The position numbers and the translations under genes are program-made. This document shows positions 1-64,000 of a stretch of 64,000 nt of DNA, piece by piece (within the stretch, counting starts at the first letter, position 1; every line of letters starts with the position of its first letter). This stretch comes from Hyphomicrobiales bacterium (GTDB taxonomy: Bacteria; Pseudomonadota; Alphaproteobacteria; Rhizobiales; JAJFHB01). The DNA is taken from assembly GCA_021775755.1 (NCBI GenBank), contig JAJFHE010000050.1, forward strand, positions 186,001 to 250,000. The letters run 5' to 3'. The notes under the pieces are model-generated. The model was not told the DNA's origin. It saw nothing but the letters and a program-made list of their open reading frames with translations, and did not search any database.

Positions 1-427
1 CGGGGTCAATTCCGCGAGGGGCGTCCGCCGGGTCGCGGTCGCGCCAGGTTCCCTCATAGGCGGCGGCACGGCCTTCTGCACGGGCACGTTCGCGCATTGC
101 GGTCAGCTCGTCCGGTGAGCAGTAGCAACGGTAGGCATGGCCCTTTGCAAGCAGTTCGCCGGCAACTTCGCCGTGGCGGTCAAGACGTGTGTGCTGATAG
201 ACGGGATCGCCGTCCCAGGTCAGGCCGAGCCATGACAGCCCGTCAAGAATCGCGGCGACCGCCTCTTGCGTCGAACGTTCGCGATCTGTGTCTTCTATCC
301 TCAGCAGCATGCGCCCGCCGTGGTGTTTCGCAAACAGCCAGTTGAAGAGCGCCGTGCGCGCTCCCCCGATGTGCAGGAAGCCGGTCGGCGAGGGCGCGAA
401 ACGGGTGATCACGGTGCTGTCGTTCAT
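1..427 (-). CDS. gltX: Glutamyl-tRNA synthetase, N-terminal part (cut by window edge)
   Basis: This is the first 142 codons of glutamyl-tRNA synthetase, which charges tRNA-Glu with glutamate in the cytoplasm; the rest lies outside the window. The protein begins [17 protein letters not shown] and runs directly into the class I signature [13 protein letters not shown] (residues 19-31), then [10 protein letters not shown], which is the typical glutamate/tRNA-binding part of the Rossmann catalytic domain. The ATG at 427 is chosen because family members start only a few residues before the [10 protein letters not shown] segment. The gene diverges from comEC over about 110 bases that must hold both promoters. 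Many alphaproteobacteria carry two GltX paralogues; this fragment does not show which one it is. Confidence 0.93.
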
Positions 428-536
428 GTTGGTCCTGGATCTTAACGTCATACATCGGGGCTGCGTTGCGCGTGTAGCACACCTCGCACTTGAGAGTAAG
501 GCTCGCGCGGGGCACGATGTCTTCCGGCAACGCGCC

Positions 537-2915
537 ATGATGGTCCGTTGCGCGCCGGGGTGCGTGGTGAGTGTGGATTCCGACAAGACCTGGAGTGGAG
601 CAACATCGCCGGACCGGCGGCGAAAATTCGCTGTTGGCGGGATACTGCAGGCGGAGAGACCGCAGTGGTTCTTGTGGATGCCGGTTCTAATTGCCACAGG
701 TGTGGCGGTGTATTTCAGTCTGGCGAAAGAGCCGGCGCTGGTGGTTGCGGGAGCCGTGCTGGCGGGAGCTACGGTTCTCGCCGTCGTAAGCGTGCAGTCC
801 AAGTGGAGCGCCGTTGGTCTCGGCGCCATATGCGTCGCCGCGGGATTCGCCCTTGCCACCTTGCGTACGCAGCATGTTGCCGCCCCGGTTATCGAAAAGC
901 GCGCAAACTACGTTTTGATATCGGGATGGGTGGAGACCGCGTCTCTCATCTCAGGTGCCCAGAAGATTGTGCTGCGCGTCCACGGGGTTGACGACTGGGG
1001 TGCGGACCGCCTGCCATACCGGGTCAGATTGTCCGTGTTCGGGGCAGACAATCCGATCAGGGCGGGCGATGCGGTCAGTATGCGGGCAAGGTTGCTGCCT
1101 TTGCCCGGGCCGGTGCGGCCTGGAGGCTTTGATTTCGCCCGGCGTAACTGGTTTCTGCGCATTGGCGGGACAGGACAGGCATTTGGTGCGCCAGAACCCG
1201 CCGAACTTGGCGAGCCTCCGCTGGGCATTGTCCTGAGGCGGCACATACAAAGCTGGCGTGTCGCCATAATGGAGCGGCTTGATAAGGCGATGAGCGGTGA
1301 AGCGGCAGGCTTTGCGATTGCCGTGACGACCGGCGAACGCGGCCGGTTGCCTGGCGCGGTAGTGGACAGTTTGCGGGCCTCGGGGCTTGCACATCTGCTT
1401 GCGATCTCCGGTCTGCACATGGCGCTGGTAGCGACGTCGCTGTTTGCCATGGTGCGGGCTTTTTTGGCACTCTTCCCGGCGCTCGCGCTGGCATATCCCA
1501 TCAAGAAATGGGCGGCGGTCGTCGCGCTCCTTGGAGCGTGTATTTATCTTGCGCTTTCGGGTGCCAGTATCTCGACGCAACGCGCGTTCATCATGCTGGC
1601 GATCATGTTCGGGGCGATCCTTCTCGACCGGCCGGCAATAAGCATCCGCAATGTAGCGATCGCCGCACTGATCATTCTCGCGATGCGTCCTGAAAGCGCT
1701 CTCGATGTCAGTTTCCAGATGTCATTTCTCACTGTGACCGTGCTCGTCTCGTTCTATGAGAACCAGCGTGACAGGTGGGCTGACATGACCGGCAGCGGTT
1801 ACGCCTCCACTCCGCGCCAGCGAGCCCTCAGGCGGGGCCTGCTTTACTGTGCGGGAGTAATAACAACGACGATGCTTGCAACGGTCGCGACCGCTCCCAT
1901 CGCGGCGTTCCAGTTTAACCAGATCGCGGTTTACGGCGTACTCGGCAATCTCGTTGCCGTACCGTTGATGTCGCTTGTCATTATGCCGCTTGCCCTGGCC
2001 TCGCTGCTCCTTATGCCCTTTGGCGCTGAGGGGATGGTCACATGGGCGCTGGATGGCTCGATCGGCTGGCTGCAGGACTGGGCGGCTTTGGTGTCGCAAT
2101 TGCCCGGCGCGCGCGGGTATGTCGGATCCGTGAGCGAATGGGCATCGCTGACGGTAGTCGCGGGGCTGTTGTGGCTGTGCCTGTGGCGCACCCGCTGGCG
2201 TGTGCTTGGGTTTGCATTGCTGATCTGCGGGTTGGGACTGACGGCGCTTCGCGACCGGCCGGATGTTCTGATCGACCGGTTGGCAAAAGTTGTGGCGGTG
2301 CGCGGGCCGGAGGGAACACTGGCGCTTACAAGCACGCGCGCCGGGCGGTATGTATCTGAGCGTTGGCTACTGGCGGATGGGGACGGTGCGTCTTTGCGAG
2401 ATGCCGCGGCACGCGACCATATGAAATGCGATGGCGCTGCGTGCAGCGCCGTGATGGCAGGCGGTGGACGGGTTGCGGTTGTTTTCGATGCAGAAGCCCT
2501 GTGGGATGAATGCAGAATTGCAGATATTGTGGTGTCAAGGATCCCCGTTGGCTCGGGTTGCAGAAGACCGCGGGCCGTGATCGACTGGTGGGATGTTTAC
2601 TCAAGCGGCGCCCATGCGGTCTATTCAGTTGAAGACCGGTTGACCATACGCCGGGCGGACGAGGAGCGCGGTGACCGCCCATGGGTGTTGCGCCGGGCAG
2701 GCCCCGTGGAGCGGGACGCCGACAGGACGGCAGGAGTGGCGATGGCGGATGATGAGGAGGACGGCGCGCCGTGCGATGCAGATGACGAGCCTGTGGTCGA
2801 CGACCTCCCGGTCAGACGGGACGACACGGGCCCTGACCGGCTCGCCAACGCGCTTGAACGCATCGCCTACCGTTTGCAGGAAATGGGCAACTGGTTGATC
2901 GGCTTTCTGCGGTAG
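537..2915 (+). CDS. comEC: ComEC/Rec2-family DNA-uptake membrane channel, without C-terminal MBL domain
   Basis: ComEC forms the inner-membrane channel for single-stranded DNA in natural transformation. The protein (792 residues from this start) has several N-terminal hydrophobic segments, a soluble OB-like section, and the Competence domain with the hallmark [13 protein letters not shown] (around residue 290) followed by many membrane helices. The C-terminal 200 residues have no HxHxDH metal motif, so the metallo-beta-lactamase nuclease domain of the longer ComEC proteins is absent or unrecognisable; it ends in an acidic linker and an amphipathic tail. Start choice is uncertain: ATG 537 or 540, or GTG 567, lack a strong ribosome binding site. 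The stop lies two bases from the convergent lexA stop. Whether the cell is competent cannot be told from here. Confidence 0.88.
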
Positions 2916-2917
2916 TT

Positions 2918-3622
2918 TCAGTATTTGCGCAAGAGACCTACGAGGCGGCCCTGAACGCGGATCCGGTCGGGACCGAATATGCGCGTTTCATACGCCGGAT
3001 TTGCCGCTTCAAGCGCAATCGAATCGCCTTTACGACGCAACCGCTTCAATGTTGCTTCCTCATCGTCGACGAGCGCCACGACAATTTCGCCGTTGGCGGC
3101 GTTGTCTTTCTGCTGAATGATAACGGTATCGCCATCCAGGATGCCGGCCTCGATCATCGAATCGCCTTTGACGTCGAGGGCGAAATGTTCACCGGAACCA
3201 AGCATTTCAGGCGGAACCGTGATGTTGTGCGAATGGTCCTGAATGGCCGAGATCGGGACACCGGCGGCAATCCGGCCCATGACCGGCACGGTGGCCTGAG
3301 GTGTTTCGGTGCCATCGGGTTCGCGTTCCTTGCGAATGCGCCCGAGACTTCCCTCAATAACGCTCGGATTGAAGCCGCGTGTCGATGACGCAAGGCCCGG
3401 AGCCACGGATTCCGGCAGTTTAAGAACTTCCAGAGCGCGTGCGCGATGCGGCAGGCGGCGGATAAAACCGCGCTCTTCAAGCGCCGTTATCAGCCGATGA
3501 ATGCCCGACTTCGAGCGCAGATCCAAAGCTTCCTTCATTTCCTCAAAGGACGGCGGAACGCCCGCTTCCTTGAGCCGTTCGTGAATGAACATCAAAAGGT
3601 CGTGTTGTTTTCGCGTAAGCAT
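2918..3622 (-). CDS. lexA: LexA repressor, SOS regulator
   Basis: LexA represses SOS genes and cleaves itself when RecA filaments form. The 234-residue protein has an N-terminal winged helix ([17 protein letters not shown] to about residue 65) with the recognition region [18 protein letters not shown]. The C-terminal peptidase half has the Ala120-Gly121 cleavage site in GRIAAGVP, the nucleophile Ser155 in KGDSMIEAG, and the general base Lys193 in EATLKRL. The ATG at 3622 fits the family N-terminus; an upstream in-frame ATG would add 32 residues translated from the operator region and is rejected. Two LexA boxes lie in its promoter, so it should regulate itself. It follows the trp-moa-moe series but has a 122-base gap with its own promoter. 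Confidence 0.97.
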
Positions 3623-3673
3623 CGCGTCCACTCCGGTGTCATGGCCGCGAATTGCCGCTGACCACGATATGTA

Positions 3674-3688
3674 GAACAAACTAGAAAC
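3674..3688. promoter_or_regulatory. LexA box 2, one mismatch
   Basis: Read on the minus strand this is GTTTCTAGTTTGTTC, one base away from GTTC-N7-GTTC, and it begins just downstream of the lexA -10 element. Its centre is about 25 bases from that of box 1. It shares the CTAGTT core with box 1 and probably gives a second, weaker LexA dimer site. Confidence 0.6.
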
Positions 3689-3689
3689 A

Positions 3690-3718
3690 TTTATACATGT
3701 TCTAGTTATGTTCATCAA
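3690..3718 (-). promoter_or_regulatory. lexA promoter, sigma-70 type
   Basis: On the minus strand TTGATG (3718-3713) and TATAAA (3695-3690) are separated by exactly 17 bases, about 65 bases ahead of the lexA ATG. The spacer contains a full LexA box, so repressor binding would block polymerase directly. Promoter assignment is by pattern only. Confidence 0.65.
3699..3713. promoter_or_regulatory. LexA box 1, GTTC-N7-GTTC
   Basis: GTTCTAGTTATGTTC is a perfect match to the GTTC-N7-GTTC operator described for alphaproteobacterial LexA. It fills the spacer between the -35 and -10 elements of the lexA promoter. Confidence 0.85.
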
Positions 3719-3744
3719 CCCTTAAAGCGGAGTAAACGCCGCGA

Positions 3745-4953
3745 TCAGAAATCGATCACTTCCACCTCAACCGTTTCGCCGGCGTTTCTGGCCGGATCGT
3801 GGGGCGGGCGGATGATGAAACAGTCGGAGAGCGAGAGCGTCCTCAGCATGGAGCTGTCCTGGCGGGAGAAGGCCGTAACCTTTGGCGTTTCGCCGGGCGT
3901 GTGTTCGAGTCTTGCGCGGAGATAATCCTGACGCTCGTCGTTTTCGGCAAGGTTGTCGGCCAAGATCGCGTTGCGGGTTCTCACGGTCTGTTCCCTGCCG
4001 AGCAGGGCGCGCAGCAGCGGGCGCAGAAAAACATGGGCGCAGACCACCGCCGACACGGGATTGCCGGGCAGACCAAGCACGCGCATGCCACCGATGTGAC
4101 CGAACATCAAAGGCTTACCTGGCCGCATGGCGATTTTCCAGAAGTCGGGCGTCATTCCGGCATCAACCAAGGCGCGGTGCACGAGATCATGATCGCCGAC
4201 GGAAGCGCCGCCTAACGTCACCAGAACGTCGACATCGAGGTCTTGCGCCTTTTGAATGGCGTCGGCGAGGTCCGCCATCGTGTCGCGGGCGATGCCGAGA
4301 TCGATGGGCCGGGCACCGGAGCGTTTGATAAGGGCGGCAAGACCGTAATTGTTGGAAGCCACGATCTGGTCGGGGCCGGGTTCGCTGCCCGGTTCCACCA
4401 GCTCATCGCCGGTTGGCAACAGGGCGATACGTGGCCTGGTGCGGACCGGCAGACTGGCATGGTTCATGGCCGCGGCGAGCGCGATTTCGCGTGTTCCAAG
4501 AACCGTGGGACGGGAAAGCAGGATTTCTCCTTCCGCAAAATCAAGGCCCTTGGGACGGATGAAGCGGTCGGCCGGGGCGGCGAAGTTGATCTTTACGGTG
4601 TCGCCATCACGATCGGTGTTTTCCTGGATAACGATGGCATTGGCGCCCTCCGGCACAGGCGCACCGGTAAAAATTCGCACTGATTCGCCGGAACCAACTG
4701 TGCCTGCATAAGCTTTGCCCGCAGACGACTCCCCGATCACCTGCAGGTCGACGGGCACGGTTGCCACGTCTTCGGCGCGTACGGCGTAGCCGTCCATGGC
4801 AGAGGAGTTGAAGGGCGGCTGGTTGAGTTTTGCGGCAATGTCGCCAGCGAGTGTGCGCCCATCAGCGTCCAGCAACTCCACGTCTTCTGGAGGCGTCGGC
4901 ACTACGCCATCAAGGATGCGGGACTTTGCGTCTTCGACAGGAAGCAGCGTCAT
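3745..4953 (-). CDS. moeA: Molybdopterin molybdenumtransferase MoeA
   Basis: MoeA inserts molybdate into adenylylated molybdopterin at the end of molybdenum cofactor synthesis. The 402-residue length is normal for the family. Visible hallmarks are NSSAMDGYAV (around residues 48-57), IFTGAPVPEGANAIV, PTGDELVEPG and TLGGASVGDHD, which form the molybdopterin-binding pocket, and the C-terminal MoeA domain IV. The start codon lies one base after the moaC stop, so the two genes are almost certainly translated from one message. It is the last gene of the ppiD-trp-moa-moe run before lexA. Confidence 0.97.
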   Translation of the reverse strand: MTLLPVEDAKSRILDGVVPTPPEDVELLDADGRTLAGDIAAKLNQPPFNSSAMDGYAVRAEDVATVPVDLQVIGESSAGKAYAGTVGSGESVRIFTGAPVPEGANAIVIQENTDRDGDTVKINFAAPADRFIRPKGLDFAEGEILLSRPTVLGTREIALAAAMNHASLPVRTRPRIALLPTGDELVEPGSEPGPDQIVASNNYGLAALIKRSGARPIDLGIARDTMADLADAIQKAQDLDVDVLVTLGGASVGDHDLVHRALVDAGMTPDFWKIAMRPGKPLMFGHIGGMRVLGLPGNPVSAVVCAHVFLRPLLRALLGREQTVRTRNAILADNLAENDERQDYLRARLEHTPGETPKVTAFSRQDSSMLRTLSLSDCFIIRPPHDPARNAGETVEVEVIDF

Positions 4954-4954
4954 G

Positions 4955-5437
4955 TCAGTCAGCCGTGAAACGGCCGGATTTGCCGCCTGATTTTTCCAGC
5001 AACCGGATATCCGAAATCGTAATGGCGCGGTCGACCGCCTTGACCATGTCGTAAATCGTCAGGCAGGCGAGCGAAACAGCGGTCAAAGCCTCCATCTCAA
5101 CGCCGGTCTGGCCGGTTACCTTGACGGTCGCGCGGACATCGATCGTGTTGGTTGCGGGGTCGGGTTCGAGATCGAGCGTCACCTTGGAGAGGGCAAGCGG
5201 GTGGCACAGCGGAATGAGTTCGTGGGTTCGCTTTGCCGCCATGATGCCGGCGATGCGGGCAACGCCCAGCACATCGCCTTTCTTGGCGCCGCCGGAGAGG
5301 ATCAGATCGAGCGTTTCGGCCAACATCGTCACCCGACCGGCGGCGATCGCGATGCGTTCGGTTACATCCTTTTCGGAGACATCGATCATTACGGCGTTGC
5401 CCTGCTCGTCGATGTGCGTGAGTTTGTTATCGGTCAT
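4955..5437 (-). CDS. moaC: Cyclic pyranopterin monophosphate synthase MoaC
   Basis: MoaC converts 3',8-cyclo-7,8-dihydro-GTP to cyclic pyranopterin monophosphate, the second step of molybdenum cofactor synthesis. The 160-residue protein shows the conserved stretches [39 protein letters not shown] and [11 protein letters not shown] that build the active site at the dimer interface. It lies 11 bases after trpC and one base before moeA. The pairing of moaC and moeA with trpC is common in alphaproteobacteria, so the context carries no special metabolic meaning beyond a shared transcript. Confidence 0.97.
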
Positions 5438-5448
5438 GCGGGTGCATC

Positions 5449-6267
5449 TTATCCAGCGATTGCGGTGCCGGGGCCGGCAGGCGCGAACAACGATCTTGTT
5501 GCCGCTTCGACGTCGTCCTGGCGCATCAGGCTTTCGCCGATGAGAAATGTGCGCACATCGACATCGGCGAGCCGGCGGAGATCGTTCGGGGTGAAGAGGC
5601 CGCTCTCACCGACCACGAGATAATCATCGGGAATGCGCGGCGCGAGCCGTTCGGTCGTTTCAAGGGCCGTTTCAAAGGTTTGCAAGTCGCGGTTGTTGAT
5701 GCCGATGAAACGGCTTTGCAGCGCAAGGGCGCGGTCAAGCTCTTCTTCGTCGTGGACTTCGATAAGGGCATCCATGCCGAATTCGAAGGCCGCCTGCTCG
5801 AGGTCGGATGCCTGCGCATCGGTTACCATGGCCATGATGACGAGAATACAATCCGCATTCCAGGCCCGGGCTTCGGCAACCTGATAGGGATCGAGCAGGA
5901 AATCCTTGCGCAGCGCCGGCAGACGCGTTGCTGCACGCGCATCGGTGAGATGGGAGGGCTTCCCCTGAAAAGAGGGGCCATCGGTCAGAACCGAGAGGCA
6001 CGCAGCACCGCCGGCTTCATAGGCGCGCGCCAAAGCGGGCGGATCGAAATCGGCGCGGATCAACCCTTTTGACGGACTGGCGCGCTTGATTTCCGCGATG
6101 AGGCCGAAGCCGCCCGCGTCGCTGCGTGCACGAAGGGCCGCCATAAAGCCCCGTGGAGTATCCGCGGCACGCGCCCGTTCCGCCATTTCGCCATCCGGGC
6201 ACCGCGCACGGGCCCGCGCAAGCTCCTCGCGCTTGTAGTCGGCAATTTCGTCGAGGATGGCGGCCAT
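5449..6267 (-). CDS. trpC: Indole-3-glycerol phosphate synthase
   Basis: TrpC closes the indole ring in tryptophan synthesis, turning carboxyphenylaminodeoxyribulose phosphate into indole-3-glycerol phosphate. The 272-residue TIM barrel carries [13 protein letters not shown] (catalytic Lys), [34 protein letters not shown] and VGESGLFT in the order of the family. It is not fused to TrpF. It begins 8 bases after the trpD stop. Confidence 0.97.
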
Positions 6268-6275
6268 GTGCGTCC

Positions 6276-7292
6276 TCAGCCGGCGTTGGAGGTTGCGACG
6301 AGGCGGTCGAGTGCACTTGCCGCAGCGCCGCTGTCGATGGCTTCTGCTGCCTGGGCGGCACCTTCTTTCAGATCTGCGGACTTGTCGGCAACCACGAGTG
6401 CCGCCGCCGTGGTGAAGATGACGATGTCCCTGAAGGCCGATTTAGTACCCGACAGGACGTCCCGGATTGCGGCAGCATTGACTTCGGCGTCGCCACCCTT
6501 CAAGTCGTCCAGCGCACATGTCGCAAGGCCCGCGTCGGCCGGATTGAGCTCAAAGGTCGAGACCTTGCCGTTGTTCATCTCCGCGACAAGCGAAGGCCCC
6601 GTCGTGGTCAACTCGTCAAGTCCGTCCTCGCCATGCACTACCCATACCCGTTCCGCGCCGAGATTGGCGAACACATGGGCGAGAGGCTCAACCCAGTCGC
6701 GCGAGAACACGCCAACGACCTGGCGTTTGGTGCCGGCGGGATTTGATATCGGCCCCAGCAGGTTGAATACGGTTCGGGTGCCGAGTTCAACGCGTGTCGG
6801 TCCGACATGGCGCATTGCGGCATGGTGTGCGGGCGCAAACATGAAGCCGACCCCGGCGTCGTCGATGCATCGTGATATAGCCTCCGGCGGGATCTCGATA
6901 TTGACGCCAAGCGCCATTAGGACATCGGCGGCGCCCGATTTCGACGACAAGGCGCGATTGCCGTGTTTTGCGACCTTGAGGCCAGCCCCTGCGGCCACGA
7001 GCGCGGCACAGGTCGATACGTTGTAAGTGCCGACAGCATCGCCGCCGGTGCCGACGATATCGATGGCATCGTCGGGTGCACTGACGCGGGTCATCTTGGA
7101 GCGCATGGTGCGCACGGCGCCGGTGATCTCGTCGACGGTTTCGCCGCGCACGCGCAGCGCCATCAAGAAGCCGCCAATCTGGCTCGGCGTCGCTTCACCG
7201 GACATGACAATGTCGAACGCGGCCTGAGCATCGTCGGCGCTGAGCGACTGGGCGTTGGCGACTTTGGCGATGTAGTCTTTGAATTCAGCCAT
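6276..7292 (-). CDS. trpD: Anthranilate phosphoribosyltransferase
   Basis: TrpD transfers phosphoribose from PRPP to anthranilate. The 338-residue protein shows the PRPP-binding loop [15 protein letters not shown] (around residue 80) and [17 protein letters not shown], plus the [12 protein letters not shown] anthranilate-site motif. The ATG at 7292 gives the usual N-terminus [11 protein letters not shown]; an earlier in-frame ATG adds 11 residues without family support. Sixty-five bases separate it from trpG. Confidence 0.97.
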
Positions 7293-7357
7293 TTTCTTTG
7301 CCGTTCTTGGTGGCGTTGTAAGCAAACCCGCAAATTCCGCTGCGCTATTCCGCCCGA

Positions 7358-7933
7358 TTAGCCAATGCCCGCTATATCCAGGAAGTTCCGCAATAGCTTA
7401 TGTCCGTGCTGGGACGCAATACTTTCAGGGTGGAACTGTACGCCGTGTACGGGGAGCTGGCGGTGCGTAATGCCCATGATCGTCCCGTCCGCGGTGCGTG
7501 CCGTGACCTCCAGGCAATCGGGAACGCTTGCCGGTTCGACGACCAGCGAGTGGTAACGTGTCGCCTCGAATTCATTCTCAATTCCGGCAAACACGCCGGT
7601 TGCCATGTGCCGAATGGTCGACAGCTTGCCGTGCATCAGCGTTTTGGCACGGACAATTCGGGCTCCGTAGGCCTGAGCGATAGACTGGTGGCCGAGGCAT
7701 ACGCCGAGCAACGGCACGTTTCCGCCGGCCCGTTCGACGAGTTCAAGGCAGATGCCCGCTTCATTCGGCGTGCACGGGCCCGGTGAGAGGACGATGGCGT
7801 CGGGCGCTTCAGCCAGAACGGCCTCGGCGGATCTTTCATCGTTGCGGTAGACGTTGGTCTTTGCGCCAAGCTCGCCCAGATAGTGCACGAGGTTGTAGGT
7901 AAAGCTGTCGTAGTTATCGATGAGCGTGATCAT
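7358..7933 (-). CDS. trpG: Anthranilate synthase glutamine amidotransferase subunit
   Basis: TrpG releases ammonia from glutamine for anthranilate synthase. The 191-residue class I amidotransferase has [16 protein letters not shown] at the N-terminus, the oxyanion segment [12 protein letters not shown], the nucleophile Cys in [16 protein letters not shown] and the His-Glu pair in [12 protein letters not shown] 7933 follows GCGGGAG, a good ribosome binding site, 13 bases after the trpE stop. In many Rhizobiaceae trpE and trpG are one fused gene; here they are separate. Confidence 0.97.
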
Positions 7934-7946
7934 GCTGCGTCTCCCG

Positions 7947-9461
7947 CTACTGGCCGCGGCCGGGAGCGCCGGCAAAGCGCACGGCGTCTTCAGCGGCGCG
8001 GAACAGCGCCTTTGCCTTGTTGACGCATTCGACGTGCTCGCTCTGCGGGTCGGAGTCAGCGACGATGCCGGCGCCCGCCTGCACGTACATGACCCCGTCC
8101 TTCACGATCGCCGTGCGCAACACAATGCAGGTGTCCATTTCGCCGCTGGCGGAGAAGTAGCCTACACAGCCGGCGTAGATGCCGCGCTTTTCCTTTTCCA
8201 GCTCATCGATGATTTCCATGGCCCGCACTTTTGGGGCGCCAGATACCGTGCCTGCGGGAAATCCCGCACAGAGCGCGGTAATCGCATCGTGGCTGTCGTC
8301 GAGTTCGCCCTCGACGTTGGATACGATGTGCATGACGTGGCTGTAGTATTCCAGAATGAACTGATCGGTCACGGTGACCGAGCCAATGCGCGATACGCGG
8401 CCGGCGTCGTTGCGGCCGAGATCTAGAAGCATGAGGTGTTCGGCCCGTTCCTTCGGGTCGGCGAGGAGTTCATCGGCAAGTTCGCGGTCTCGGGCGGGCG
8501 TGTCGCCGCGCGGCCGCGTGCCGGCTATCGGGCGGACGGTTACTTTGCCGTCGCGCACGCGAACCAGAATTTCCGGACTGGATCCGATGACGGAAAACGT
8601 GCCGAAATTCAGGAAATACAAAAACGGCGACGGGTTGGTGCGGCGCAGTGATCGGTAGAGCGAGAAAGGCGGCAGCGGGAAGGGAGCGGAAAACCGCTGG
8701 CTGAGAACCGTCTGAAAGACATCGCCCGCCGCGACGTATTCCTTGGCCCGGCCGACCATGGCCATATATTCGTCCGGCGTCGTGTTGGAACAGGGCGTAT
8801 CTACGTCGACGGCATCGTCCTGCGGGTTTTGGATGAGAGGCTGTTCAAGCGCATCCATGATGCCGGTCAGCCGGTCGACAGCACGTGCATGGGCGATCGG
8901 CGCTTTTACGTCATCGGTCGGGAACACGGGCGTGGCGATCGTCACTTCGTCCTTCACGGAATCAAAGATTGCCATCACCGTCGGGCGGATCATCATCGCA
9001 TCGGGCAGACCCAGAACATCCGGGTTCTCCGATGGCAGGCGCTCCATCTGCCGGACCATGTCGTATCCCATATATCCGAACACGCCTGAGGCCATGGGCG
9101 GGGCATCTTCGGGAAGCTCGATGCGCGATTCTTCAAGCAGTGAGCGCAGCGCCTCAAGCGGAGGCTCGCCACAAGCGCGAAAGCCAGATTCGGTGTCGGC
9201 GATTGCGGTACGGTTGATCTCGGCGTGCTCGCCGTTGCTGCGCCAGATCAGATCGGGGCGCATGCCGATGATCGAATAGCGCCCACGCACCGCACCGCCC
9301 TCGACGGATTCCAGGAGAAAGCTGTACTTCTCGTCGCGCGCCAGCTTGAGCATCGCCGACACCGGCGTTTCAAGATCGGCGACGAGGCGTGTCCACACGA
9401 CCTGCGCGCGGCCGGCTTCGTAGTCGTGCGTAAACTTGTCGATGTCCGGCGATATAATCAT
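7947..9461 (-). CDS. trpE: Anthranilate synthase component I
   Basis: TrpE makes anthranilate from chorismate, the committed step of tryptophan synthesis. The 504-residue protein keeps the feedback-inhibition motif FLLESVEGG (around residue 49) and the chorismate-binding core: PIAGTRPRG, LDLGRNDAGRVS, FPAGTVSGAPKVRAMEII and QAGAGIVADSDP. No trpL-like leader peptide is evident in the 67 bases between ppiD and this gene, so attenuation is not supported here. Confidence 0.97.
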   Translation of the reverse strand: MIISPDIDKFTHDYEAGRAQVVWTRLVADLETPVSAMLKLARDEKYSFLLESVEGGAVRGRYSIIGMRPDLIWRSNGEHAEINRTAIADTESGFRACGEPPLEALRSLLEESRIELPEDAPPMASGVFGYMGYDMVRQMERLPSENPDVLGLPDAMMIRPTVMAIFDSVKDEVTIATPVFPTDDVKAPIAHARAVDRLTGIMDALEQPLIQNPQDDAVDVDTPCSNTTPDEYMAMVGRAKEYVAAGDVFQTVLSQRFSAPFPLPPFSLYRSLRRTNPSPFLYFLNFGTFSVIGSSPEILVRVRDGKVTVRPIAGTRPRGDTPARDRELADELLADPKERAEHLMLLDLGRNDAGRVSRIGSVTVTDQFILEYYSHVMHIVSNVEGELDDSHDAITALCAGFPAGTVSGAPKVRAMEIIDELEKEKRGIYAGCVGYFSASGEMDTCIVLRTAIVKDGVMYVQAGAGIVADSDPQSEHVECVNKAKALFRAAEDAVRFAGAPGRGQ

Positions 9462-9528
9462 GTTCTAGTGGGCGGACGGCAGGATCTTGCGGCAAGCCGT
9501 TGATCAGGCGCCGCTTTTTCCTTTGCTG

Positions 9529-11421
9529 TCAGGATGCGTCGCCGTGCAGAAGACGCCAGAGCTGATCGTTGATGTCTACGCCGACTTCCGATTGCAGTCC
9601 GGTGATGTACTGCTGGAAGAGATCATCGCTCAATCCGTTTCGCAGTTCATTGCGCAGGTTGGCCGTTTCGGCACTTGAGGGGTCGAAGCTTGGGGCATCG
9701 ACTTGCGTGACCTGCATGATGGTGAAGCTCTCGCCATCGGGAGAGGGCGCCAGGGCGTAGCCGTTCAATGGCGCACGGAACAAATTCGACACCGCGCTCG
9801 CGCTGAGGCCCTCGGGTGTATCGCGGCGGCTCAGCGCATCAGTTGTCTTTACCGTCTGTCCAAGTTCTGTTGCAGCGCTTGCAAAGGGTTTGCCACCACG
9901 CAGTTCATCAACGATCTGCTTGGCGCGGTCGAGCAGGATGGCGCGGGAGTTACGCTGTTTCCAGAGATCGACGATTTCTTCGCGCACATCTTCGAACTGC
10001 CTGATCGCGGGCGGTGCGATTTCAATGACGTCGACCCAGGCAAATCCCTCGACCTGCGTATCGATCGGGTCGTTCTCAATGCCGATATCGCTTTCGAACG
10101 CTACGCGCAGAACGGCGTTCGCCGCCGGGATCGTTGTGATCTGCTCGCCGCGCGGGTCTTTGCCGCTGCGGTCGGTCGCGTCGACGGATATCACCGGCAG
10201 ATCGAATTTCTCGCCGATCTCCTGCAACATCGCCCCTTCGGCACGGGCGTCCTCAATCGCGTCATGCAGGTTGAGTATTTCTTCCTGGGCCCTTTCCAGA
10301 CCAAGCCGCGTTTCGAGATCCTCCCGGACATCTTCGAACGATAGGCGCGTTTCCGGCGTAATCGATACTGCGCGCAACAGAACAACGGAAAGCTTGCCTT
10401 CGACGGGCTCGCTCACCACGCCTTCGGCCAGAGCGAACACGGCTTCGGCAATGATCTCGTCAGGCAACTCACCGATCCGCAATTGGCCGAGATTGTAGTC
10501 GATGGGTTTCAGGCCGCGTTCTTCCGCGATGACCTGGAACTCCTCGCCGGCGGATATGCGTTCCCGCGCGGCACGGGCATCTTCGACACTGTCGAAGGAG
10601 ATTTGCTGGATGTCGCGCGTTTCAGGCGTTGTGAAGTCGGCAATGCGCTGGTCATAGGCCTGCTGCACTTCCTCCTCCGATACGGCAATCGTTTCCGCAA
10701 TGTCCTGGGGTTCGAGGCGCAGAACAATCAGCGTCCGGAATTCCGGTGCGGTAAAGGAACGCTTGTTTTCGTCGTAGTAGGTTTGCTGTTCCTCCGGCGT
10801 CGGGTCCGTCACGTCGCCGACCGCCGAGGCGGGGACCGTGAAATGTTGCACCACACGGGTTTCGGTGCTTTGGCGGGCCATCGCTTCGAGCAGGGTCCGC
10901 GGCACGTAAAGGCCGCCGTCGACGAGACCTGCAAGCTCGCTGCGCAGAACATTTTCCCGCTGTAATACGACGAACATTTGTTCGTTCAACCCATTGGCGG
11001 CCAGCATCTGATTGAAGGCGCCGCGATCGAACTGGCCTTGCGAGTTCTGGAACATCGGCGCCGTTGCGATCGTCTGCGCGATGGTATCGTCCGAAACCGC
11101 AAGGTTCAGATCATCGATTTCATTATCGAGCGCGGCGTCACGTATGAGTTCGCCAAGGACAACGCGGTGGATGCCGATGTCGCGTGCCTGCTCAATGGTA
11201 AGATTCTGACCGAACTGCTGCGACAGCGCGCGGACGCGTCGCTGGAATGCAAACTCGTACTCAACCTGTGAGATTTCATGATCGCCGACAACCGCCAGCG
11301 CGTCGCGCTGATAGCCGGTAAAGATGTCGGCGATACCCCAGACGGCAAAGCTCAGCGCCAGCAATCCGATAAAGATCTTGGCAACCCAGCCACCGACATT
11401 GTCACGCAGTACAGAGAGCAT
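9529..11421 (-). CDS. SurA N-terminal/PpiD-type periplasmic peptidyl-prolyl isomerase
   Basis: This is a membrane-anchored periplasmic folding factor of the PpiD type (630 residues). It begins MLSVLRDNVGGWVAKIF followed by one hydrophobic anchor (about residues 16-33, IGLLALSFAVWGIADIF), then the SurA_N-like chaperone region with IGIHRVVLGELI, and a weakly conserved parvulin-like domain around residues 250-370. It sits at the head of the run with trpE, the gap being 67 bases. The ATG at 11421 matches the standard PpiD N-terminus; nine further residues would be added by an upstream ATG. Function as folding helper for outer-membrane proteins is inferred from the family. Confidence 0.9.
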   Translation of the reverse strand: MLSVLRDNVGGWVAKIFIGLLALSFAVWGIADIFTGYQRDALAVVGDHEISQVEYEFAFQRRVRALSQQFGQNLTIEQARDIGIHRVVLGELIRDAALDNEIDDLNLAVSDDTIAQTIATAPMFQNSQGQFDRGAFNQMLAANGLNEQMFVVLQRENVLRSELAGLVDGGLYVPRTLLEAMARQSTETRVVQHFTVPASAVGDVTDPTPEEQQTYYDENKRSFTAPEFRTLIVLRLEPQDIAETIAVSEEEVQQAYDQRIADFTTPETRDIQQISFDSVEDARAARERISAGEEFQVIAEERGLKPIDYNLGQLRIGELPDEIIAEAVFALAEGVVSEPVEGKLSVVLLRAVSITPETRLSFEDVREDLETRLGLERAQEEILNLHDAIEDARAEGAMLQEIGEKFDLPVISVDATDRSGKDPRGEQITTIPAANAVLRVAFESDIGIENDPIDTQVEGFAWVDVIEIAPPAIRQFEDVREEIVDLWKQRNSRAILLDRAKQIVDELRGGKPFASAATELGQTVKTTDALSRRDTPEGLSASAVSNLFRAPLNGYALAPSPDGESFTIMQVTQVDAPSFDPSSAETANLRNELRNGLSDDLFQQYITGLQSEVGVDINDQLWRLLHGDAS

Positions 11422-11705
11422 TGAACCAGTTTCCGAATAGTCGCCCAATCTAGCAGATCGGCAGCCCTGTTGAGCAGGTTATTCACGCCTAGGGTTAAGC
11501 CGGCGCGCGCGCATATTATGCAGGCGCTTCAGCACGGACAAGTGACCGCGTCACTCATGTGCCGTTTTGCACGCCTCACGTCAATGTAAACCATGCCGCA
11601 GGGGGTGAGCCTGCGCCATCATGCCTGCTGGCAACGCGCATTAATTCTGCTATTCAGCGCTCGGGCAAAGATGCGATTTGGCACTTTATTGGGGACGTAA
11701 CGGCA

Positions 11706-12476
11706 ATGGCACGACGCGCGCGGCGCCCGCTTGTAGCGGGCAACTGGAAGATGAACGGAACGAGGTCGAGTGCGCGTGAGGTCAAGGCGCTTGGGCGGCT
11801 CGTTGCAAAATCGCAGACGAAGCCTTCGTGCGAGATCATGATCTGTCCGCCGGCGACCCTCGTGCATCACATTCGCGATGCGGCACGGGGCACGCCCGTG
11901 CGCGTTGGCGGTCAGGACTGTCACTTCGCACAAGGCGGCGCGCATACGGGCGACATTTCAGCCGACATGCTGAAAGACGCCGGCGCCCGCGCGGTGATCG
12001 TCGGGCACTCCGAGCGGCGTAGCGATCATGACGAATCCGATGCGGTCGTGTGCGCCAAGGCGGAAGCGGTGCATGCATGCGGCTTGACGGCCATCGTTTG
12101 CGTCGGAGAGACGGAGACACAGCGCGACGACGGTGCCACGCTGCGGATCGTCGGTGCTCAGTTAAAGGGATCGCTCCCCGCGAGCGCGACGGCGAAGAAC
12201 ACGGTCATTGCCTATGAACCGGTCTGGGCTATCGGCACAGGCAGAACACCCACCAACGAAGATGTTGCCAAGGTGCATCAGCACCTGCGCCGCCGGCTGG
12301 TTGCACTGCTTGGTGAGGCGGAAGGCGAGGGGACCCGTGTGCTTTATGGCGGGTCCGTCAAGCCCGGCAACGCGGTGGAACTGATGGGCATCGATAATGT
12401 GGACGGCGCTCTGGTCGGCGGCGCCAGCCTCACGGCAAAAGACTTTTTCGGCATCATAGCAGCCTATATCCGATGA
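11706..12476 (+). CDS. tpiA: Triosephosphate isomerase
   Basis: TpiA interconverts dihydroxyacetone phosphate and glyceraldehyde 3-phosphate. The 256-residue barrel has VAGNWKMNG (catalytic Lys), the electrophile His in VIVGHSERR, the catalytic Glu in [11 protein letters not shown], loop 6, and YGGSVKPGN for phosphate binding. ATG 11706 gives the family N-terminus; the frame stays open 49 codons further up but that stretch has no resemblance to TpiA. It diverges from ppiD across 284 bases in which no clear promoter was picked out by eye. Confidence 0.97.
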
Positions 12477-12501
12477 CCGGTGCCCCCGGCCGGTATCGCC
12501 G

Positions 12502-13413
12502 GTGAGCGCGGGCGACAAACCTCTGCTTGGAATCTCATGGGCGTTGTTCGCCGTGTGTACGGCCGGCTGCCTTCTGGCGTTGCCGAAATATGCCGCCGCC
12601 GAGATGTCGCCGGTACAGATAACTTTCCTGCGATACATCGCCGGCGTTGCCACCATTACGCCGTTCTATCTCTGGCAGGTGGTTCTGGAGCGGCGCTCCG
12701 GAAACACGCAGGCGCGTGAAATCAGGCGTGGCATGCTGCGCTGGCATGTGCTTCGCGCGGTGTTCGCCGTCACCCGGCTCAGTTGCCTGTTTTACGCGGT
12801 GACGCACATGGCGTTTGCAAATGCGCAGGCGGTCACGTTGACGAACAGCGTTTTCATGATCGCGTTCGCGGCGATCCTCCTGCACGAGCGGGTGCGGCCG
12901 GTCACGATATTTGCGGCCGCGGTGTGCTTTGCCGGCGGCGTGATCGCGGCTGAACCGACATTCGATGCGGACAGCTTTTTGACCTCTGGTGCGCTCGCAG
13001 CACTTGCCGGAGCGGCAATCTGGGGAGCGGAATCAATGGTGATCAAGATTACCGCCGATCGCGATAACATCCCGCGCATCGTCTTCATCGTGAACCTGCT
13101 CGCCGGACTGCTGATCGCACTGCCCGGGATTTATGTCTGGCAGCCGTTGACCGACGCGCAGTGGTGGATGCTCCTCGCCATGGGGCCGATCGCCATTCTC
13201 ACGCAGTCGTCGAACATTCGCGCGTTCCGCGCCGCCGACGCCAGTATTCTGGCACCGTTCCGCTATTTTTCCCTGGCCGTTGCCCTGGCAATCGGCTGGT
13301 TTGTGTTCAACGAATGGCCGAGCGACGCCGCGTTTCTCGGCATTGCGCTCATCTTTGGCGGCGGTTTGGTTCTGTCGTGGCGGGTAAGAGACGTGCGCGT
13401 CGGGGCGGCGTGA
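12502..13413 (+). CDS. EamA/DMT-family drug-metabolite exporter
   Basis: This 303-residue protein has about ten hydrophobic segments arranged as two EamA repeats, e.g. ISWALFAVCTAGCLLAL near the start and AALAGAAIWGAESMVIK at the start of the second half; each repeat ends in a helix containing HERVRP or FNEWPS, the usual glutamate-bearing turn. Such proteins export small metabolites across the inner membrane; the substrate is unknown. It starts with GTG, 25 bases after tpiA, and separates tpiA from secG, which are often direct neighbours. Confidence 0.88.
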   Translation: MSAGDKPLLGISWALFAVCTAGCLLALPKYAAAEMSPVQITFLRYIAGVATITPFYLWQVVLERRSGNTQAREIRRGMLRWHVLRAVFAVTRLSCLFYAVTHMAFANAQAVTLTNSVFMIAFAAILLHERVRPVTIFAAAVCFAGGVIAAEPTFDADSFLTSGALAALAGAAIWGAESMVIKITADRDNIPRIVFIVNLLAGLLIALPGIYVWQPLTDAQWWMLLAMGPIAILTQSSNIRAFRAADASILAPFRYFSLAVALAIGWFVFNEWPSDAAFLGIALIFGGGLVLSWRVRDVRVGAA

Positions 13414-13536
13414 CTGGTCGTCGAACCCAATTCGGTTTGCATTTGCAGGGATTTCCTGTAAAACGCGCGCGCAAGGCCCCATATACTTTGCCGGGCCAGC
13501 AATTCTGGACACTCGACCCAAACAGGATACCCGGAC

Positions 13537-13911
13537 ATGACAGCGGTGCTGCTCATAATTCATCTCATCGTTGCAATTACGCTTGTCGGCGTGGTGCTTC
13601 TTCAACGCTCCGAGGGCGGTGCGCTGGGCATTGGCGGCGGTGGCGGCGGCGGCGGAATGTTCAGCGGGCGCGGTGCGGGGAACCTTTTGACGCGGGCAAC
13701 AGCTGTTCTGGCGGCGGTGTTCTTTGCAACGTCGATCGTGCTGACCATCATGGCGCAGCGCGGTACGGTGCCGACCTCCGTGTTCGACAGTGTGGAACAG
13801 CCCGCTTCCGGTGAGGGGACTGCGCCCGCCGACGATGGCGGAAGCGCGTTGCCGAGCCTGCCACCGATGTCGACGGAACCGGATCAGCCCGAAGTGCCGG
13901 TTTCTCAGTAA
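13537..13911 (+). CDS. secG: Preprotein translocase subunit SecG
   Basis: SecG is the small stimulatory subunit of the SecYEG channel. The 124-residue protein has two membrane helices (about 3-22 and 52-70) joined by the glycine-rich loop LQRSEGGALGIGGGGGGGG and GRGAGNLLTRAT that is diagnostic of the family. The C-terminal 40 residues are an acidic, proline-rich tail as is usual in alphaproteobacteria. A 123-base gap separates it from the exporter gene, enough for its own promoter. Confidence 0.96.
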   Translation: MTAVLLIIHLIVAITLVGVVLLQRSEGGALGIGGGGGGGGMFSGRGAGNLLTRATAVLAAVFFATSIVLTIMAQRGTVPTSVFDSVEQPASGEGTAPADDGGSALPSLPPMSTEPDQPEVPVSQ

Positions 13912-13936
13912 ATCGAAGCGCGCGGGACTTGCCGCC

Positions 13937-15388
13937 TTATCTCAGGGAGAACGGGTGAACGTCGAACCCGGATGAATCGTAGACTTCGGTGATGCGGTCT
14001 ATGGCGTCCTGCGTTTCGCCTTTTGATCCGAACGGGCCGGCGAGACGAGGGCCTGAAGTAAAGCCGTGCGGCAGGTCGGCGTTCTCAACCGTCGCCGCGA
14101 CGGCATTCGGCTCGCCAAGCTTTTCACCGCTTAGAAAATAGTTGCGCAGGTTGGTCACCAGATTGCCGTAGGTCTGCGGCGTGGTGACAAGCTCCGGCGT
14201 GCTTACGAACACGCGGAACGCTTTCTTGGGATCATCGTCCTCAACCTTTTCGGCACGTGCATTGCACTCGCAAAGCCAGACCGCAAAACGCCAGCCGATG
14301 GCATCGCGTTCTTCGTCGGGCGGGTAATGGCTGCCTTCAAATGCGAGGACGGCGCCGGTTGCACCGCTTCTGAGCGCACCGGTTTCATCCTGCAGGTGCG
14401 TCCAGGCGCGTTGCAAGTGGCCCGCGTTCGGCTGCTCGACGCCGCTCCAGGGAATATCGCCATTCGATGCATTGTCATTCCAGATGCCGCCCGCCTGATC
14501 GACCAGGGCACGGAATGCCGTTTCACGTTCGACGGCAGCGGCGTCAAGGCAATCGGCGAATGCCGTTACCTCCGACCACGTCGTTACCTCGCCGGGTTCA
14601 TCGCAACTTGAACCGCTTGCCGCGAGGAACGGCTCAACGTCAATTTCACTGGGTCCGAACAGCGAAGTAACGCGTTCCTTGATCATGTCGACTGAAATGA
14701 GCTCAGGCTTGAGCACCGCGAGCACGCCAGCACCTGCGCCCAAAAGCACCACAAGAAGCAGCAGTACGGTGACGAGAGGACGTATCCGGCGGCGGCGCGC
14801 GGGCTTTTCGTCTGTTTCCTGCCCATCTGCGCGGCGGGGTGTCGGTTCGCCCGTCGCCGCCACGTCGAGGGTGGGTTGGGCAGGCGGTGGCGGCTTGCGC
14901 TTCTCCGTGACAGCTTTTGCGGGGGCCGGGCGCTGTTTTCCGAAAGCGAGACAGGCGACGGAGGCGAACGCCGCTGCGTAGTCGAGGGCGAGAGCATATT
15001 CCGCGTAGGCCTTGCCGCGTTCGGTCTGCTCGATCTTTGTGCGGATGTCCGCCTTGACCTGTTGCAGTTCCTGATAAAGTGCCTCGCGTTCTTCGGGCGA
15101 GCCGTCGGAATCGATGAACGGATCGATAAACTCGAGGAAGACCGCCTCAACCTCTTCCTGCCAAACGCGGCGCTGATCGCCGAGAAACTGCTTCAGCGTC
15201 GGGCGGTTTTCCTGTTGGGCGGTGTAGTCTTCAAACTCAATTATGGCGTCGCGCAACGCCGCAACCTTGCGCGGCGCCGTTTCAATAGCGGTAAAGACCA
15301 GCGGCCAGTAGCTTTCCCACCGGGCGTGAAATCCAAGCCGGGATATCTGGCGAAGTTCCGCCAACACTGGTTCGTCCAGACTGCTCAT
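13937..15388 (-). CDS. Uncharacterised single-pass membrane protein
   Basis: I do not recognise this 483-residue protein. It has a helical, charged N-terminal part of about 150 residues, a proline- and lysine-rich linker (about 155-200), a single strong membrane helix at about 204-226 (PLVTVLLLLVVLLGAGAG), and a soluble C-terminal domain of about 255 residues with at least four cysteines (SSCDEPG, FADCLD, WLCECNA). The positive residues ahead of the helix suggest that the N-terminus stays in the cytoplasm and the cysteine-bearing domain faces the periplasm. ATG 15388 is preceded by CAGGAT; an upstream ATG would add 21 unlikely residues. It opposes secG and pyrG and stands alone. Confidence 0.75.
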   Translation of the reverse strand: MSSLDEPVLAELRQISRLGFHARWESYWPLVFTAIETAPRKVAALRDAIIEFEDYTAQQENRPTLKQFLGDQRRVWQEEVEAVFLEFIDPFIDSDGSPEEREALYQELQQVKADIRTKIEQTERGKAYAEYALALDYAAAFASVACLAFGKQRPAPAKAVTEKRKPPPPAQPTLDVAATGEPTPRRADGQETDEKPARRRRIRPLVTVLLLLVVLLGAGAGVLAVLKPELISVDMIKERVTSLFGPSEIDVEPFLAASGSSCDEPGEVTTWSEVTAFADCLDAAAVERETAFRALVDQAGGIWNDNASNGDIPWSGVEQPNAGHLQRAWTHLQDETGALRSGATGAVLAFEGSHYPPDEERDAIGWRFAVWLCECNARAEKVEDDDPKKAFRVFVSTPELVTTPQTYGNLVTNLRNYFLSGEKLGEPNAVAATVENADLPHGFTSGPRLAGPFGSKGETQDAIDRITEVYDSSGFDVHPFSLR

Positions 15389-17329
<1,941 letters not shown>

Positions 17330-17420
17330 CCGCGCAATGGGTTGATTTCCGCCTGCATTGCACGCCATATCGCGTTGATGGCCTGCATGAATTTCTGCGC
17401 AGGCTCATGAGGTCTGAGGG

Positions 17421-19856
17421 ATGACGCTGCCGAACCCCAATCGCTGGATCGCATTTCCTGGTGCCGCGCTTGCATGTGTGGCGCTGGCGCTGTGCGTTGT
17501 GCTGACGACCATTGCAGTGGCGCAGGTTGGCACATCGCGTCAGCTTGATGCCTGGAAGGCCGAAGTCGCCGAGATCGAAGAGACGCTTGTCCGCACCGAT
17601 CTGCCGGATGAGAAGATCCGCGATATCAGGTTGCGGCTCCAGGACATCAAGAGCGAAACGCTTGCCCTGATCGATACGGCACGTCCCAACGTTCATGACC
17701 TCAGGAAACGCCTCGAACAACTTGGTCCGCCGCCGGAGGAGGGCGAGGAACCGCAGGCGGTCATCGACGAGCGTGCCGAGCTCACCGAGCGGCTGAACAA
17801 GCTTGAAGGGGCAATCAAACAGCTCGAGGTTGTTGCCCTTGCGGCCGGTCAGCTCTCCAACAGAGCCGCCGATATCGAACGCTCACGGTTCGTTCGCCGC
17901 GTGTTTTCGCCAAACCATTCCGTCGCCAACCCGGCGTTGTGGATCGACGGCTCCGCCAATGTCAGTGCGCTTTGGCAGAGACTGACTTTTCTCATCAAAA
18001 GCTGGTTCGCCTCCGTGGTGGCGGAACTTTCCGGTCTGGGCTGGATCGTGCTGTCGGCGGCAGTCGGCGTCGGTGTTGTGGTGGTTGGCCCGTGGCGCGG
18101 ATGGGTCATGCGGCTTCTCGGCCCCGATGTTCGAAAGGAACACCCCAGCGATCTCGAAAAGATCTGGCGCGCCTGTTGTCTGGTGTTCCTGAACTGCACC
18201 TCTCTGCTTCTCGCCCTCATGGTGTTCTACAACGTGGCGAACGAACTCGATGTGGTGCTGGTTTCCAGAATGGGCGAGATACTGCGCGTCCTGTTTAACG
18301 CGGCGATGCTGTTCGTGCTGACCGCATCGGTCGCCTATGCCGTCACATCGCCGGGCTTGCGGCAATGGCGCCTGCCACCCGTGAGCGACGCCGCGGCCAT
18401 CTTTTTCTGGCATGTGGCACTGATAACCTCGGTTCTCTATGCCCTGCATTCGTTGTGGTCGGACCTCGGCGCCATTCTCTATCTCCCCGTCGAACTGACG
18501 GTCGCGCAACGCGCGATGATCGCCATCGCCGTAAGCCTGCTTTTGGTGGTGTCGCTGCGACGCAGCTCACAGGAAGGCATCTACGACGAGAGCGTGCGTT
18601 CCGCATCAGGGCGGGCACAGTTCCTGTGGTTCAACCGCATTCGCGGTGTCATGTGGCTGATCTTGGTGTTCATCGTTCTGGCGCTGCTCGCGGGGTATAT
18701 CGCCCTGGGGGCGTTTGTCGCTGAACAGGTGATCATTACCGGCACCTTGGTGATGGCGATTTACCTGCTGCATCACCTCGCCGATGAAGTCATGACGACG
18801 GGCCTGCAGCGCGGCTGGGTTCTCGGCGATTTCCTGCGGTCGACGGTTTCGCTCAGCGACCGCGGCGTCGACCGCGTCAGCCTCATCGTCGGCACCTGCA
18901 TCGATATCATCCTGCTGTTCGTCGGGCTGCCGTTTATCGTCGCGCAGTGGGCGGTGACGTGGATCGATCTCAAAAGCTGGCTGACGACAGCGTTTTTCGG
19001 ATTCCGGGTCGGCGATGTCTCCATATCGCTGTCAACGGTTCTGATTGCGCTGTCGGTACTTGTGGTCGGCACGATAATTACGCGGCTTGCCGTGCACTGG
19101 CTCGACACCCGTCTCCTGAGCCGCACCAGCCTCGACCGGGGTGTGCGCGATTCCGTCACAACGGTGACCGGCTATGCCGGCTTCGTCATTGCCGCCCTGC
19201 TGGCGGCGACCTGGGCCGGTTTCGACTTCACCAATGTAGCGATCGTTGCCGGTGCGCTTTCGGTGGGTATCGGGTTCGGCCTGCAAAGTGTCGTCAATAA
19301 TTTCGTCTCCGGTCTGATCCTCCTGGCAGAACGGCCAATCCGGGTTGGTGACTGGATCGCGGTTGGCGGCGAAGAGGGCTATGTGAAACGCATCAATGTG
19401 CGTTCAACCGTAATCCAGACATTCGAGCGGTCAAGCGTCATCGTGCCGAATTCGGACCTGATTGCCGGCGCGGTGAAAAACTGGACCGTGGACAAGATGG
19501 GGCGCGTTTGTCTCGCAATCGGTGTGTCCTATGACAGCGACCCCGAGCAGGTGCGCGATCTGCTGCTTGCCTGCGCGCTCGAACATCACGAGGTGCGCCG
19601 CCACCCCGAGCCCTATGTGGTGTTCACCGATTTCGGCTCGAGTTCGCTCGATTTCGAGCTGCGCTGCTATATCGTCGATGTAGAGAATATCCTCACCGTA
19701 ACGAGTGACCTGCGCTTCGCCATCTTTGCCGTGTTCAAGGAAAACAGCATCGAAATCCCGTTCCCTCAGCGCGATGTCAACCTCCGCGACATCGACCGCC
19801 TGGCGCCAGCGAAACCCGCGCCGGTACGGCGTGTGACGCGGCGGAAGGCGAAGTAG
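17421..19856 (+). CDS. Large MscS-family mechanosensitive channel with DUF3772-type N-terminus
   Basis: This 811-residue inner-membrane protein is a large member of the MscS superfamily, which opens under membrane tension to release osmolytes. An N-terminal helix or signal (about 11-34) is followed by a periplasmic coiled-coil region (35-160, rich in Glu, Arg, Leu), then about ten membrane helices. The MscS core is clear near residues 610-720: the pore helix VAIVAGALSVGIGFGLQSVVNNFVSG is split here as GALSVGIGFGLQSVVNNF and then LILLAERPIRVGDWI and VIVPNSDLI, followed by the cytoplasmic beta and alpha-beta domains. The basic tail RRVTRRKAK ends the protein. Gating properties cannot be inferred. 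Confidence 0.9.
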   Translation: MTLPNPNRWIAFPGAALACVALALCVVLTTIAVAQVGTSRQLDAWKAEVAEIEETLVRTDLPDEKIRDIRLRLQDIKSETLALIDTARPNVHDLRKRLEQLGPPPEEGEEPQAVIDERAELTERLNKLEGAIKQLEVVALAAGQLSNRAADIERSRFVRRVFSPNHSVANPALWIDGSANVSALWQRLTFLIKSWFASVVAELSGLGWIVLSAAVGVGVVVVGPWRGWVMRLLGPDVRKEHPSDLEKIWRACCLVFLNCTSLLLALMVFYNVANELDVVLVSRMGEILRVLFNAAMLFVLTASVAYAVTSPGLRQWRLPPVSDAAAIFFWHVALITSVLYALHSLWSDLGAILYLPVELTVAQRAMIAIAVSLLLVVSLRRSSQEGIYDESVRSASGRAQFLWFNRIRGVMWLILVFIVLALLAGYIALGAFVAEQVIITGTLVMAIYLLHHLADEVMTTGLQRGWVLGDFLRSTVSLSDRGVDRVSLIVGTCIDIILLFVGLPFIVAQWAVTWIDLKSWLTTAFFGFRVGDVSISLSTVLIALSVLVVGTIITRLAVHWLDTRLLSRTSLDRGVRDSVTTVTGYAGFVIAALLAATWAGFDFTNVAIVAGALSVGIGFGLQSVVNNFVSGLILLAERPIRVGDWIAVGGEEGYVKRINVRSTVIQTFERSSVIVPNSDLIAGAVKNWTVDKMGRVCLAIGVSYDSDPEQVRDLLLACALEHHEVRRHPEPYVVFTDFGSSSLDFELRCYIVDVENILTVTSDLRFAIFAVFKENSIEIPFPQRDVNLRDIDRLAPAKPAPVRRVTRRKAK

Positions 19857-19934
19857 GCTATCAGGCCGTTTCGCGTGCGGATTGGCGCGCCACAGCCAAT
19901 ACGGTGAGCGACATCCCCACCGGGAGTGATCCAC

Positions 19935-20195
19935 TCAGACGTAATTCTCGATTTTCGGAAATATCTTGTAGGCAATCGCCCAACAGGCACCGCACACCAG
20001 AAGGCCTGATAAAATAGGGATGAAATGTGTGAAAAAAACCAGAATTGCCGGGAACCGTCCTTCCGGCAACTGTGCGGTAAAACCATGAGCTACGAGCACG
20101 AGTGCTGCGACTACACCTAGAACAGGTCCTCCAAGGACCAGAGAGAGGAAAGTGAAGCTCAACAGTTTTCGGGTGAGGTAAGTGCTCACACTCAT
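19935..20195 (-). CDS. Small hypothetical membrane protein
   Basis: An 86-residue protein with two hydrophobic segments, LSFTFLSLVLGGPVLGVVAA (about 12-31) and a second at about 49-74 containing FFTHFIPILSGLLVCGACW, and a short charged end (KIFPKIENYV). No family is recognised. It lies between two genes of opposite strand with 78 bases to the channel gene. It is kept as a gene because it has a proper start and a clean two-helix pattern, but base composition is less G+C-rich than the surroundings. Confidence 0.5.
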   Translation of the reverse strand: MSVSTYLTRKLLSFTFLSLVLGGPVLGVVAALVLVAHGFTAQLPEGRFPAILVFFTHFIPILSGLLVCGACWAIAYKIFPKIENYV

Positions 20196-20499
20196 CGGTT
20201 ACCCGCCCCTATGCCCGCCCGCGGCACGAACAAGAAACCTAGATGACGAGCCGCCGTTGACACAGGCGAGACGTTGTCGCACCCAAACGTGGTTGTTAAA
20301 CAGTCCACTCCCTTCCCTTGTAACTGAGTCTCCGCTTCCAAGTTACGTTTGGCAAACGGTGATCAGCCGATTGTCTTGATGTCACTACGTGCACAATATG
20401 CCGCTTGTTCACGTTGTACACTGCGACAATATTCACCGTACTTGTAATTTTGGCCGCTCTTCAGCGCAGTGTAGGCTTGGGTGGCCAAGGAAACTGATC
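20196..20499. other. A+T-richer intergenic region
   Basis: No gene is visible. The stretch is poorer in G+C than the flanking genes and marks the left edge of a variable section. A possible promoter towards the first TPR gene is TTGTTC (starting at 20406) with AATATT 17 bases further on, supported by pattern only. Confidence 0.35.
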
Positions 20500-21501
20500 A
20501 TGCTGCGCAGACTTTTCGCTTATGTTTTTGCCATGTTCACTGGGATCGGTGAGGCCGGTCCGTTCACAGTAAAATCGAATGAGCAACGAAGCGGCATTGG
20601 GAAAGTGTATGCCGTTGCCGCAAGTGCCGCGCTTGCGGCGGTTCTTTCAGCTTCGCCGGGCATCGCAAGCGAGCGCGATTGCCGAACTGGTAATGTGGAT
20701 GCATGTACAACCATTATAGAGGAGTGGGGGCTGCGGGGCAGTCAACTCGCATTAGTCTATTCGAACCGTGCTACGGGTTTCTACCGCACGGGAAAACTGG
20801 AAGAAGCTCTGGCAGATATCGCCAGAGCCATAGAACTGGACCCGGAACAAGCCGGTCATTATATCACGGAAGCCAAGATCCACTTTCGAGCCAAAGAGTT
20901 CGGTGCGGCACTAGCGTCTCTGGATCATGCATTGCGCCTTGATCCGGACGCTAGGGATGCGCTTAGCCTGCAGGGCGCCGTTCTCATCCACATGGAGAAT
21001 TTTCAGGGGGCCATTGACGCTCTCGACAAGACACTGGAGGCGCATCCAAATTCGCCGGCAAACTACAGTAACCGCTGTAGTGCATACCGGGAGCTGGGGC
21101 AGTACGATTTGGCGCTTGTGGACTGCAACAGATCCATCAAGGTTCAGATTGATTTTGCTTCTGCCTACTATCACCGCGGCATGATTTATCTGGATCTGGG
21201 GCTCACTCAATCCGCCATTGCCGAGTTCGACCATACGCTTGAGATCAGAGACGGCCGTCCGTGGCCCTACCTTGGACGCGGGATGGCCTATGCTCGGCTC
21301 GAGCGGCACGAACGCGCAATCGAGGACTACAGTAAAGCCATAGAGATCCGGCCCGAGATGCACCAAGCGCTGTTTCACAGAGGCGAGGCCTATCGGGAAA
21401 TGGGCCGGACGGCGGCGGCGATAGAGGACTTCGAGGCGGTGATCGCGCTCGATCCTGAAAACCAGACCTATCGTGACGCTCTTGCGCGGTTGGAGCGGTA
21501 A
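20500..21501 (+). CDS. Exported TPR-repeat protein, first of a tandem pair
   Basis: A 333-residue protein made almost wholly of tetratricopeptide repeats after an N-terminal targeting region. A hydrophobic stretch (VYAVAASAALAAVLSAS, about residues 35-52) ending GIASERD looks like a signal peptide, but it starts unusually far from the N-terminus, so a GTG at about 20605 may be the true start. ATG 20500 has AAGGA nine bases ahead. At least six TPR units follow, each with the pattern A..LDP (ARAIELDPEQ, DHALRLDPDA, DKTLEAHPNS, AKAIEIRPEM-like, AVIALDPENQ). TPRs scaffold protein contacts; the partner is unknown. The next gene is a close paralogue. Confidence 0.75.
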   Translation: MLRRLFAYVFAMFTGIGEAGPFTVKSNEQRSGIGKVYAVAASAALAAVLSASPGIASERDCRTGNVDACTTIIEEWGLRGSQLALVYSNRATGFYRTGKLEEALADIARAIELDPEQAGHYITEAKIHFRAKEFGAALASLDHALRLDPDARDALSLQGAVLIHMENFQGAIDALDKTLEAHPNSPANYSNRCSAYRELGQYDLALVDCNRSIKVQIDFASAYYHRGMIYLDLGLTQSAIAEFDHTLEIRDGRPWPYLGRGMAYARLERHERAIEDYSKAIEIRPEMHQALFHRGEAYREMGRTAAAIEDFEAVIALDPENQTYRDALARLER

Positions 21502-21534
21502 CTCCGGGCACACAAACGCAAGGAACAGGCGAAA

Positions 21535-22494
21535 ATGGCATCAGTGGAGCAAAGCCCTAACGGTACGTTTTCGCGTGCTCTGTGTGTCTGGGCTGCTCTG
21601 ATTGCCGGTTTCATCATTTCGCCGGCATTTGCCGACGATGAAAGCGACTGCAATAGGGGTGAAAGTCCCGAAGTGATGGTCGAGGCCTGTACGCGGCTAA
21701 TCGGCGGCGGTGCCGTTGAAGGCAACGGTCTTGCGGATACTTTCACCTCCCGAGCCCATGCGTACGCGCGTCTTGGAAGGTTGGAAGATTCCGAAAACGA
21801 CGTTGCTCGGGCGATAGAACTCGATCCACATAATGCAGGACGTTACGTTACCCAGGCCCGTATCCGTAATTACTTCAAACGGTACGATGCAGCTCTGGAC
21901 TCCGTCGAGCGCGCGCTGGCAATAGATCCGAAACACCGAACCGCCCTGAACACTCGTGGCGTCGCCTATCTTCGCCTAAAAGACTACCGAGCTGCGGTGG
22001 AAGCATTCACCAAATCCCTGGAGGTCGATCCGCGTTGGACGCTGGCATACAACAACCGTTGCCGGGCGCATCTCGAACTGGCGCACTACGACCTGGCTCT
22101 GCAGGATTGCAACAAATCTATCAGGATACGGCGCCAGTCTCACTCCGCGGCGACGGCCATCTACTACCGAGGCAGGATCTATTTCGAACTCGGTTTGGTT
22201 GGGTCAGCAATTATCGAATTCGACCAAGCACTAGAAATCGCAAGTGATCGTCCCCATCCGTATCAGGGGCGGGGGATGGCGTATGCGCGGCTCGGGCAGT
22301 ATGAGCAGGCGATCGCCGAGTTCGGCAAGGCGATTGAGTTGTATCCTGAAATGCACAGTGCGTTTTTTCACAGAGGCCAATCCTACTGGGTCCTCGGCGA
22401 ACTCGAACTGGCGAGACAGGATTTTGAGGCTGCGATTGCGCTCGATCCTGAAAACGATCTCTATAAAGGTGCCCTTGGGGGGCTGGATCGCTAG
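21535..22494 (+). CDS. Exported TPR-repeat protein, second of a tandem pair
   Basis: This 319-residue protein repeats the design of its upstream neighbour: a signal peptide (ALCVWAALIAGFIISPAFA, likely cut before DDES, about residue 34), a short Cys-containing segment (SDCNRGE, VEACTRL), then about six TPR units ending AAIALDPENDLYKGAL. The pair share unit order and the motifs GRGMAYARL and YxNRCxAxxEL, which points to a tandem duplication. The gap is 33 bases, so they are likely co-transcribed. A periplasmic scaffold or assembly role is an inference from TPR proteins in general. Confidence 0.8.
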   Translation: MASVEQSPNGTFSRALCVWAALIAGFIISPAFADDESDCNRGESPEVMVEACTRLIGGGAVEGNGLADTFTSRAHAYARLGRLEDSENDVARAIELDPHNAGRYVTQARIRNYFKRYDAALDSVERALAIDPKHRTALNTRGVAYLRLKDYRAAVEAFTKSLEVDPRWTLAYNNRCRAHLELAHYDLALQDCNKSIRIRRQSHSAATAIYYRGRIYFELGLVGSAIIEFDQALEIASDRPHPYQGRGMAYARLGQYEQAIAEFGKAIELYPEMHSAFFHRGQSYWVLGELELARQDFEAAIALDPENDLYKGALGGLDR

Positions 22495-22679
22495 TCCCGA
22501 CATTGCTGCGTGACCCTCGATCTGATCCGGTGTCCGGTGCGTGATGACTGGCGTCGCGTAGTCTCCGGGGTATCGAACTGGCAACGCGGCGTTGACAGGA
22601 CCCGGCCCGAACCTCCATAGCCAATGCCGGAACAGTCGCCGTGGCAATCGCGCCGCAGCATGAGTGGAGGAACAAGCAT

Positions 22680-23555
22680 TTGACCGGAGGTATCGACCAT
22701 CTCGTATTGTGCGTGCCCGATCTTGAAGAGGGCAGGCGGTTCTACGAGCGCATCGGGTTCAATATGACGCCGCTGGCGTATCATCCCTTCGGGACAGCCA
22801 ATACACTGGCTCAGGTGCAGGGGAGTTTCCTGGAGGTGCTCTCTGTGGCCGATGAAAGTCTCATTCCGCCGCATGGCGATTTCGATTTCAGCTTTGCCGC
22901 CTTTAACCGCGACTTTCTCTCCTTTGCGCCGGGATTTTCCATGCTGGTGTTTGAGTCGAAGGACGCGCGCGCGGACGAGGATCGGTTCCGCCAAGCCGGG
23001 CTCGACACTTACCGGCCCTTCGATTTCTCCCGCAAGGCGACGCTGCCCGATGGCGAAGAGGTGACGGTCGGTTTCTCGCTTGCCTTCGTGACGCACCGCG
23101 AAATGTCGCGCGCCGTGTTCTTTACCTGCGAACAGCATGCGCCGGAGCATTTCTGGAAGGCGGAGTATCAGGTTCACCCGAACACCGCGCAGACGATTGA
23201 AGAGGTCGTCATGGTGATGGCGGCGCCGACTGAGTCGATAGAGTTTTTTGTAAGTCTGTGCGGTGCGGATGCACTTGACGAAGAAAGCGGTGCGCTGATC
23301 GTCAACACGCCGCGCGGGCGCATTGTCGTGTGTACTCCGAAGGCGTTTGAAGACACTTACTCGTGCGCTTGTCCCTCGTTCCCAGAAGAAGGGCCGCGCC
23401 TTGTCGCTTTTGTGGTCGGGGTTTCGGACATAGAAACCGCGCAGCGCAAAATCCTGACATCGGGGGTGCCGAGCATTGCAAGGGGTGGCAAAGTTATCAT
23501 TTCGGGGCAGGATGCGTTTGGCACGGTTATCGTCTTCCGACAGCACTCTGCATAA
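22680..23555 (+). CDS. VOC-family (glyoxalase-like) protein
   Basis: A 291-residue protein with two vicinal-oxygen-chelate folds. The N-terminal fold opens GGIDHLVLCVPDLEEGRRFY (residues 3-22), the classic first strand and helix with a metal-ligand His, and includes FLEVLSVAD; HREMSRAVFFTCEQHAPEHFW in the middle carries further possible ligands. It resembles the Glyoxalase_3-like group found in place of true glyoxalases. TTG 22680 is chosen because GGAGG lies 9 bases ahead (22666-22670) and the next residues are the first beta strand; a GTG 13 codons earlier has no such site. Substrate unknown. Confidence 0.8.
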   Translation: MTGGIDHLVLCVPDLEEGRRFYERIGFNMTPLAYHPFGTANTLAQVQGSFLEVLSVADESLIPPHGDFDFSFAAFNRDFLSFAPGFSMLVFESKDARADEDRFRQAGLDTYRPFDFSRKATLPDGEEVTVGFSLAFVTHREMSRAVFFTCEQHAPEHFWKAEYQVHPNTAQTIEEVVMVMAAPTESIEFFVSLCGADALDEESGALIVNTPRGRIVVCTPKAFEDTYSCACPSFPEEGPRLVAFVVGVSDIETAQRKILTSGVPSIARGGKVIISGQDAFGTVIVFRQHSA

Positions 23556-23598
23556 CCCCAATTCTTTCTCACTTAAATTCCCGCGAAAGCCATCAGCC

Positions 23599-24027
23599 AT
23601 GAGTGAACCCCAGCAGACCGGACTGGAATATCTGCGCAGTTTTGTCGACAGCAATGCCGCGCCCTTCGGCAAGCTTCTCGGCTTTCATCTGGCGGAAGTC
23701 GAGTTTGGCCGTGTCGTCTTTGAAGGCAAGCCGGACGAGACCCATTACAATCCGCACGGCATCGTACATGGAGGTTACGCGGCATCGATGCTCGACAGTG
23801 CGCTTGGATGCTGCGTGCAGACGACGCTGCCGGCGGGGCAGACCTATACGACGATAGAACTGAAGATCAATTATGTGCGGGCCATGACCGCCGAAACCGG
23901 TCTGGTACGGGCGACGGCGACGTCGATCCACACCGGTCGGCGCATGGCAACGTCCGAAGGCCGGCTTGTCGACCCAAACGGCAAGCTCATTGCACACGGC
24001 TCGACAACCTGCATGATCCTCAGTTGA
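23599..24027 (+). CDS. PaaI-type hotdog-fold thioesterase
   Basis: A 142-residue single hotdog domain. Its core NPHGIVHGGYAASMLDSALG (about 50-69) has the HGG turn and the Asp that activates water in PaaI-family acyl-CoA thioesterases, followed by TTIELKINYVR and the exit strand GRRMATSEGRLVD. The acyl group it acts on is unknown. The ATG at 23599 follows the end of the VOC gene by 43 bases and precedes the ureohydrolase gene by 12, so the three may form one transcript. Confidence 0.88.
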   Translation: MSEPQQTGLEYLRSFVDSNAAPFGKLLGFHLAEVEFGRVVFEGKPDETHYNPHGIVHGGYAASMLDSALGCCVQTTLPAGQTYTTIELKINYVRAMTAETGLVRATATSIHTGRRMATSEGRLVDPNGKLIAHGSTTCMILS

Positions 24028-24039
24028 GGGAGAGCCGCC

Positions 24040-24972
24040 ATGAATAAAGAACTGTTTTTGCCGGTACGCGGGTTTCTCGATCTGCCGAACAGTCTCGATC
24101 TGAGTGCGGCGGGCGCTGCCGTCGTCGGCATACCGTTCGACATGGGAGTGTCGAATGTGCGGGTCGGATCGCGCCACGGTCCATCCTCGATCCGCGAGCA
24201 TTGCGGGATCCTCGACCGCTACGATCCGCATGAGCCGGAGCGCGATCCTTATGCGCAGCTCGGCGTCGTGGACTGCGGCGACATCGACGTGCAGCCGGGC
24301 AAGTTCGATGTGTCCTGCGACATCATTGAAGAAGCCGTAGGCGGTATGCTCGAAGCGGATACGGTGCCGGTCGCGTGGGGCGGAGACGGATCGATCTCGT
24401 TGCCAATATCCCGCGCGCTGGCAAAGCACCACGACGGCCTCGTGCTTTTGCATTTCGACGCCCATACCGACACCTATCCGGCGCCTGAACAGGGACTGCA
24501 CACGACCGGCACCACTTTCACCTATGCGGCCGAAGAACAGCGCTACGATGTTGAGCGCAGCTTTCACATCGGGCCGCGCGGGCCGAACTCCTATGCCGGC
24601 ATCTTCGAACATACACGCGCTCAGGGTTACCGGTTGATACCGGACCGCGACATGCGTGCCCGCGGTCTTGACGACGTGCTGGCGGAGGTGCGGGACGTCG
24701 TGGGCTCAAGCCCGGTTTATCTGTGCTGGGATATGGATTTCTTCGATCCCTCCTGCGCACCGGGCGTCTGCAACCCGGTCTGGGGCGGTATTTCGGCACG
24801 AGAGGGTTTCGATATCATTGCCGGGCTTGGCGGATTGAACATTGTCTGCGTCGACATCAACACGGTTTCACCGCCCCATGACGCGGCCGGCATGACGGCG
24901 CTGCTCGCCGGTGCCATGACGGTGGAGTGCTTCTACCGGATTGCGCGAAATAAAGCGCCTAACGCGGGCTGA
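24040..24972 (+). CDS. Agmatinase/arginase-family ureohydrolase with altered metal site
   Basis: This 310-residue protein belongs to the ureohydrolase superfamily (arginase, agmatinase, guanidinobutyrase), which uses a two-manganese centre to hydrolyse guanidino compounds. Most ligands are present: DAHTD (Asp140, His142, Asp144) and WDMDFFDP (Asp231, Asp233). But the first motif, normally GGDHS, reads WGGDGS: Gly117 replaces the histidine that binds the first metal. The usual Glu in the D-x-x-E-V-x-PP segment is Thr275 (VDINTVSPPHD). The fold is surely this family; the activity may be lost, changed or use one metal. It overlaps the convergent downstream gene by 14 bases. Confidence 0.85.
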   Translation: MNKELFLPVRGFLDLPNSLDLSAAGAAVVGIPFDMGVSNVRVGSRHGPSSIREHCGILDRYDPHEPERDPYAQLGVVDCGDIDVQPGKFDVSCDIIEEAVGGMLEADTVPVAWGGDGSISLPISRALAKHHDGLVLLHFDAHTDTYPAPEQGLHTTGTTFTYAAEEQRYDVERSFHIGPRGPNSYAGIFEHTRAQGYRLIPDRDMRARGLDDVLAEVRDVVGSSPVYLCWDMDFFDPSCAPGVCNPVWGGISAREGFDIIAGLGGLNIVCVDINTVSPPHDAAGMTALLAGAMTVECFYRIARNKAPNAG

Positions 24973-25942
24973 TCAGCGTTCCCGTCTCGGTATCCCAGCG
25001 CCACAGATTGTCGTTCGTGACATGCGTACCGCCGAGCCAGAGATCTATTTCGTTCAGTGTGGCATGGTCGGCGCGGCCTGACAGCACGTTGTTGCCGGCT
25101 TCCGTCAGTTCGAGCGGGGCCACGAGATAGGATTTCATGGCCGTCTCATAAAAGCGGCCGGGGAGGCCCCTGAGAAGCGGTTGCCCGGCAAAGGCTAGGC
25201 CGTCGAGGAGATGCCAGAGCACGCTGTCGCCCATGAACCGGGCGTCTTCCTGCGCGCTTACGGCACGGAACAGATCCACCGGCGTTGCGACACCGCGTTC
25301 CTTGAGCGCCGCCAGGACGGCGTGTTCCGTGCGAGAGAGACCGGTTGTTGCATCGGGCAGTTCTTCGAGCATCCGGTTCAGGGCATGGCTAAGATGGGGC
25401 AGGGCCAAAATGCCAGATGATGCGAGCGCCGCCAGGGCTTCGGGCGTTTCCGACCGGAATGCCGCCCAGGCCTGCGATGCGGTTTCTAGCGTTTCACCCG
25501 TTAACGGCTGCGCCCTTTCGCGAAGGGACAAAATTGTCTTCGGCGTGAAGTCACTCAGATAGGTATCTCCCTGCACCAGCGACAGCCGGATAACCAGGTC
25601 GCCCCGAGCGCTGAAATAATCAAGCGCCTGAATCAGTTGCAGTTGATCGTAGAGATCGTGCTCGAACCATAATTCTATCTGCTCGAACGCATCGGCGCGT
25701 GCCAGAAGCCCGTCGCGCTCTGCAAAGGAGGCTTCCGCTTCTTCCGGGTCCGCGAAACCGTTTTCGGCGAGCCAGTGGGCGCGCGCCATGGAAAGCGTTT
25801 CATGCGATGACGTCAGCGGTACGGGTCCGATGTGCAGAACATCGCGCCACGCAAGATGGGCGGCAGGAGAACCGGCTGCATCCAGAAGCTCTACGGTGCT
25901 GTCACCGTTGGTGATGATGAGTGTCTGGTGGTCGGGGGACAC
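24959..25942 (-). CDS. DUF1835-type domain protein
   Basis: A 327-residue cytoplasmic protein beginning with a short strand LIITNGDSTVELLDAAG followed by WRDVLHIGPVP, which fits the DUF1835 family of uncharacterised proteins; the C-terminal part contains a winged-helix-like stretch (SRTEHAVLAALKERGVATPVDLFRAV) and ends GTHVTNDNLWRWD as in DUF3658-like tails. The start is uncertain: GTG 25942 lies 4 bases after the queF stop and just before the first strand; the frame is open further up but overlaps queF. No biochemical role is known for the family. Confidence 0.7.
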   Translation of the reverse strand: MSPDHQTLIITNGDSTVELLDAAGSPAAHLAWRDVLHIGPVPLTSSHETLSMARAHWLAENGFADPEEAEASFAERDGLLARADAFEQIELWFEHDLYDQLQLIQALDYFSARGDLVIRLSLVQGDTYLSDFTPKTILSLRERAQPLTGETLETASQAWAAFRSETPEALAALASSGILALPHLSHALNRMLEELPDATTGLSRTEHAVLAALKERGVATPVDLFRAVSAQEDARFMGDSVLWHLLDGLAFAGQPLLRGLPGRFYETAMKSYLVAPLELTEAGNNVLSGRADHATLNEIDLWLGGTHVTNDNLWRWDTETGTLISPR

Positions 25943-25946
25943 CGGA

Positions 25947-26417
25947 TCAGCCGCGGCCGCGGTAGGACGGCACGCCCGTGTCGGGCAGCCAGAGACTGGA
26001 GGGCGGCGCGCCGGTCTGCCAGAAAACATCGATCGGCATACCGCCGCGCGGATACCAGTAACCCGCGATACGCAGCCACACAGGTTCAAGCTCCGTGGTG
26101 AGCCGCTTGCCGATATCGATAGTGCAGCCTTCGTGAAAGGCGCCGTGATTGCGAAAGGATGTGAAATAGAGCTTCAGCGACTTTGATTCCACAAGCCATG
26201 CTCCCGGCACATAGTCGATCACAAGATGCGCAAAGTCGGGTTGACCGGTGACCGGGCAAAGCGATGTGAACTCCGGGCATGTGAAGCGCGCGACATAGTG
26301 CGTATCGGGATGCGGATTGGGCACACGCTCCAGTGCCGCTTCGTCCGGCGATGCGGGGATGGACGCATCCTGACCCAGTTGTGTCAGATGATTGGTGTCG
26401 CTGCTCATCGTCTGCAT
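25947..26417 (-). CDS. queF: NADPH-dependent 7-cyano-7-deazaguanine reductase
   Basis: QueF reduces preQ0 to preQ1 in queuosine synthesis. The 156-residue protein is the short, single-domain type. It shows [19 protein letters not shown] (around residues 45-63, with the nucleophilic Cys), the QueF motif [16 protein letters not shown] for NADPH, and [12 protein letters not shown] 26417 or ATG 26408 could be used; nothing separates them. No preQ1 riboswitch was recognised upstream. The other queuosine genes are not in the window. Confidence 0.95.
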
Positions 26418-26421
26418 CTAG

Positions 26422-27846
<1,425 letters not shown>

Positions 27847-27929
27847 CCGGCAAACGGCGCGACTAATCAAATCTTTACCCGCGCGCGGCTTAATGGGCGG
27901 GTCGACAACAGGTTGCGATCTCTTCGCCA

Positions 27930-28250
27930 ATGTACTTCCTGCGCCGAATTCCAAGGCCGCTCTCTCTTACGGTCGCCATGCTCGTTGCGCTTGGCTATTT
28001 TCTGTTCCATGCAGAGCACGGGTCGTACGGTCACCGCGCGTCCATTTATGTACGTGCGGAGGTGAATTCTCTTGAGGCGGAACTTGCCGGACTGAAGAAC
28101 GAACGCGACCGTCTGGAGCATGCGGTTTCGCTCATGCGGCCGGAGAGCCTTGATCCGGATTTGCTTGAAGAACTGGTGCGCGCAGACCTCGGTTATGTTT
28201 CAGAAACCGAGCTTGTGCTGTTCAACGATATTCCGCCTTCAGTTCAATAA
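27930..28250 (+). CDS. ftsB: Septum formation initiator, FtsB/DivIC family
   Basis: FtsB-type proteins bridge early and late parts of the division machinery. This 106-residue protein has a short cytoplasmic start, one membrane helix (about 11-27, LSLTVAMLVALGYFLF), then a coiled coil (about 45-70: VNSLEAELAGLKNERDRLEH) and the conserved ARADLGY-like segment EELVRADLGYVSETELVLF. Position between eno and pdhA supports the call. The symbol follows the usual annotation of this locus; DivIC-family protein is the safer name. Confidence 0.88.
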   Translation: MYFLRRIPRPLSLTVAMLVALGYFLFHAEHGSYGHRASIYVRAEVNSLEAELAGLKNERDRLEHAVSLMRPESLDPDLLEELVRADLGYVSETELVLFNDIPPSVQ

Positions 28251-28399
28251 GTGTGACATAACTGCATTCAAGTTAATCACTGTAATTCCTCATTAATTCA
28301 ATTGGTTATCTCGTGTTTTTGCGAAAGATCCGCGCTGGTGTTGCACCGGCCAATCCTTTATGGTGGAACCAGTTCAGGAGCCACTTGGGGAAAAATTGC

Positions 28400-29452
28400 A
28401 TGGCGGCCGACAAAAAGCCTGCGGCAACAAAAGCCGCGGAGAGGTCCAGGAAGTCGAAGCGGGCGGCGCCCGAAAAATCCATAGAATTCACGCCGGAACA
28501 GGAACTGGCCGCCTACAAGGAAATGCTGTTGATCCGCCGTTTTGAGGAAAAAGCGGGTCAGATGTACGGCATGGGTATGATCGGCGGGTTCTGCCACCTT
28601 TATATCGGACAGGAAGCGGTCGTCATCGGCCTGCAGATGGCAATCGGCGAGGGTGATCAACTGATCACTTCGTACCGTGACCACGGCCACATGCTGGCGG
28701 CGGGCATGGAACCGCGCGGCGTCATGGCGGAGCTGACCGGGCGGCGAAACGGCTATTCGCGCGGCAAGGGCGGCTCGATGCACATGTTCAGCCGGGAAAA
28801 GAACTTCTATGGCGGCCACGGGATCGTGGCTGCACAGGTTCCGCTGGGAACGGGGCTTGCCTTTTCCAACAAATACAATGGTACGGACAGGGTCTCCCTT
28901 ACGTTTTTCGGCGAGGGCGCGACAAACCAGGGTCAGGTCTATGAGAGCTTCAACATCGCCTCTTTGTGGAAGCTGCCCGTGGTCTATGTGATCGAGAACA
29001 ACCGTTACGCCATGGGCACGGCGGTAACGCGCGCGGCGGCAAAATCGGAAGAACTTTACAACAGAGGGTCGGTTTACGGCATTCCCGGCGAACAGGTCGA
29101 CGGCATGGATGTGCGCGCGGTCAAGGCCGCCGGCGACAAGGCGGTTGCCCACTGCCGTGCCGGTAACGGCCCGATGATCCTTGAAATGATGACCTACCGC
29201 TATCGCGGCCATTCCATGTCGGATCCGGCGAAATACCGTACCAAGGAAGAGGTTCAGAAAATGCGGCAGGAGCATGATCCGATCGAACAGGTGCGGGCGC
29301 GCCTCATCGGATCGAATGCGGCTTCGGAAGACGAGCTCAAGGGCATCGACAAGGACATCCGCGCCGTTGTCGCCGAAGCGGCGGAGTATGCGCAAAACGA
29401 TCCGGAGCCGGATGCGTCGGAACTTTGGACCGACATTCTGGTGGATGCGTAG
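28400..29452 (+). CDS. pdhA: Pyruvate dehydrogenase E1 alpha subunit
   Basis: With PdhB this forms the E1 component that decarboxylates pyruvate onto thiamine diphosphate and passes the acetyl group to lipoyl-E2. The 350-residue protein starts with a basic leader ([20 protein letters not shown]), then [26 protein letters not shown] and the TPP motif [19 protein letters not shown] ... [10 protein letters not shown]; the phosphorylation-loop region [15 protein letters not shown] is intact. GGGGA lies about 10 bases before ATG 28400. A 149-base gap after ftsB probably holds the pdh promoter. Confidence 0.97.
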
Positions 29453-29463
29453 GGGGGACGGAC

Positions 29464-30879
29464 ATGCCTATTGAAATTCTCATGCCCGCCCTGTCGCCGA
29501 CGATGGAAGAGGGCACCTTGGCAAAGTGGCTCGTCAAGGAGGGCGACGAAGTCACCTCCGGCGATGTGATTGCTGAAATCGAAACCGACAAGGCGACGAT
29601 GGAAGTCGAAGCGGTCGAAGAAGGCCGCATCGGCAAGATCCTCATCGGCGAAGGCACCGAGGGTGTCAAAGTCAACGTACCGATCGCCGTGCTGCTTGAA
29701 GATGGCGAGGATGCGGCGGCAATTACAACAAGCGCTGCTCCCGCGCCCGGTCAGGAGTCGAGCGGCGGCGGTGCACCCGAAGCCGCGCCGGTTGAGCCCG
29801 CGCCGGCTGCCGCGCCTGCGCCAACCGCTACGCCAGCGCCGCAACCTGTGGCATCGGTCCCGGCAGCCGATACGGAAATCCCCGCCGGCACCGAAATCGT
29901 GTCGATGACCGTGCGTGAGGCGTTGCGCGATGCAATGGCTGAAGAAATGCGCAGTGACGATGCGGTCTTCGTCATGGGCGAGGAGGTGGCTGAGTATCAG
30001 GGCGCCTACAAGGTTACGCAGGGGTTGTTGGACGAGTTCGGCGGCCGGCGCGTTATCGATACACCGATTACCGAGCACGGATTTACCGGTGTCGGGGTCG
30101 GCGCCGCTTTCGGCAAGCTGAAGCCCATTGTCGAGTTTATGACGTTCAATTTCGCCATGCAGGCGATCGATCACATCATAAACTCTGCTGCAAAGACACT
30201 CTATATGTCCGGCGGCCAGATGGGCTGTTCGATCGTATTCCGAGGACCGAATGGTGCGGCCTCGCGCGTCGGCGCGCAGCACAGTCAGGACTACTCCGCG
30301 TGGTATTCAGCCGTTCCGGGGCTCAAGGTGATCGCGCCTCATACGGCAGCGGATGCCAAGGGCCTCCTGAAGTCGGCAATTCGCGATCCGAATCCGGTCA
30401 TTTTTCTGGAAAACGAAATTCTCTATGGGCAGACGTTCGATGTGCCCGTGCTCGATGACTGGACCGTGCCTATCGGCAAGGCAAAGATTGTGCGTGAGGG
30501 TTCGGATGTGACGCTGGTGTCGTTCTCACACGGCATGAGCTACGCCCTCGACGCCGCCGATCAACTCGCCCAGGAGGGTATCTCGGCGGAAGTCATCGAT
30601 CTCAGAACGCTTCGGCCGATGGACACAGATACCATCCTCGCGTCGGTGCGCAAAACCAACCGGATCGTCACCGTCGAAGAGGGTTGGCCGACTTGCGGCA
30701 TCGGTTCGGAGATTGCCGCCGTTGTGGTGGCGCAGGCTTTCGATCATCTCGATGCGCCACCGACCCGGGTTTCCGGCAAAGACGTGCCGATGCCCTATGC
30801 GGCGAACCTTGAAAAACTGGCATTGCCGTCCGTGCAGGATGTTGTCGATGCCGCCAAATCTGTCTGCTACGCGGGCTGA
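29464..30879 (+). CDS. pdhB: Pyruvate dehydrogenase E1 beta subunit with N-terminal lipoyl domain
   Basis: The E1 beta subunit (471 residues) carries its own lipoyl domain at residues 1-78, with the lipoylated lysine in [12 protein letters not shown] (about residue 43), then an Ala-Pro linker (about 90-140) and the transketolase-like catalytic part from about 150 ([16 protein letters not shown] ... [28 protein letters not shown]-like, [14 protein letters not shown]). A lipoyl domain on E1 beta is typical of alphaproteobacteria. GGGGGA precedes ATG 29464, and the start is 11 bases after pdhA. Confidence 0.97.
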
Positions 30880-30905
30880 ACCCCGCGCGCCCTCCGGAGA
30901 GCCTT

Positions 30906-32258
30906 ATGCCGACACCCATCCTTATGCCCGCGCTGTCGCCCACCATGGAAGCGGGCACTCTCGCAAAATGGCACGTCAAGGAAGGCGACAACGTCACATC
31001 CGGCGACGTTATCGCGGAGATTGAAACCGACAAGGCCACCATGGAGGTGGAAGCGGTCGATGAAGGTACGATCGGCAAAATCGTCGTTGGAGAAGGGGCC
31101 GAAGACGTTAAGGTGAACGCGCTAATCGCGGTTTTGCTGGAGGAGGGCGAAGACGCTTCTTTGATCGACGCCACGGCCCTGGGCGGTGCGCCTGCGCCCG
31201 CCGCGACTGCCGCCCCAACGTCGCCGTCTTCCGTGGCGGAGCCTGCGGCTCAGGCAGCGCCCGCTGCACCCGCGCCACAAACAGCGCCTGCTGCCGCACA
31301 AGTGCCGCCAGCAAGTGGCGAGCGTGTCTTTGCAAGTCCGCTGGCGCGACGGTTGGCACAACAAAACAGTATCGACCTGGGGCTGCTGGCCGGGACCGGG
31401 CCGCACGGCCGTGTCGTGAAACGAGACATTGAACAGGCACTGACGGATGGCGTTCCGCAAAAGACGGTGACGCCTCAACAACAGGCCGGGGCAGGCGCTC
31501 CCGCGCTTGCGGCGGGTCCGGGCACGTCCGAAGTTCTGGCGCTCTATGAAGAGGGTACTTACGATGTCGTCCCACATGACGGGATGCGCAAAATCGTTGC
31601 CGCGCGGCTGCAGGAATCCAAGCAGACTATTCCACATTTCTATCTCGCGCTCGATTGCGAACTCGACACATTGCTGGCTATGCGCAAGAGCTTCAACGAA
31701 CGCGCGCCGAAGGATGGCGACGGCAAGCCGGAATTCAAGCTCTCCGTCAACGACTTCGTCATCAAGGCGCTTGCCGTCGCATTGCAGCGTGTTCCGGATG
31801 CCAATGTGACCTGGACCGATCAGGGCATGCTCAAGCACACCCGCAGCGATGTCGGCGTTGCGGTGGCGGTGGAAGGCGGTCTCTTTACGCCGGTAATCCG
31901 GCAGGCGGAGGCAAAGGGACTTGCCGCGATTTCGAACGAGATGAAAGACCTTGCGGGCCGCGCGCGTAAACGGCGTCTGGCGCCGCATGAGTATCAGGGT
32001 GGAACGTCTGCGGTTTCAAACCTCGGCATGTTCGGCATCACTGAATTTTCCGCCGTCATTAATCCGCCGCACGCGACGATCCTTGCCGTCGGTGCGGGGC
32101 AGCGCCGGGCTGTCGTCAAGGGCGACGAGATCGTGGCCCGAACCGTCATGACTGTGACGCTCTCGTGCGATCACAGAGCGGTTGACGGTGCCCTCGGTGC
32201 GGAGCTTCTGGGAGCATTCAAGGATTGCATAGAAGAACCCGGCATGATGCTGGTGTAG
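30906..32258 (+). CDS. pdhC: Pyruvate dehydrogenase E2, dihydrolipoamide acetyltransferase
   Basis: E2 forms the core of the complex and transfers acetyl to CoA. The 450-residue protein has one lipoyl domain (1-78, lysine in [12 protein letters not shown]), a long Ala-Pro linker (about 95-140), the peripheral subunit-binding domain ([20 protein letters not shown], about 142-178) and the catalytic domain from about 215, ending with the active-site DHRAVDG (about residue 422). It starts 26 bases after pdhB. The lipoyl domain is nearly the same as that of PdhB, showing an internal duplication within the operon. Confidence 0.97.
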
Positions 32259-32317
32259 GCGGTCGGCATCAGGGGGCACTAGAGGGAATTCGCGCAAGAG
32301 TTTGGTCGGGTTGCGTC

Positions 32318-32956
32318 ATGAAAACGGTACTTGCTTTTGGAGACTCTCTCACCTGGGGCGCGGTTCCCGGCACACAGGAGCGTCATGAGTTCGATGTTCG
32401 CTGGCCGAATGTCCTTGAAGAAGCGCTCAAGGGAAAAATCCGCGTCGTTGAAAATGGCGTAAACGGACGAACCACGACGCGCGACGATCCGTTTGCGTCG
32501 TACCGCAATGGCGCAGAGGCGCTGCCCTATCTTCTCGAAGCGCATTCGCCCCTCGATCTTGTGATCATCATGCTCGGAACCAACGATCTCAATTACTGCT
32601 ATGGCGGTCGGGCCTTTGAGGCAATGATCGGAATGGACCGTCTGGTGGAGATTGTTCAACACCATACCTATCCGCGCGCCACCGCTGCCCCGAAGGTGCT
32701 GCTGGTGGCGCCACCGCATTTGCGCGCGCCGCGCAGCGACCCCGACTATGTGGAGTATTTCGGCGGCGCCATCGATGAGTCGAAGCTTCTCGCCGGGCTC
32801 TATGAACGGGTGGCGCAGGAGCGCGGTTGTGCCGTCATGAACGCCGCCAAAATTTCCAAGGTCAGCCCGATCGACGGCTGCCATCTGAACGAAAAGAACA
32901 CGCGCGCGATCGGCACCAGCCTCGGACCGATCGTACAGGATCTGCTTGATTTGTGA
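32318..32956 (+). CDS. SGNH/GDSL-family hydrolase
   Basis: A 212-residue cytoplasmic esterase of the SGNH type. The catalytic blocks are plain: Ser in LAFGDSLTWG (about residue 9), Gly and Asn in NGVNGRTT and LGTNDLNY, and the Asp-His pair in IDGCHLNEKN (about 188-193). It resembles arylesterase-like members without a signal peptide. It lies between pdhC and lpd in the same direction; such an insertion is common in related genomes and its link to pyruvate dehydrogenase is unclear. Substrate unknown. Confidence 0.9.
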   Translation: MKTVLAFGDSLTWGAVPGTQERHEFDVRWPNVLEEALKGKIRVVENGVNGRTTTRDDPFASYRNGAEALPYLLEAHSPLDLVIIMLGTNDLNYCYGGRAFEAMIGMDRLVEIVQHHTYPRATAAPKVLLVAPPHLRAPRSDPDYVEYFGGAIDESKLLAGLYERVAQERGCAVMNAAKISKVSPIDGCHLNEKNTRAIGTSLGPIVQDLLDL

Positions 32957-32982
32957 GGCTGTGGCCGGAAGGAAATGAACCC

Positions 32983-34383
32983 ATGAGCGATACGACATTC
33001 GATGTCATCATTGTCGGTGCGGGGCCGGGAGGCTACGTGGCGGCAATCCGTGGCGCTCAGCTTGGTCTCAAGATCGCGATCGTTGAGGAAAAGCATCTCG
33101 GCGGTATCTGCCTCAACTGGGGCTGCATCCCCACTAAGGCGCTGCTGCGCACGTCGGAAATCTATCACTACATGCACAACGCAAAGGATTACGGCCTATC
33201 CGTCGAGAACCCATCATTTTCAATTGCAGATGTGGTGAAACGCTCACGCACCGTCTCGCGGCGCCTCAATCAGGGTGTTGGGCACCTTCTGAAGAAGAAC
33301 AAGGTCACGGTTATTGACGGGCGCGGACGTCTTAACGGCCCCGGCAAGGTGATCGTTACCAAGGATGGGGCGGATGTTGGAACACTTCAGGCCAAGCACG
33401 TCATCATGGCGACCGGCGCTCGGCCAAGGGCGCTGCCGGGCCTGGAGGCGGACGGCAAGCTCGTGTGGAGCTATTTCGAAGCACTGGTACCAGATGAAAT
33501 GCCAAAATCCATGCTGGTGATCGGATCGGGGGCCATCGGCATCGAGTTTGCCTCGTTCTATCTCACGATGGGCGCCGATGTGACGGTCGTCGAAATCATG
33601 GACACCATCATGCCGGTGGAAGATCCCGAGATATCCGCTCTCGCGCGCAAGCGCATGGAAAAGCAGGGCATGAAAATTCTGACCGGCGCGAAAGTGAACG
33701 GACTGAAGAAGGCTGCAAACACCGTCACGGCGACCATTGAAGGCAAGGATGGAAAAGTCGAGGAACTGACCGTCGACCGGGTTATTTCAGCCGTTGGTGT
33801 GCAGGGCAACATCGAGGACATCGGTCTGGAGACGACCAAGGTCAAGACAGACCGGGGCATAATTGTCGCCGACGGCTACGGGCGCACCGATGAGCCGGGC
33901 GTCTATGCCATCGGTGACGTTGCCGGCCCGCCGATGCTGGCCCACAAGGCGGAGCATGAGGGTGTCATCTGCGTTGAGAAGATTGCCGGGCTGGATGCGC
34001 ATCCGATGGACAAAAGGAAGATTCCCGGCTGCACTTATTGCCACCCGCAGGTCGCAAGCGTCGGCCTGACGGAAGCCGCCGCGAAAGATGCCGGTCACGA
34101 GATTAAAGTCGGCAGGTTTCCGTTTGCCGGCAACGGCAAAGCCATCGCGCTCGGCGAACCCGATGGCCTCGTGAAGACGATATTCGACACCAAGACCGGG
34201 CAATTGCTCGGCGCCCACCTGGTGGGAGCGGAAGTAACAGAGCTCATTCAGGGATTTGTGGTCGCCATGAACCTTGAGACCACGGAAGAAGATCTGATGC
34301 ACACGGTCTTCCCGCATCCGACGCTGTCGGAAATGATGCACGAGTCCGTGCTCGACGCCTATGGCCGTGTCATTCACATGTAG
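32983..34383 (+). CDS. lpd: Dihydrolipoyl dehydrogenase (E3)
   Basis: E3 reoxidises dihydrolipoamide and makes NADH. The 466-residue flavoprotein has the FAD fingerprint VIIVGAGPGGYVAAIRG (residues 8-24), the redox pair in GGICLNWGCIPTKALL (Cys42, Cys47), the NAD fingerprint LVIGSGAIGIEFASFY, and the C-terminal His-Glu dyad in HTVFPHPTLSEMMHES. AAGGA precedes ATG 32983. Its place right after pdhABC marks it as the E3 of that complex, though it may serve other lipoyl enzymes too. Confidence 0.97.
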   Translation: MSDTTFDVIIVGAGPGGYVAAIRGAQLGLKIAIVEEKHLGGICLNWGCIPTKALLRTSEIYHYMHNAKDYGLSVENPSFSIADVVKRSRTVSRRLNQGVGHLLKKNKVTVIDGRGRLNGPGKVIVTKDGADVGTLQAKHVIMATGARPRALPGLEADGKLVWSYFEALVPDEMPKSMLVIGSGAIGIEFASFYLTMGADVTVVEIMDTIMPVEDPEISALARKRMEKQGMKILTGAKVNGLKKAANTVTATIEGKDGKVEELTVDRVISAVGVQGNIEDIGLETTKVKTDRGIIVADGYGRTDEPGVYAIGDVAGPPMLAHKAEHEGVICVEKIAGLDAHPMDKRKIPGCTYCHPQVASVGLTEAAAKDAGHEIKVGRFPFAGNGKAIALGEPDGLVKTIFDTKTGQLLGAHLVGAEVTELIQGFVVAMNLETTEEDLMHTVFPHPTLSEMMHESVLDAYGRVIHM

Positions 34384-34386
34384 CGG

Positions 34387-34803
34387 CTACTCACGCCCGT
34401 CGATTTTAGGCACGCCGGACGTTGGGCGTGGTTGTGCGGGTTCAGGCGCCGGTTCAGCTTCGGGTGTTGATTCCGGTCTCGGCGCAGCATCGCCGGGACG
34501 GCGAAGATCGATTTTCAGCTTTCGGCTCAGTTCATCAAGGTCCGGGTATACGGTTTCGCGCACCAGATAACCGGTTGAGACGAGATCCTGGATGGACATT
34601 CTGTTGTAGATGAACATGAACACCAGGCCGGAAAAGCCGAACGACAGAATGGCTGCCAGAAACATGATGCCGAAATACTTCCAGTCGCCGCGGAACATCG
34701 CCGGAAACGGTCCGAAAAACAAAACCGTCCACGAAAAGCCCACCGGCGCCTCGCGGATCGCGTTGGTTTTCGGGTGCTCAAAGGTAATCGAGGTATAGGC
34801 CAT
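34387..34803 (-). CDS. DUF2628-like small membrane protein
   Basis: A 138-residue protein with a short N-terminal segment, a hydrophobic hairpin (about 22-40 and 46-66, GFSWTVLFFGPFPAMFRGDW and FGIMFLAAILSFGFSGLVF) and a cytoplasmic helix-rich region followed by a Pro-Glu-Ala tail (PESTPEAEPAPEPAQP). The combination of a W...FGP.....R.DW turn between two helices resembles DUF2628 proteins. It is convergent with lpd, three bases apart. Function unknown. Confidence 0.65.
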   Translation of the reverse strand: MAYTSITFEHPKTNAIREAPVGFSWTVLFFGPFPAMFRGDWKYFGIMFLAAILSFGFSGLVFMFIYNRMSIQDLVSTGYLVRETVYPDLDELSRKLKIDLRRPGDAAPRPESTPEAEPAPEPAQPRPTSGVPKIDGRE

Positions 34804-35039
34804 GCCGGAGTTGTCTTTGGATAATGGTCGCCACGTGCCGGTTGAATGTGCAGAGGATGGGCGTGTATTTCAAGTGCATGTATCGACTTAACTCGCCTGA
34901 TCCGGGGTCCACGTAGTGCTTGACGGGCCTCAAGCGCTCGGCCATGAGTTAAGGGTGAGGGTACAGCAACCGTGGATGCGGCCGGTTGGGGGAACCAAAC
35001 CGTTCAGCCGGCGCAAAGCGGCAGGCGAAGGAGAACGAC

Positions 35040-35279
35040 ATGGGCATTATTTTGTGGCTGGTGGTAGGTGTAATTGCCGGGTTCATCGCGGAAAAAGTGA
35101 TGGGAACCGATCATGGCTTGTTGATGAACCTGGTTGTCGGTATTGCCGGCGCGTTTATCGGCGGGTTCCTGGCGCAGGCGCTGGGTATTCATTTCGCCGG
35201 CTTCCTCGGCACCATTATTGTTGCGACCGTTGGCGCAATCATACTGTTGTATGCGCTGAAGCTGATCAAATCGAGGTAG
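35040..35279 (+). CDS. GlsB/YeaQ/YmgE-family stress-response membrane protein
   Basis: A 79-residue protein with three hydrophobic segments and the family pattern GVIAGFIAEKVMG, LLMNLVVGIAGAFIGGFLA and GTIIVATVGAIILLYALKL. Members are small transglycosylase-associated inner-membrane proteins induced by stress; their mechanism is not known. The start is fixed by a textbook AAGGAG 7 bases ahead of ATG 35040. It precedes lipA by 14 bases and may share its transcript. Confidence 0.88.
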   Translation: MGIILWLVVGVIAGFIAEKVMGTDHGLLMNLVVGIAGAFIGGFLAQALGIHFAGFLGTIIVATVGAIILLYALKLIKSR

Positions 35280-35293
35280 GTACCGGCACGTAA

Positions 35294-36250
35294 ATGGTAA
35301 CGGTTCTCGACCAGACGAAAAGCGAACGGCCGCGGCATCCTGAAAAGGTGCGGCGGCCGGATACGCCGATCCTGCGCAAACCGGACTGGATCCGCGTTAA
35401 AGCGCCGGGCCATCCGGTTTACAACGAAACCCGCAAGATCGTCCGCGAGAACAATCTCGTCACCGTGTGTGAGGAGGCGGGCTGCCCCAATATCGGCGAA
35501 TGCTGGGCGCAGCGCCACGCCACATTCATGATCATGGGCGACACCTGCACGCGGGCTTGCGCATTCTGCAATGTACGCACCGGGATGCCGGAGCCCCTCG
35601 ATGCCGGCGAGCCGGAAAGTGTAGCCGAGGCAACCGCGCAACTGAAACTCAAGCATGTGGTGATCACATCGGTAGACCGTGACGATCTCCCGGACGGCGG
35701 CGCGCAACACTTTGCCGATGTCATCGCGGCGACGCGAGCGCACAATCCGCAGACGACGATAGAGATCCTGACGCCGGACTTCCTGCGCAAGGACGGCGCT
35801 CTGGAAGTCGTTGCGGCGGCTCGACCGGATGTCTTCAATCACAATCTGGAAACAGTTCCCTCGCTTTATCTGCGGGTGAGGCCGGGTGCCAGGTATTTTC
35901 ACTCCCTGCGCCTGTTGCAGCAGGTGAAGGAGATTCATCCGCAACAATTCACCAAATCCGGCATCATGGTGGGCCTCGGCGAAACCCGCGATGAAGTGCT
36001 GCAGGTGATGGATGACATGCGCGCCGCGTCGATTGATTTTCTGACCATCGGCCAGTATCTGCAGCCCTCGCGCAAACATCACGCGATTGACCGTTTCGTG
36101 ACGCCGGAAGAGTTCAAGTCTTACGAGACCATCGCCTATGCGAAAGGGTTTCTGCTTGTCTCCGCGAGCCCCCTGACGCGGTCATCGCACCATGCGGGCG
36201 ATGATTTCGAACGTCTGCGGGCCGCACGGCGCGCGCAAGCCGGCGTTTAA
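35294..36250 (+). CDS. lipA: Lipoyl synthase
   Basis: LipA inserts two sulfurs into octanoyl-lysine of lipoyl domains, using two iron-sulfur clusters and S-adenosylmethionine. In the 318-residue protein the auxiliary cluster cysteines are in [13 protein letters not shown], the radical-SAM cysteines in [10 protein letters not shown], and the C-terminal RSSHHAG supplies the serine ligand of the auxiliary cluster. It is fitting next to pdhABC-lpd, whose E1 beta and E2 both need lipoylation. Confidence 0.97.
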
Positions 36251-36267
36251 GGGCGGACCCTATCCAA

Positions 36268-36723
36268 ATGGTTTCGTTCAAGGCCGTTGAGCGCGTTCCC
36301 TATACCGCCGAACAGATGTTCGATCTGGTGGCGTCCGTGGAAACTTACGAGGAGTTTCTGCCGTTGTGCGAACGATCCGTTGTGATCGAGCGGCGTACGA
36401 TCGACGATACGCACGAAGAACTCTTCACAATCCTCGAGCTCAGACACAAGAAGACGGGCGTGCGCGACACATTCGAAAGCACCGTTCATCTCGACCGCGA
36501 CCTCATGCAGATCGAGACCATTGCCGATTCCGGCCCGGTAAAGCACCTGAAAAGCCGCTGGAGCTTTGAGGATGTCGCCGATGGAGGGTCGGAGGCGCGG
36601 TTTACCGTTGAGTATCAGATGCGCGGCACGATGCTGCAGATGCTGGTCGGCAAGCTCTATCAGATCCTGTTCGAGCGCATCGCGAGCGCCTTCAAGGAAC
36701 GCGCACGGGTTGTCTACGGATAG
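36268..36723 (+). CDS. COQ10/START-like (RatA-family) protein
   Basis: A 151-residue START-like domain protein of the coenzyme Q-binding COQ10 type: FKAVERVPYTAEQMFDLVASVETYEEFLPLC at the start is a family hallmark (shown here as VPYTAEQMFDLV and YEEFLPLC), followed by beta strands with an internal cavity and the end helix LYQILFERIASAFKERA. Related proteins help ubiquinone function in respiration; the RatA name from E. coli reflects a proposed ribosome-binding effect. It follows lipA by 17 bases, as in many Hyphomicrobiales, where cinA is next; here the mobile island intervenes. Confidence 0.88.
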   Translation: MVSFKAVERVPYTAEQMFDLVASVETYEEFLPLCERSVVIERRTIDDTHEELFTILELRHKKTGVRDTFESTVHLDRDLMQIETIADSGPVKHLKSRWSFEDVADGGSEARFTVEYQMRGTMLQMLVGKLYQILFERIASAFKERARVVYG

Positions 36724-36778
36724 ATCTGACAACGTAAGGCAAACGTCAACGGTTCCGTTCGATTGTTTCAAAATTATA

Positions 36779-37540
36779 TTAGGACGTGGACTCATAAACG
36801 CCCAGCCATAAGCGGATTGCCGCGAGCTTGATGAACGCGAGGAAGTTCTCCGCCAGCTTGTCGTAGCGAGTTGCGATCCGCCTGCAATGCTTGATCCGAT
36901 TGAAGAACCGCTCCACGTGATTGCGGTCTCGGTATAGATGCGGGCTGAAGCAGATCGGGTTCTTGCGATTTCGTTTCGGCGGAATGTTTGCCCACGCTCC
37001 ACGCTCTCGCGCAAGTTCTCTGATTGCATCCGAGTCGTAGGCCCTGTCGGCAAGCAGCATTCCATTGTATCGAAGTTCTGTCAGCAGATCGCCGGCGAGT
37101 AGACTGTCATGTTCGTGGCCGGCGCTGAGCGCCAGTCGGATTGGTAGACCCTTGGCATCGACAACCGCGTGAATCTTCGTTGTCAGTCCGCCTCGTGAAC
37201 GGCCCGTGCAGTTGCTCTCGGATTTGGCAATGCAGCTTGCGTGTTGATGCACCCGGACAATGGACGTGTCGAGCATCTGCACATCGGCGTCACGACTATC
37301 CGTCATGGCAGCGAGGATGTTGTCCCAGATGCCTGCCTTGCGCCATCGATTAAAGCGATTGTAGCAGGTCGTGTACGGCCCATAGCAATCAGGCAGATCG
37401 CGCCATGGTGCCCCTGAGCGTAACACCCAAAAGATGCCATTCAGTACACGCCGGTCGTCAACACGCGGAACACCGCGTGACTTTGCAGGCAGAACAGGGC
37501 AGATAATCGACCATTCAAGGTCCGTAAATTCATAACGCAT
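36779..37540 (-). CDS. IS5-family transposase, full length
   Basis: A 253-residue DDE transposase of the IS5 family (IS427-like group). The N-terminal DUF4096-type part MRYEFTDLEWSIICPVLP and GIFWVLRSGAPWRDLP is followed by the catalytic residues in QMLDTSIVRVHQHA (Asp), LLADRAYDSD (Asp) and HVERFFNRIKHCRRIATRYDKL (Glu). Many members of this group need a frameshift to make the enzyme; this copy is a single open frame and may be active. Its 3' end forms the left end of the element. Confidence 0.93.
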   Translation of the reverse strand: MRYEFTDLEWSIICPVLPAKSRGVPRVDDRRVLNGIFWVLRSGAPWRDLPDCYGPYTTCYNRFNRWRKAGIWDNILAAMTDSRDADVQMLDTSIVRVHQHASCIAKSESNCTGRSRGGLTTKIHAVVDAKGLPIRLALSAGHEHDSLLAGDLLTELRYNGMLLADRAYDSDAIRELARERGAWANIPPKRNRKNPICFSPHLYRDRNHVERFFNRIKHCRRIATRYDKLAENFLAFIKLAAIRLWLGVYESTS

Positions 37541-37573
37541 GATTCGAAGCTCCTGCGAGCTTGAATCACAATC
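36783..37573 (-). mobile_element. IS5-family insertion sequence (approximate borders)
   Basis: The element is built around one intact transposase. The left tip is set at GACGTGGACTCA, after TTAG, because this sequence includes the transposase stop region and is matched at 20 of 24 bases by a remnant at 41659-41682. The right tip is only a guess at GATTGTGATTCA (minus strand, from 37573), which agrees with the left tip at 7 of 12 positions; no clear target duplication was found. Just ahead of the transposase ATG is an imperfect palindrome GATTCAAGCTC..GAGCTTCGAATC. Confidence 0.6.
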
Positions 37574-37885
37574 GTACCTTCGCCGGCAACGAGCTTGCCC
37601 GAACGTCCGGTTTCGGATGCCTTTTCACCGTCAGTTTGACAGGCCGAACAAGGGCATTTTTGACCCTGAGCGGACATCCTGGAAAGGTTGAAGCGGCATC
37701 GGTCAGGAGGTTGGTCCTGTCCACAAAGTGATCGAATTGCCGGTTGGCGACCTGGTGACGCATAAGCCGGAGGGGTTTGGCGGCGGCTGGCCGCGGGAAG
37801 ACTGGCGCCTTCTGTTCGGACTGCGGATGTCGTATCTATTGGCGCTCTGGGCAATCAAGACCACAGTCAACAGGACAACGAAGAC
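37541..37885. other. Junction region with gene fragments between IS5 element and SDR gene
   Basis: No intact gene is visible. On the minus strand a short reading frame from ATG 37677 (MSAQGQKCPCSACQT...) rich in cysteine runs into the IS5 end, as if the start of a gene had been cut by the insertion. On the plus strand a different frame ends in an ATGA overlap with the SDR gene. Both look like debris of the original neighbours. Confidence 0.4.
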
Positions 37886-37889
37886 ATGA
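37692..37889 (+). pseudogene. 3' end of a broken gene upstream of the SDR gene
   Basis: An open frame of 65 codons with no good start, containing VIELPVGDLVTHKPEGFGGG, then WPREDWRLLFGLRMSYLLAL and a basic end NRTTKT. Its TGA overlaps the ATG of the SDR gene as ATGA, the usual sign of translational coupling, so it is probably the tail of a gene once co-transcribed with the SDR gene and cut off at about 37690 by the rearrangement. The protein family is not recognised. A short real gene from GTG 37728 cannot be excluded. Confidence 0.35.
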
Positions 37890-38947
37890 GCACTGCAGCG
37901 AAGAAAACGGCCTTGGTCGTCGGAGCGACGGGTGTTGTCGGCCGCAACCTCCTGCAGCATCTGCTCGCACTCGAAGATTGGCACGTGATCGCGGTATCTC
38001 GCCGCGCTCCCGATCTAGAGGGCGACTACCGCCACATTCCGGTGGATCTCATGGACGCGGCGGATTGTGCGGACAAGTTCGGACGGGATCTCGGCGTCAC
38101 GCATGTGTTCTACGCAGCTTATGTGGAGATGCCGAGTTGGGCGGAAACGGTAGCACCGAACCTTGCCATGCTGACCAACTTGATGGATGCGGTGGAGGTG
38201 GCGGCGCCCGGTCTGCAGCACGTCAATCTCATGCATGGAACCAAATGGTACGGCAACCATCTGGGCTCCTTCAAGACACCGGCACAAGAAAATGATCCGC
38301 GCCACATGCCGCCGAATTTCTACTATGACCAGCAGGATTTCATTGCCGAGCGTCAGAAGGGCAAGAGCTGGACTTGGTCAACCGCCCGTCCGCACGGCGT
38401 TTGCGGTTTTGCGGTTGGCAATCCAATGAACCTGGTTATGGTGCTTTCGGTCTATGCAACCCTTTCGAAGGCACTCGGTCTGCCGCTTAGGCATCCGGGC
38501 TCTAGGGCGAACGCCCATGCGCTCTATCAGGTGTCGGACACTGCGCTACTCTCCAGAGCGGCCGTTTGGATGTCAACGAACACGGGCTGCGCCAACGAGC
38601 CATTCAATGTCACCAATGGAGATATCTTCCGTTGGGAGGATATGTGGCCCGCCTTCGCCGATTATTTCGACATGAATCTGGCGCCGCCGCAGAAAATCGA
38701 TCTCAGCCACATGATGGCCGACAAGGCTGGATTGTGGCGCGAAATCGCGCAGCAACACGCACTGCAGGACATTGCCTATGAAAGGCTCGTTTCATGGGCT
38801 TACGGAGACTTCGTCTTCACGCCCGAATTCGACATTGTTTCGTCGATGACCAAGGCACGGCAACTCGGATTTCACGACGTGGTCGATTCACGGGAGATGT
38901 TTCTGCGGCTGTTTGATGAACTAAGGGCCAACAGGGTCATTCCATAG
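37886..38947 (+). CDS. SDR-family oxidoreductase, PRISE/enone reductase-like
   Basis: A 353-residue short-chain dehydrogenase of the extended, atypical type related to plant progesterone 5-beta-reductase and iridoid synthase (PRISE). Evidence is the altered nucleotide motif LVVGATGVVGRNLL (residues 9-22), AVSRRAPD for the cofactor ribose, HGTKWYGNH, the catalytic Tyr region NFYYDQQDFI and WSTARPHGVCGF. Such enzymes reduce activated carbon-carbon double bonds with NAD(P)H; the substrate is unknown. It sits inside the mobile island, behind a truncated partner gene, so it was probably imported or left over from a disrupted operon. Confidence 0.82.
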   Translation: MSTAAKKTALVVGATGVVGRNLLQHLLALEDWHVIAVSRRAPDLEGDYRHIPVDLMDAADCADKFGRDLGVTHVFYAAYVEMPSWAETVAPNLAMLTNLMDAVEVAAPGLQHVNLMHGTKWYGNHLGSFKTPAQENDPRHMPPNFYYDQQDFIAERQKGKSWTWSTARPHGVCGFAVGNPMNLVMVLSVYATLSKALGLPLRHPGSRANAHALYQVSDTALLSRAAVWMSTNTGCANEPFNVTNGDIFRWEDMWPAFADYFDMNLAPPQKIDLSHMMADKAGLWREIAQQHALQDIAYERLVSWAYGDFVFTPEFDIVSSMTKARQLGFHDVVDSREMFLRLFDELRANRVIP

Positions 38948-38993
38948 CTGACGAGTGGCTTGGCCGGGTAATCGAGAGAGTCTGTTCATGGCA

Positions 38994-39011
38994 GATTTTG
39001 TTGATAAAGTC
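38994..39011 (+). repeat. Left terminal inverted repeat of a MITE-like element
   Basis: GATTTTGTTGATAAAGTC is matched in reverse orientation at 41555-41572 with one mismatch in 18. GGCA lies directly outside each copy (38990-38993 and 41573-41576), a possible 4-base target duplication. Taking out the IS1595-type insertion, the two repeats would be about 218 bases apart end to end, the size of a miniature element. No transposase is encoded by it. Confidence 0.6.
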
Positions 39012-39169
39012 ATTTTCGCGGGTCGATCAAAAAATCTCAGCCTCACTGGTGAGCGTTTCGGAAATTCGGCTGGGGGGACAGCCGCAACCCCGGTTTCGCC
39101 TTGTATGACCTTGTGAGTATCGCGCGCAGGGAAATAGAAAGTCGTTTTGGGCGCAATCGATTTCTGCCA

Positions 39170-39177
39170 AGAAATTC
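39170..39177 (+). repeat. Target-site duplication, left copy (AGAAATTC)
   Basis: AGAAATTC directly precedes the left inverted repeat of the IS1595-type transposon and recurs right after its right end at 41531-41538. Eight bases is the length expected for this family. Confidence 0.93.
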
Positions 39178-39201
39178 GGGCATTGTATACTTGACATAGC
39201 A
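39178..39201 (+). repeat. Left terminal inverted repeat of the IS1595-type transposon
   Basis: Twenty-four bases starting GGGCATTG and ending TTGACATAGCA; 23 match the right end in reverse complement. The TTGACA inside it may also work as a -35 element pointing inward. Confidence 0.93.
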
Positions 39202-39206
39202 GAGCC

Positions 39207-39401
39207 ATGAGACCATCTGATTCTAGTGAGCCTGACGAGAAACGAGATTTTGAATTGCCGCCGGATTCACTTGTGCGCGAGATTGCGTCGATGCTTTCGG
39301 CTTGGGAGTGGGAGGAAGACACCTCAACCGCTACCGATCTTGCTCGTCGGATTGTTGGGCTATGTCAACAAGGACGTCCTGAATACCGACGCCATATTTG
39401 A
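39207..39401 (+). CDS. Possible short acidic passenger protein
   Basis: A 64-residue frame starting 5 bases inside the left inverted repeat: MRPSDSSEPDEKRDF at the start, then an amphipathic stretch with LVREIASMLSAWEWEED. It is strongly acidic. It overlaps the end of the HEPN-like gene on the other strand by 71 bases and lacks a clear ribosome binding site, so it may be fortuitous. No family is recognised. Confidence 0.3.
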   Translation: MRPSDSSEPDEKRDFELPPDSLVREIASMLSAWEWEEDTSTATDLARRIVGLCQQGRPEYRRHI

Positions 39402-39846
39402 GGGCATATCCAGAAAGCTTCTGGGCCTTGACTGCTGCTTCCAAGATTGACTTTGTGGTGACGCTAACTCTTTTTTGTTTCAAGCCCGTTTTGTTGTGGA
39501 GTAGACGAATAAGCTGAGCATCGCCAGTTTCTTCAGAGTGCTCGATTACAGCCCCGTGGATCATATCGTGGCGAGCTTCAGATGCAGTTTCGATTTCATC
39601 GAGCCAGTCCGCAAGCTGGGCCTGGGTTTCTTCTGGCAGGGGCATACGCTTGAATGCTTTGCGGAGATACTTCAGCTTGCGGCTTAGTGCTCTAGGGGTT
39701 TCATTTTCATACTGCCGGTTGCCAAGCCCGTGGTGGATTACATGAATCATACTATCCAAGCCGAGTTCAAGGTGGGCCCATGATATGGTAAGCCTACCCA
39801 ATGCGGCGAAAAACTCGTTAGCCTGAGGTGAATCGTAGTTAGACAT
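39331..39846 (-). CDS. HEPN-like hypothetical protein (transposon passenger)
   Basis: A 171-residue, largely helical protein. Residues 92-97 read RHDMIH, an R-x4-H motif of the sort that forms the RNase active site in HEPN proteins; the upstream helix SWAHLELGLDSMIHVIHHGL and the helix before the motif (WLDEIETASEARHDMIHG) fit a HEPN-type bundle. HEPN proteins are common as toxins and defence effectors that cut RNA. This is an inference from the motif and helix pattern only. ATG 39846 follows TCGGGGGCTGAC, a good ribosome binding site. It lies within the IS1595-type transposon and its ATG shares bases with the start of the next gene on the opposite strand. Confidence 0.6.
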   Translation of the reverse strand: MSNYDSPQANEFFAALGRLTISWAHLELGLDSMIHVIHHGLGNRQYENETPRALSRKLKYLRKAFKRMPLPEETQAQLADWLDEIETASEARHDMIHGAVIEHSEETGDAQLIRLLHNKTGLKQKRVSVTTKSILEAAVKAQKLSGYALKYGVGIQDVLVDIAQQSDEQDR

Positions 39847-40006
39847 GTCAGCCCCCGAAGATAAATTGACTAAAGAAGAAATCGCACAACGGCGCGATGC
39901 AGGTCTTAAGGCACTTCTGAAAATGCCCCCCAAGCCTCACTCTGAGATTGTAGGCAAGGGGAAGGCAAAGGGCAAAGCCGATACGAAGGGGGAGCCCAAC
40001 GAATGA
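39845..40006 (+). CDS. 53-residue basic protein (transposon passenger)
   Basis: A short gene reading MSAPEDKLTKEEIAQRRD, then AGLKALLKMPPKPHSE and a tail rich in lysine and glycine. The N-terminal amphipathic helix followed by an LLKMPPKPH turn and a basic disordered tail resembles small orphan proteins seen in alphaproteobacterial mobile elements and phages, some of them next to toxin-like genes. It starts on the same CATG as the divergent HEPN-like gene and is followed 18 bases later by the membrane protein. GAGGTG lies about 15 bases ahead. A role as regulator or antitoxin is only a guess. Confidence 0.55.
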   Translation: MSAPEDKLTKEEIAQRRDAGLKALLKMPPKPHSEIVGKGKAKGKADTKGEPNE

Positions 40007-40024
40007 TTCCGATGTGATCTCCTA

Positions 40025-40528
40025 ATGGCAGACGATAAAGGCTTGCAAGAGCAAGCTCTGCTTGAACTGTTCAAGTCGGAGCTTGGACACCACGGGAGAT
40101 TAAGTGATGCCTTAATATCGCTTGCCCAGAACACTCTCCGCGTGTCTTTCTTGTTAAATGGCGGCGCGCTGATCGCTGCCCTTTCCGTGTACAGCGCCAA
40201 GGGTGCATCATCAGCACTCCCAATGTGGTCGTTTGGCGTTGCAGCAATATGCTGGACAGTTGGTTTGGTTGCCAGCGCAATAGCCGTTGAACGGGCGAGG
40301 CGTTCCCAACGTGAGTTTCAGGTTCAAGCGAGCAACCAGTTTAGACAAACCGGTCGAGAATTATTGAATTTACCTCTGCTGAAAGAGGAAGATAGCGTCG
40401 AGCCTGTAATCCAACGCGGGTATGAATTTTTGGATCAATCTATGTGTGCTTGGCGCGTGTCGATAGCCGCGTTTGTGGTCGGCGCTGGTGTTGCTATTAT
40501 TTCTCTCTTTTTTGCTGGAGCATCTTGA
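40025..40528 (+). CDS. Hypothetical membrane protein (transposon passenger)
   Basis: A 167-residue protein with an N-terminal charged helix (ALLELFKSELGHHGRLSDAL), two adjoining membrane helices (about 42-58 VSFLLNGGALIAALSVY and 68-88 WSFGVAAICWTVGLVASA), a cytoplasmic helical loop rich in Arg and Gln, and a last membrane helix (about 142-165, SIAAFVVGAGVAIISLFFAG). No family recognised. It is downstream of the 53-residue protein in the same direction and ends 17 bases before the convergent transposase gene, so the two small genes are likely one transcript. Confidence 0.65.
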   Translation: MADDKGLQEQALLELFKSELGHHGRLSDALISLAQNTLRVSFLLNGGALIAALSVYSAKGASSALPMWSFGVAAICWTVGLVASAIAVERARRSQREFQVQASNQFRQTGRELLNLPLLKEEDSVEPVIQRGYEFLDQSMCAWRVSIAAFVVGAGVAIISLFFAGAS

Positions 40529-40545
40529 GGCGTTTCACCTTCTGT

Positions 40546-41466
40546 TTAAGCGTGTGCGGTTTCGTTAATCCGCCGATAAGTCAGGCGCTTGCCAGAGATA
40601 CCTTTGAATGCAACTACTGTGCGTTCTGCGTCAGTGACCTTGCGGTAGTTATAGCGGAAATCAAACTCGCCCAAATAGCGCTTAAGGTGCTGTTGTGAGA
40701 CGTGCTGATAGGTGCCGGTGATGCCGCGCTTGAGAATGCTGAAATAACCCTCGACCGTGTTGGTGTGCCAGAAGCCGCCGCGAACATATTCGTCAATCGA
40801 ATGGTTGACAGTGCCATGACCGGAGAACTCTTTACCGGTGCGTTTGTAGTAACCTGCATCATCGGTCATGAGATAGGACTTGCGGTCAATCTGCGTAACC
40901 AGAACGGTTCTGAGGTTATTGCGGTTCACGTTCGGCAGATGAAACGAGCGCACTTTGCCGTCACGCTCGACGAGCGACACGACAGGCTCTTTGGTCGGAA
41001 TAGGAGCGCCGCGCTTTGCGTTCTTTGCCTTGCCGCCGACATAGGTTTCGTCGGCTTCGATAACCTTGTTCTGTCCGCCAAGTCCGTCAGTGCTGTTTTC
41101 GCGCATCGCTTCACGGACACGGTGCATCATGAACCAAGCCGTTTTGTACGTGACACCCAACATGCGGTGCATCTGGTGAGCGGAAATGCCTTTCTTGCTG
41201 GCATTGATCAGATGAAAGGCCAGAACCCATTTGTGCAAAGGAATGCGGCTACGCTCCAGAACCGTGCCGACTGTCACGGTGAACGCGCCACGGCATGAAT
41301 TGCACTGGTGCAGCCCGGCGCGATGAGATTTGCCCTTGAGCTTGTGGACGTTGTCAGTCTCGCCACAGTGCGGGCAATACGGCCCATCCGGCCACATGAT
41401 GCTTTCGAGATGTTTGCGGGCTGCGGTCTCTTTTGTGAAAATCGGATTTGTGAGATCGAATGACAT
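40546..41466 (-). CDS. IS1595-family (ISXO2-like) transposase
   Basis: A 306-residue transposase. It has the N-terminal zinc ribbon (CPHCGE ... CNSCRG, residues 32-60), a helix-turn-helix-like region (SAHQMHRMLGVTYKTAWFMMHRVREAM shown in part as MLGVTYKTAWFMMHRV) and the catalytic ISXO2-like domain: EADETYVGGKAKN (Asp), LMTDDAGYYKRTGKEF (Asp) and HTNTVEGYFSILKRGI near the end, the normal motif set of the IS1595 family. No stop or frameshift interrupts it. Its promoter probably lies in the right inverted repeat region, 40-60 bases upstream of the ATG. Confidence 0.93.
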   Translation of the reverse strand: MSFDLTNPIFTKETAARKHLESIMWPDGPYCPHCGETDNVHKLKGKSHRAGLHQCNSCRGAFTVTVGTVLERSRIPLHKWVLAFHLINASKKGISAHQMHRMLGVTYKTAWFMMHRVREAMRENSTDGLGGQNKVIEADETYVGGKAKNAKRGAPIPTKEPVVSLVERDGKVRSFHLPNVNRNNLRTVLVTQIDRKSYLMTDDAGYYKRTGKEFSGHGTVNHSIDEYVRGGFWHTNTVEGYFSILKRGITGTYQHVSQQHLKRYLGEFDFRYNYRKVTDAERTVVAFKGISGKRLTYRRINETAHA

Positions 41467-41506
41467 GGCTTTTTCCCTTGCTATCCCTTATGTGGGAAGG
41501 GTGTCG

Positions 41507-41530
41507 TGCTATGTCAAGTATATAATGCCC
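41507..41530 (-). repeat. Right terminal inverted repeat of the IS1595-type transposon
   Basis: Reverse complement of the left end with one base changed (A instead of G at position 8). It ends in AATGCCC, immediately followed by the target duplication. Confidence 0.93.
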
Positions 41531-41538
41531 AGAAATTC
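41531..41538 (+). repeat. Target-site duplication, right copy (AGAAATTC)
   Basis: Perfect copy of the 8 bases at 39170-39177. Restoring one copy joins 39177 to 41539 and rebuilds the MITE-like element into which the transposon jumped. Confidence 0.93.
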
Positions 41539-41554
41539 GACCTCCGAATTTTCC

Positions 41555-41572
41555 GACTTTATCAACAATATC
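41555..41572 (-). repeat. Right terminal inverted repeat of the MITE-like element
   Basis: GACTTTATCAACAATATC, the reverse complement of 38994-39011 with one mismatch; GGCA follows directly outside. Confidence 0.6.
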
Positions 41573-41643
41573 GGCACATAGCGGAAGTACCACGCACCAC
41601 TCGAAAACGTCTTATGTTGGGTGCTAACCGGACATGCTTCCCA

Positions 41644-41682
41644 GCGGCGTCAACGGTTCGCGTTTATGAGTACACGGCCTAG
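41644..41682 (+). pseudogene. 3'-terminal remnant of a second IS5-type transposase
   Basis: Read in frame this codes AASTVRVYEYTA and a TAG stop, which lines up with the end of the intact IS5 transposase in this island (LAAIRLWLGVYESTS). The last 24 bases (41659-41682) match the reverse complement of the left end of that element at 20 positions. So the end of a second, inverted copy remains here while its body is gone. It marks the right side of the rearranged stretch. Confidence 0.6.
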
Positions 41683-41733
41683 TTGAAGCCGTTCTTTCAA
41701 CCCGATATTCTAGACATAACCGGGGAGGGACGC

Positions 41734-42359
41734 ATGCCGTTATTAAATTCTGTAATTGACATTTCACACTATCAAAAAGTTTCGAGCCTCAAGAAAGTAA
41801 AAGCAGACGGCATAGTTGGAATTATTCACAAGGCCACTGAAGGTCGTACTTGGACTGACGGAAAATACTACAACCGTTCTCGTTGGGCAGTTGAAGAAAG
41901 AGTGATGTGGGGAGCCTATCATTATGGACTTCGCGGGAACCCCAAACAACAGGTTGATCACTTTCTCTCATTCACCGATCCGGACGAGAAGGTACTTCTA
42001 GTTCTCGACTTTGAAGCGACGTCGCATGCCCCTCAGATGAGGCGCAAAGACGCTGAGGCGTTTGTTGAAAGAGTTCACAAGCTGACGGGTGTCTGGCCCG
42101 GCTTGTACACAGGTCAGAGTTTCATCAACGATACGCTTGGAAACGATACCAGCACATCGCTTGCAAACTGTTGGCTTTGGATCGCACCTACAACACCAAA
42201 AAGCCAAAAGTGCCACCGGCCTGGGACACTTATACAATGTGGCAATACACTGATGGCTCACTTGGTCCCGCACCGAGAAAGGTCAATGGCATCGGACGGT
42301 GCGACCGGGACAAATTCAACGGGTCTCTCGATCAACTCAAACGATTGTGGAACCACTGA
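41734..42359 (+). pseudogene. GH25-family lysozyme (muramidase) with one frameshift
   Basis: A glycoside hydrolase family 25 lysozyme of phage or mobile-element type, which cuts peptidoglycan. VIDISHYQ (Asp9) and LLVLDFEA (Asp and Glu) carry the active-site acids, and WGAYHYGLR and GLYTGQSF are family motifs. After WLWIA at 42186 the frame is lost; one base is missing near 42187-42188. In the next frame YNTKKPKVPPAWDTYTMWQY completes the barrel and the protein would end at 42359. The ATG at 41734 has GGGGAGG ahead. Either the gene is dead or the missing base is an assembly error. No holin or other phage gene is near. Confidence 0.8.
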
Positions 42360-42377
42360 TGGCTCCGGGACGTTCCT

Positions 42378-42917
42378 TCAGGCAAGCATCGGTTTGCCGA
42401 GTTGCGCCAGTGCGAGTTCGAGGGCGCTGCGCACAGTGAGTTCCCGAATGCCCGAACGACCCTTGTCTTCCGAAAACCAACACTTCAAGTGAAGCGTTGC
42501 CTGTTCGCGGCGGGCGCAGGCGATGTGGACGAGGCCGACGGGTTTATCCTTTGTGCCGCCACCCGGTCCCGCAACGCCGGTGACCGCAATTGCGAGATCG
42601 CAACCGCTTACTTCGCGGGCGCCTTCCGCCATGGCACGCGCCACCTGCTCGCTGACGGCACCACGTTCTTCCAGCAGGTTTCGCGGCACGCGCAGCCAAG
42701 TTTCCTTGGCACCGTTGGAATAGGTCACAAACCCGCAAGACAGGACATCCGACGAGCCGGCTATTTCGGTGAGGCACGCTGAAATGAGGCCGCCGGTACA
42801 TGATTCCGCAGTAGCCAGCGTATGGCCGAGTTCACGGCACCGGTCCAGTACCGCTTCGGCAAGTTTCAGGTCTCGGGGCGTAAACACTGTTCCCTCCGTC
42901 AAATGTGCTGCGGACAT
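42378..42917 (-). CDS. CinA C-terminal domain protein, nicotinamide-nucleotide amidase type
   Basis: A 179-residue protein consisting only of the PncC/CinA C-terminal domain, which deamidates nicotinamide mononucleotide to nicotinate mononucleotide in pyridine nucleotide recycling. It shows TLATAESCTGGLISACLT (around residues 33-50), SNGAKETWLRV, and AVTGVAGPGGGTKDKPVGLVHIA. The N-terminal MocF-like domain of full-length CinA is absent, as is normal for this locus. Its ATG overlaps the ispDF stop by one base (TGATG), so translation is coupled. Confidence 0.93.
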   Translation of the reverse strand: MSAAHLTEGTVFTPRDLKLAEAVLDRCRELGHTLATAESCTGGLISACLTEIAGSSDVLSCGFVTYSNGAKETWLRVPRNLLEERGAVSEQVARAMAEGAREVSGCDLAIAVTGVAGPGGGTKDKPVGLVHIACARREQATLHLKCWFSEDKGRSGIRELTVRSALELALAQLGKPMLA

Positions 42918-44101
42918 CAGGTGTCGGAGAAGGGAAGGCGGACGGTCGCCGTCGCATAGGCCGCGATGCCTTCGCCGCGGCCAGTAAAGCCGAGGCGTTC
43001 GCTTGTCGTTGCCTTCACGCTGACGCGGCCCACGTCAAGATCGAGAATGCGTCCTACTTCCGCGCGCATCGCCTCCGCATGCGGGCCAATTTTCGGCGCT
43101 TCGCAGACGAGCGTTACATCGACGTGGCCGATGACGCCGCCGCGCGCGGTCACCCGCTTACCCGCGCCTGCAAGAAAAATGTCCGATGGGGCGCCTTTCC
43201 ATTGCGGGTCGGAGGGGGGAAAGTGCTGGCCAATGTCGCCTTCACTCAGTGCCCCGAATATCGCATCGGTGAGGGCGTGCAGGCCGACGTCGGCATCGGA
43301 GTGTCCTTTGAGAGCCGCGTCGTGGGGAACCTTCACGCCGCACAGGATGACATGGTCTCCCGGTTCGAATGCATGAACATCGAAACCGTGCCCGACACGT
43401 ATATCGCCCAGTGCGCTGTTCGATTGATGCGTCATGCGCGTACGCGCCTCTTCAATGTCGCTGGATGTGGTGAGCTTGCGGTTTTCAGTGTCGCCATCGA
43501 CAATGACAACATCAAGCCCGTTCGCCTCGGCAACGGCCGCATCGTCGGTGAGGCTTAAGCTGCCGGCTTTTTGAGCGTCCAGATGCGCCGCAACGATATC
43601 CTCATAGCGAAACCCTTGAGGTGTTTGCGCCGCCCAGAGACCATCGCGGTCAACGGTTGCGGAAATCGTGCGGTCATCAGCCCGCTTCAGCGTGTCGGCG
43701 ACGGCAAGTCCGGGAATAGCGCCGTCATGCGATGAAAGTGCGGAAATCACCCGGTCGATCAGCGCGTCAGACACAAAAGGCCGGGCCGCATCATGGATCA
43801 ACACCTGCTCGGGCGCGTGGGCGGCGAGGGCGGAGAGGCCGCAGAGCACACTTTCCTGCCGTGTTTCTCCTCCTGGAACCGGCGGCAGCACTCCTTCAAT
43901 GCCTCCGCATACGCCTTCAAACGCGGCTGTGTCGTCGCGGTGAATGACGACCTGCACAAAATCCACGCGTGGATGACCGGCAAAGCGCGAGAGCGTGTGG
44001 GCAAGCACCGGCTGTCCGTTCAGATCTGCGTATTGTTTGGGGAGATCGCCGCCGGCGCGCGTTCCGCGCCCGGCAGCGACGATTACTGCAGCCGTTGTCA
44101 T
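42917..44101 (-). CDS. ispDF: Bifunctional IspD/IspF, methylerythritol phosphate pathway
   Basis: One 394-residue polypeptide carries two non-consecutive enzymes of isoprenoid synthesis. Residues 1-230: the cytidylyltransferase IspD with AAGRGTRAGGDLPKQY and HDAARPFV. Residues 235-394: the cyclodiphosphate synthase IspF with RVGHGFDVHAFEPGDHV (metal Asp and His), GHSDADVGLHALTDAI and the C-terminal KATTSERLGFTGRGEGI. Such fusion is characteristic of alpha- and epsilonproteobacteria. ATG 44101 is used because it begins the first IspD strand directly. Confidence 0.97.
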   Translation of the reverse strand: MTTAAVIVAAGRGTRAGGDLPKQYADLNGQPVLAHTLSRFAGHPRVDFVQVVIHRDDTAAFEGVCGGIEGVLPPVPGGETRQESVLCGLSALAAHAPEQVLIHDAARPFVSDALIDRVISALSSHDGAIPGLAVADTLKRADDRTISATVDRDGLWAAQTPQGFRYEDIVAAHLDAQKAGSLSLTDDAAVAEANGLDVVIVDGDTENRKLTTSSDIEEARTRMTHQSNSALGDIRVGHGFDVHAFEPGDHVILCGVKVPHDAALKGHSDADVGLHALTDAIFGALSEGDIGQHFPPSDPQWKGAPSDIFLAGAGKRVTARGGVIGHVDVTLVCEAPKIGPHAEAMRAEVGRILDLDVGRVSVKATTSERLGFTGRGEGIAAYATATVRLPFSDT

Positions 44102-44245
44102 GGTGTCCCGCCAGGGCGTCAAATCGTTGCGGCAGAAGCATTATCAGGTCTCGCAGACGAGGGGAAGTTGCAATAGGCCTTGCGAACCGGACAGGTTTCT
44201 GGTGAATTGCCTATTCTTTAGCCTCCATCGGAACGTGCATAAAGA

Positions 44246-45256
44246 ATGAGCATCACTATAGACAATATTCACCTGGGCGGCCGCGTGTTGCTGGCGCCCA
44301 TGTCGGGTGTTACCGATGCGCCGTTTCGCCAGCTCGCCAGCCGGCTGGGGGCGGCTCTGGTGATCACGGAGATGGTGGCCAGCGCCGAGTTCGCCAAACA
44401 GCACGACGTCATGATGCTCAAAGCGAAACAGGCGGCGGGCCGCGGACCGCACGCCGTGCAGCTTGCCGGCAGAGAGGCTTTCTGGATGGCGGAGGCCGCG
44501 CGGGCGGCCGAGGCCAATGGCGCAAATATCATCGATATCAATATGGGCTGTCCGGCAAAAAAGGTGACCGGAAGCCTCTCCGGTTCGGCACTGATGCGGA
44601 ATCTCGATCATGCGTTGGAGCTGATAGAGGCGACCATCGCCGCGGTGAACGTGCCTGTAACGCTCAAGATGCGGCTCGGTTGGGACGATGAAAACCGCAA
44701 TGCGCCAGAGCTTGCGCGCCGTGCCGAGGCGGCGGGCGTAAGCATGATCACCGTCCACGGACGCACACGCTGCCAGTTTTACGATGGCATGGCGGACTGG
44801 GCCGAGGTTGCACGCGTCAAAAAAGCGGTTACGGTTCCGGTTATCGTCAATGGGGACATCACGACCCTCAAGGACCTGCAAGCGGCGTTGCTCGCCTCCG
44901 GCGCAGATGGCGCAATGATCGGACGCGGTGCCTACGGCAAGCCGTGGCTGCCGGGCCTGTTGAACGAACACCTGAATGGGAACGCAGGTTCTCCGCCGAA
45001 CGTTGCCCAACGCCTCGCGCTGGTGCTGGAACACTACAGCGGTATGCTGGAGCATTATGGCCGCGAAAGCGGGGTGAAGTGTGCGCGCAAGCATCTTGGA
45101 TGGTATCTCGATGCTCTGGTGGAGGCCGGTTGCGGACCGGTTGGTGAGGACAGCGTTTCGTGGCGCCGGCGGCTATGTACGCAAGACGATCCGGCAACGG
45201 TGGTAGCGAGTCTGTCTGAACTGCACGACATGTGCGCCGGGCGGGTTGCGGCATGA
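44246..45256 (+). CDS. dusB: tRNA-dihydrouridine synthase B
   Basis: DusB reduces uridines in the tRNA D-loop with FMN and NADPH. The 336-residue protein has the barrel start [15 protein letters not shown], the catalytic Cys in [13 protein letters not shown] (around residue 99), [15 protein letters not shown] and [16 protein letters not shown] for FMN phosphate. In rhizobia this gene is known as nifR3 and heads the ntrB-ntrC operon; the same order is seen here, with an ATGA overlap to ntrB. Confidence 0.96.
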
Positions 45257-46416
45257 GCATCTCCCTGACCGAGAGCCCCGATCAGACGCCAAACACGCCG
45301 ATGAGCGAGAGCGTCCTCAACACACTCGGAACACCGGTCGTGGTGGTCGGTCTTGACAATGCCATTCTCTATGCCAACGCGGCGGCGGAAGGGTTTTTCA
45401 AGAGCGGTTCGGCGGTGCTTTACAAGAGCACCCTCGATCAGTTCGTGCCGTTTACCAGTCCGCTGCTCACCCTGATCGACCAGGTGAGGGAGCATGGCTC
45501 TTCGGTCAACGAATACGCCCTCGATATGGCGACACCGCGCACGGGCACGCAATTGCCCGTCGATGTGCAGGTCGCCGCCATCGCCGAAGCACCGGGACAT
45601 GTGCTGGTCATGCTGCAGCCGCGCACCATGGCGCAGAAGATCGACAGGCAACTCACCCACCGCGGCGCGGCACGGTCGGTCTCGGGCATGGCGGCAATGC
45701 TGGCGCATGAAATCAAGAACCCACTGTCAGGCATCCGCGGCGCCGCGCAGTTGCTGGAAGGCGCCGTGACGGACGAAGACGCACCGCTCACCCGCCTGAT
45801 CTGCGAAGAAACCGACCGCATTTGCGCGCTGGTCGATCAGATGGAGGTGTTTTCCGACGAACGCCCGCTAATGCCCGAACCGGTAAATATCCATGCCGTT
45901 CTGGATCACGTGAAATCGATTGCCGTTCAAGGTTTTGCCCATGGCATTCAGTTTGTCGAAGATTACGACCCCTCGCTGCCCGCGGTTCCCGGCAATCGGG
46001 ACTTGCTCGTTCAAATGTTTCTGAACCTTGTGAAGAACGCTGCTGAATCGATCGATGCAAAAGGCGGCGACGGTGAAATTGTGCTTTCAACCGCCTTCCG
46101 CCCGGGCATCAAGCTGTCGGTGCCGGGCGTCGCCAATCGCGTGGCGCTGCCGCTTGAGTGCTGCGTGCGCGATACCGGCGCCGGTGTGCCGGAAGATCTG
46201 GCGCAACATCTCTTCGATCCGTTCGTGACAACGAAAGCGGCGGGAAAGGGACTGGGACTGGCACTCGTCGCCAAGGTTGTGCGTGACCACGGCGGCATCA
46301 TCGAGTGCGATACAAACGATCGTTGGACCACCTTTCGGGTACTCCTGCCAATGGAGGTGGGGGAACGGCCAGACGCCAGTTTGGAACCGGAACGGCGGCA
46401 GCCCGACACTGTGTGA
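45253..46416 (+). CDS. ntrB: Nitrogen regulation sensor kinase NtrB
   Basis: NtrB phosphorylates or dephosphorylates NtrC depending on PII protein. The 387-residue cytoplasmic kinase has an N-terminal PAS domain (about 25-125, [20 protein letters not shown]), the HisKA helix [20 protein letters not shown] with the phosphorylated His at about 153, and a HATPase domain with [13 protein letters not shown] (N box), [12 protein letters not shown] and [16 protein letters not shown] 45253 overlaps the dusB stop as ATGA, which supports this start over ones inside dusB. Confidence 0.95.
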
Positions 46417-46427
46417 GGTCAATCGAG

Positions 46428-47906
46428 ATGACTGGTCAGAATATACTTGTGGCTGATGACGATGCGGCGATCCGCACGGTGCTCAATCAGGCGCTGACAC
46501 GGCAGGGCTATGCGGTGCGCTCGACCGGCAATGCCACCACACTGTGGCGGTGGATAACCGATGGCGAAGGCGATCTGGTGATTACTGACGTAATTATGCC
46601 GGACGAGAACGCTTTCGATCTTCTGCCGCGCATTAAAAAGCTTCGACCTGAGTTGCCGGTCATTGTCATGAGTGCGCAGAACACGATCATGACGGCGATC
46701 ACGGCGACGGAACGCGGTGCTTACGAGTACATTCCAAAACCCTTCGACCTCAACGAGCTGAATGCGGTCGTTGCCCGGGCGCTCGATCACATGAACCGCA
46801 AAACGCGCAGCGCCGACGTGGACGGTGATGGCGAGCGTCTGCCGTTGATCGGCCGCTCACCGGCGATGCAGGAGGTCTACCGGGTCATGGCCCGCCTGAT
46901 GCAGACGGAGCTCACCGTCATGATCAGTGGCGAATCGGGGACCGGCAAGGAACTGGCCGCACGCGCGTTGCACGACTATGGCAAGCGCCGTAACGGTCCG
47001 TTCGTGGCCCTGAACATGGCGGCAATCCCGCGCGAGCTGATTGAGGCCGAACTGTTCGGATATGAAAAGGGCGCTTTCACGGGTGCTCAAATGCGGCGCG
47101 CTGGAAAATTCGAGCAGGCGGAAGGGGGCACGCTGTTTCTAGATGAGATCGGCGATATGCCCATGGAAGCGCAGACGCGCCTTCTGCGCGTGCTTCAGGA
47201 GGGTGAGTTTTCACGGGTTGGCGGCACATCGACCGTCAAGGCCAATGTCCGCATTGTTGCTGCAACCCATCGCGACTTACGCCGCCACATCTCGCAGGGC
47301 CTGTTTCGCGAAGACCTCTTCTACCGGTTGAATGTCGTGCCGGTGCGCCTGCCGCCCCTGCGCGAGCGAATCGAGGACGTCGGCGATCTTGTGCGTCACT
47401 TTCTGGGCGACGCGGTCGAGCAGGGCCTGCCCGAAAAACAGTTCGAACCGGAGGCAGTAGAACGGCTCAAGCTGCATCGCTGGCCCGGAAATGTCCGCGA
47501 GCTTGAAAACACGGTGCGCCGGCTCGTGGCGCTGCACGGCGACGACGTCATAGACGTGGCGATGGTGGAAACGGAATTTGCGGATGTTTCCGGCCAGGAT
47601 GACGGCGTGCGGTCCGGTTACGATCTGAGTGAATACGCGGAGACCTATCTGGCCGATTATTTTGCACTGCACGGCGGTGAGTTGCCGCCGCCCGGGCTCT
47701 ACAACCGAGTTCTCGCACAGATTGAAGTTCCGCTCATAAATGCCGCTCTGGTGGCAACTTCCGGTAATCAGATCAAGGCGGCGGAGTTGCTTGGAATAAA
47801 CCGCAATACGCTTCGGAAGAAAATACGATATCACGATATTTCCGTTGTCCGGGGCATGCCGATGCCATCCGATCTTGACCCGGCCGGGCAGTTGTCCGGG
47901 GAGTAA
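46428..47906 (+). CDS. ntrC: Nitrogen response regulator NtrC (sigma-54 activator)
   Basis: NtrC activates sigma-54 promoters of nitrogen assimilation genes. The 492-residue protein has a receiver domain (1-120; acidic pocket in VADDDAAI and phosphorylated Asp in VITDVIMPD), an AAA+ domain (about 145-385) with Walker A GESGTGKE, the sigma-54 contact loop GAFTGAQ, Walker [12 protein letters not shown] and [11 protein letters not shown], and a C-terminal Fis-type helix-turn-helix ([19 protein letters not shown]). It starts 11 bases after ntrB and pairs with it. Confidence 0.96.
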
Positions 47907-48136
47907 GAAACCCAAAATTCACCCTTTCGGCAAAATGTCGCATAATTGCCACATAGTTGTTGCTTTGCTGCAGGTGTGCTTGCAATATGACGCCCGACTG
48001 TTCGGACGTTAGCGGCGTCCGCTATCCCCGAATGATCTCATTCCGAATGCCGGAGCGGATTGTAAGACAGAAGCCATGTCCCCGTATGGCGATGGCTTTA
48101 TTACTGCATTCGCGCGTTAGCTGGTGGCTTTTGTAT

Positions 48137-50407
48137 ATGACCGCAACTGTTGATGGCACGGACGTGGTTCCAGCGGGGGCCGAGGCAGAAGAAACACCGG
48201 TGCACCACCGCAGGATTCCGGCGTTTTTGGGACTCTCGATAGTAATTCTGTCGATTTTGTGCGGCCTCGTCACCTTCACCATCCTCACCGGCCTGACGCC
48301 GCTCGATCCTGGCCGCAACACAATTGTCGGACTGCTGTTCGTAAATCTGCTGCTGGTCGCCGCGATGGTGAGCATGATCGCCTGGCAGGTGATGATGTTG
48401 TGGCGGGCGCATCGCAGCAAGTTTGCCGGCGCCCGGCTTCACGTGCGGATTGTGTCACTTTTTTGCATCGTTGCGGCGTTGCCGGCGATTGTCGTGGCCA
48501 TTTTCGCAAGCGTTACTCTCGACCGCGGCCTGGATGCGTGGTTTTCCACACGCACCAGAGCAATTGTCGATACCGCCGTCGTCGTGGCAGAAGCCTATGT
48601 CCGCGAGCATGGCAACGTCATCCGCGGCGACATTACGGCAATGGCCAACGACCTGCGGCAGGCGGTGCCGGCCTATTCCTCCGACAGGCCTGTATTCGAC
48701 CGCTTTTTTCTCACCCAGACGGCGTTACGCGGGCTCAACGCGGCGTATCTGATTTCGGCGGCGGGAGCGATTGACACGCAGGCGGTCCTGAGCGCCACGA
48801 TTGTCTATTCGCGGCCCAGCGAGTGGGCTATTGAACGCGCCAATGCCAACGAGGTCGTGGTCCTCAATCCAGGTGACACGAATATCGTCCGCGCGCTCAT
48901 CAAAATGCCGGATGTGGAGGACCGCTACATTGTCGTTTACCGGTTTGTCGACGAGCTTGTCGTCGATCAGCTTCGCAAGGCACAGGAAGGCAAGGCAGAA
49001 TACGATACGTTGGAAACACAGCGCTTCGGTGTGCAGTTCACCTTTGCGCTGATGTATGTGGGCGTGTCTCTCATCTTCCTGCTGGCGGCAATCTGGTTCG
49101 GGTTCTGGGTGGCGGACAGGATTGTTCAGCCGATTGTGCGGTTGATGGGGGCCGCGCGTTCCGTGTCGAAGGGTGTGCTCGATGTGAAGGTGCCGATTCG
49201 CCGCGACGAGGGCGATCTGGCAACGCTTGGGCGCACCTTCAACAATATGACCGGACAACTGCGTTCCCAAAGAGATGAACTCATCGATGCAAATCACATG
49301 CTCGATCAGCGCCGCCGTTTCACCGAAGCGGTTTTGTCCGGTGTAACAGCCGGCGTCATCGGGCTTGATACCGACAACAAGATCACGCTCGTCAACCGCT
49401 CGGTGCGGAAACTTCTCGGCATCAAGGAAAAGGAACTGTTCGGCAAACAGCTCGGCGACGTAGTGCCGGAAATGACACCGATCCTGGCGCGTGCGCAGCA
49501 GAAGGTTTCAGGATCGGCGGAAGGCCAGATATCGCGTCGAAACGGCGGGCAGGAGCGTACCTTTCTGGTCCGCGTTACGACCGAGCAGTCGAGCGAGGAC
49601 GAGCATGGCTACGTGGTGACGTTCGACGACATGACGGAACTTGTCACCGCGCAGCGCAATTCCGCCTGGGCAGACATTGCGCGCCGCATCGCGCATGAAA
49701 TCAAAAACCCGCTGACACCGATTCAGCTCTCCGCTGAACGCCTCAAGCGCAAGTATCAAAATGAAATTCAGTCCGACCCCGGCGTGTTCGAGCAGTGCAC
49801 GGACACGATCATCCGGCAGGTGGGCGACATCGGCCGTATGGTCGACGAGTTTTCCGATTTCGCCCGCATGCCAAAGGCGGTGATGGAACCGCACAATCTC
49901 AACGAGGTGGTGAAGGAAGCTACCGTGCTGCAGCGCGTGAGCAGCGCGGAGATCGGATTTGACCTGTCGGTTCCCGATGAGCCGGTTGAAATGGAATTCG
50001 ACCGGCGGCTGATTACGCAGGCGATTACGAATCTTGTGAAAAATGCAACCGAATCGATCGAAGCGCGCGTTGCCGAACAACCCGAACCGAAGGGCGAAAT
50101 TGCCGTGAAGCTCTATTGCAAGGGTGACACGGTTCGCATCGATGTGGCGGACAACGGTATCGGCCTGCCGGGCGAGAACCGGAACCGCCTTGTTGAACCC
50201 TATATGACGACGCGGGAGAAGGGCACGGGTCTTGGTCTTGCCATTGTCAAGAAGATCATGGAGGAGCACCGGGGGCGATTAACACTGCTCGATGCTCCCA
50301 CGGACGAAAACAACGGAATTCAGGGTGCGCTGGTGCGGCTGGAGCTGACACTGCCGGGCTCGGGAACAACCAAAGACAGAAAAGACAAAAGGGCCATCGA
50401 CGCGTGA
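48137..50407 (+). CDS. ntrY: Membrane sensor kinase NtrY
   Basis: NtrY is a membrane histidine kinase that works with NtrX on nitrogen, redox or envelope signals. From this start it has 756 residues: two or three N-terminal membrane helices (LSIVILSILCGLVTFTILT, VGLLFVNLLLVAAMVSMIAW, IVSLFCIVAALPAIVVAIFA), a periplasmic sensor part, another helix at about 300-320, a HAMP domain (VADRIVQPIVRLMGAARSVS), a PAS domain, His[22 protein letters not shown] and HATPase (NLVKNATESIEA, VADNGIGLPGE, KGTGLGLAIVKK). ATG 48137 is chosen to match the usual length; ATGs at 47987, 48086 and 48092 are open too. Confidence 0.92.
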   Translation: MTATVDGTDVVPAGAEAEETPVHHRRIPAFLGLSIVILSILCGLVTFTILTGLTPLDPGRNTIVGLLFVNLLLVAAMVSMIAWQVMMLWRAHRSKFAGARLHVRIVSLFCIVAALPAIVVAIFASVTLDRGLDAWFSTRTRAIVDTAVVVAEAYVREHGNVIRGDITAMANDLRQAVPAYSSDRPVFDRFFLTQTALRGLNAAYLISAAGAIDTQAVLSATIVYSRPSEWAIERANANEVVVLNPGDTNIVRALIKMPDVEDRYIVVYRFVDELVVDQLRKAQEGKAEYDTLETQRFGVQFTFALMYVGVSLIFLLAAIWFGFWVADRIVQPIVRLMGAARSVSKGVLDVKVPIRRDEGDLATLGRTFNNMTGQLRSQRDELIDANHMLDQRRRFTEAVLSGVTAGVIGLDTDNKITLVNRSVRKLLGIKEKELFGKQLGDVVPEMTPILARAQQKVSGSAEGQISRRNGGQERTFLVRVTTEQSSEDEHGYVVTFDDMTELVTAQRNSAWADIARRIAHEIKNPLTPIQLSAERLKRKYQNEIQSDPGVFEQCTDTIIRQVGDIGRMVDEFSDFARMPKAVMEPHNLNEVVKEATVLQRVSSAEIGFDLSVPDEPVEMEFDRRLITQAITNLVKNATESIEARVAEQPEPKGEIAVKLYCKGDTVRIDVADNGIGLPGENRNRLVEPYMTTREKGTGLGLAIVKKIMEEHRGRLTLLDAPTDENNGIQGALVRLELTLPGSGTTKDRKDKRAIDA

Positions 50408-50447
50408 CCGCGTCGCAGAGCCTGCGTGAGGTGAGGAATTTAGTGTT

Positions 50448-51851
50448 ATGGCGTCCGATATACTGATCGTTGATGACGAGACCGACATTCGCGAACTGAT
50501 CGCCGGTATTCTCGAAGATGAGGGTTACGAGACGCGCCTTGCGCATGACAGCGACAGCGCGCTCAATGCCATTGAGGAGCGCCGGCCGTCCTTGATGGTG
50601 CTCGATATCTGGCTGATGGGCAGCCGGCTGGACGGCCTTGAACTCCTCGAAATCGTCAAAGAGAAGCACCCCGATCTCCCGGTCGTGATCATATCGGGGC
50701 ATGGCAATATCGAAACGGCCGTTTCCGCCATCAAACTCGGCGCATACGATTACATCGAAAAGCCGTTCAAGACCGACCGTCTGATTTTGGTAGTGACACG
50801 GGCGCTTGAAGCGAGCCGACTACGCCGTGAAAATCAGGAACTGCGCGGCCGTGCCGGCACGGAGACCGATCTGGTTGGCAAATCCAGCGAGATACGCCAA
50901 CTGCGCCAGATGATCGAGAAGATCTCCGCAACCAACAGCCGCGTGCTGATTTACGGCCCCTTGGGCTCCGGCAAGGAAATGGTGGCGCGCGCGCTGCACA
51001 CGCAATCGAAACGTGCCAGTGGTCCGTTCATCATACTCAATGCCGCAACCATGGCGCCGGAACGCATGGAATCGGAGCTTTTCGGTACCGAAGGCGAGGA
51101 GGGCGGTGCGTTGCGCGTCGGGGCGCTCGAGGAGGCGCATGGCGGAACTCTGTTCATCGACGAGGTATCAGACATGCCTCTGGAAACCCAGGGCAAGATC
51201 CTGCGTGTTCTCGTCGATCAGACGTTTCTTCGTGTTGGCGGCAATACGCGCGTCAAGGTCGATGTGCGGGTTGTGTCATCAACGAGCCGGAACCTTGAGC
51301 GCGAGATCGAGGACGGCAGGTTCCGCGACGACCTCTACCACCGCCTCGGCGTGGTGCCGATCCAGGTGCCGACACTGGCGGAACGGCGCGAAGACATACC
51401 CGAACTTATCGAGCACTTCATGCAGCAGTTCACGACGCTTTCCGGCCTTGCACCGCGCAAGGTCGGTGCGGACGCCGTTGCCGCACTGCAGGCGCATGAC
51501 TGGCCCGGCAACGTGCGGCAACTGCGCAACAATGTGGAACGGCTGTTGATCCTGGCGAGCGGCGATTCCGATACCGAAATCACCGCGGCCATGCTGCCAT
51601 CCGAAGTCGGGGACTCGACCCCCGATGTTGTCAACGGCTCCGGCGGGCAACAGCTCATGGCGCTTTCCCTGCGAGATGCGCGCGAAGTTTTCGAGCGCGA
51701 GTACCTGGTTGCGCAACTCAACCGGTTTGGCGGCAACATCTCCAGAACGGCCGAGTTCGTCGGCATGGAACGCTCGGCCCTGCACCGCAAGTTGAAACTG
51801 CTTGGCGTCGGCGCGGGGGGCAAAGGCGAGGCTGAGGCCACCGGCGCCTGA
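50448..51851 (+). CDS. ntrX: NtrC-family response regulator NtrX
   Basis: NtrX is the partner of NtrY. The 467-residue protein has a receiver domain (LIVDDETDIRELIAG, phosphorylated Asp in MVLDIWLMGS), an AAA+ domain with GPLGSGKEMVARAL and TLFIDEVSDMPLETQGK, and a C-terminal Fis-type helix-turn-helix (AEFVGMERSALHRKLKLL). The sigma-54 contact loop GAFTGA is missing: the stretch reads FGTEGEEGGALRVGALEEA. This is a known trait of NtrX proteins, which act without sigma-54. It lies 40 bases after ntrY. Confidence 0.95.
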   Translation: MASDILIVDDETDIRELIAGILEDEGYETRLAHDSDSALNAIEERRPSLMVLDIWLMGSRLDGLELLEIVKEKHPDLPVVIISGHGNIETAVSAIKLGAYDYIEKPFKTDRLILVVTRALEASRLRRENQELRGRAGTETDLVGKSSEIRQLRQMIEKISATNSRVLIYGPLGSGKEMVARALHTQSKRASGPFIILNAATMAPERMESELFGTEGEEGGALRVGALEEAHGGTLFIDEVSDMPLETQGKILRVLVDQTFLRVGGNTRVKVDVRVVSSTSRNLEREIEDGRFRDDLYHRLGVVPIQVPTLAERREDIPELIEHFMQQFTTLSGLAPRKVGADAVAALQAHDWPGNVRQLRNNVERLLILASGDSDTEITAAMLPSEVGDSTPDVVNGSGGQQLMALSLRDAREVFEREYLVAQLNRFGGNISRTAEFVGMERSALHRKLKLLGVGAGGKGEAEATGA

Positions 51852-51938
51852 CATCGCGGACACTCTGAAAATATCCTGCTAATATGGAAGCCGGGGCGCC
51901 GCCGAGGGGTGCTTCGTGCTCAGTCTGGGGAACCCGTC

Positions 51939-53315
51939 ATGAAGGTGATCATTTGCGGCGCGGGACAGGTCGGTTTCGGCATTGCGGAACGGCTGGCCGC
52001 AGAGCAGAACGACGTCACGGTGATCGATTCATCGCCGGTGCTCGTGCAGACGATCACCGAATCGCTGGATGTAAAAGGCATCGTCGGTCACGGGTCGCAC
52101 CCAGACATCATTCAGCGCGCCGGTGGCGAAGATGCAGACATGATCATCGCGGTGACGTTCACCGACGAGGTCAATATGATGGCGTGCCAGGTCGCACACT
52201 CGCTCTTTAACATACCCACCAAGATCGCGCGTGTGAGGGCGCAGAGTTACCTGCAAACCATGTGGTCCAACCTGTTCTCACGCGACAACCTGCCGATCGA
52301 CGTGATCATCTCGCCGGAGATGGCGGTCAGTGAAATGGTGCTCCGGCGGCTGTCGCTGCCCGGCGCCTTCGAAACCATCAATTTCATCGATGACAAGGTC
52401 ATCGTTATGGGCATCACCTGCGAGGAAGACTGTCCGGTGGTCAACACACCACTGGAGCAGCTCACCGAACTGTTTCCCGATCTTGATGCGGTGGTGGTCG
52501 GGATTTCGCGGGACGGGCGGCTGTTCGTGCCGCACAGCGCCGACCAGATGCTTGTGGGTGACGATGTCTTTCTCGTGGCGGAGCGCTCGCAGGCTGAGCG
52601 AACATTGGGCATTTTCGGCCATGAGGAGAAACAGGCGCGGCGCATCATTATCGCCGGGGGCGGTAACGTCGGTTACTATGTGGCCAGTAAACTCGAGGCG
52701 CATCAATCGCGCACTCAGGTCAAACTGATCGAATTCAACCGCGACCGCGCTGTCTATATCGCCGACCGGCTTCGAAAAGCCGTCGTGCTTAACGGCAACG
52801 CACTTGAAGCAGAACTTCTGCGCGAGGCGGGAGCCGATGAAACCGAAGCTTTCGTCGCACTCACCAATGACGACAAGGTCAATATTCTTTCCGCTCTCAT
52901 GGCAAAACAGGAGGGCGCGGGCGCCGTCCTCAGCCTTGTCAACAATTCCGATTACAACCCGATGCTCAGGTCGCTTGGTATCGATGCCTATATCAGTCCG
53001 CGCGCCACCACGATCTCCGCCATCCTCCAGCATGTGCGGCGGGGGCGGATCCGCGGCGTGCATTCCATTCAGAACGGGCAGGCCGAAGTTCTGGAGGCCG
53101 AGGCTCTTGAGACCGCAACTCTTGTCGGCAAGACGCTGCGCGAGGCGGACCTGCCCGATGGCATGCGCATAGGTGCCATCGTCCGCGACGGCACTGTCGT
53201 AATTCCCGACGGCGACGTAGAGTTTAAACCGCATGACCGGATCGTCATCTTTGCGCTGGCAGAACAGGTGCGGGAGGTGGAGCACATGTTCCGGGTCAGC
53301 CTGGAATATTTCTGA
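51939..53315 (+). CDS. trkA: Trk potassium uptake regulator TrkA
   Basis: TrkA is the cytoplasmic NAD-binding gating ring of the Trk potassium transporter. The 458-residue protein is two RCK units in tandem, each with a Rossmann start (MKVIICGAGQVGFGIAERL at residue 1 and IIIAGGGNVGYYVASKL at about 234) and a C-terminal TrkA-C domain. GGGGA lies 10 bases before ATG 51939. It follows ntrX by 87 bases and is 3 bases from trkH, making a trkA-trkH pair; in related genomes trkA is a regular member of the ntr cluster. Confidence 0.95.
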   Translation: MKVIICGAGQVGFGIAERLAAEQNDVTVIDSSPVLVQTITESLDVKGIVGHGSHPDIIQRAGGEDADMIIAVTFTDEVNMMACQVAHSLFNIPTKIARVRAQSYLQTMWSNLFSRDNLPIDVIISPEMAVSEMVLRRLSLPGAFETINFIDDKVIVMGITCEEDCPVVNTPLEQLTELFPDLDAVVVGISRDGRLFVPHSADQMLVGDDVFLVAERSQAERTLGIFGHEEKQARRIIIAGGGNVGYYVASKLEAHQSRTQVKLIEFNRDRAVYIADRLRKAVVLNGNALEAELLREAGADETEAFVALTNDDKVNILSALMAKQEGAGAVLSLVNNSDYNPMLRSLGIDAYISPRATTISAILQHVRRGRIRGVHSIQNGQAEVLEAEALETATLVGKTLREADLPDGMRIGAIVRDGTVVIPDGDVEFKPHDRIVIFALAEQVREVEHMFRVSLEYF

Positions 53316-53318
53316 GCC

Positions 53319-54770
53319 GTGCTAAACGCAACCGTCCTATTTCTCCTGGGTTGTGCGCTGTTGTGCCTTACCGCGTTGATGGGTGTAACCGCGCTGGGTG
53401 CGATGGTTATGGGGGAATGGTCGCAGGCCGGCCACCTGCTCGTCGACATCTGCGTGACCACGTTCCTCGGCGGTGCCTTGATGATCAGCACCTATGGGCG
53501 CCTGGAACGGCTCGACCGGAAGCACACGATCTGGCTTCTGGTCCTTTTATGGATGGTGGTGCCCGTCGCCGCGGCGCAACCTTTCTTGTCCGACCCGCAG
53601 ATGCGGGGCTTTACCGCGGCTGTGTTCGAAGCAGTTTCCGGTCTCACTACCACCGGTGCATCCGTGGTCGGCGACCTTGAGCGCATGCCGGACACACTGG
53701 TGGTGTGGCGCGCAATTCTGCAATGGTTCGGCGGCGCGATCTCGATTGTCACCGCAGTCCTCGTTCTCGCACCGTTCGGTGTACTCAGCGCACCGATCAA
53801 CATCACGATCCCGGGCTATGAAAAGGAAAACCTTGCCAAAAGCATCGTCGCCACGAGCAGCCATATACTGCCGGCTTACGTTCTTCTGACACTCGCATGC
53901 GGTCTATTGTTATGGCTTGCCGGGCTTACCGTGTTCGACGCCATTTGTCTGGCATTTGCGACCGTGTCGACGGGCGGCTTCGTTCCGGTCAACGACGGCA
54001 TCCACGCTTACGGATCCGTGACCGTGGAGATTATTCTTATTGTTTTCATGATTGCCGGTGCCACCAGCTTTCTCTCACACCGGGCGGTTCTGCTGCGCGT
54101 GCCGGGAGGTCATGTCGACAACCGGGAGAGCTGGTATCTGGCGATCCTCATCGCGGTGTGCGCGGTTGTGCTTATCGCCGTTGCGGGGGTGTCGGGGGAC
54201 GCCGCCGATATACGCAGAGGCATATTCCGCGCCGTGTCGTTGATCACAACAACCGGGTTCGACAACGCGGCCCCTGGTGCAGCGGTCATCCCGTTCGTGC
54301 TTGTGTGCGCAGCCTGCGCCATCGGCGGGGCGTCATTTTCGACAGCCGGCGGCCTCAAGATCTTCCGCATGGTGTCGATGCTCAATCAGGGACACCGCGA
54401 ACTCAAGCGCCTTATACATCCGCGCAGCGTGACCCGTGCTCAATCCGCCGGCAAACCGATCGACATCCAGTTGATGAAAACGGTGTGGTCGCTGTTCTTC
54501 GTCTTCATCTTCACGATCGCCGTGGTGGCGGTGACGTTAGGCGTGGAGGGAGTGACATTCGATGCCGCGGTCATGGCAGCAGTGGCGGCGGTGTCGAACA
54601 CGGGGCCGGCCGTAACCATGGCAAGTTACGATCTGGGAGCGTCGTTCGATTTCAGTTATCTGGCGCTCTCCGATCCGGCCAAATGGGCGCTCATTTGCGC
54701 AATGATTCTCGGGCGGGTGGAGTTTGTCGTGGCGCTTAGTCTGGCGTACATGCTGTTCATCCGGCGATAG
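53319..54770 (+). CDS. trkH: Trk/Ktr-type potassium transporter membrane subunit TrkH
   Basis: TrkH is the potassium-conducting membrane protein of the Trk system. Its 483 residues hold about ten membrane helices in four M1-P-M2 repeats; filter-like segments are VSGLTTTGASVVGDLERMP, FATVSTGGFVPVND, SLITTTGFDNAAPG and AAVSNTGPAVTM. The gene starts with GTG 3 bases after trkA, so the two are coupled. Confidence 0.95.
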   Translation: MLNATVLFLLGCALLCLTALMGVTALGAMVMGEWSQAGHLLVDICVTTFLGGALMISTYGRLERLDRKHTIWLLVLLWMVVPVAAAQPFLSDPQMRGFTAAVFEAVSGLTTTGASVVGDLERMPDTLVVWRAILQWFGGAISIVTAVLVLAPFGVLSAPINITIPGYEKENLAKSIVATSSHILPAYVLLTLACGLLLWLAGLTVFDAICLAFATVSTGGFVPVNDGIHAYGSVTVEIILIVFMIAGATSFLSHRAVLLRVPGGHVDNRESWYLAILIAVCAVVLIAVAGVSGDAADIRRGIFRAVSLITTTGFDNAAPGAAVIPFVLVCAACAIGGASFSTAGGLKIFRMVSMLNQGHRELKRLIHPRSVTRAQSAGKPIDIQLMKTVWSLFFVFIFTIAVVAVTLGVEGVTFDAAVMAAVAAVSNTGPAVTMASYDLGASFDFSYLALSDPAKWALICAMILGRVEFVVALSLAYMLFIRR

Positions 54771-54824
54771 TAATGCAGCAAAAATACACGCAGTTCGAAT
54801 TGTAATCGCCATGTGCACTCTAGA

Positions 54825-54830
54825 TATGAT
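54825..54830 (+). promoter_or_regulatory. Possible hfq promoter -10 element
   Basis: TATGAT, one base from the sigma-70 consensus, lies in the 175-base gap before hfq. TTGTAA at 54800-54805 is a possible -35 but the spacing of 19 bases is long. Confidence 0.35.
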
Positions 54831-54945
54831 AGCGTGAACACTATGGTAATACGCATGTTTCGATAAGATGAGCATGCTGGACACAAAATGCGGCGGCCTG
54901 TTGTGTGTGCGGTGGTACGCCGTTTGATTATTCACGGGGACCACA

Positions 54946-55197
54946 ATGGCAGCGGATAAAACACAAAACCTGCAAGACACTTTTCTCAATCAGGTCAGAA
55001 AACAAAAGGCGCCTTTGACGATCTTTCTCGTAAATGGGGTCAAGCTGCAGGGTGTCATCACGTGGTTTGATAACTTCTGCGTGCTGCTTCGTCGCGACGG
55101 TATTTCACAACTGGTCTACAAACACGCCATATCGACGGTCATGCCGTCACAACCGGTACAGCTGTTTGAGGAAGACGATACGGGCGGTTCTAGTTAG
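54946..55197 (+). CDS. hfq: RNA chaperone Hfq
   Basis: Hfq is a ring-forming Sm-like protein that pairs small RNAs with messages. The 83-residue protein starts [20 protein letters not shown] and shows Sm1 ([20 protein letters not shown]) and Sm2 ([15 protein letters not shown]), with the Lys-His pair of the proximal RNA site. GGGGA lies about 6 bases before the ATG. It is followed with no gap by hflX, the common hfq-hflX arrangement. Confidence 0.98.
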
Positions 55198-56616
55198 TTG
55201 GAATACAAGTCCGGTAAATCGTCCCGGCGGGACACCGATCACAAAAAGGGTCCTGAGCGTTTCCGGGAATCCACCGTAGCGCCAGCGCGTGCCATCGTCA
55301 TGCACGTGGAGGATCGCGTGCGGGCCCGCGACAGTGCGCGGCGCCGGGCAGGGGCTGCAAGCTCGCTGCGCTCGGCAGAGGCCAAGCTGGACGAGACCGT
55401 CGGACTTGCGGCGGCGATCGATCTCGACATTGTCGACGCGTTCATTGTCAATCTTTCAAAGATCAATCCCGCCACTTTGCTCGGGCCGGGCAAGGTTGAA
55501 GAGTTCGCCGGCGTGATTGCGGCACATGACGCGGAACTCGTTATCGTCAACGCGGCTCTGAGTCCGGCGCAGCAACGTAATCTGGAGCGTGCCTGGCACG
55601 TCAAGATTCTCGACCGGACCGGCCTCATTCTTGAGATCTTCGGGGCGAGGGCGCAGACGAAAGAGGGGCGTTTGCAGGTCGAACTGGCTCATCTCACGTA
55701 CCAAAAGAGCCGGCTCGTGCGGTCGTGGACGCACCTGGAACGCCAGCGCGGCGGCCTCGGTTTCGTCGGTGGCCCCGGCGAAACCCAGATCGAGGCCGAC
55801 CGCAGACAGATCCAGGAACGCATTTCCAAGCTTGAAAAGCAGTTGGAAACAGTGCGCCAGACCCGTCAACTGCACCGCTCAAGCCGGCAGAAAGTGCCGT
55901 ATCCGGTAGTCGCGCTTGTCGGCTACACCAACGCTGGAAAATCGACTCTTTTCAACGCGTTGACCGATGCGAAGGTGAATGCGGAAGACCTCCTGTTTGC
56001 AACGCTCGACCCGACCATGCGGCGACTCGAACTTCCCAGCGGCCAGGTGGCGGTACTGTCCGATACGGTGGGGTTCATATCCGACTTGCCGACGGACCTT
56101 GTTGCCGCGTTCAGGGCAACATTGGAAGAGGTCCTCGAAGCAGACATCATCGTACATGTGCGCGACATGACGCATCCCGACAGCGACGCGCAGCTGCGCG
56201 ATGTGGATGGCGTGCTGGACAAACTCGGTATTGATGAAACGCGCCGTGCCGGCATTGTGGAAGTGTGGAACAAAGTTGACCAACTTGACGATGAGGCGTT
56301 GGCTTTTCTGCATCATCGGGCGGACCGCGACACGGCAAGTATCGTGATGTTGTCGGCATTGACCGGGCAGGGGCTCGAGAGCCTTAAGACGTGTCTCGAT
56401 GAGCGGCTGCAGGCGGGCAGTGAAATTTATGAACTCGTGGTCGAGGCGGCCGATGGCGCCGGGCTGCACTGGTTGCATGAAAACACTGAAGTGCTGTCCC
56501 GCGATACCCGTGACGACGGCAACATCGTTATTCGCGTCCGCGTTCCTCAAGACCGGATAGAAGTGGTCATGCGGCGCTTCGGCTCAGCCGGTGCGAGCAG
56601 GATATCCGTCGAGTGA
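55198..56616 (+). CDS. hflX: Ribosome-rescue GTPase HflX
   Basis: HflX binds stalled ribosomes and splits them. The 472-residue protein has the N-terminal HflX domain (LGPGKVEEFAGVI, QRNLERAWHVKILDRTGLIL), a linker helix (SRLVRSWTHLERQRGGLG, GGPGETQIEADRR), then a GTPase domain with G1 GYTNAGKST, G3 DTVGFISDLP and G4 NKVD. The start is taken as TTG directly after the hfq TAG, since family members have about 30 residues before the first conserved strand; ATG 55300 is a shorter option. Confidence 0.93.
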   Translation: MEYKSGKSSRRDTDHKKGPERFRESTVAPARAIVMHVEDRVRARDSARRRAGAASSLRSAEAKLDETVGLAAAIDLDIVDAFIVNLSKINPATLLGPGKVEEFAGVIAAHDAELVIVNAALSPAQQRNLERAWHVKILDRTGLILEIFGARAQTKEGRLQVELAHLTYQKSRLVRSWTHLERQRGGLGFVGGPGETQIEADRRQIQERISKLEKQLETVRQTRQLHRSSRQKVPYPVVALVGYTNAGKSTLFNALTDAKVNAEDLLFATLDPTMRRLELPSGQVAVLSDTVGFISDLPTDLVAAFRATLEEVLEADIIVHVRDMTHPDSDAQLRDVDGVLDKLGIDETRRAGIVEVWNKVDQLDDEALAFLHHRADRDTASIVMLSALTGQGLESLKTCLDERLQAGSEIYELVVEAADGAGLHWLHENTEVLSRDTRDDGNIVIRVRVPQDRIEVVMRRFGSAGASRISVE

Positions 56617-57441
56617 TCACCCGGATCGTTCCTGTGCTTTCACGCCGTCCCACAGAGCATCCATCTCTTCCAGGCAGGAGTCTTCGGGCCGTTTTCCGTC
56701 TTCGTGCAAGCAGGCTTCGACCGCACGGAAACGGCGATCAAACTTGCTGTTTGCCTGACGCAACGCGTCTTCCGGGTCGATTCCCAAATGTCGTGCAATA
56801 TTCGAGACGGCAAAGATAAGATCACCGCATTCTTCGGCCATGCGCTGGCGATTGCCCGCCGCCATTTCATCCCGCAATTCTTGAACTTCTTCGTCAATCT
56901 TCAAAAAGACAGCATCCGCATCCGGCCAATCGAAGCCGACACGGGCGGCACGCTTTTGCAGCTTCTCAGCGCGCATTAAAGCGGGAAGAGCGCGCGGGAT
57001 GCCATCCAGCACGCTCTCGCGGCCGTTTCCGCCACTGTGTTTCGCCGCACGTTCTTGCGACTTGATGCGCTCCCAGGAACCCTTGACGGCGCCTGCATCA
57101 CGCTCCTCGGCGTCACCGAAGACATGGGGGTGGCGGCGCACCATTTTGGTGCACACTGACTCGATGACATCTTCGAGGGCAAACGTCCCGTCTTCGCTTG
57201 CCATCTGGGCGTGATAGACGACCTGAAGCAGGAGGTCGCCAAGCTCGTCGCGCAATCCCGCCATATCGCCCTGTTCAATGGCGTCGGCGACCTCATAGGC
57301 CTCTTCAATCGTGTACGGTGCGATGGACGAGAATGACTGCTCAAGATCCCAAGGGCACCCGGTGCCGGGCGTCCTCAGCGCCTTCATGATTGCGACGAGC
57401 GTCGACATGCGTCGCGGATCGCCATGCGGGTGGTCGGCCAT
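56617..57441 (-). CDS. mazG: Nucleoside triphosphate pyrophosphohydrolase MazG
   Basis: MazG hydrolyses nucleoside triphosphates to monophosphates and pyrophosphate, cleaning the nucleotide pool. The 274-residue protein has two MazG domains: MKALRTPGTGCPWDLEQSF and TIEEAYEVADAI ... LRDELGDLLLQVVYHAQ (metal site EExxE...ExxD) in the first half and a second copy with KIDEEVQELRDEM ... AEECGDLIFAVSNIAR. Its stop abuts that of hflX without a spare base. Confidence 0.95.
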   Translation of the reverse strand: MADHPHGDPRRMSTLVAIMKALRTPGTGCPWDLEQSFSSIAPYTIEEAYEVADAIEQGDMAGLRDELGDLLLQVVYHAQMASEDGTFALEDVIESVCTKMVRRHPHVFGDAEERDAGAVKGSWERIKSQERAAKHSGGNGRESVLDGIPRALPALMRAEKLQKRAARVGFDWPDADAVFLKIDEEVQELRDEMAAGNRQRMAEECGDLIFAVSNIARHLGIDPEDALRQANSKFDRRFRAVEACLHEDGKRPEDSCLEEMDALWDGVKAQERSG

Positions 57442-57509
57442 GGTGGGCGCTCCAGTGGTTAGACAATGAGCTCATGAACAAGGGAGAGGGTGGTCGGCAA
57501 CAGCTACAC

Positions 57510-57845
57510 TCAACTGGCGCACTTTATACACGTCGGAACGGTTGGATCCTGATCCAGGCGGCCATCGCTGATTTCGTCGCCGCAAGAGATACAAAACCCG
57601 TACTCGCCATCATCGAGTCTGATAAGCGCTGCATCGACGCGGGCAATGGTCTGCTGGCGCCGGCGTTCCGTTTCAAGCTGCATGGCCTGCTCCTGCAGCG
57701 CATCCATGCGCGAAAGTCTGCCGACGGACTGCTGGTCCAGTTCCACAGGCGCTCGGTCTTCGTTGGTTGCTTCTGACAACTCAACCAGTTCATTGCGCAG
57801 CGTCACCAATCTGGCGCGGCAATTCTTGTCGGAGGTTTTCGACAT
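57510..57845 (-). CDS. DksA/TraR-type zinc-finger protein
   Basis: A 111-residue member of the TraR/DksA family, which binds in the RNA polymerase secondary channel. It has an N-terminal coiled coil (about 10-75) and a C-terminal four-cysteine zinc finger, GFCISCGDEISDGRL ... PTCIKCA. It is shorter than DksA itself and lacks a clear acidic tip (the helix turn reads SVGRLSRMDALQE), so it may be one of the short YbiI-like regulators. ATG 57845 is chosen over an upstream ATG that lacks family similarity. Confidence 0.85.
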   Translation of the reverse strand: MSKTSDKNCRARLVTLRNELVELSEATNEDRAPVELDQQSVGRLSRMDALQEQAMQLETERRRQQTIARVDAALIRLDDGEYGFCISCGDEISDGRLDQDPTVPTCIKCAS

Positions 57846-57995
57846 CTGTTCCGAAACGTTATGCGGTGTAACGGCAATTGTAGCACATCGGAGAGCCATT
57901 TTGGACCTTTGACGCACAGCACGAAGCTCAGGAGGGACCGTTGCGAAGTGCATCGGCGGGCCGCGTGGTATGCCCGGATGTTGTTATACGATTCG

Positions 57996-58011
57996 CATAA
58001 TATATATTATG
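57996..58011. repeat. Perfect 16-base A+T palindrome
   Basis: CATAATATATATTATG is its own reverse complement. It lies in the 276-base gap upstream of the DksA/TraR-type gene and downstream of the phosphodiesterase gene, both on the minus strand, so it could be an operator, or part of a -10 region, for the DksA-type gene. No protein is assigned. Confidence 0.55.
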
Positions 58012-58121
58012 GAAAATACTTAACCACGCCTTTCACTACAATTATCAATAGTTTGGCCGCATTGCGGAAGGAAGTGCCTGTCCTGGAGACCTGTACCACT
58101 TTTCCGGCTGGCTGCCCGCGA

Positions 58122-58922
58122 TCAGTCGACCGACTCGATTACCATGTTGTCATATGCGGGCTCGACATGATCCGGTAGTGAGCTTTTGAGCGTGTCGTAG
58201 TCGAGGTCGATGTGCATGTTGGTGAGGATGGCGCGGCGCGGTTTTAACTGCTCAATCCAGCGCAATGTGTCTTCCAGGGCAAAATGTGAAGGATGATAGG
58301 TGTAGCGCAGTGCATCGACGATCCAGACGTCGAGCCCCGACAGAGCCTCGATGCTCTCTTCGGGGACGTCGTTGATGTCGCTTGAATAGGCAAGATTTCC
58401 GATGCGAAAGCCGAGTGAGCGGATGTTTCCGTGGACTTGCTCAAAGGGCAATGCTGTCACGTCGCCACCCGGGCCCGTTACTGTTACCGGTTTATGCGGT
58501 GCCAGGTCGTGGTGTTCGCAAATAGCGGGATAGTCGCTGCCGGGCGCGCGTTCGAAACAGTAATTGAACCCTGCCATGAGCCGAGTGGTTGTCCGGTGAT
58601 CCGCCCAGGTCTGGACGCGCCGCTGGCCGTTGAGGGCAATAACGCGCAAGTCGTCGATACCGTGGATGTGGTCGGCATGTTCGTGCGTAAATATGACACC
58701 GTCGACCCATGAAATGCCGGTGTCGAGCAATTGGGCGCGCAAATCAGGCGAGGTGTCTATGAGGACGTTCGTTGTGCCCTCGCCCGAGGCCCGCTGCACC
58801 AGCATGGAACAGCGCCGGCGCCGGTTGCGCGGGTTATCCGGGTCGCATGTTCCCCAGTTCCCGCCGATGCGCGGTACGCCGCCGGAGGACCCGCAGCCGA
58901 GAATTGTGAAACGCAGGCTCAT
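58122..58922 (-). CDS. MBL-fold phosphodiesterase, PhnP-like
   Basis: A 266-residue metallo-beta-lactamase-fold protein close to PhnP-type cyclic phosphodiesterases. It has an N-terminal LGCGSSGGVPRIGG strand-loop, Cys residues in TCDPDNPRNRRRRCS, the metal motif FTHEHADHIHGID (about 78-90), and later ligands in SSDIN and MHIDLDY. PhnP itself hydrolyses ribosyl cyclic phosphate in phosphonate breakdown, but no phn genes are near; in this gene order it is always next to tatD and metG, so the true substrate is open. Its ATG overlaps the tatD stop (ATGA). Confidence 0.88.
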   Translation of the reverse strand: MSLRFTILGCGSSGGVPRIGGNWGTCDPDNPRNRRRRCSMLVQRASGEGTTNVLIDTSPDLRAQLLDTGISWVDGVIFTHEHADHIHGIDDLRVIALNGQRRVQTWADHRTTTRLMAGFNYCFERAPGSDYPAICEHHDLAPHKPVTVTGPGGDVTALPFEQVHGNIRSLGFRIGNLAYSSDINDVPEESIEALSGLDVWIVDALRYTYHPSHFALEDTLRWIEQLKPRRAILTNMHIDLDYDTLKSSLPDHVEPAYDNMVIESVD

Positions 58923-59740
58923 GCGTTCTCAGCGGCGGTTCTGAATGGCTCCGGCAGCGGAACCTTGTCGAACAGCTGGAAGAAATTCATTGAAGTCTTC
59001 TGGGCCATATCGCCCAGTTCTATCCCGTGTACGTCGGCCAGTTTCTGCAATGTGTTCACCACGAATGCCGGCTCATTTCGTTTGCCGCGATGGGGAACCG
59101 GGGAAAGATAGGGCGCGTCGGTTTCAACGAGAAGGCGGTTCTGAGGAACGGTGAGTGCGATATCGCGCAGCTCCTGCGCGCCATTGAATGTGAGTATGCC
59201 CGAAAACGAAACGTAAGCGCCGAGTGCCAGACCGCGCTCCGCCAGGATTGCTCTGGAACTGAAACAATGCAGGAGCGGTTTGAAGGAGCCGCCCCGTTCA
59301 GTTTCTTCCTCCAGTATGCGGGCCGTGTCGTCTTCTGCTTCGCGGCTGTGTATGACGAGTGGAAGTCCGGTTTCCTGTGCGGCGCGAATGTGCACACGGA
59401 AGCTCTTTTCCTGATCTTCGCGGGGGCTGAAATCATAGTGATAATCGAGACCCGCCTCACCTATGCCGACCACTTTTGGATGTCGCGCCAGTTCGACGAG
59501 CTGAACGGTTGTCACATCGGTTTCATCCTTGGCGTTATGAGGATGCGTGCCGACGGTGCAAAAGACATTGTCGAACCGCTCCGCGATTGCGCGCACGCGG
59601 TCGAATTCGTTTACGCGGGTCGAAATCGTCACCATGGCGTGAACGCCGCAGGCTGCGGCTCTGTCGACAATATCGTCGAGCTCATCGGCAAACTGCGGAA
59701 AATCCAGGTGGCAGTGGCTGTCGACAATTGCTGGCTGCAT
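58919..59740 (-). CDS. tatD: TatD-family deoxyribonuclease
   Basis: A 273-residue TIM-barrel metal-dependent hydrolase of the TatD family, with 3'-5' exonuclease activity in relatives. Metal and active-site motifs are IVDSHCHLDFPQF, VGIGEAGLDYHYD, LPLVIHSREAEDD and LLVETDAPYLSPVPHRGKRNEP. It lies 12 bases after metG and overlaps the next gene by four bases. Confidence 0.94.
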   Translation of the reverse strand: MQPAIVDSHCHLDFPQFADELDDIVDRAAACGVHAMVTISTRVNEFDRVRAIAERFDNVFCTVGTHPHNAKDETDVTTVQLVELARHPKVVGIGEAGLDYHYDFSPREDQEKSFRVHIRAAQETGLPLVIHSREAEDDTARILEEETERGGSFKPLLHCFSSRAILAERGLALGAYVSFSGILTFNGAQELRDIALTVPQNRLLVETDAPYLSPVPHRGKRNEPAFVVNTLQKLADVHGIELGDMAQKTSMNFFQLFDKVPLPEPFRTAAENA

Positions 59741-59752
59741 GGTCGAACCGCT

Positions 59753-61306
59753 CTAGGCTGTTTCCGGCGCCGTATAACGCGGAAATACAGGTTGCGGTAC
59801 AGGCAGTTCAGTGCCCGGTTCAAGGCGGCCCGCCTCTCCGAGATCAGCGAAGTTCCGACGCGATGGATCAACCGCCAGAAGATCGAGCATCTTCGCCGCC
59901 GCCTCGGGCACAAACGGCTGTGCGAGAATTGCCATCTGCCGCACGGTTTCCGCGGTCACATAGAGCACGGTTGCCATGCGTTCGGGGTCGGATTTCTTGA
60001 GCGCCCATGGTTCTTCACCGGCAAAATACCGGTTGGCGTCCGCAATGACGGCCCAGATCGCCGCCAGTATATTGTGGATCGCCTGACGGTCGGCCTCCGG
60101 TCGGACCGCTTCAAGCACCGCGTCCGCGGCATCGAGCAATGTCCTGTCGGCCTCGCTGAAGGTTCCAGGCTTCGGCATCCTGCCCTCGCAGTTCTTTGCG
60201 ATCATCGACAGCGAACGCTGCGCGAGATTGCCGAAGTCATTGGCGAGATCGGCATTGATGCGATTGGCGATGGCTTCCTCTGAGTAACTGCCATCCTGGC
60301 CGAACGGCACCTCACGCATGAAGAAATAGCGCACCTGATCGACACCGAAGTGATCGCACAGGGCAAACGGATCGACCACGTTGCCGACGGACTTTGACAT
60401 CTTTTCTCCCTTAATGAGGAGAAAGCCGTGCACAAACACGCGCTTGGGCAGTTCAACGCCTGCGGACATCAAAAAGGCGGGCCAGTAAACGGAATGGAAA
60501 CGCGAGATGTCCTTGCCGATGACATGCACGTCCGCGGGCCAGTAGCGTTTGAAGTTTTCGTCTTCGATCTCAGGGAAGCCGACGCCGGTTATGTAGTTCG
60601 TAAGCGCATCTACCCACACATACATGATGTGGTTTTCAGTGCCAGGAACTGGAATGCCCCAGTCGAATGTGGTTCTCGACATGGAAAGATCGCGCAGGCC
60701 GCCTTTTACGAAGCTGACAATTTCATTGCGGCGCACATCCGGACGGATAAATCCCGGATTGGCCTCATAGTGCTGCAGTAGCTTGTCCTGGTAGGCGGAC
60801 AGACGGAAGAAGTAGCTCTCTTCCTCGACCCATTCAACGGGCGTGCCCTGGGGCGACAGCATCGTGCCCCCCTCGCCCTTCGTAAGTTCTTTCTCTTCGT
60901 AATAGGCCTCGTCGCGGACGGAATACCAGCCTGCGTAAGTGTCGAGATAGATGTCGCCGTTGGCTTCCATGCGGCGCCAGACTTCCTGCACCGAGGCGGT
61001 GTGCCGCGGTTCGGTGGTGCGTATGAAGTCGTCATTGGAACAGTTGAGTGCCGCGACCATGTCCTTGAACCGCGCGGTGTTGCGATCGGCAAGTTCAATC
61101 GGCGTCAGGCCTTCCGCCTTTGCGGTCTGCAGCATTTTGATGCCGTGCTCGTCGGTGCCTGTCAGAAAGAACACATCGTAGCCGTCGAGACGCTTGAAAC
61201 GCGCAAGCGCATCCGTTGCCAGCGCTTCGTAAGCGTGGCCGATATGCGGCTCGCCATTGGGATAGGAGATGGCGGTGGTAATGTAGAAAGGCGATTTATC
61301 TGACAT
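59753..61306 (-). CDS. metG: Methionyl-tRNA synthetase
   Basis: MetG charges both initiator and elongator tRNA-Met. The 517-residue protein has the class I motifs [18 protein letters not shown] (HIGH at about residues 21-24) and [12 protein letters not shown], plus TDEHGIKM. The zinc knuckle cysteines and the C-terminal tRNA-binding domain found in larger MetG forms are absent, so it is the short type usual in alphaproteobacteria. It is in a run with tmk and holB upstream and tatD downstream. Confidence 0.97.
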
Positions 61307-61342
61307 GGCTGCCGGCTGGACGCTGTCGTTCCGTATTCAAAT

Positions 61343-62434
61343 TCAGGTGCGTGAGGATTTCGTGTTCTCAAGCAGATAGAGCGATTGCAGAACCGTCTGC
61401 CTGCGATCGAGGTTTAGGGCATTTGTGCGGTCAATGGAATGGGCGATTTTCTGCCAGACCTCGGCAAGACCGGCCATATCGCGTCCCGTAAACAGAGGGT
61501 GGTCGCCGGGGCTGCCGGAACCGGTTGCGGTTGACCGGACGCCGCCGGCCAGCCAGTCGAGCAGGATAGAACAGAAGGTGGCGTAATTCTCGTCTGCGCC
61601 GCGTGCTCCGACGAAATCGGCGAATTCTCCCGCTGTGCGCGGATTCAACGGTTTGGCAGTTGTAAAAAGGCTGGAAAGCCTGGAGAAAATCGTCAGTCCC
61701 TCACCCCGCAATAGCGTCAGCGCATAGCCCGGGCGGCCTTGCGCCAGGCTAAGAAGGTCATCCAGACCGCTTCCGTGCGGCAGCTCGTCTTCACCGAGAC
61801 TGTTGCGCAGGACTTGCATCACGTCCTCTTGGCCGAGCGGGTGCATATCGAGGCGGATGCAGCGCGAGCGGATGGTTTCAAGCAGGCGCATGGGCGCATG
61901 GGATATCAGCAGGAACAAACACCGGTCAGGCGGTTCTTCGAGAATCTTCAAAAGCGCATTGGCCGCCGTCCGGTTCATGTCGTCCGCGGCATCGACAATG
62001 CAGACGCGCCAGCCGCCTACGCCCGATGTCGTGGTGAAAAACTTCGATGTCTTGCGGATCGTTTCCGCATCCAGATCGCGTTTCAGGCGCTTTGCCTTCT
62101 GGTCGTAGGGTCGCCGCGCGACAAACAGGTCGCTGTGCCCAAGTGCCGCGACGCGGCGGAATACGGGATCTTCTTCCGCGATGTGGCAGTCGTGCGGGGT
62201 ATTGCCTTGCGCAACTGATTCCGGCGGGTACTTCAAGACGAAACGGGCAAATCTGTAGGCAAGCGTTGCCTTGCCGATACCCGAAGGCCCACCGAGGATC
62301 CAGGCGTGGTGAATGCGCCCGCGCGCATAACTTTGCAGTAGCCGCTGTTCCGCATCGGCATTGCCGTAAAACGCACTCTGTTCCCGGGGATGGGGAAAAT
62401 CGAGCAGCCGGTCGCTTTCGGGGAACTGATCCAT
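61343..62434 (-). CDS. holB: DNA polymerase III delta-prime subunit
   Basis: HolB is a part of the clamp loader that puts the sliding clamp on DNA. The 363-residue AAA+ protein has a P-loop GGPSGIGKATLAYRFA (about 48-63), the sensor region VVDAADDMN-like (CIVDAADDMNRTAANALLKI) and LEEPPDRCLFLLISHAP with SRCIRLDMHPL, all typical of delta-prime. It lies 15 bases after tmk. Confidence 0.94.
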   Translation of the reverse strand: MDQFPESDRLLDFPHPREQSAFYGNADAEQRLLQSYARGRIHHAWILGGPSGIGKATLAYRFARFVLKYPPESVAQGNTPHDCHIAEEDPVFRRVAALGHSDLFVARRPYDQKAKRLKRDLDAETIRKTSKFFTTTSGVGGWRVCIVDAADDMNRTAANALLKILEEPPDRCLFLLISHAPMRLLETIRSRCIRLDMHPLGQEDVMQVLRNSLGEDELPHGSGLDDLLSLAQGRPGYALTLLRGEGLTIFSRLSSLFTTAKPLNPRTAGEFADFVGARGADENYATFCSILLDWLAGGVRSTATGSGSPGDHPLFTGRDMAGLAEVWQKIAHSIDRTNALNLDRRQTVLQSLYLLENTKSSRT

Positions 62435-62449
62435 CAGGCGCGTTGCTTA

Positions 62450-63091
62450 TCAGGGCTTGAGGCGTGAGACAATGTGATCCCAGATCTCCTGCCCGACGTC
62501 TTCCTGTGACCGGGAACTGTCGATGGTTACGCACCTTTGTGGCTGGGCATCCGCAATCGCCAGAAACGCCTCTCTGAGGGTCTGGTGGAACGCGAGCGTT
62601 TTGCTCTCAAACCGGTCTTCCGCCGCGCCTTCGACCGCCGATCTGCCGTCGGCGCGGCTCAGCCCTTCTGAAGGGTCGAGGTCCATGATGACGGTCAGCT
62701 CAGGCTGGGTTTGACCGACGACTTCGGCGTCTATGGCTTCGATGAAACTTTGCGCAATGCCGCCGCCGGCGCCCTGATACGCGCGCGTGGAATCTGTAAA
62801 TCGGTCGCAAATGACCCAAACGCCGCGCTCAAGAGCCGGTCGAATGACACGCGCCAGGTGATCGTCCCGGGCGGCAAAGTTCAAGAGCGTTTCGCTCAAC
62901 GGGCTCCAGCGTTCAGCGTCGCCTGTCACAAGCAGGTCGCGGATCGCTTCTGCGCCAGACGTACCGCCGGGTTCACGTGTCAGGACCACTTCATGCCCCG
63001 CTGAGCATAGACGTTCGCGCAGCAGCTTGGTGTGGGTGGACTTGCCGGTACCCTCCCCGCCTTCAAACGTGATGAACTTACCCGCCGTCAT
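62450..63091 (-). CDS. tmk: Thymidylate kinase
   Basis: Tmk phosphorylates dTMP to dTDP. The 213-residue protein has the P-loop FEGGEGTGKSTHTKLL (residues 9-24), the TREPGGTSGAEAIRDLL segment, the DRFTDSTRAYQGAGG motif for dTMP, and LID residues near DRFES. Neighbours dac, holB, metG match the common order in Hyphomicrobiales. Confidence 0.97.
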   Translation of the reverse strand: MTAGKFITFEGGEGTGKSTHTKLLRERLCSAGHEVVLTREPGGTSGAEAIRDLLVTGDAERWSPLSETLLNFAARDDHLARVIRPALERGVWVICDRFTDSTRAYQGAGGGIAQSFIEAIDAEVVGQTQPELTVIMDLDPSEGLSRADGRSAVEGAAEDRFESKTLAFHQTLREAFLAIADAQPQRCVTIDSSRSQEDVGQEIWDHIVSRLKP

Positions 63092-63122
63092 GCCGGGTTC
63101 CTGTTTCGATTGGTTTATTGCT

Positions 63123-64000
63123 CTAGCCGCCGAGGATCATCGCCATGAGCGTGTCGAGGGCCTTGTCGATGATGCCGCTTTCAGAGACATCCTCCGCCGC
63201 AAAAAGCGGAAACTCGGCAACCGCCTGTCCCTGGTTCACAAACCGCACCCGGGCAACTTCGTCGCCTTCGCGGATCGGCGCGCGCAGCGGCCCTTCATAG
63301 ACGAGTTCGGCGCGTACCGTGTTCTTGTCCTCCGGGCTCAGCATGAGCCGGATTTCCTTGTTGGCGGTCAGTGGCAGCCAGTTTTGATCGCCGCCCCACA
63401 CCCGCGCTTCGGCGATTTCCTGACCGTAACGGAACATCGTGTAGGGTCGGAAGAAGCGGAATCCCCAGTCGAGGAGTTTGCGCGCTTCTTCTGAGCGCGC
63501 CTTTGCGGAGCGCATGCCGTTGAGAACGAGGATCAATCGTTTGTTGTTACGTACAGCCGATGCGACGAGGCCGTAGCCCGATGCGCGGATGAACCCCGTC
63601 TTCAGACCATCTGCGCCAACATTTTGATAGAGCAGCGGATTGCGATTGCGTTGGCGGATGTCGTTCCAGGTGAACTCGGTTTCGCTGTAGAAGTGATAAT
63701 ACTCACTCAGATTCTTGATGGTATGGCGCGCCAGGACAGCCAGTTCCCGCACCGTTGTAAGGTGATCGGGATCGGGCAGCCCGGTGGAGTTCGTAAAGAG
63801 CGATCTCTCCAGGCCGAGTTCGCGCGCGCGCTGCGTCATGAGGTCGCCAAACGCCGCTTCCGAGCCGGCCAGCCCTTCGGCGATTGCGATGCAGGCATCA
63901 TTGCCAGATTGAATGATGACACCGCGAATCAGGTCTTCCAGACGGACGGATGAATTGAGCTCGGCATACATTGTCGAACCGCCAGACGACGCGCCGCCAC
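63123..64000 (-). CDS. D-alanyl-D-alanine carboxypeptidase, C-terminal part (cut by window edge)
   Basis: A penicillin-binding protein of the DacA/DacC type that trims peptidoglycan stem peptides in the periplasm. The N-terminal signal peptide and SxxK motif lie beyond the window. Visible are the approach GGASSGGSTMYAELN, the second motif SGNDACIAIAEGL (Ser-x-Asn), the third motif VGADGLKTGFI (Lys-Thr-Gly), and a PBP5-like C-terminal beta domain of about 100 residues. An amphipathic membrane anchor is suggested by the last helix (GIIDKALDTLMAMI). About 292 codons are inside the window. Confidence 0.93.
   Translation of the reverse strand, partial: GGASSGGSTMYAELNSSVRLEDLIRGVIIQSGNDACIAIAEGLAGSEAAFGDLMTQRARELGLERSLFTNSTGLPDPDHLTTVRELAVLARHTIKNLSEYYHFYSETEFTWNDIRQRNRNPLLYQNVGADGLKTGFIRASGYGLVASAVRNNKRLILVLNGMRSAKARSEEARKLLDWGFRFFRPYTMFRYGQEIAEARVWGGDQNWLPLTANKEIRLMLSPEDKNTVRAELVYEGPLRAPIREGDEVARVRFVNQGQAVAEFPLFAAEDVSESGIIDKALDTLMAMILGG

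Follow-up and report, generated by a model that had tools for sequence, protein, structure and literature searches.

The 64,000-nucleotide stretch of Hyphomicrobiales DNA analysed here, referred to below as the window, carries a tight same-strand cluster of three genes. The first encodes a VOC-family protein (22641..23555, +; Glyoxalase_3, 1.3e-30), the second a PaaI-like hotdog thioesterase (23599..24027, +; 4HBT, 2.8e-15, and TIGR00369) and the third, an open reading frame with an ATG start, a 310-residue protein of the ureohydrolase family (24040..24972, +; Arginase PF00491, 9.3e-70), here termed GGDG-type. The intergenic gaps are ~43 nt between the VOC and thioesterase genes and 12 nt between the thioesterase and ureohydrolase genes. 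The same three genes stand in the same order in a related genus (locus L095), with products 50, 64 and 66% identical to those of the window, and the cluster has therefore been maintained. Further downstream lies a convergent gene with a DUF1835 match (24959-26089, -), whose reading frame overlaps the end of the ureohydrolase gene by 14 nt; it is followed by a QueF-like gene and an enolase gene, both of which are also found near the L095 orthologue. Following the VOC gene through 289 genomes gave no clue to a substrate, its relatives adjoining unrelated genes. Five other genomes hold both a VOC and a GGDG gene, but apart from one another, and shared ancestry is a likely cause of this co-occurrence.

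Both profile match and predicted structure assign the protein to the ureohydrolase fold. The PF00491 match covers the whole domain (residues 26-297) and scores 235.7 bits against a gathering score of 22, and an AlphaFold2 model (pLDDT 88.5) has the alpha/beta architecture of arginase. Comparison of this model with the PDB yielded TM values of 0.83-0.90 to solved ureohydrolases, proclavaminate amidinohydrolase being the top match at 0.90, followed by guanidinopropionase and E. coli agmatinase. The protein misses both NCBIfam cut-offs for agmatinase (TIGR01230, 146.1 versus 174.3; NF002564, 217.8 versus 302).

The departures from a typical ureohydrolase become clear on inspection of the motifs, which read VAWGGDG117SISLP, HFDAHTDTY, CWDMDFFDP and DIN274T275VSPP. 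In the GGDGS motif (residues 114-118; 24379..24393, +), codon 117 (24388-24390, within VAWGGDGSISLP) is GGA, so that Gly117 stands where E. coli agmatinase (SpeB) has His126, a ligand of the Mn-A ion; in functional binuclear ureohydrolases this histidine comes from a GGDH motif (PMC10028609). The preliminary description, which had read the motif in this way and assigned the missing histidine to the first manganese, was therefore accurate on both points, as it was in regarding the other metal motifs as intact: DAHTD (residues 140-144; 24457..24471, +) and DMDFFDP (residues 231-237) retain their ligands. The latter lies within the segment C229-W-D231-M-D233-F-F-D-P237 (24724..24750, +), where both Asp ligands are kept and the Ser or Thr preceding them has become Cys. 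Asn274-Thr275 (24859..24864, +) replaces the usual Val-Glu pair; codon 275 (24862-24864, within DINTVSPP) is ACG, confirming the noted substitution of the substrate Glu by Thr. A further change had escaped notice, namely the presence of Thr156 (24505..24507, +) at the position of the catalytic histidine, His163 in SpeB and His141 in arginase. Also newly recognised as conserved in the relatives described below are Cys229, Val243 and His176 (24565..24567, +), the last of these positions being occupied by Gln in canonical relatives.

Relatives were collected first by scanning a single genome for each species and then by profile searches. The scan produced 17 relatives at 41-52% identity, two of them actinobacterial, and every one has GGDG together with Asn-Thr or Asn-Ala; at ~40% identity or less, all the relatives have GGDH and the Glu. 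Profile searches of sampled alphaproteobacterial genomes, run with a threshold of 1e-90, found a GGDG gene in 24 of 385 (~6%), every match having E <= 1e-115. Further relatives come from the same order, and others are plasmid-encoded in Methylobacterium (WP_083461112.1), Bosea (WP_265055150.1) and Caballeronia. The branch is rare in a broader sample of the phylum, where just one further genome of 399 has it besides the window's own. A maximum-likelihood tree was computed from 80 rows, 45 of them distinct GGDG sequences. These make up one side of a single branch (support 100/95), which is present in 100% of 200 bootstrap trees and leaves outside it the agmatinase, guanidinobutyrase, guanidinopropionase and proclavaminate enzymes of solved structure. 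The window gene is thus a member of a real, distinct and conserved subfamily of the ureohydrolase fold, the GGDG clade. This subfamily is probably undescribed: we found neither an account of it nor work on an H101N arginase in the open-access literature, although it may have been described elsewhere.

The preliminary description had allowed for a single decayed copy or a sequence error, should all close homologues prove to have GGDHS and Glu. Instead, the homologues above ~40% identity all have Gly117 and, with one exception, Thr275, and gathering them, as had been proposed, placed them in one clade. The odd motif is the only point in favour of decay or error; the closest genus has, in the equivalent cluster, a copy that is 66% identical and carries these very residues, and the same changes recur in 48 distinct sequences from many genera. 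We therefore consider this explanation to be ruled out for practical purposes.

Conservation was assessed quantitatively over those 48 distinct clade sequences, mostly from Alphaproteobacteria and with a median pairwise identity of 47%, using 70 canonical sequences for comparison. Only 26 positions of the window protein are invariant across the clade, and these include Gly117, Asp140, His142, Asp144, Asp231, Asp233, Val243 and Asn274. Decay is further argued against by the five remaining metal ligands of the DAHxD and DxDxxDP motifs (D140, H142, D144, D231 and D233), each of which is present in 48/48 sequences at that level of divergence. Met232 is likewise invariant (48/48) and Cys229 nearly so (45/48). 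At position 117, Gly is found in 48/48 clade sequences versus His in 70/70 canonical ones. Position 156 lacks His throughout the clade (T22 P13 N5 A5 V2 S1), whereas 69 of the 70 canonical sequences have it, and position 275, Glu in 70/70 canonical sequences, is Thr in 47 clade members and Ala in one. Three more positions have exchanged one strongly preferred residue for another: 176 (His in 46/48 and Gln in 2, versus canonical Gln in 67/70 and His in 3/70), 243 (invariant Val versus Thr in 70/70) and 274 (Asn in 48/48 versus Val in 68/70). Position 245, corresponding to SpeB Thr244, is variable in the clade, Thr being commonest (36/48). Read from the alignment, the clade lacks exactly one of six predicted metal ligands, together with the two residues whose part in guanidine handling is best documented, while the rest of the predicted metal site is strongly constrained.

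These losses may be set against published work on E. coli agmatinase. There, His126 (window position 117) binds the weakly held Mn-a and His151 (window position 142) the strongly held Mn-b, and the minimum for activity is one Mn in the high-affinity site (PMC8125230). The H126N variant keeps ~50% of activity, while H151N abolishes it (PMC7313459). Contacts to the guanidinium group are made by H163, T244 and E274 (PMC8049259), and the activity left is 1-2% in E274A and 3-5% in H163F (PMC8125230). The clade would thus have dropped a dispensable metal ligand and the guanidinium grip but kept the essential ligands, and for this reason the most economical reading, we infer, is a hydrolase that works with one metal on a different substrate. 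One divalent metal would be kept in the high-affinity Mn-B site formed by Asp140, His142, Asp231 and Asp233; the nucleophilic water would be positioned by Asp144, and the low-affinity Mn-A site would be lost. The residues that held the guanidinium would have been replaced by a fixed set consisting of Asn274, Thr275, Val243, Cys229 and, in most members, His176; of these, His176 and Asn274 may line the pocket. Because the guanidinium-pocket residues of agmatinase have given way to this new fixed set, the substrate is probably not a simple guanidinium compound, and the enzyme would hydrolyse a C-N bond, for example of an amide, a ureide or an imine, and conceivably of a substituted guanidine, within a pathway that breaks down an imported nitrogen compound. 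Taken as a whole, the case for an active, Mn-B-only hydrolase of this kind can be given a probability of about one in two. Of the options raised in the preliminary description, one metal and another substrate, there listed separately, are thus favoured in combination, five of the six ligands being invariant and the SpeB guanidinium contacts gone; the third, a non-catalytic relative, appears to fit less well.

A somewhat unlikely alternative is that the proteins are still two-metal ureohydrolases acting on an unusual or substituted guanidine in a changed pocket. The two other Mn-A ligands, Asp144 and Asp231, are kept in 48/48 sequences, and water, Asn274 or another residue could complete the site in place of His117; that His176 takes over this role is doubtful, judging by strand order. 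A precedent of sorts exists in metformin hydrolase, whose active MetCa subunit has Asn for the catalytic His, retains all six ligands and acts on a biguanide (PMC11271267), and which shows that loss of the catalytic His alone is no proof of a non-guanidine substrate. The precedent is incomplete, since enzymes of the MetCa clade have six of six ligands where every GGDG member is missing one. Moreover, no compensating invariant histidine accompanies the GGDG motif, and both the Glu and the His are gone whose individual loss costs SpeB 95-99% of its activity.

Metformin hydrolase also supplies the model for a metal-binding, non-catalytic relative, such as a partner subunit of another ureohydrolase: its MetCb pseudo-subunit has lost three to five ligands, and the MetCb gene lies next to that of the partner (PMC11271267). 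Such pseudo-subunits therefore do occur in the superfamily, the GGDG proteins have lost residues important for SpeB catalysis, and the further ureohydrolase-family matches in the genome could provide partners. The pattern of loss is a different one, however, with one ligand of six gone and five kept, and the newly invariant residues cluster on the active-site motifs. No second ureohydrolase lies beside the window gene, and among 47 clade loci only three have one in the flanks retrieved, directly adjacent in a single case. The frequent placement of GGDG genes beside importers and hydrolases, in clusters of catabolic appearance, is also at odds with a role of this kind. We consequently disfavour a MetCb-like partner role and regard the non-catalytic explanation as unlikely.

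The window's own genome (G000, 5.47 Mb) contains an unusually large set of arginase-family matches, ~20 besides the window gene, on contigs C27, C76, C14, C43, C48, C23, C57, C38, C29, C50, C19, C33, C30 and C63. One of them (C33:107789-108691) has an in-frame TGA. Two tandem pairs are present, at L168 5812-7921 (C57) and L172 5986-8077 (C19); in each, one copy has GGDH/DCHLD and the other GGDD/EYQVD or GGDD/EFNVD, resembling the catalytic and pseudo-subunit arrangement of MetCa and MetCb.

Gene neighbourhoods elsewhere in the clade bear on the proposed one-metal hydrolase of an imported nitrogen compound. At four loci (L100, L132, L138 and the Methylobacterium plasmid) the GGDG gene lies beside an amino-acid ABC importer, a LysR regulator and an M28 hydrolase, and on the plasmid an M20 hydrolase gene overlaps its start. 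The solute-binding proteins of the importer clusters in L100, L132, L138 and L159, which come from several genera, are 69-75% identical. A carbamoylase-family M20 gene adjoins the GGDG gene in L127, and L012 and L143 have a hydantoinase or amidase gene nearby. The Bosea locus combines genes for an AtzE-type amidohydrolase, an LLM flavin oxidoreductase, a flavin reductase, a creatininase-family protein and a polysaccharide deacetylase, and that of Caballeronia has a gamma-glutamyltransferase, RidA, a class III aminotransferase and an amino-acid importer. In L019 (6881-7984) the GGDG gene is followed by a divergent ureohydrolase with GGDH and Glu intact, the only clear adjacent pair in the clade, flanked by hydantoinase and TRAP/TAXI transporter genes.

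What these loci have in common is that small nitrogen compounds would be imported and degraded, a theme that the deiminase-type genes mentioned below also fit. With hits to a gene's own locus removed, the context genes were found at 14/37 clade loci versus 4/48 canonical ones (p = 0.001), an enrichment that is suggestive but weak, since the queries had been chosen among genes at clade loci and the controls represent other taxa. The raw count of 22/37 versus 4/48 included own-locus hits and was discarded as circular. Two features of the neighbourhoods count against the reading that we prefer. They vary widely between lineages, so that no single substrate emerges from them, and some of the neighbours are guanidine-related: a gene of the arginine deiminase (ADI)/DDAH family lies 15 nt upstream of the GGDG gene in L141, genes related to it occur at L142, L017 and L020, and, together with the Bosea creatininase-family gene, these would suit a two-metal enzyme acting on a guanidine. 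The earlier remark that the gene's surroundings give no indication of arginine or agmatine holds for the window; elsewhere in the clade, the four loci just named do carry an ADI/DDAH-type gene.

GGDG genes are annotated as 'arginase family protein' or would, by similarity, be called agmatinase, yet they do not encode the residues that define an agmatinase, and on this basis the latter label is probably wrong for them. If active, the proteins would carry out a new enzymatic reaction and would serve as a natural experiment on the conversion of a binuclear arginase site into a one-metal site through three or four defined residue changes. For tracing the substrate, the nearest orthologue and several relatives carried on plasmids within compact importer clusters are convenient starting points.

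Several known systems offer points of comparison. SpeB (PDB 7lol/7lba) shares the fold, ~33% identity and the DAHxD and DxDxxDP ligands, but its Mn-A ligand His126, catalytic His163 and guanidinium-binding Glu274 are all replaced in the GGDG proteins. Closest among solved structures, in profile as well as in fold, are guanidinobutyrase and 3-guanidinopropionase of P. aeruginosa (3nio, 3nip) and proclavaminate amidinohydrolase (1gq6); these differ in keeping GGDH, the HGT histidine and the Glu, and lie outside the clade. MetCaCb/MfmAB shows that on this fold the catalytic His (in MetCa) and metal ligands (in MetCb) can be lost, but it is an obligate heteromeric pair encoded adjacently with nickel chaperones, whereas the GGDG gene usually stands alone and its product lacks exactly one ligand. 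The arginase-like protein of Trypanosoma brucei (4rhi series), an arginase relative reported to lack the normal manganese cluster, is a weak profile match, and the GGDG clade keeps 5/6 ligands. The Zn-dependent deacetylases constitute a one-metal, amide-cleaving branch and hence a precedent for one-metal catalysis on the arginase fold. HDAC, AcuC and acetylpolyamine amidohydrolase, members of this group, have the overall arginase/deacetylase fold (PMC11532494), but they are not members by sequence, having other motifs and catalytic residues, and the GGDG clade groups with the agmatinases. More tentatively, this branch of the ureohydrolases might have become a one-metal hydrolase of a non-guanidine substrate, an amide or ureide. 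Mononuclear amide-type chemistry would in that case have arisen from the binuclear arginase fold a second time, along a path separate from that of the deacetylases.
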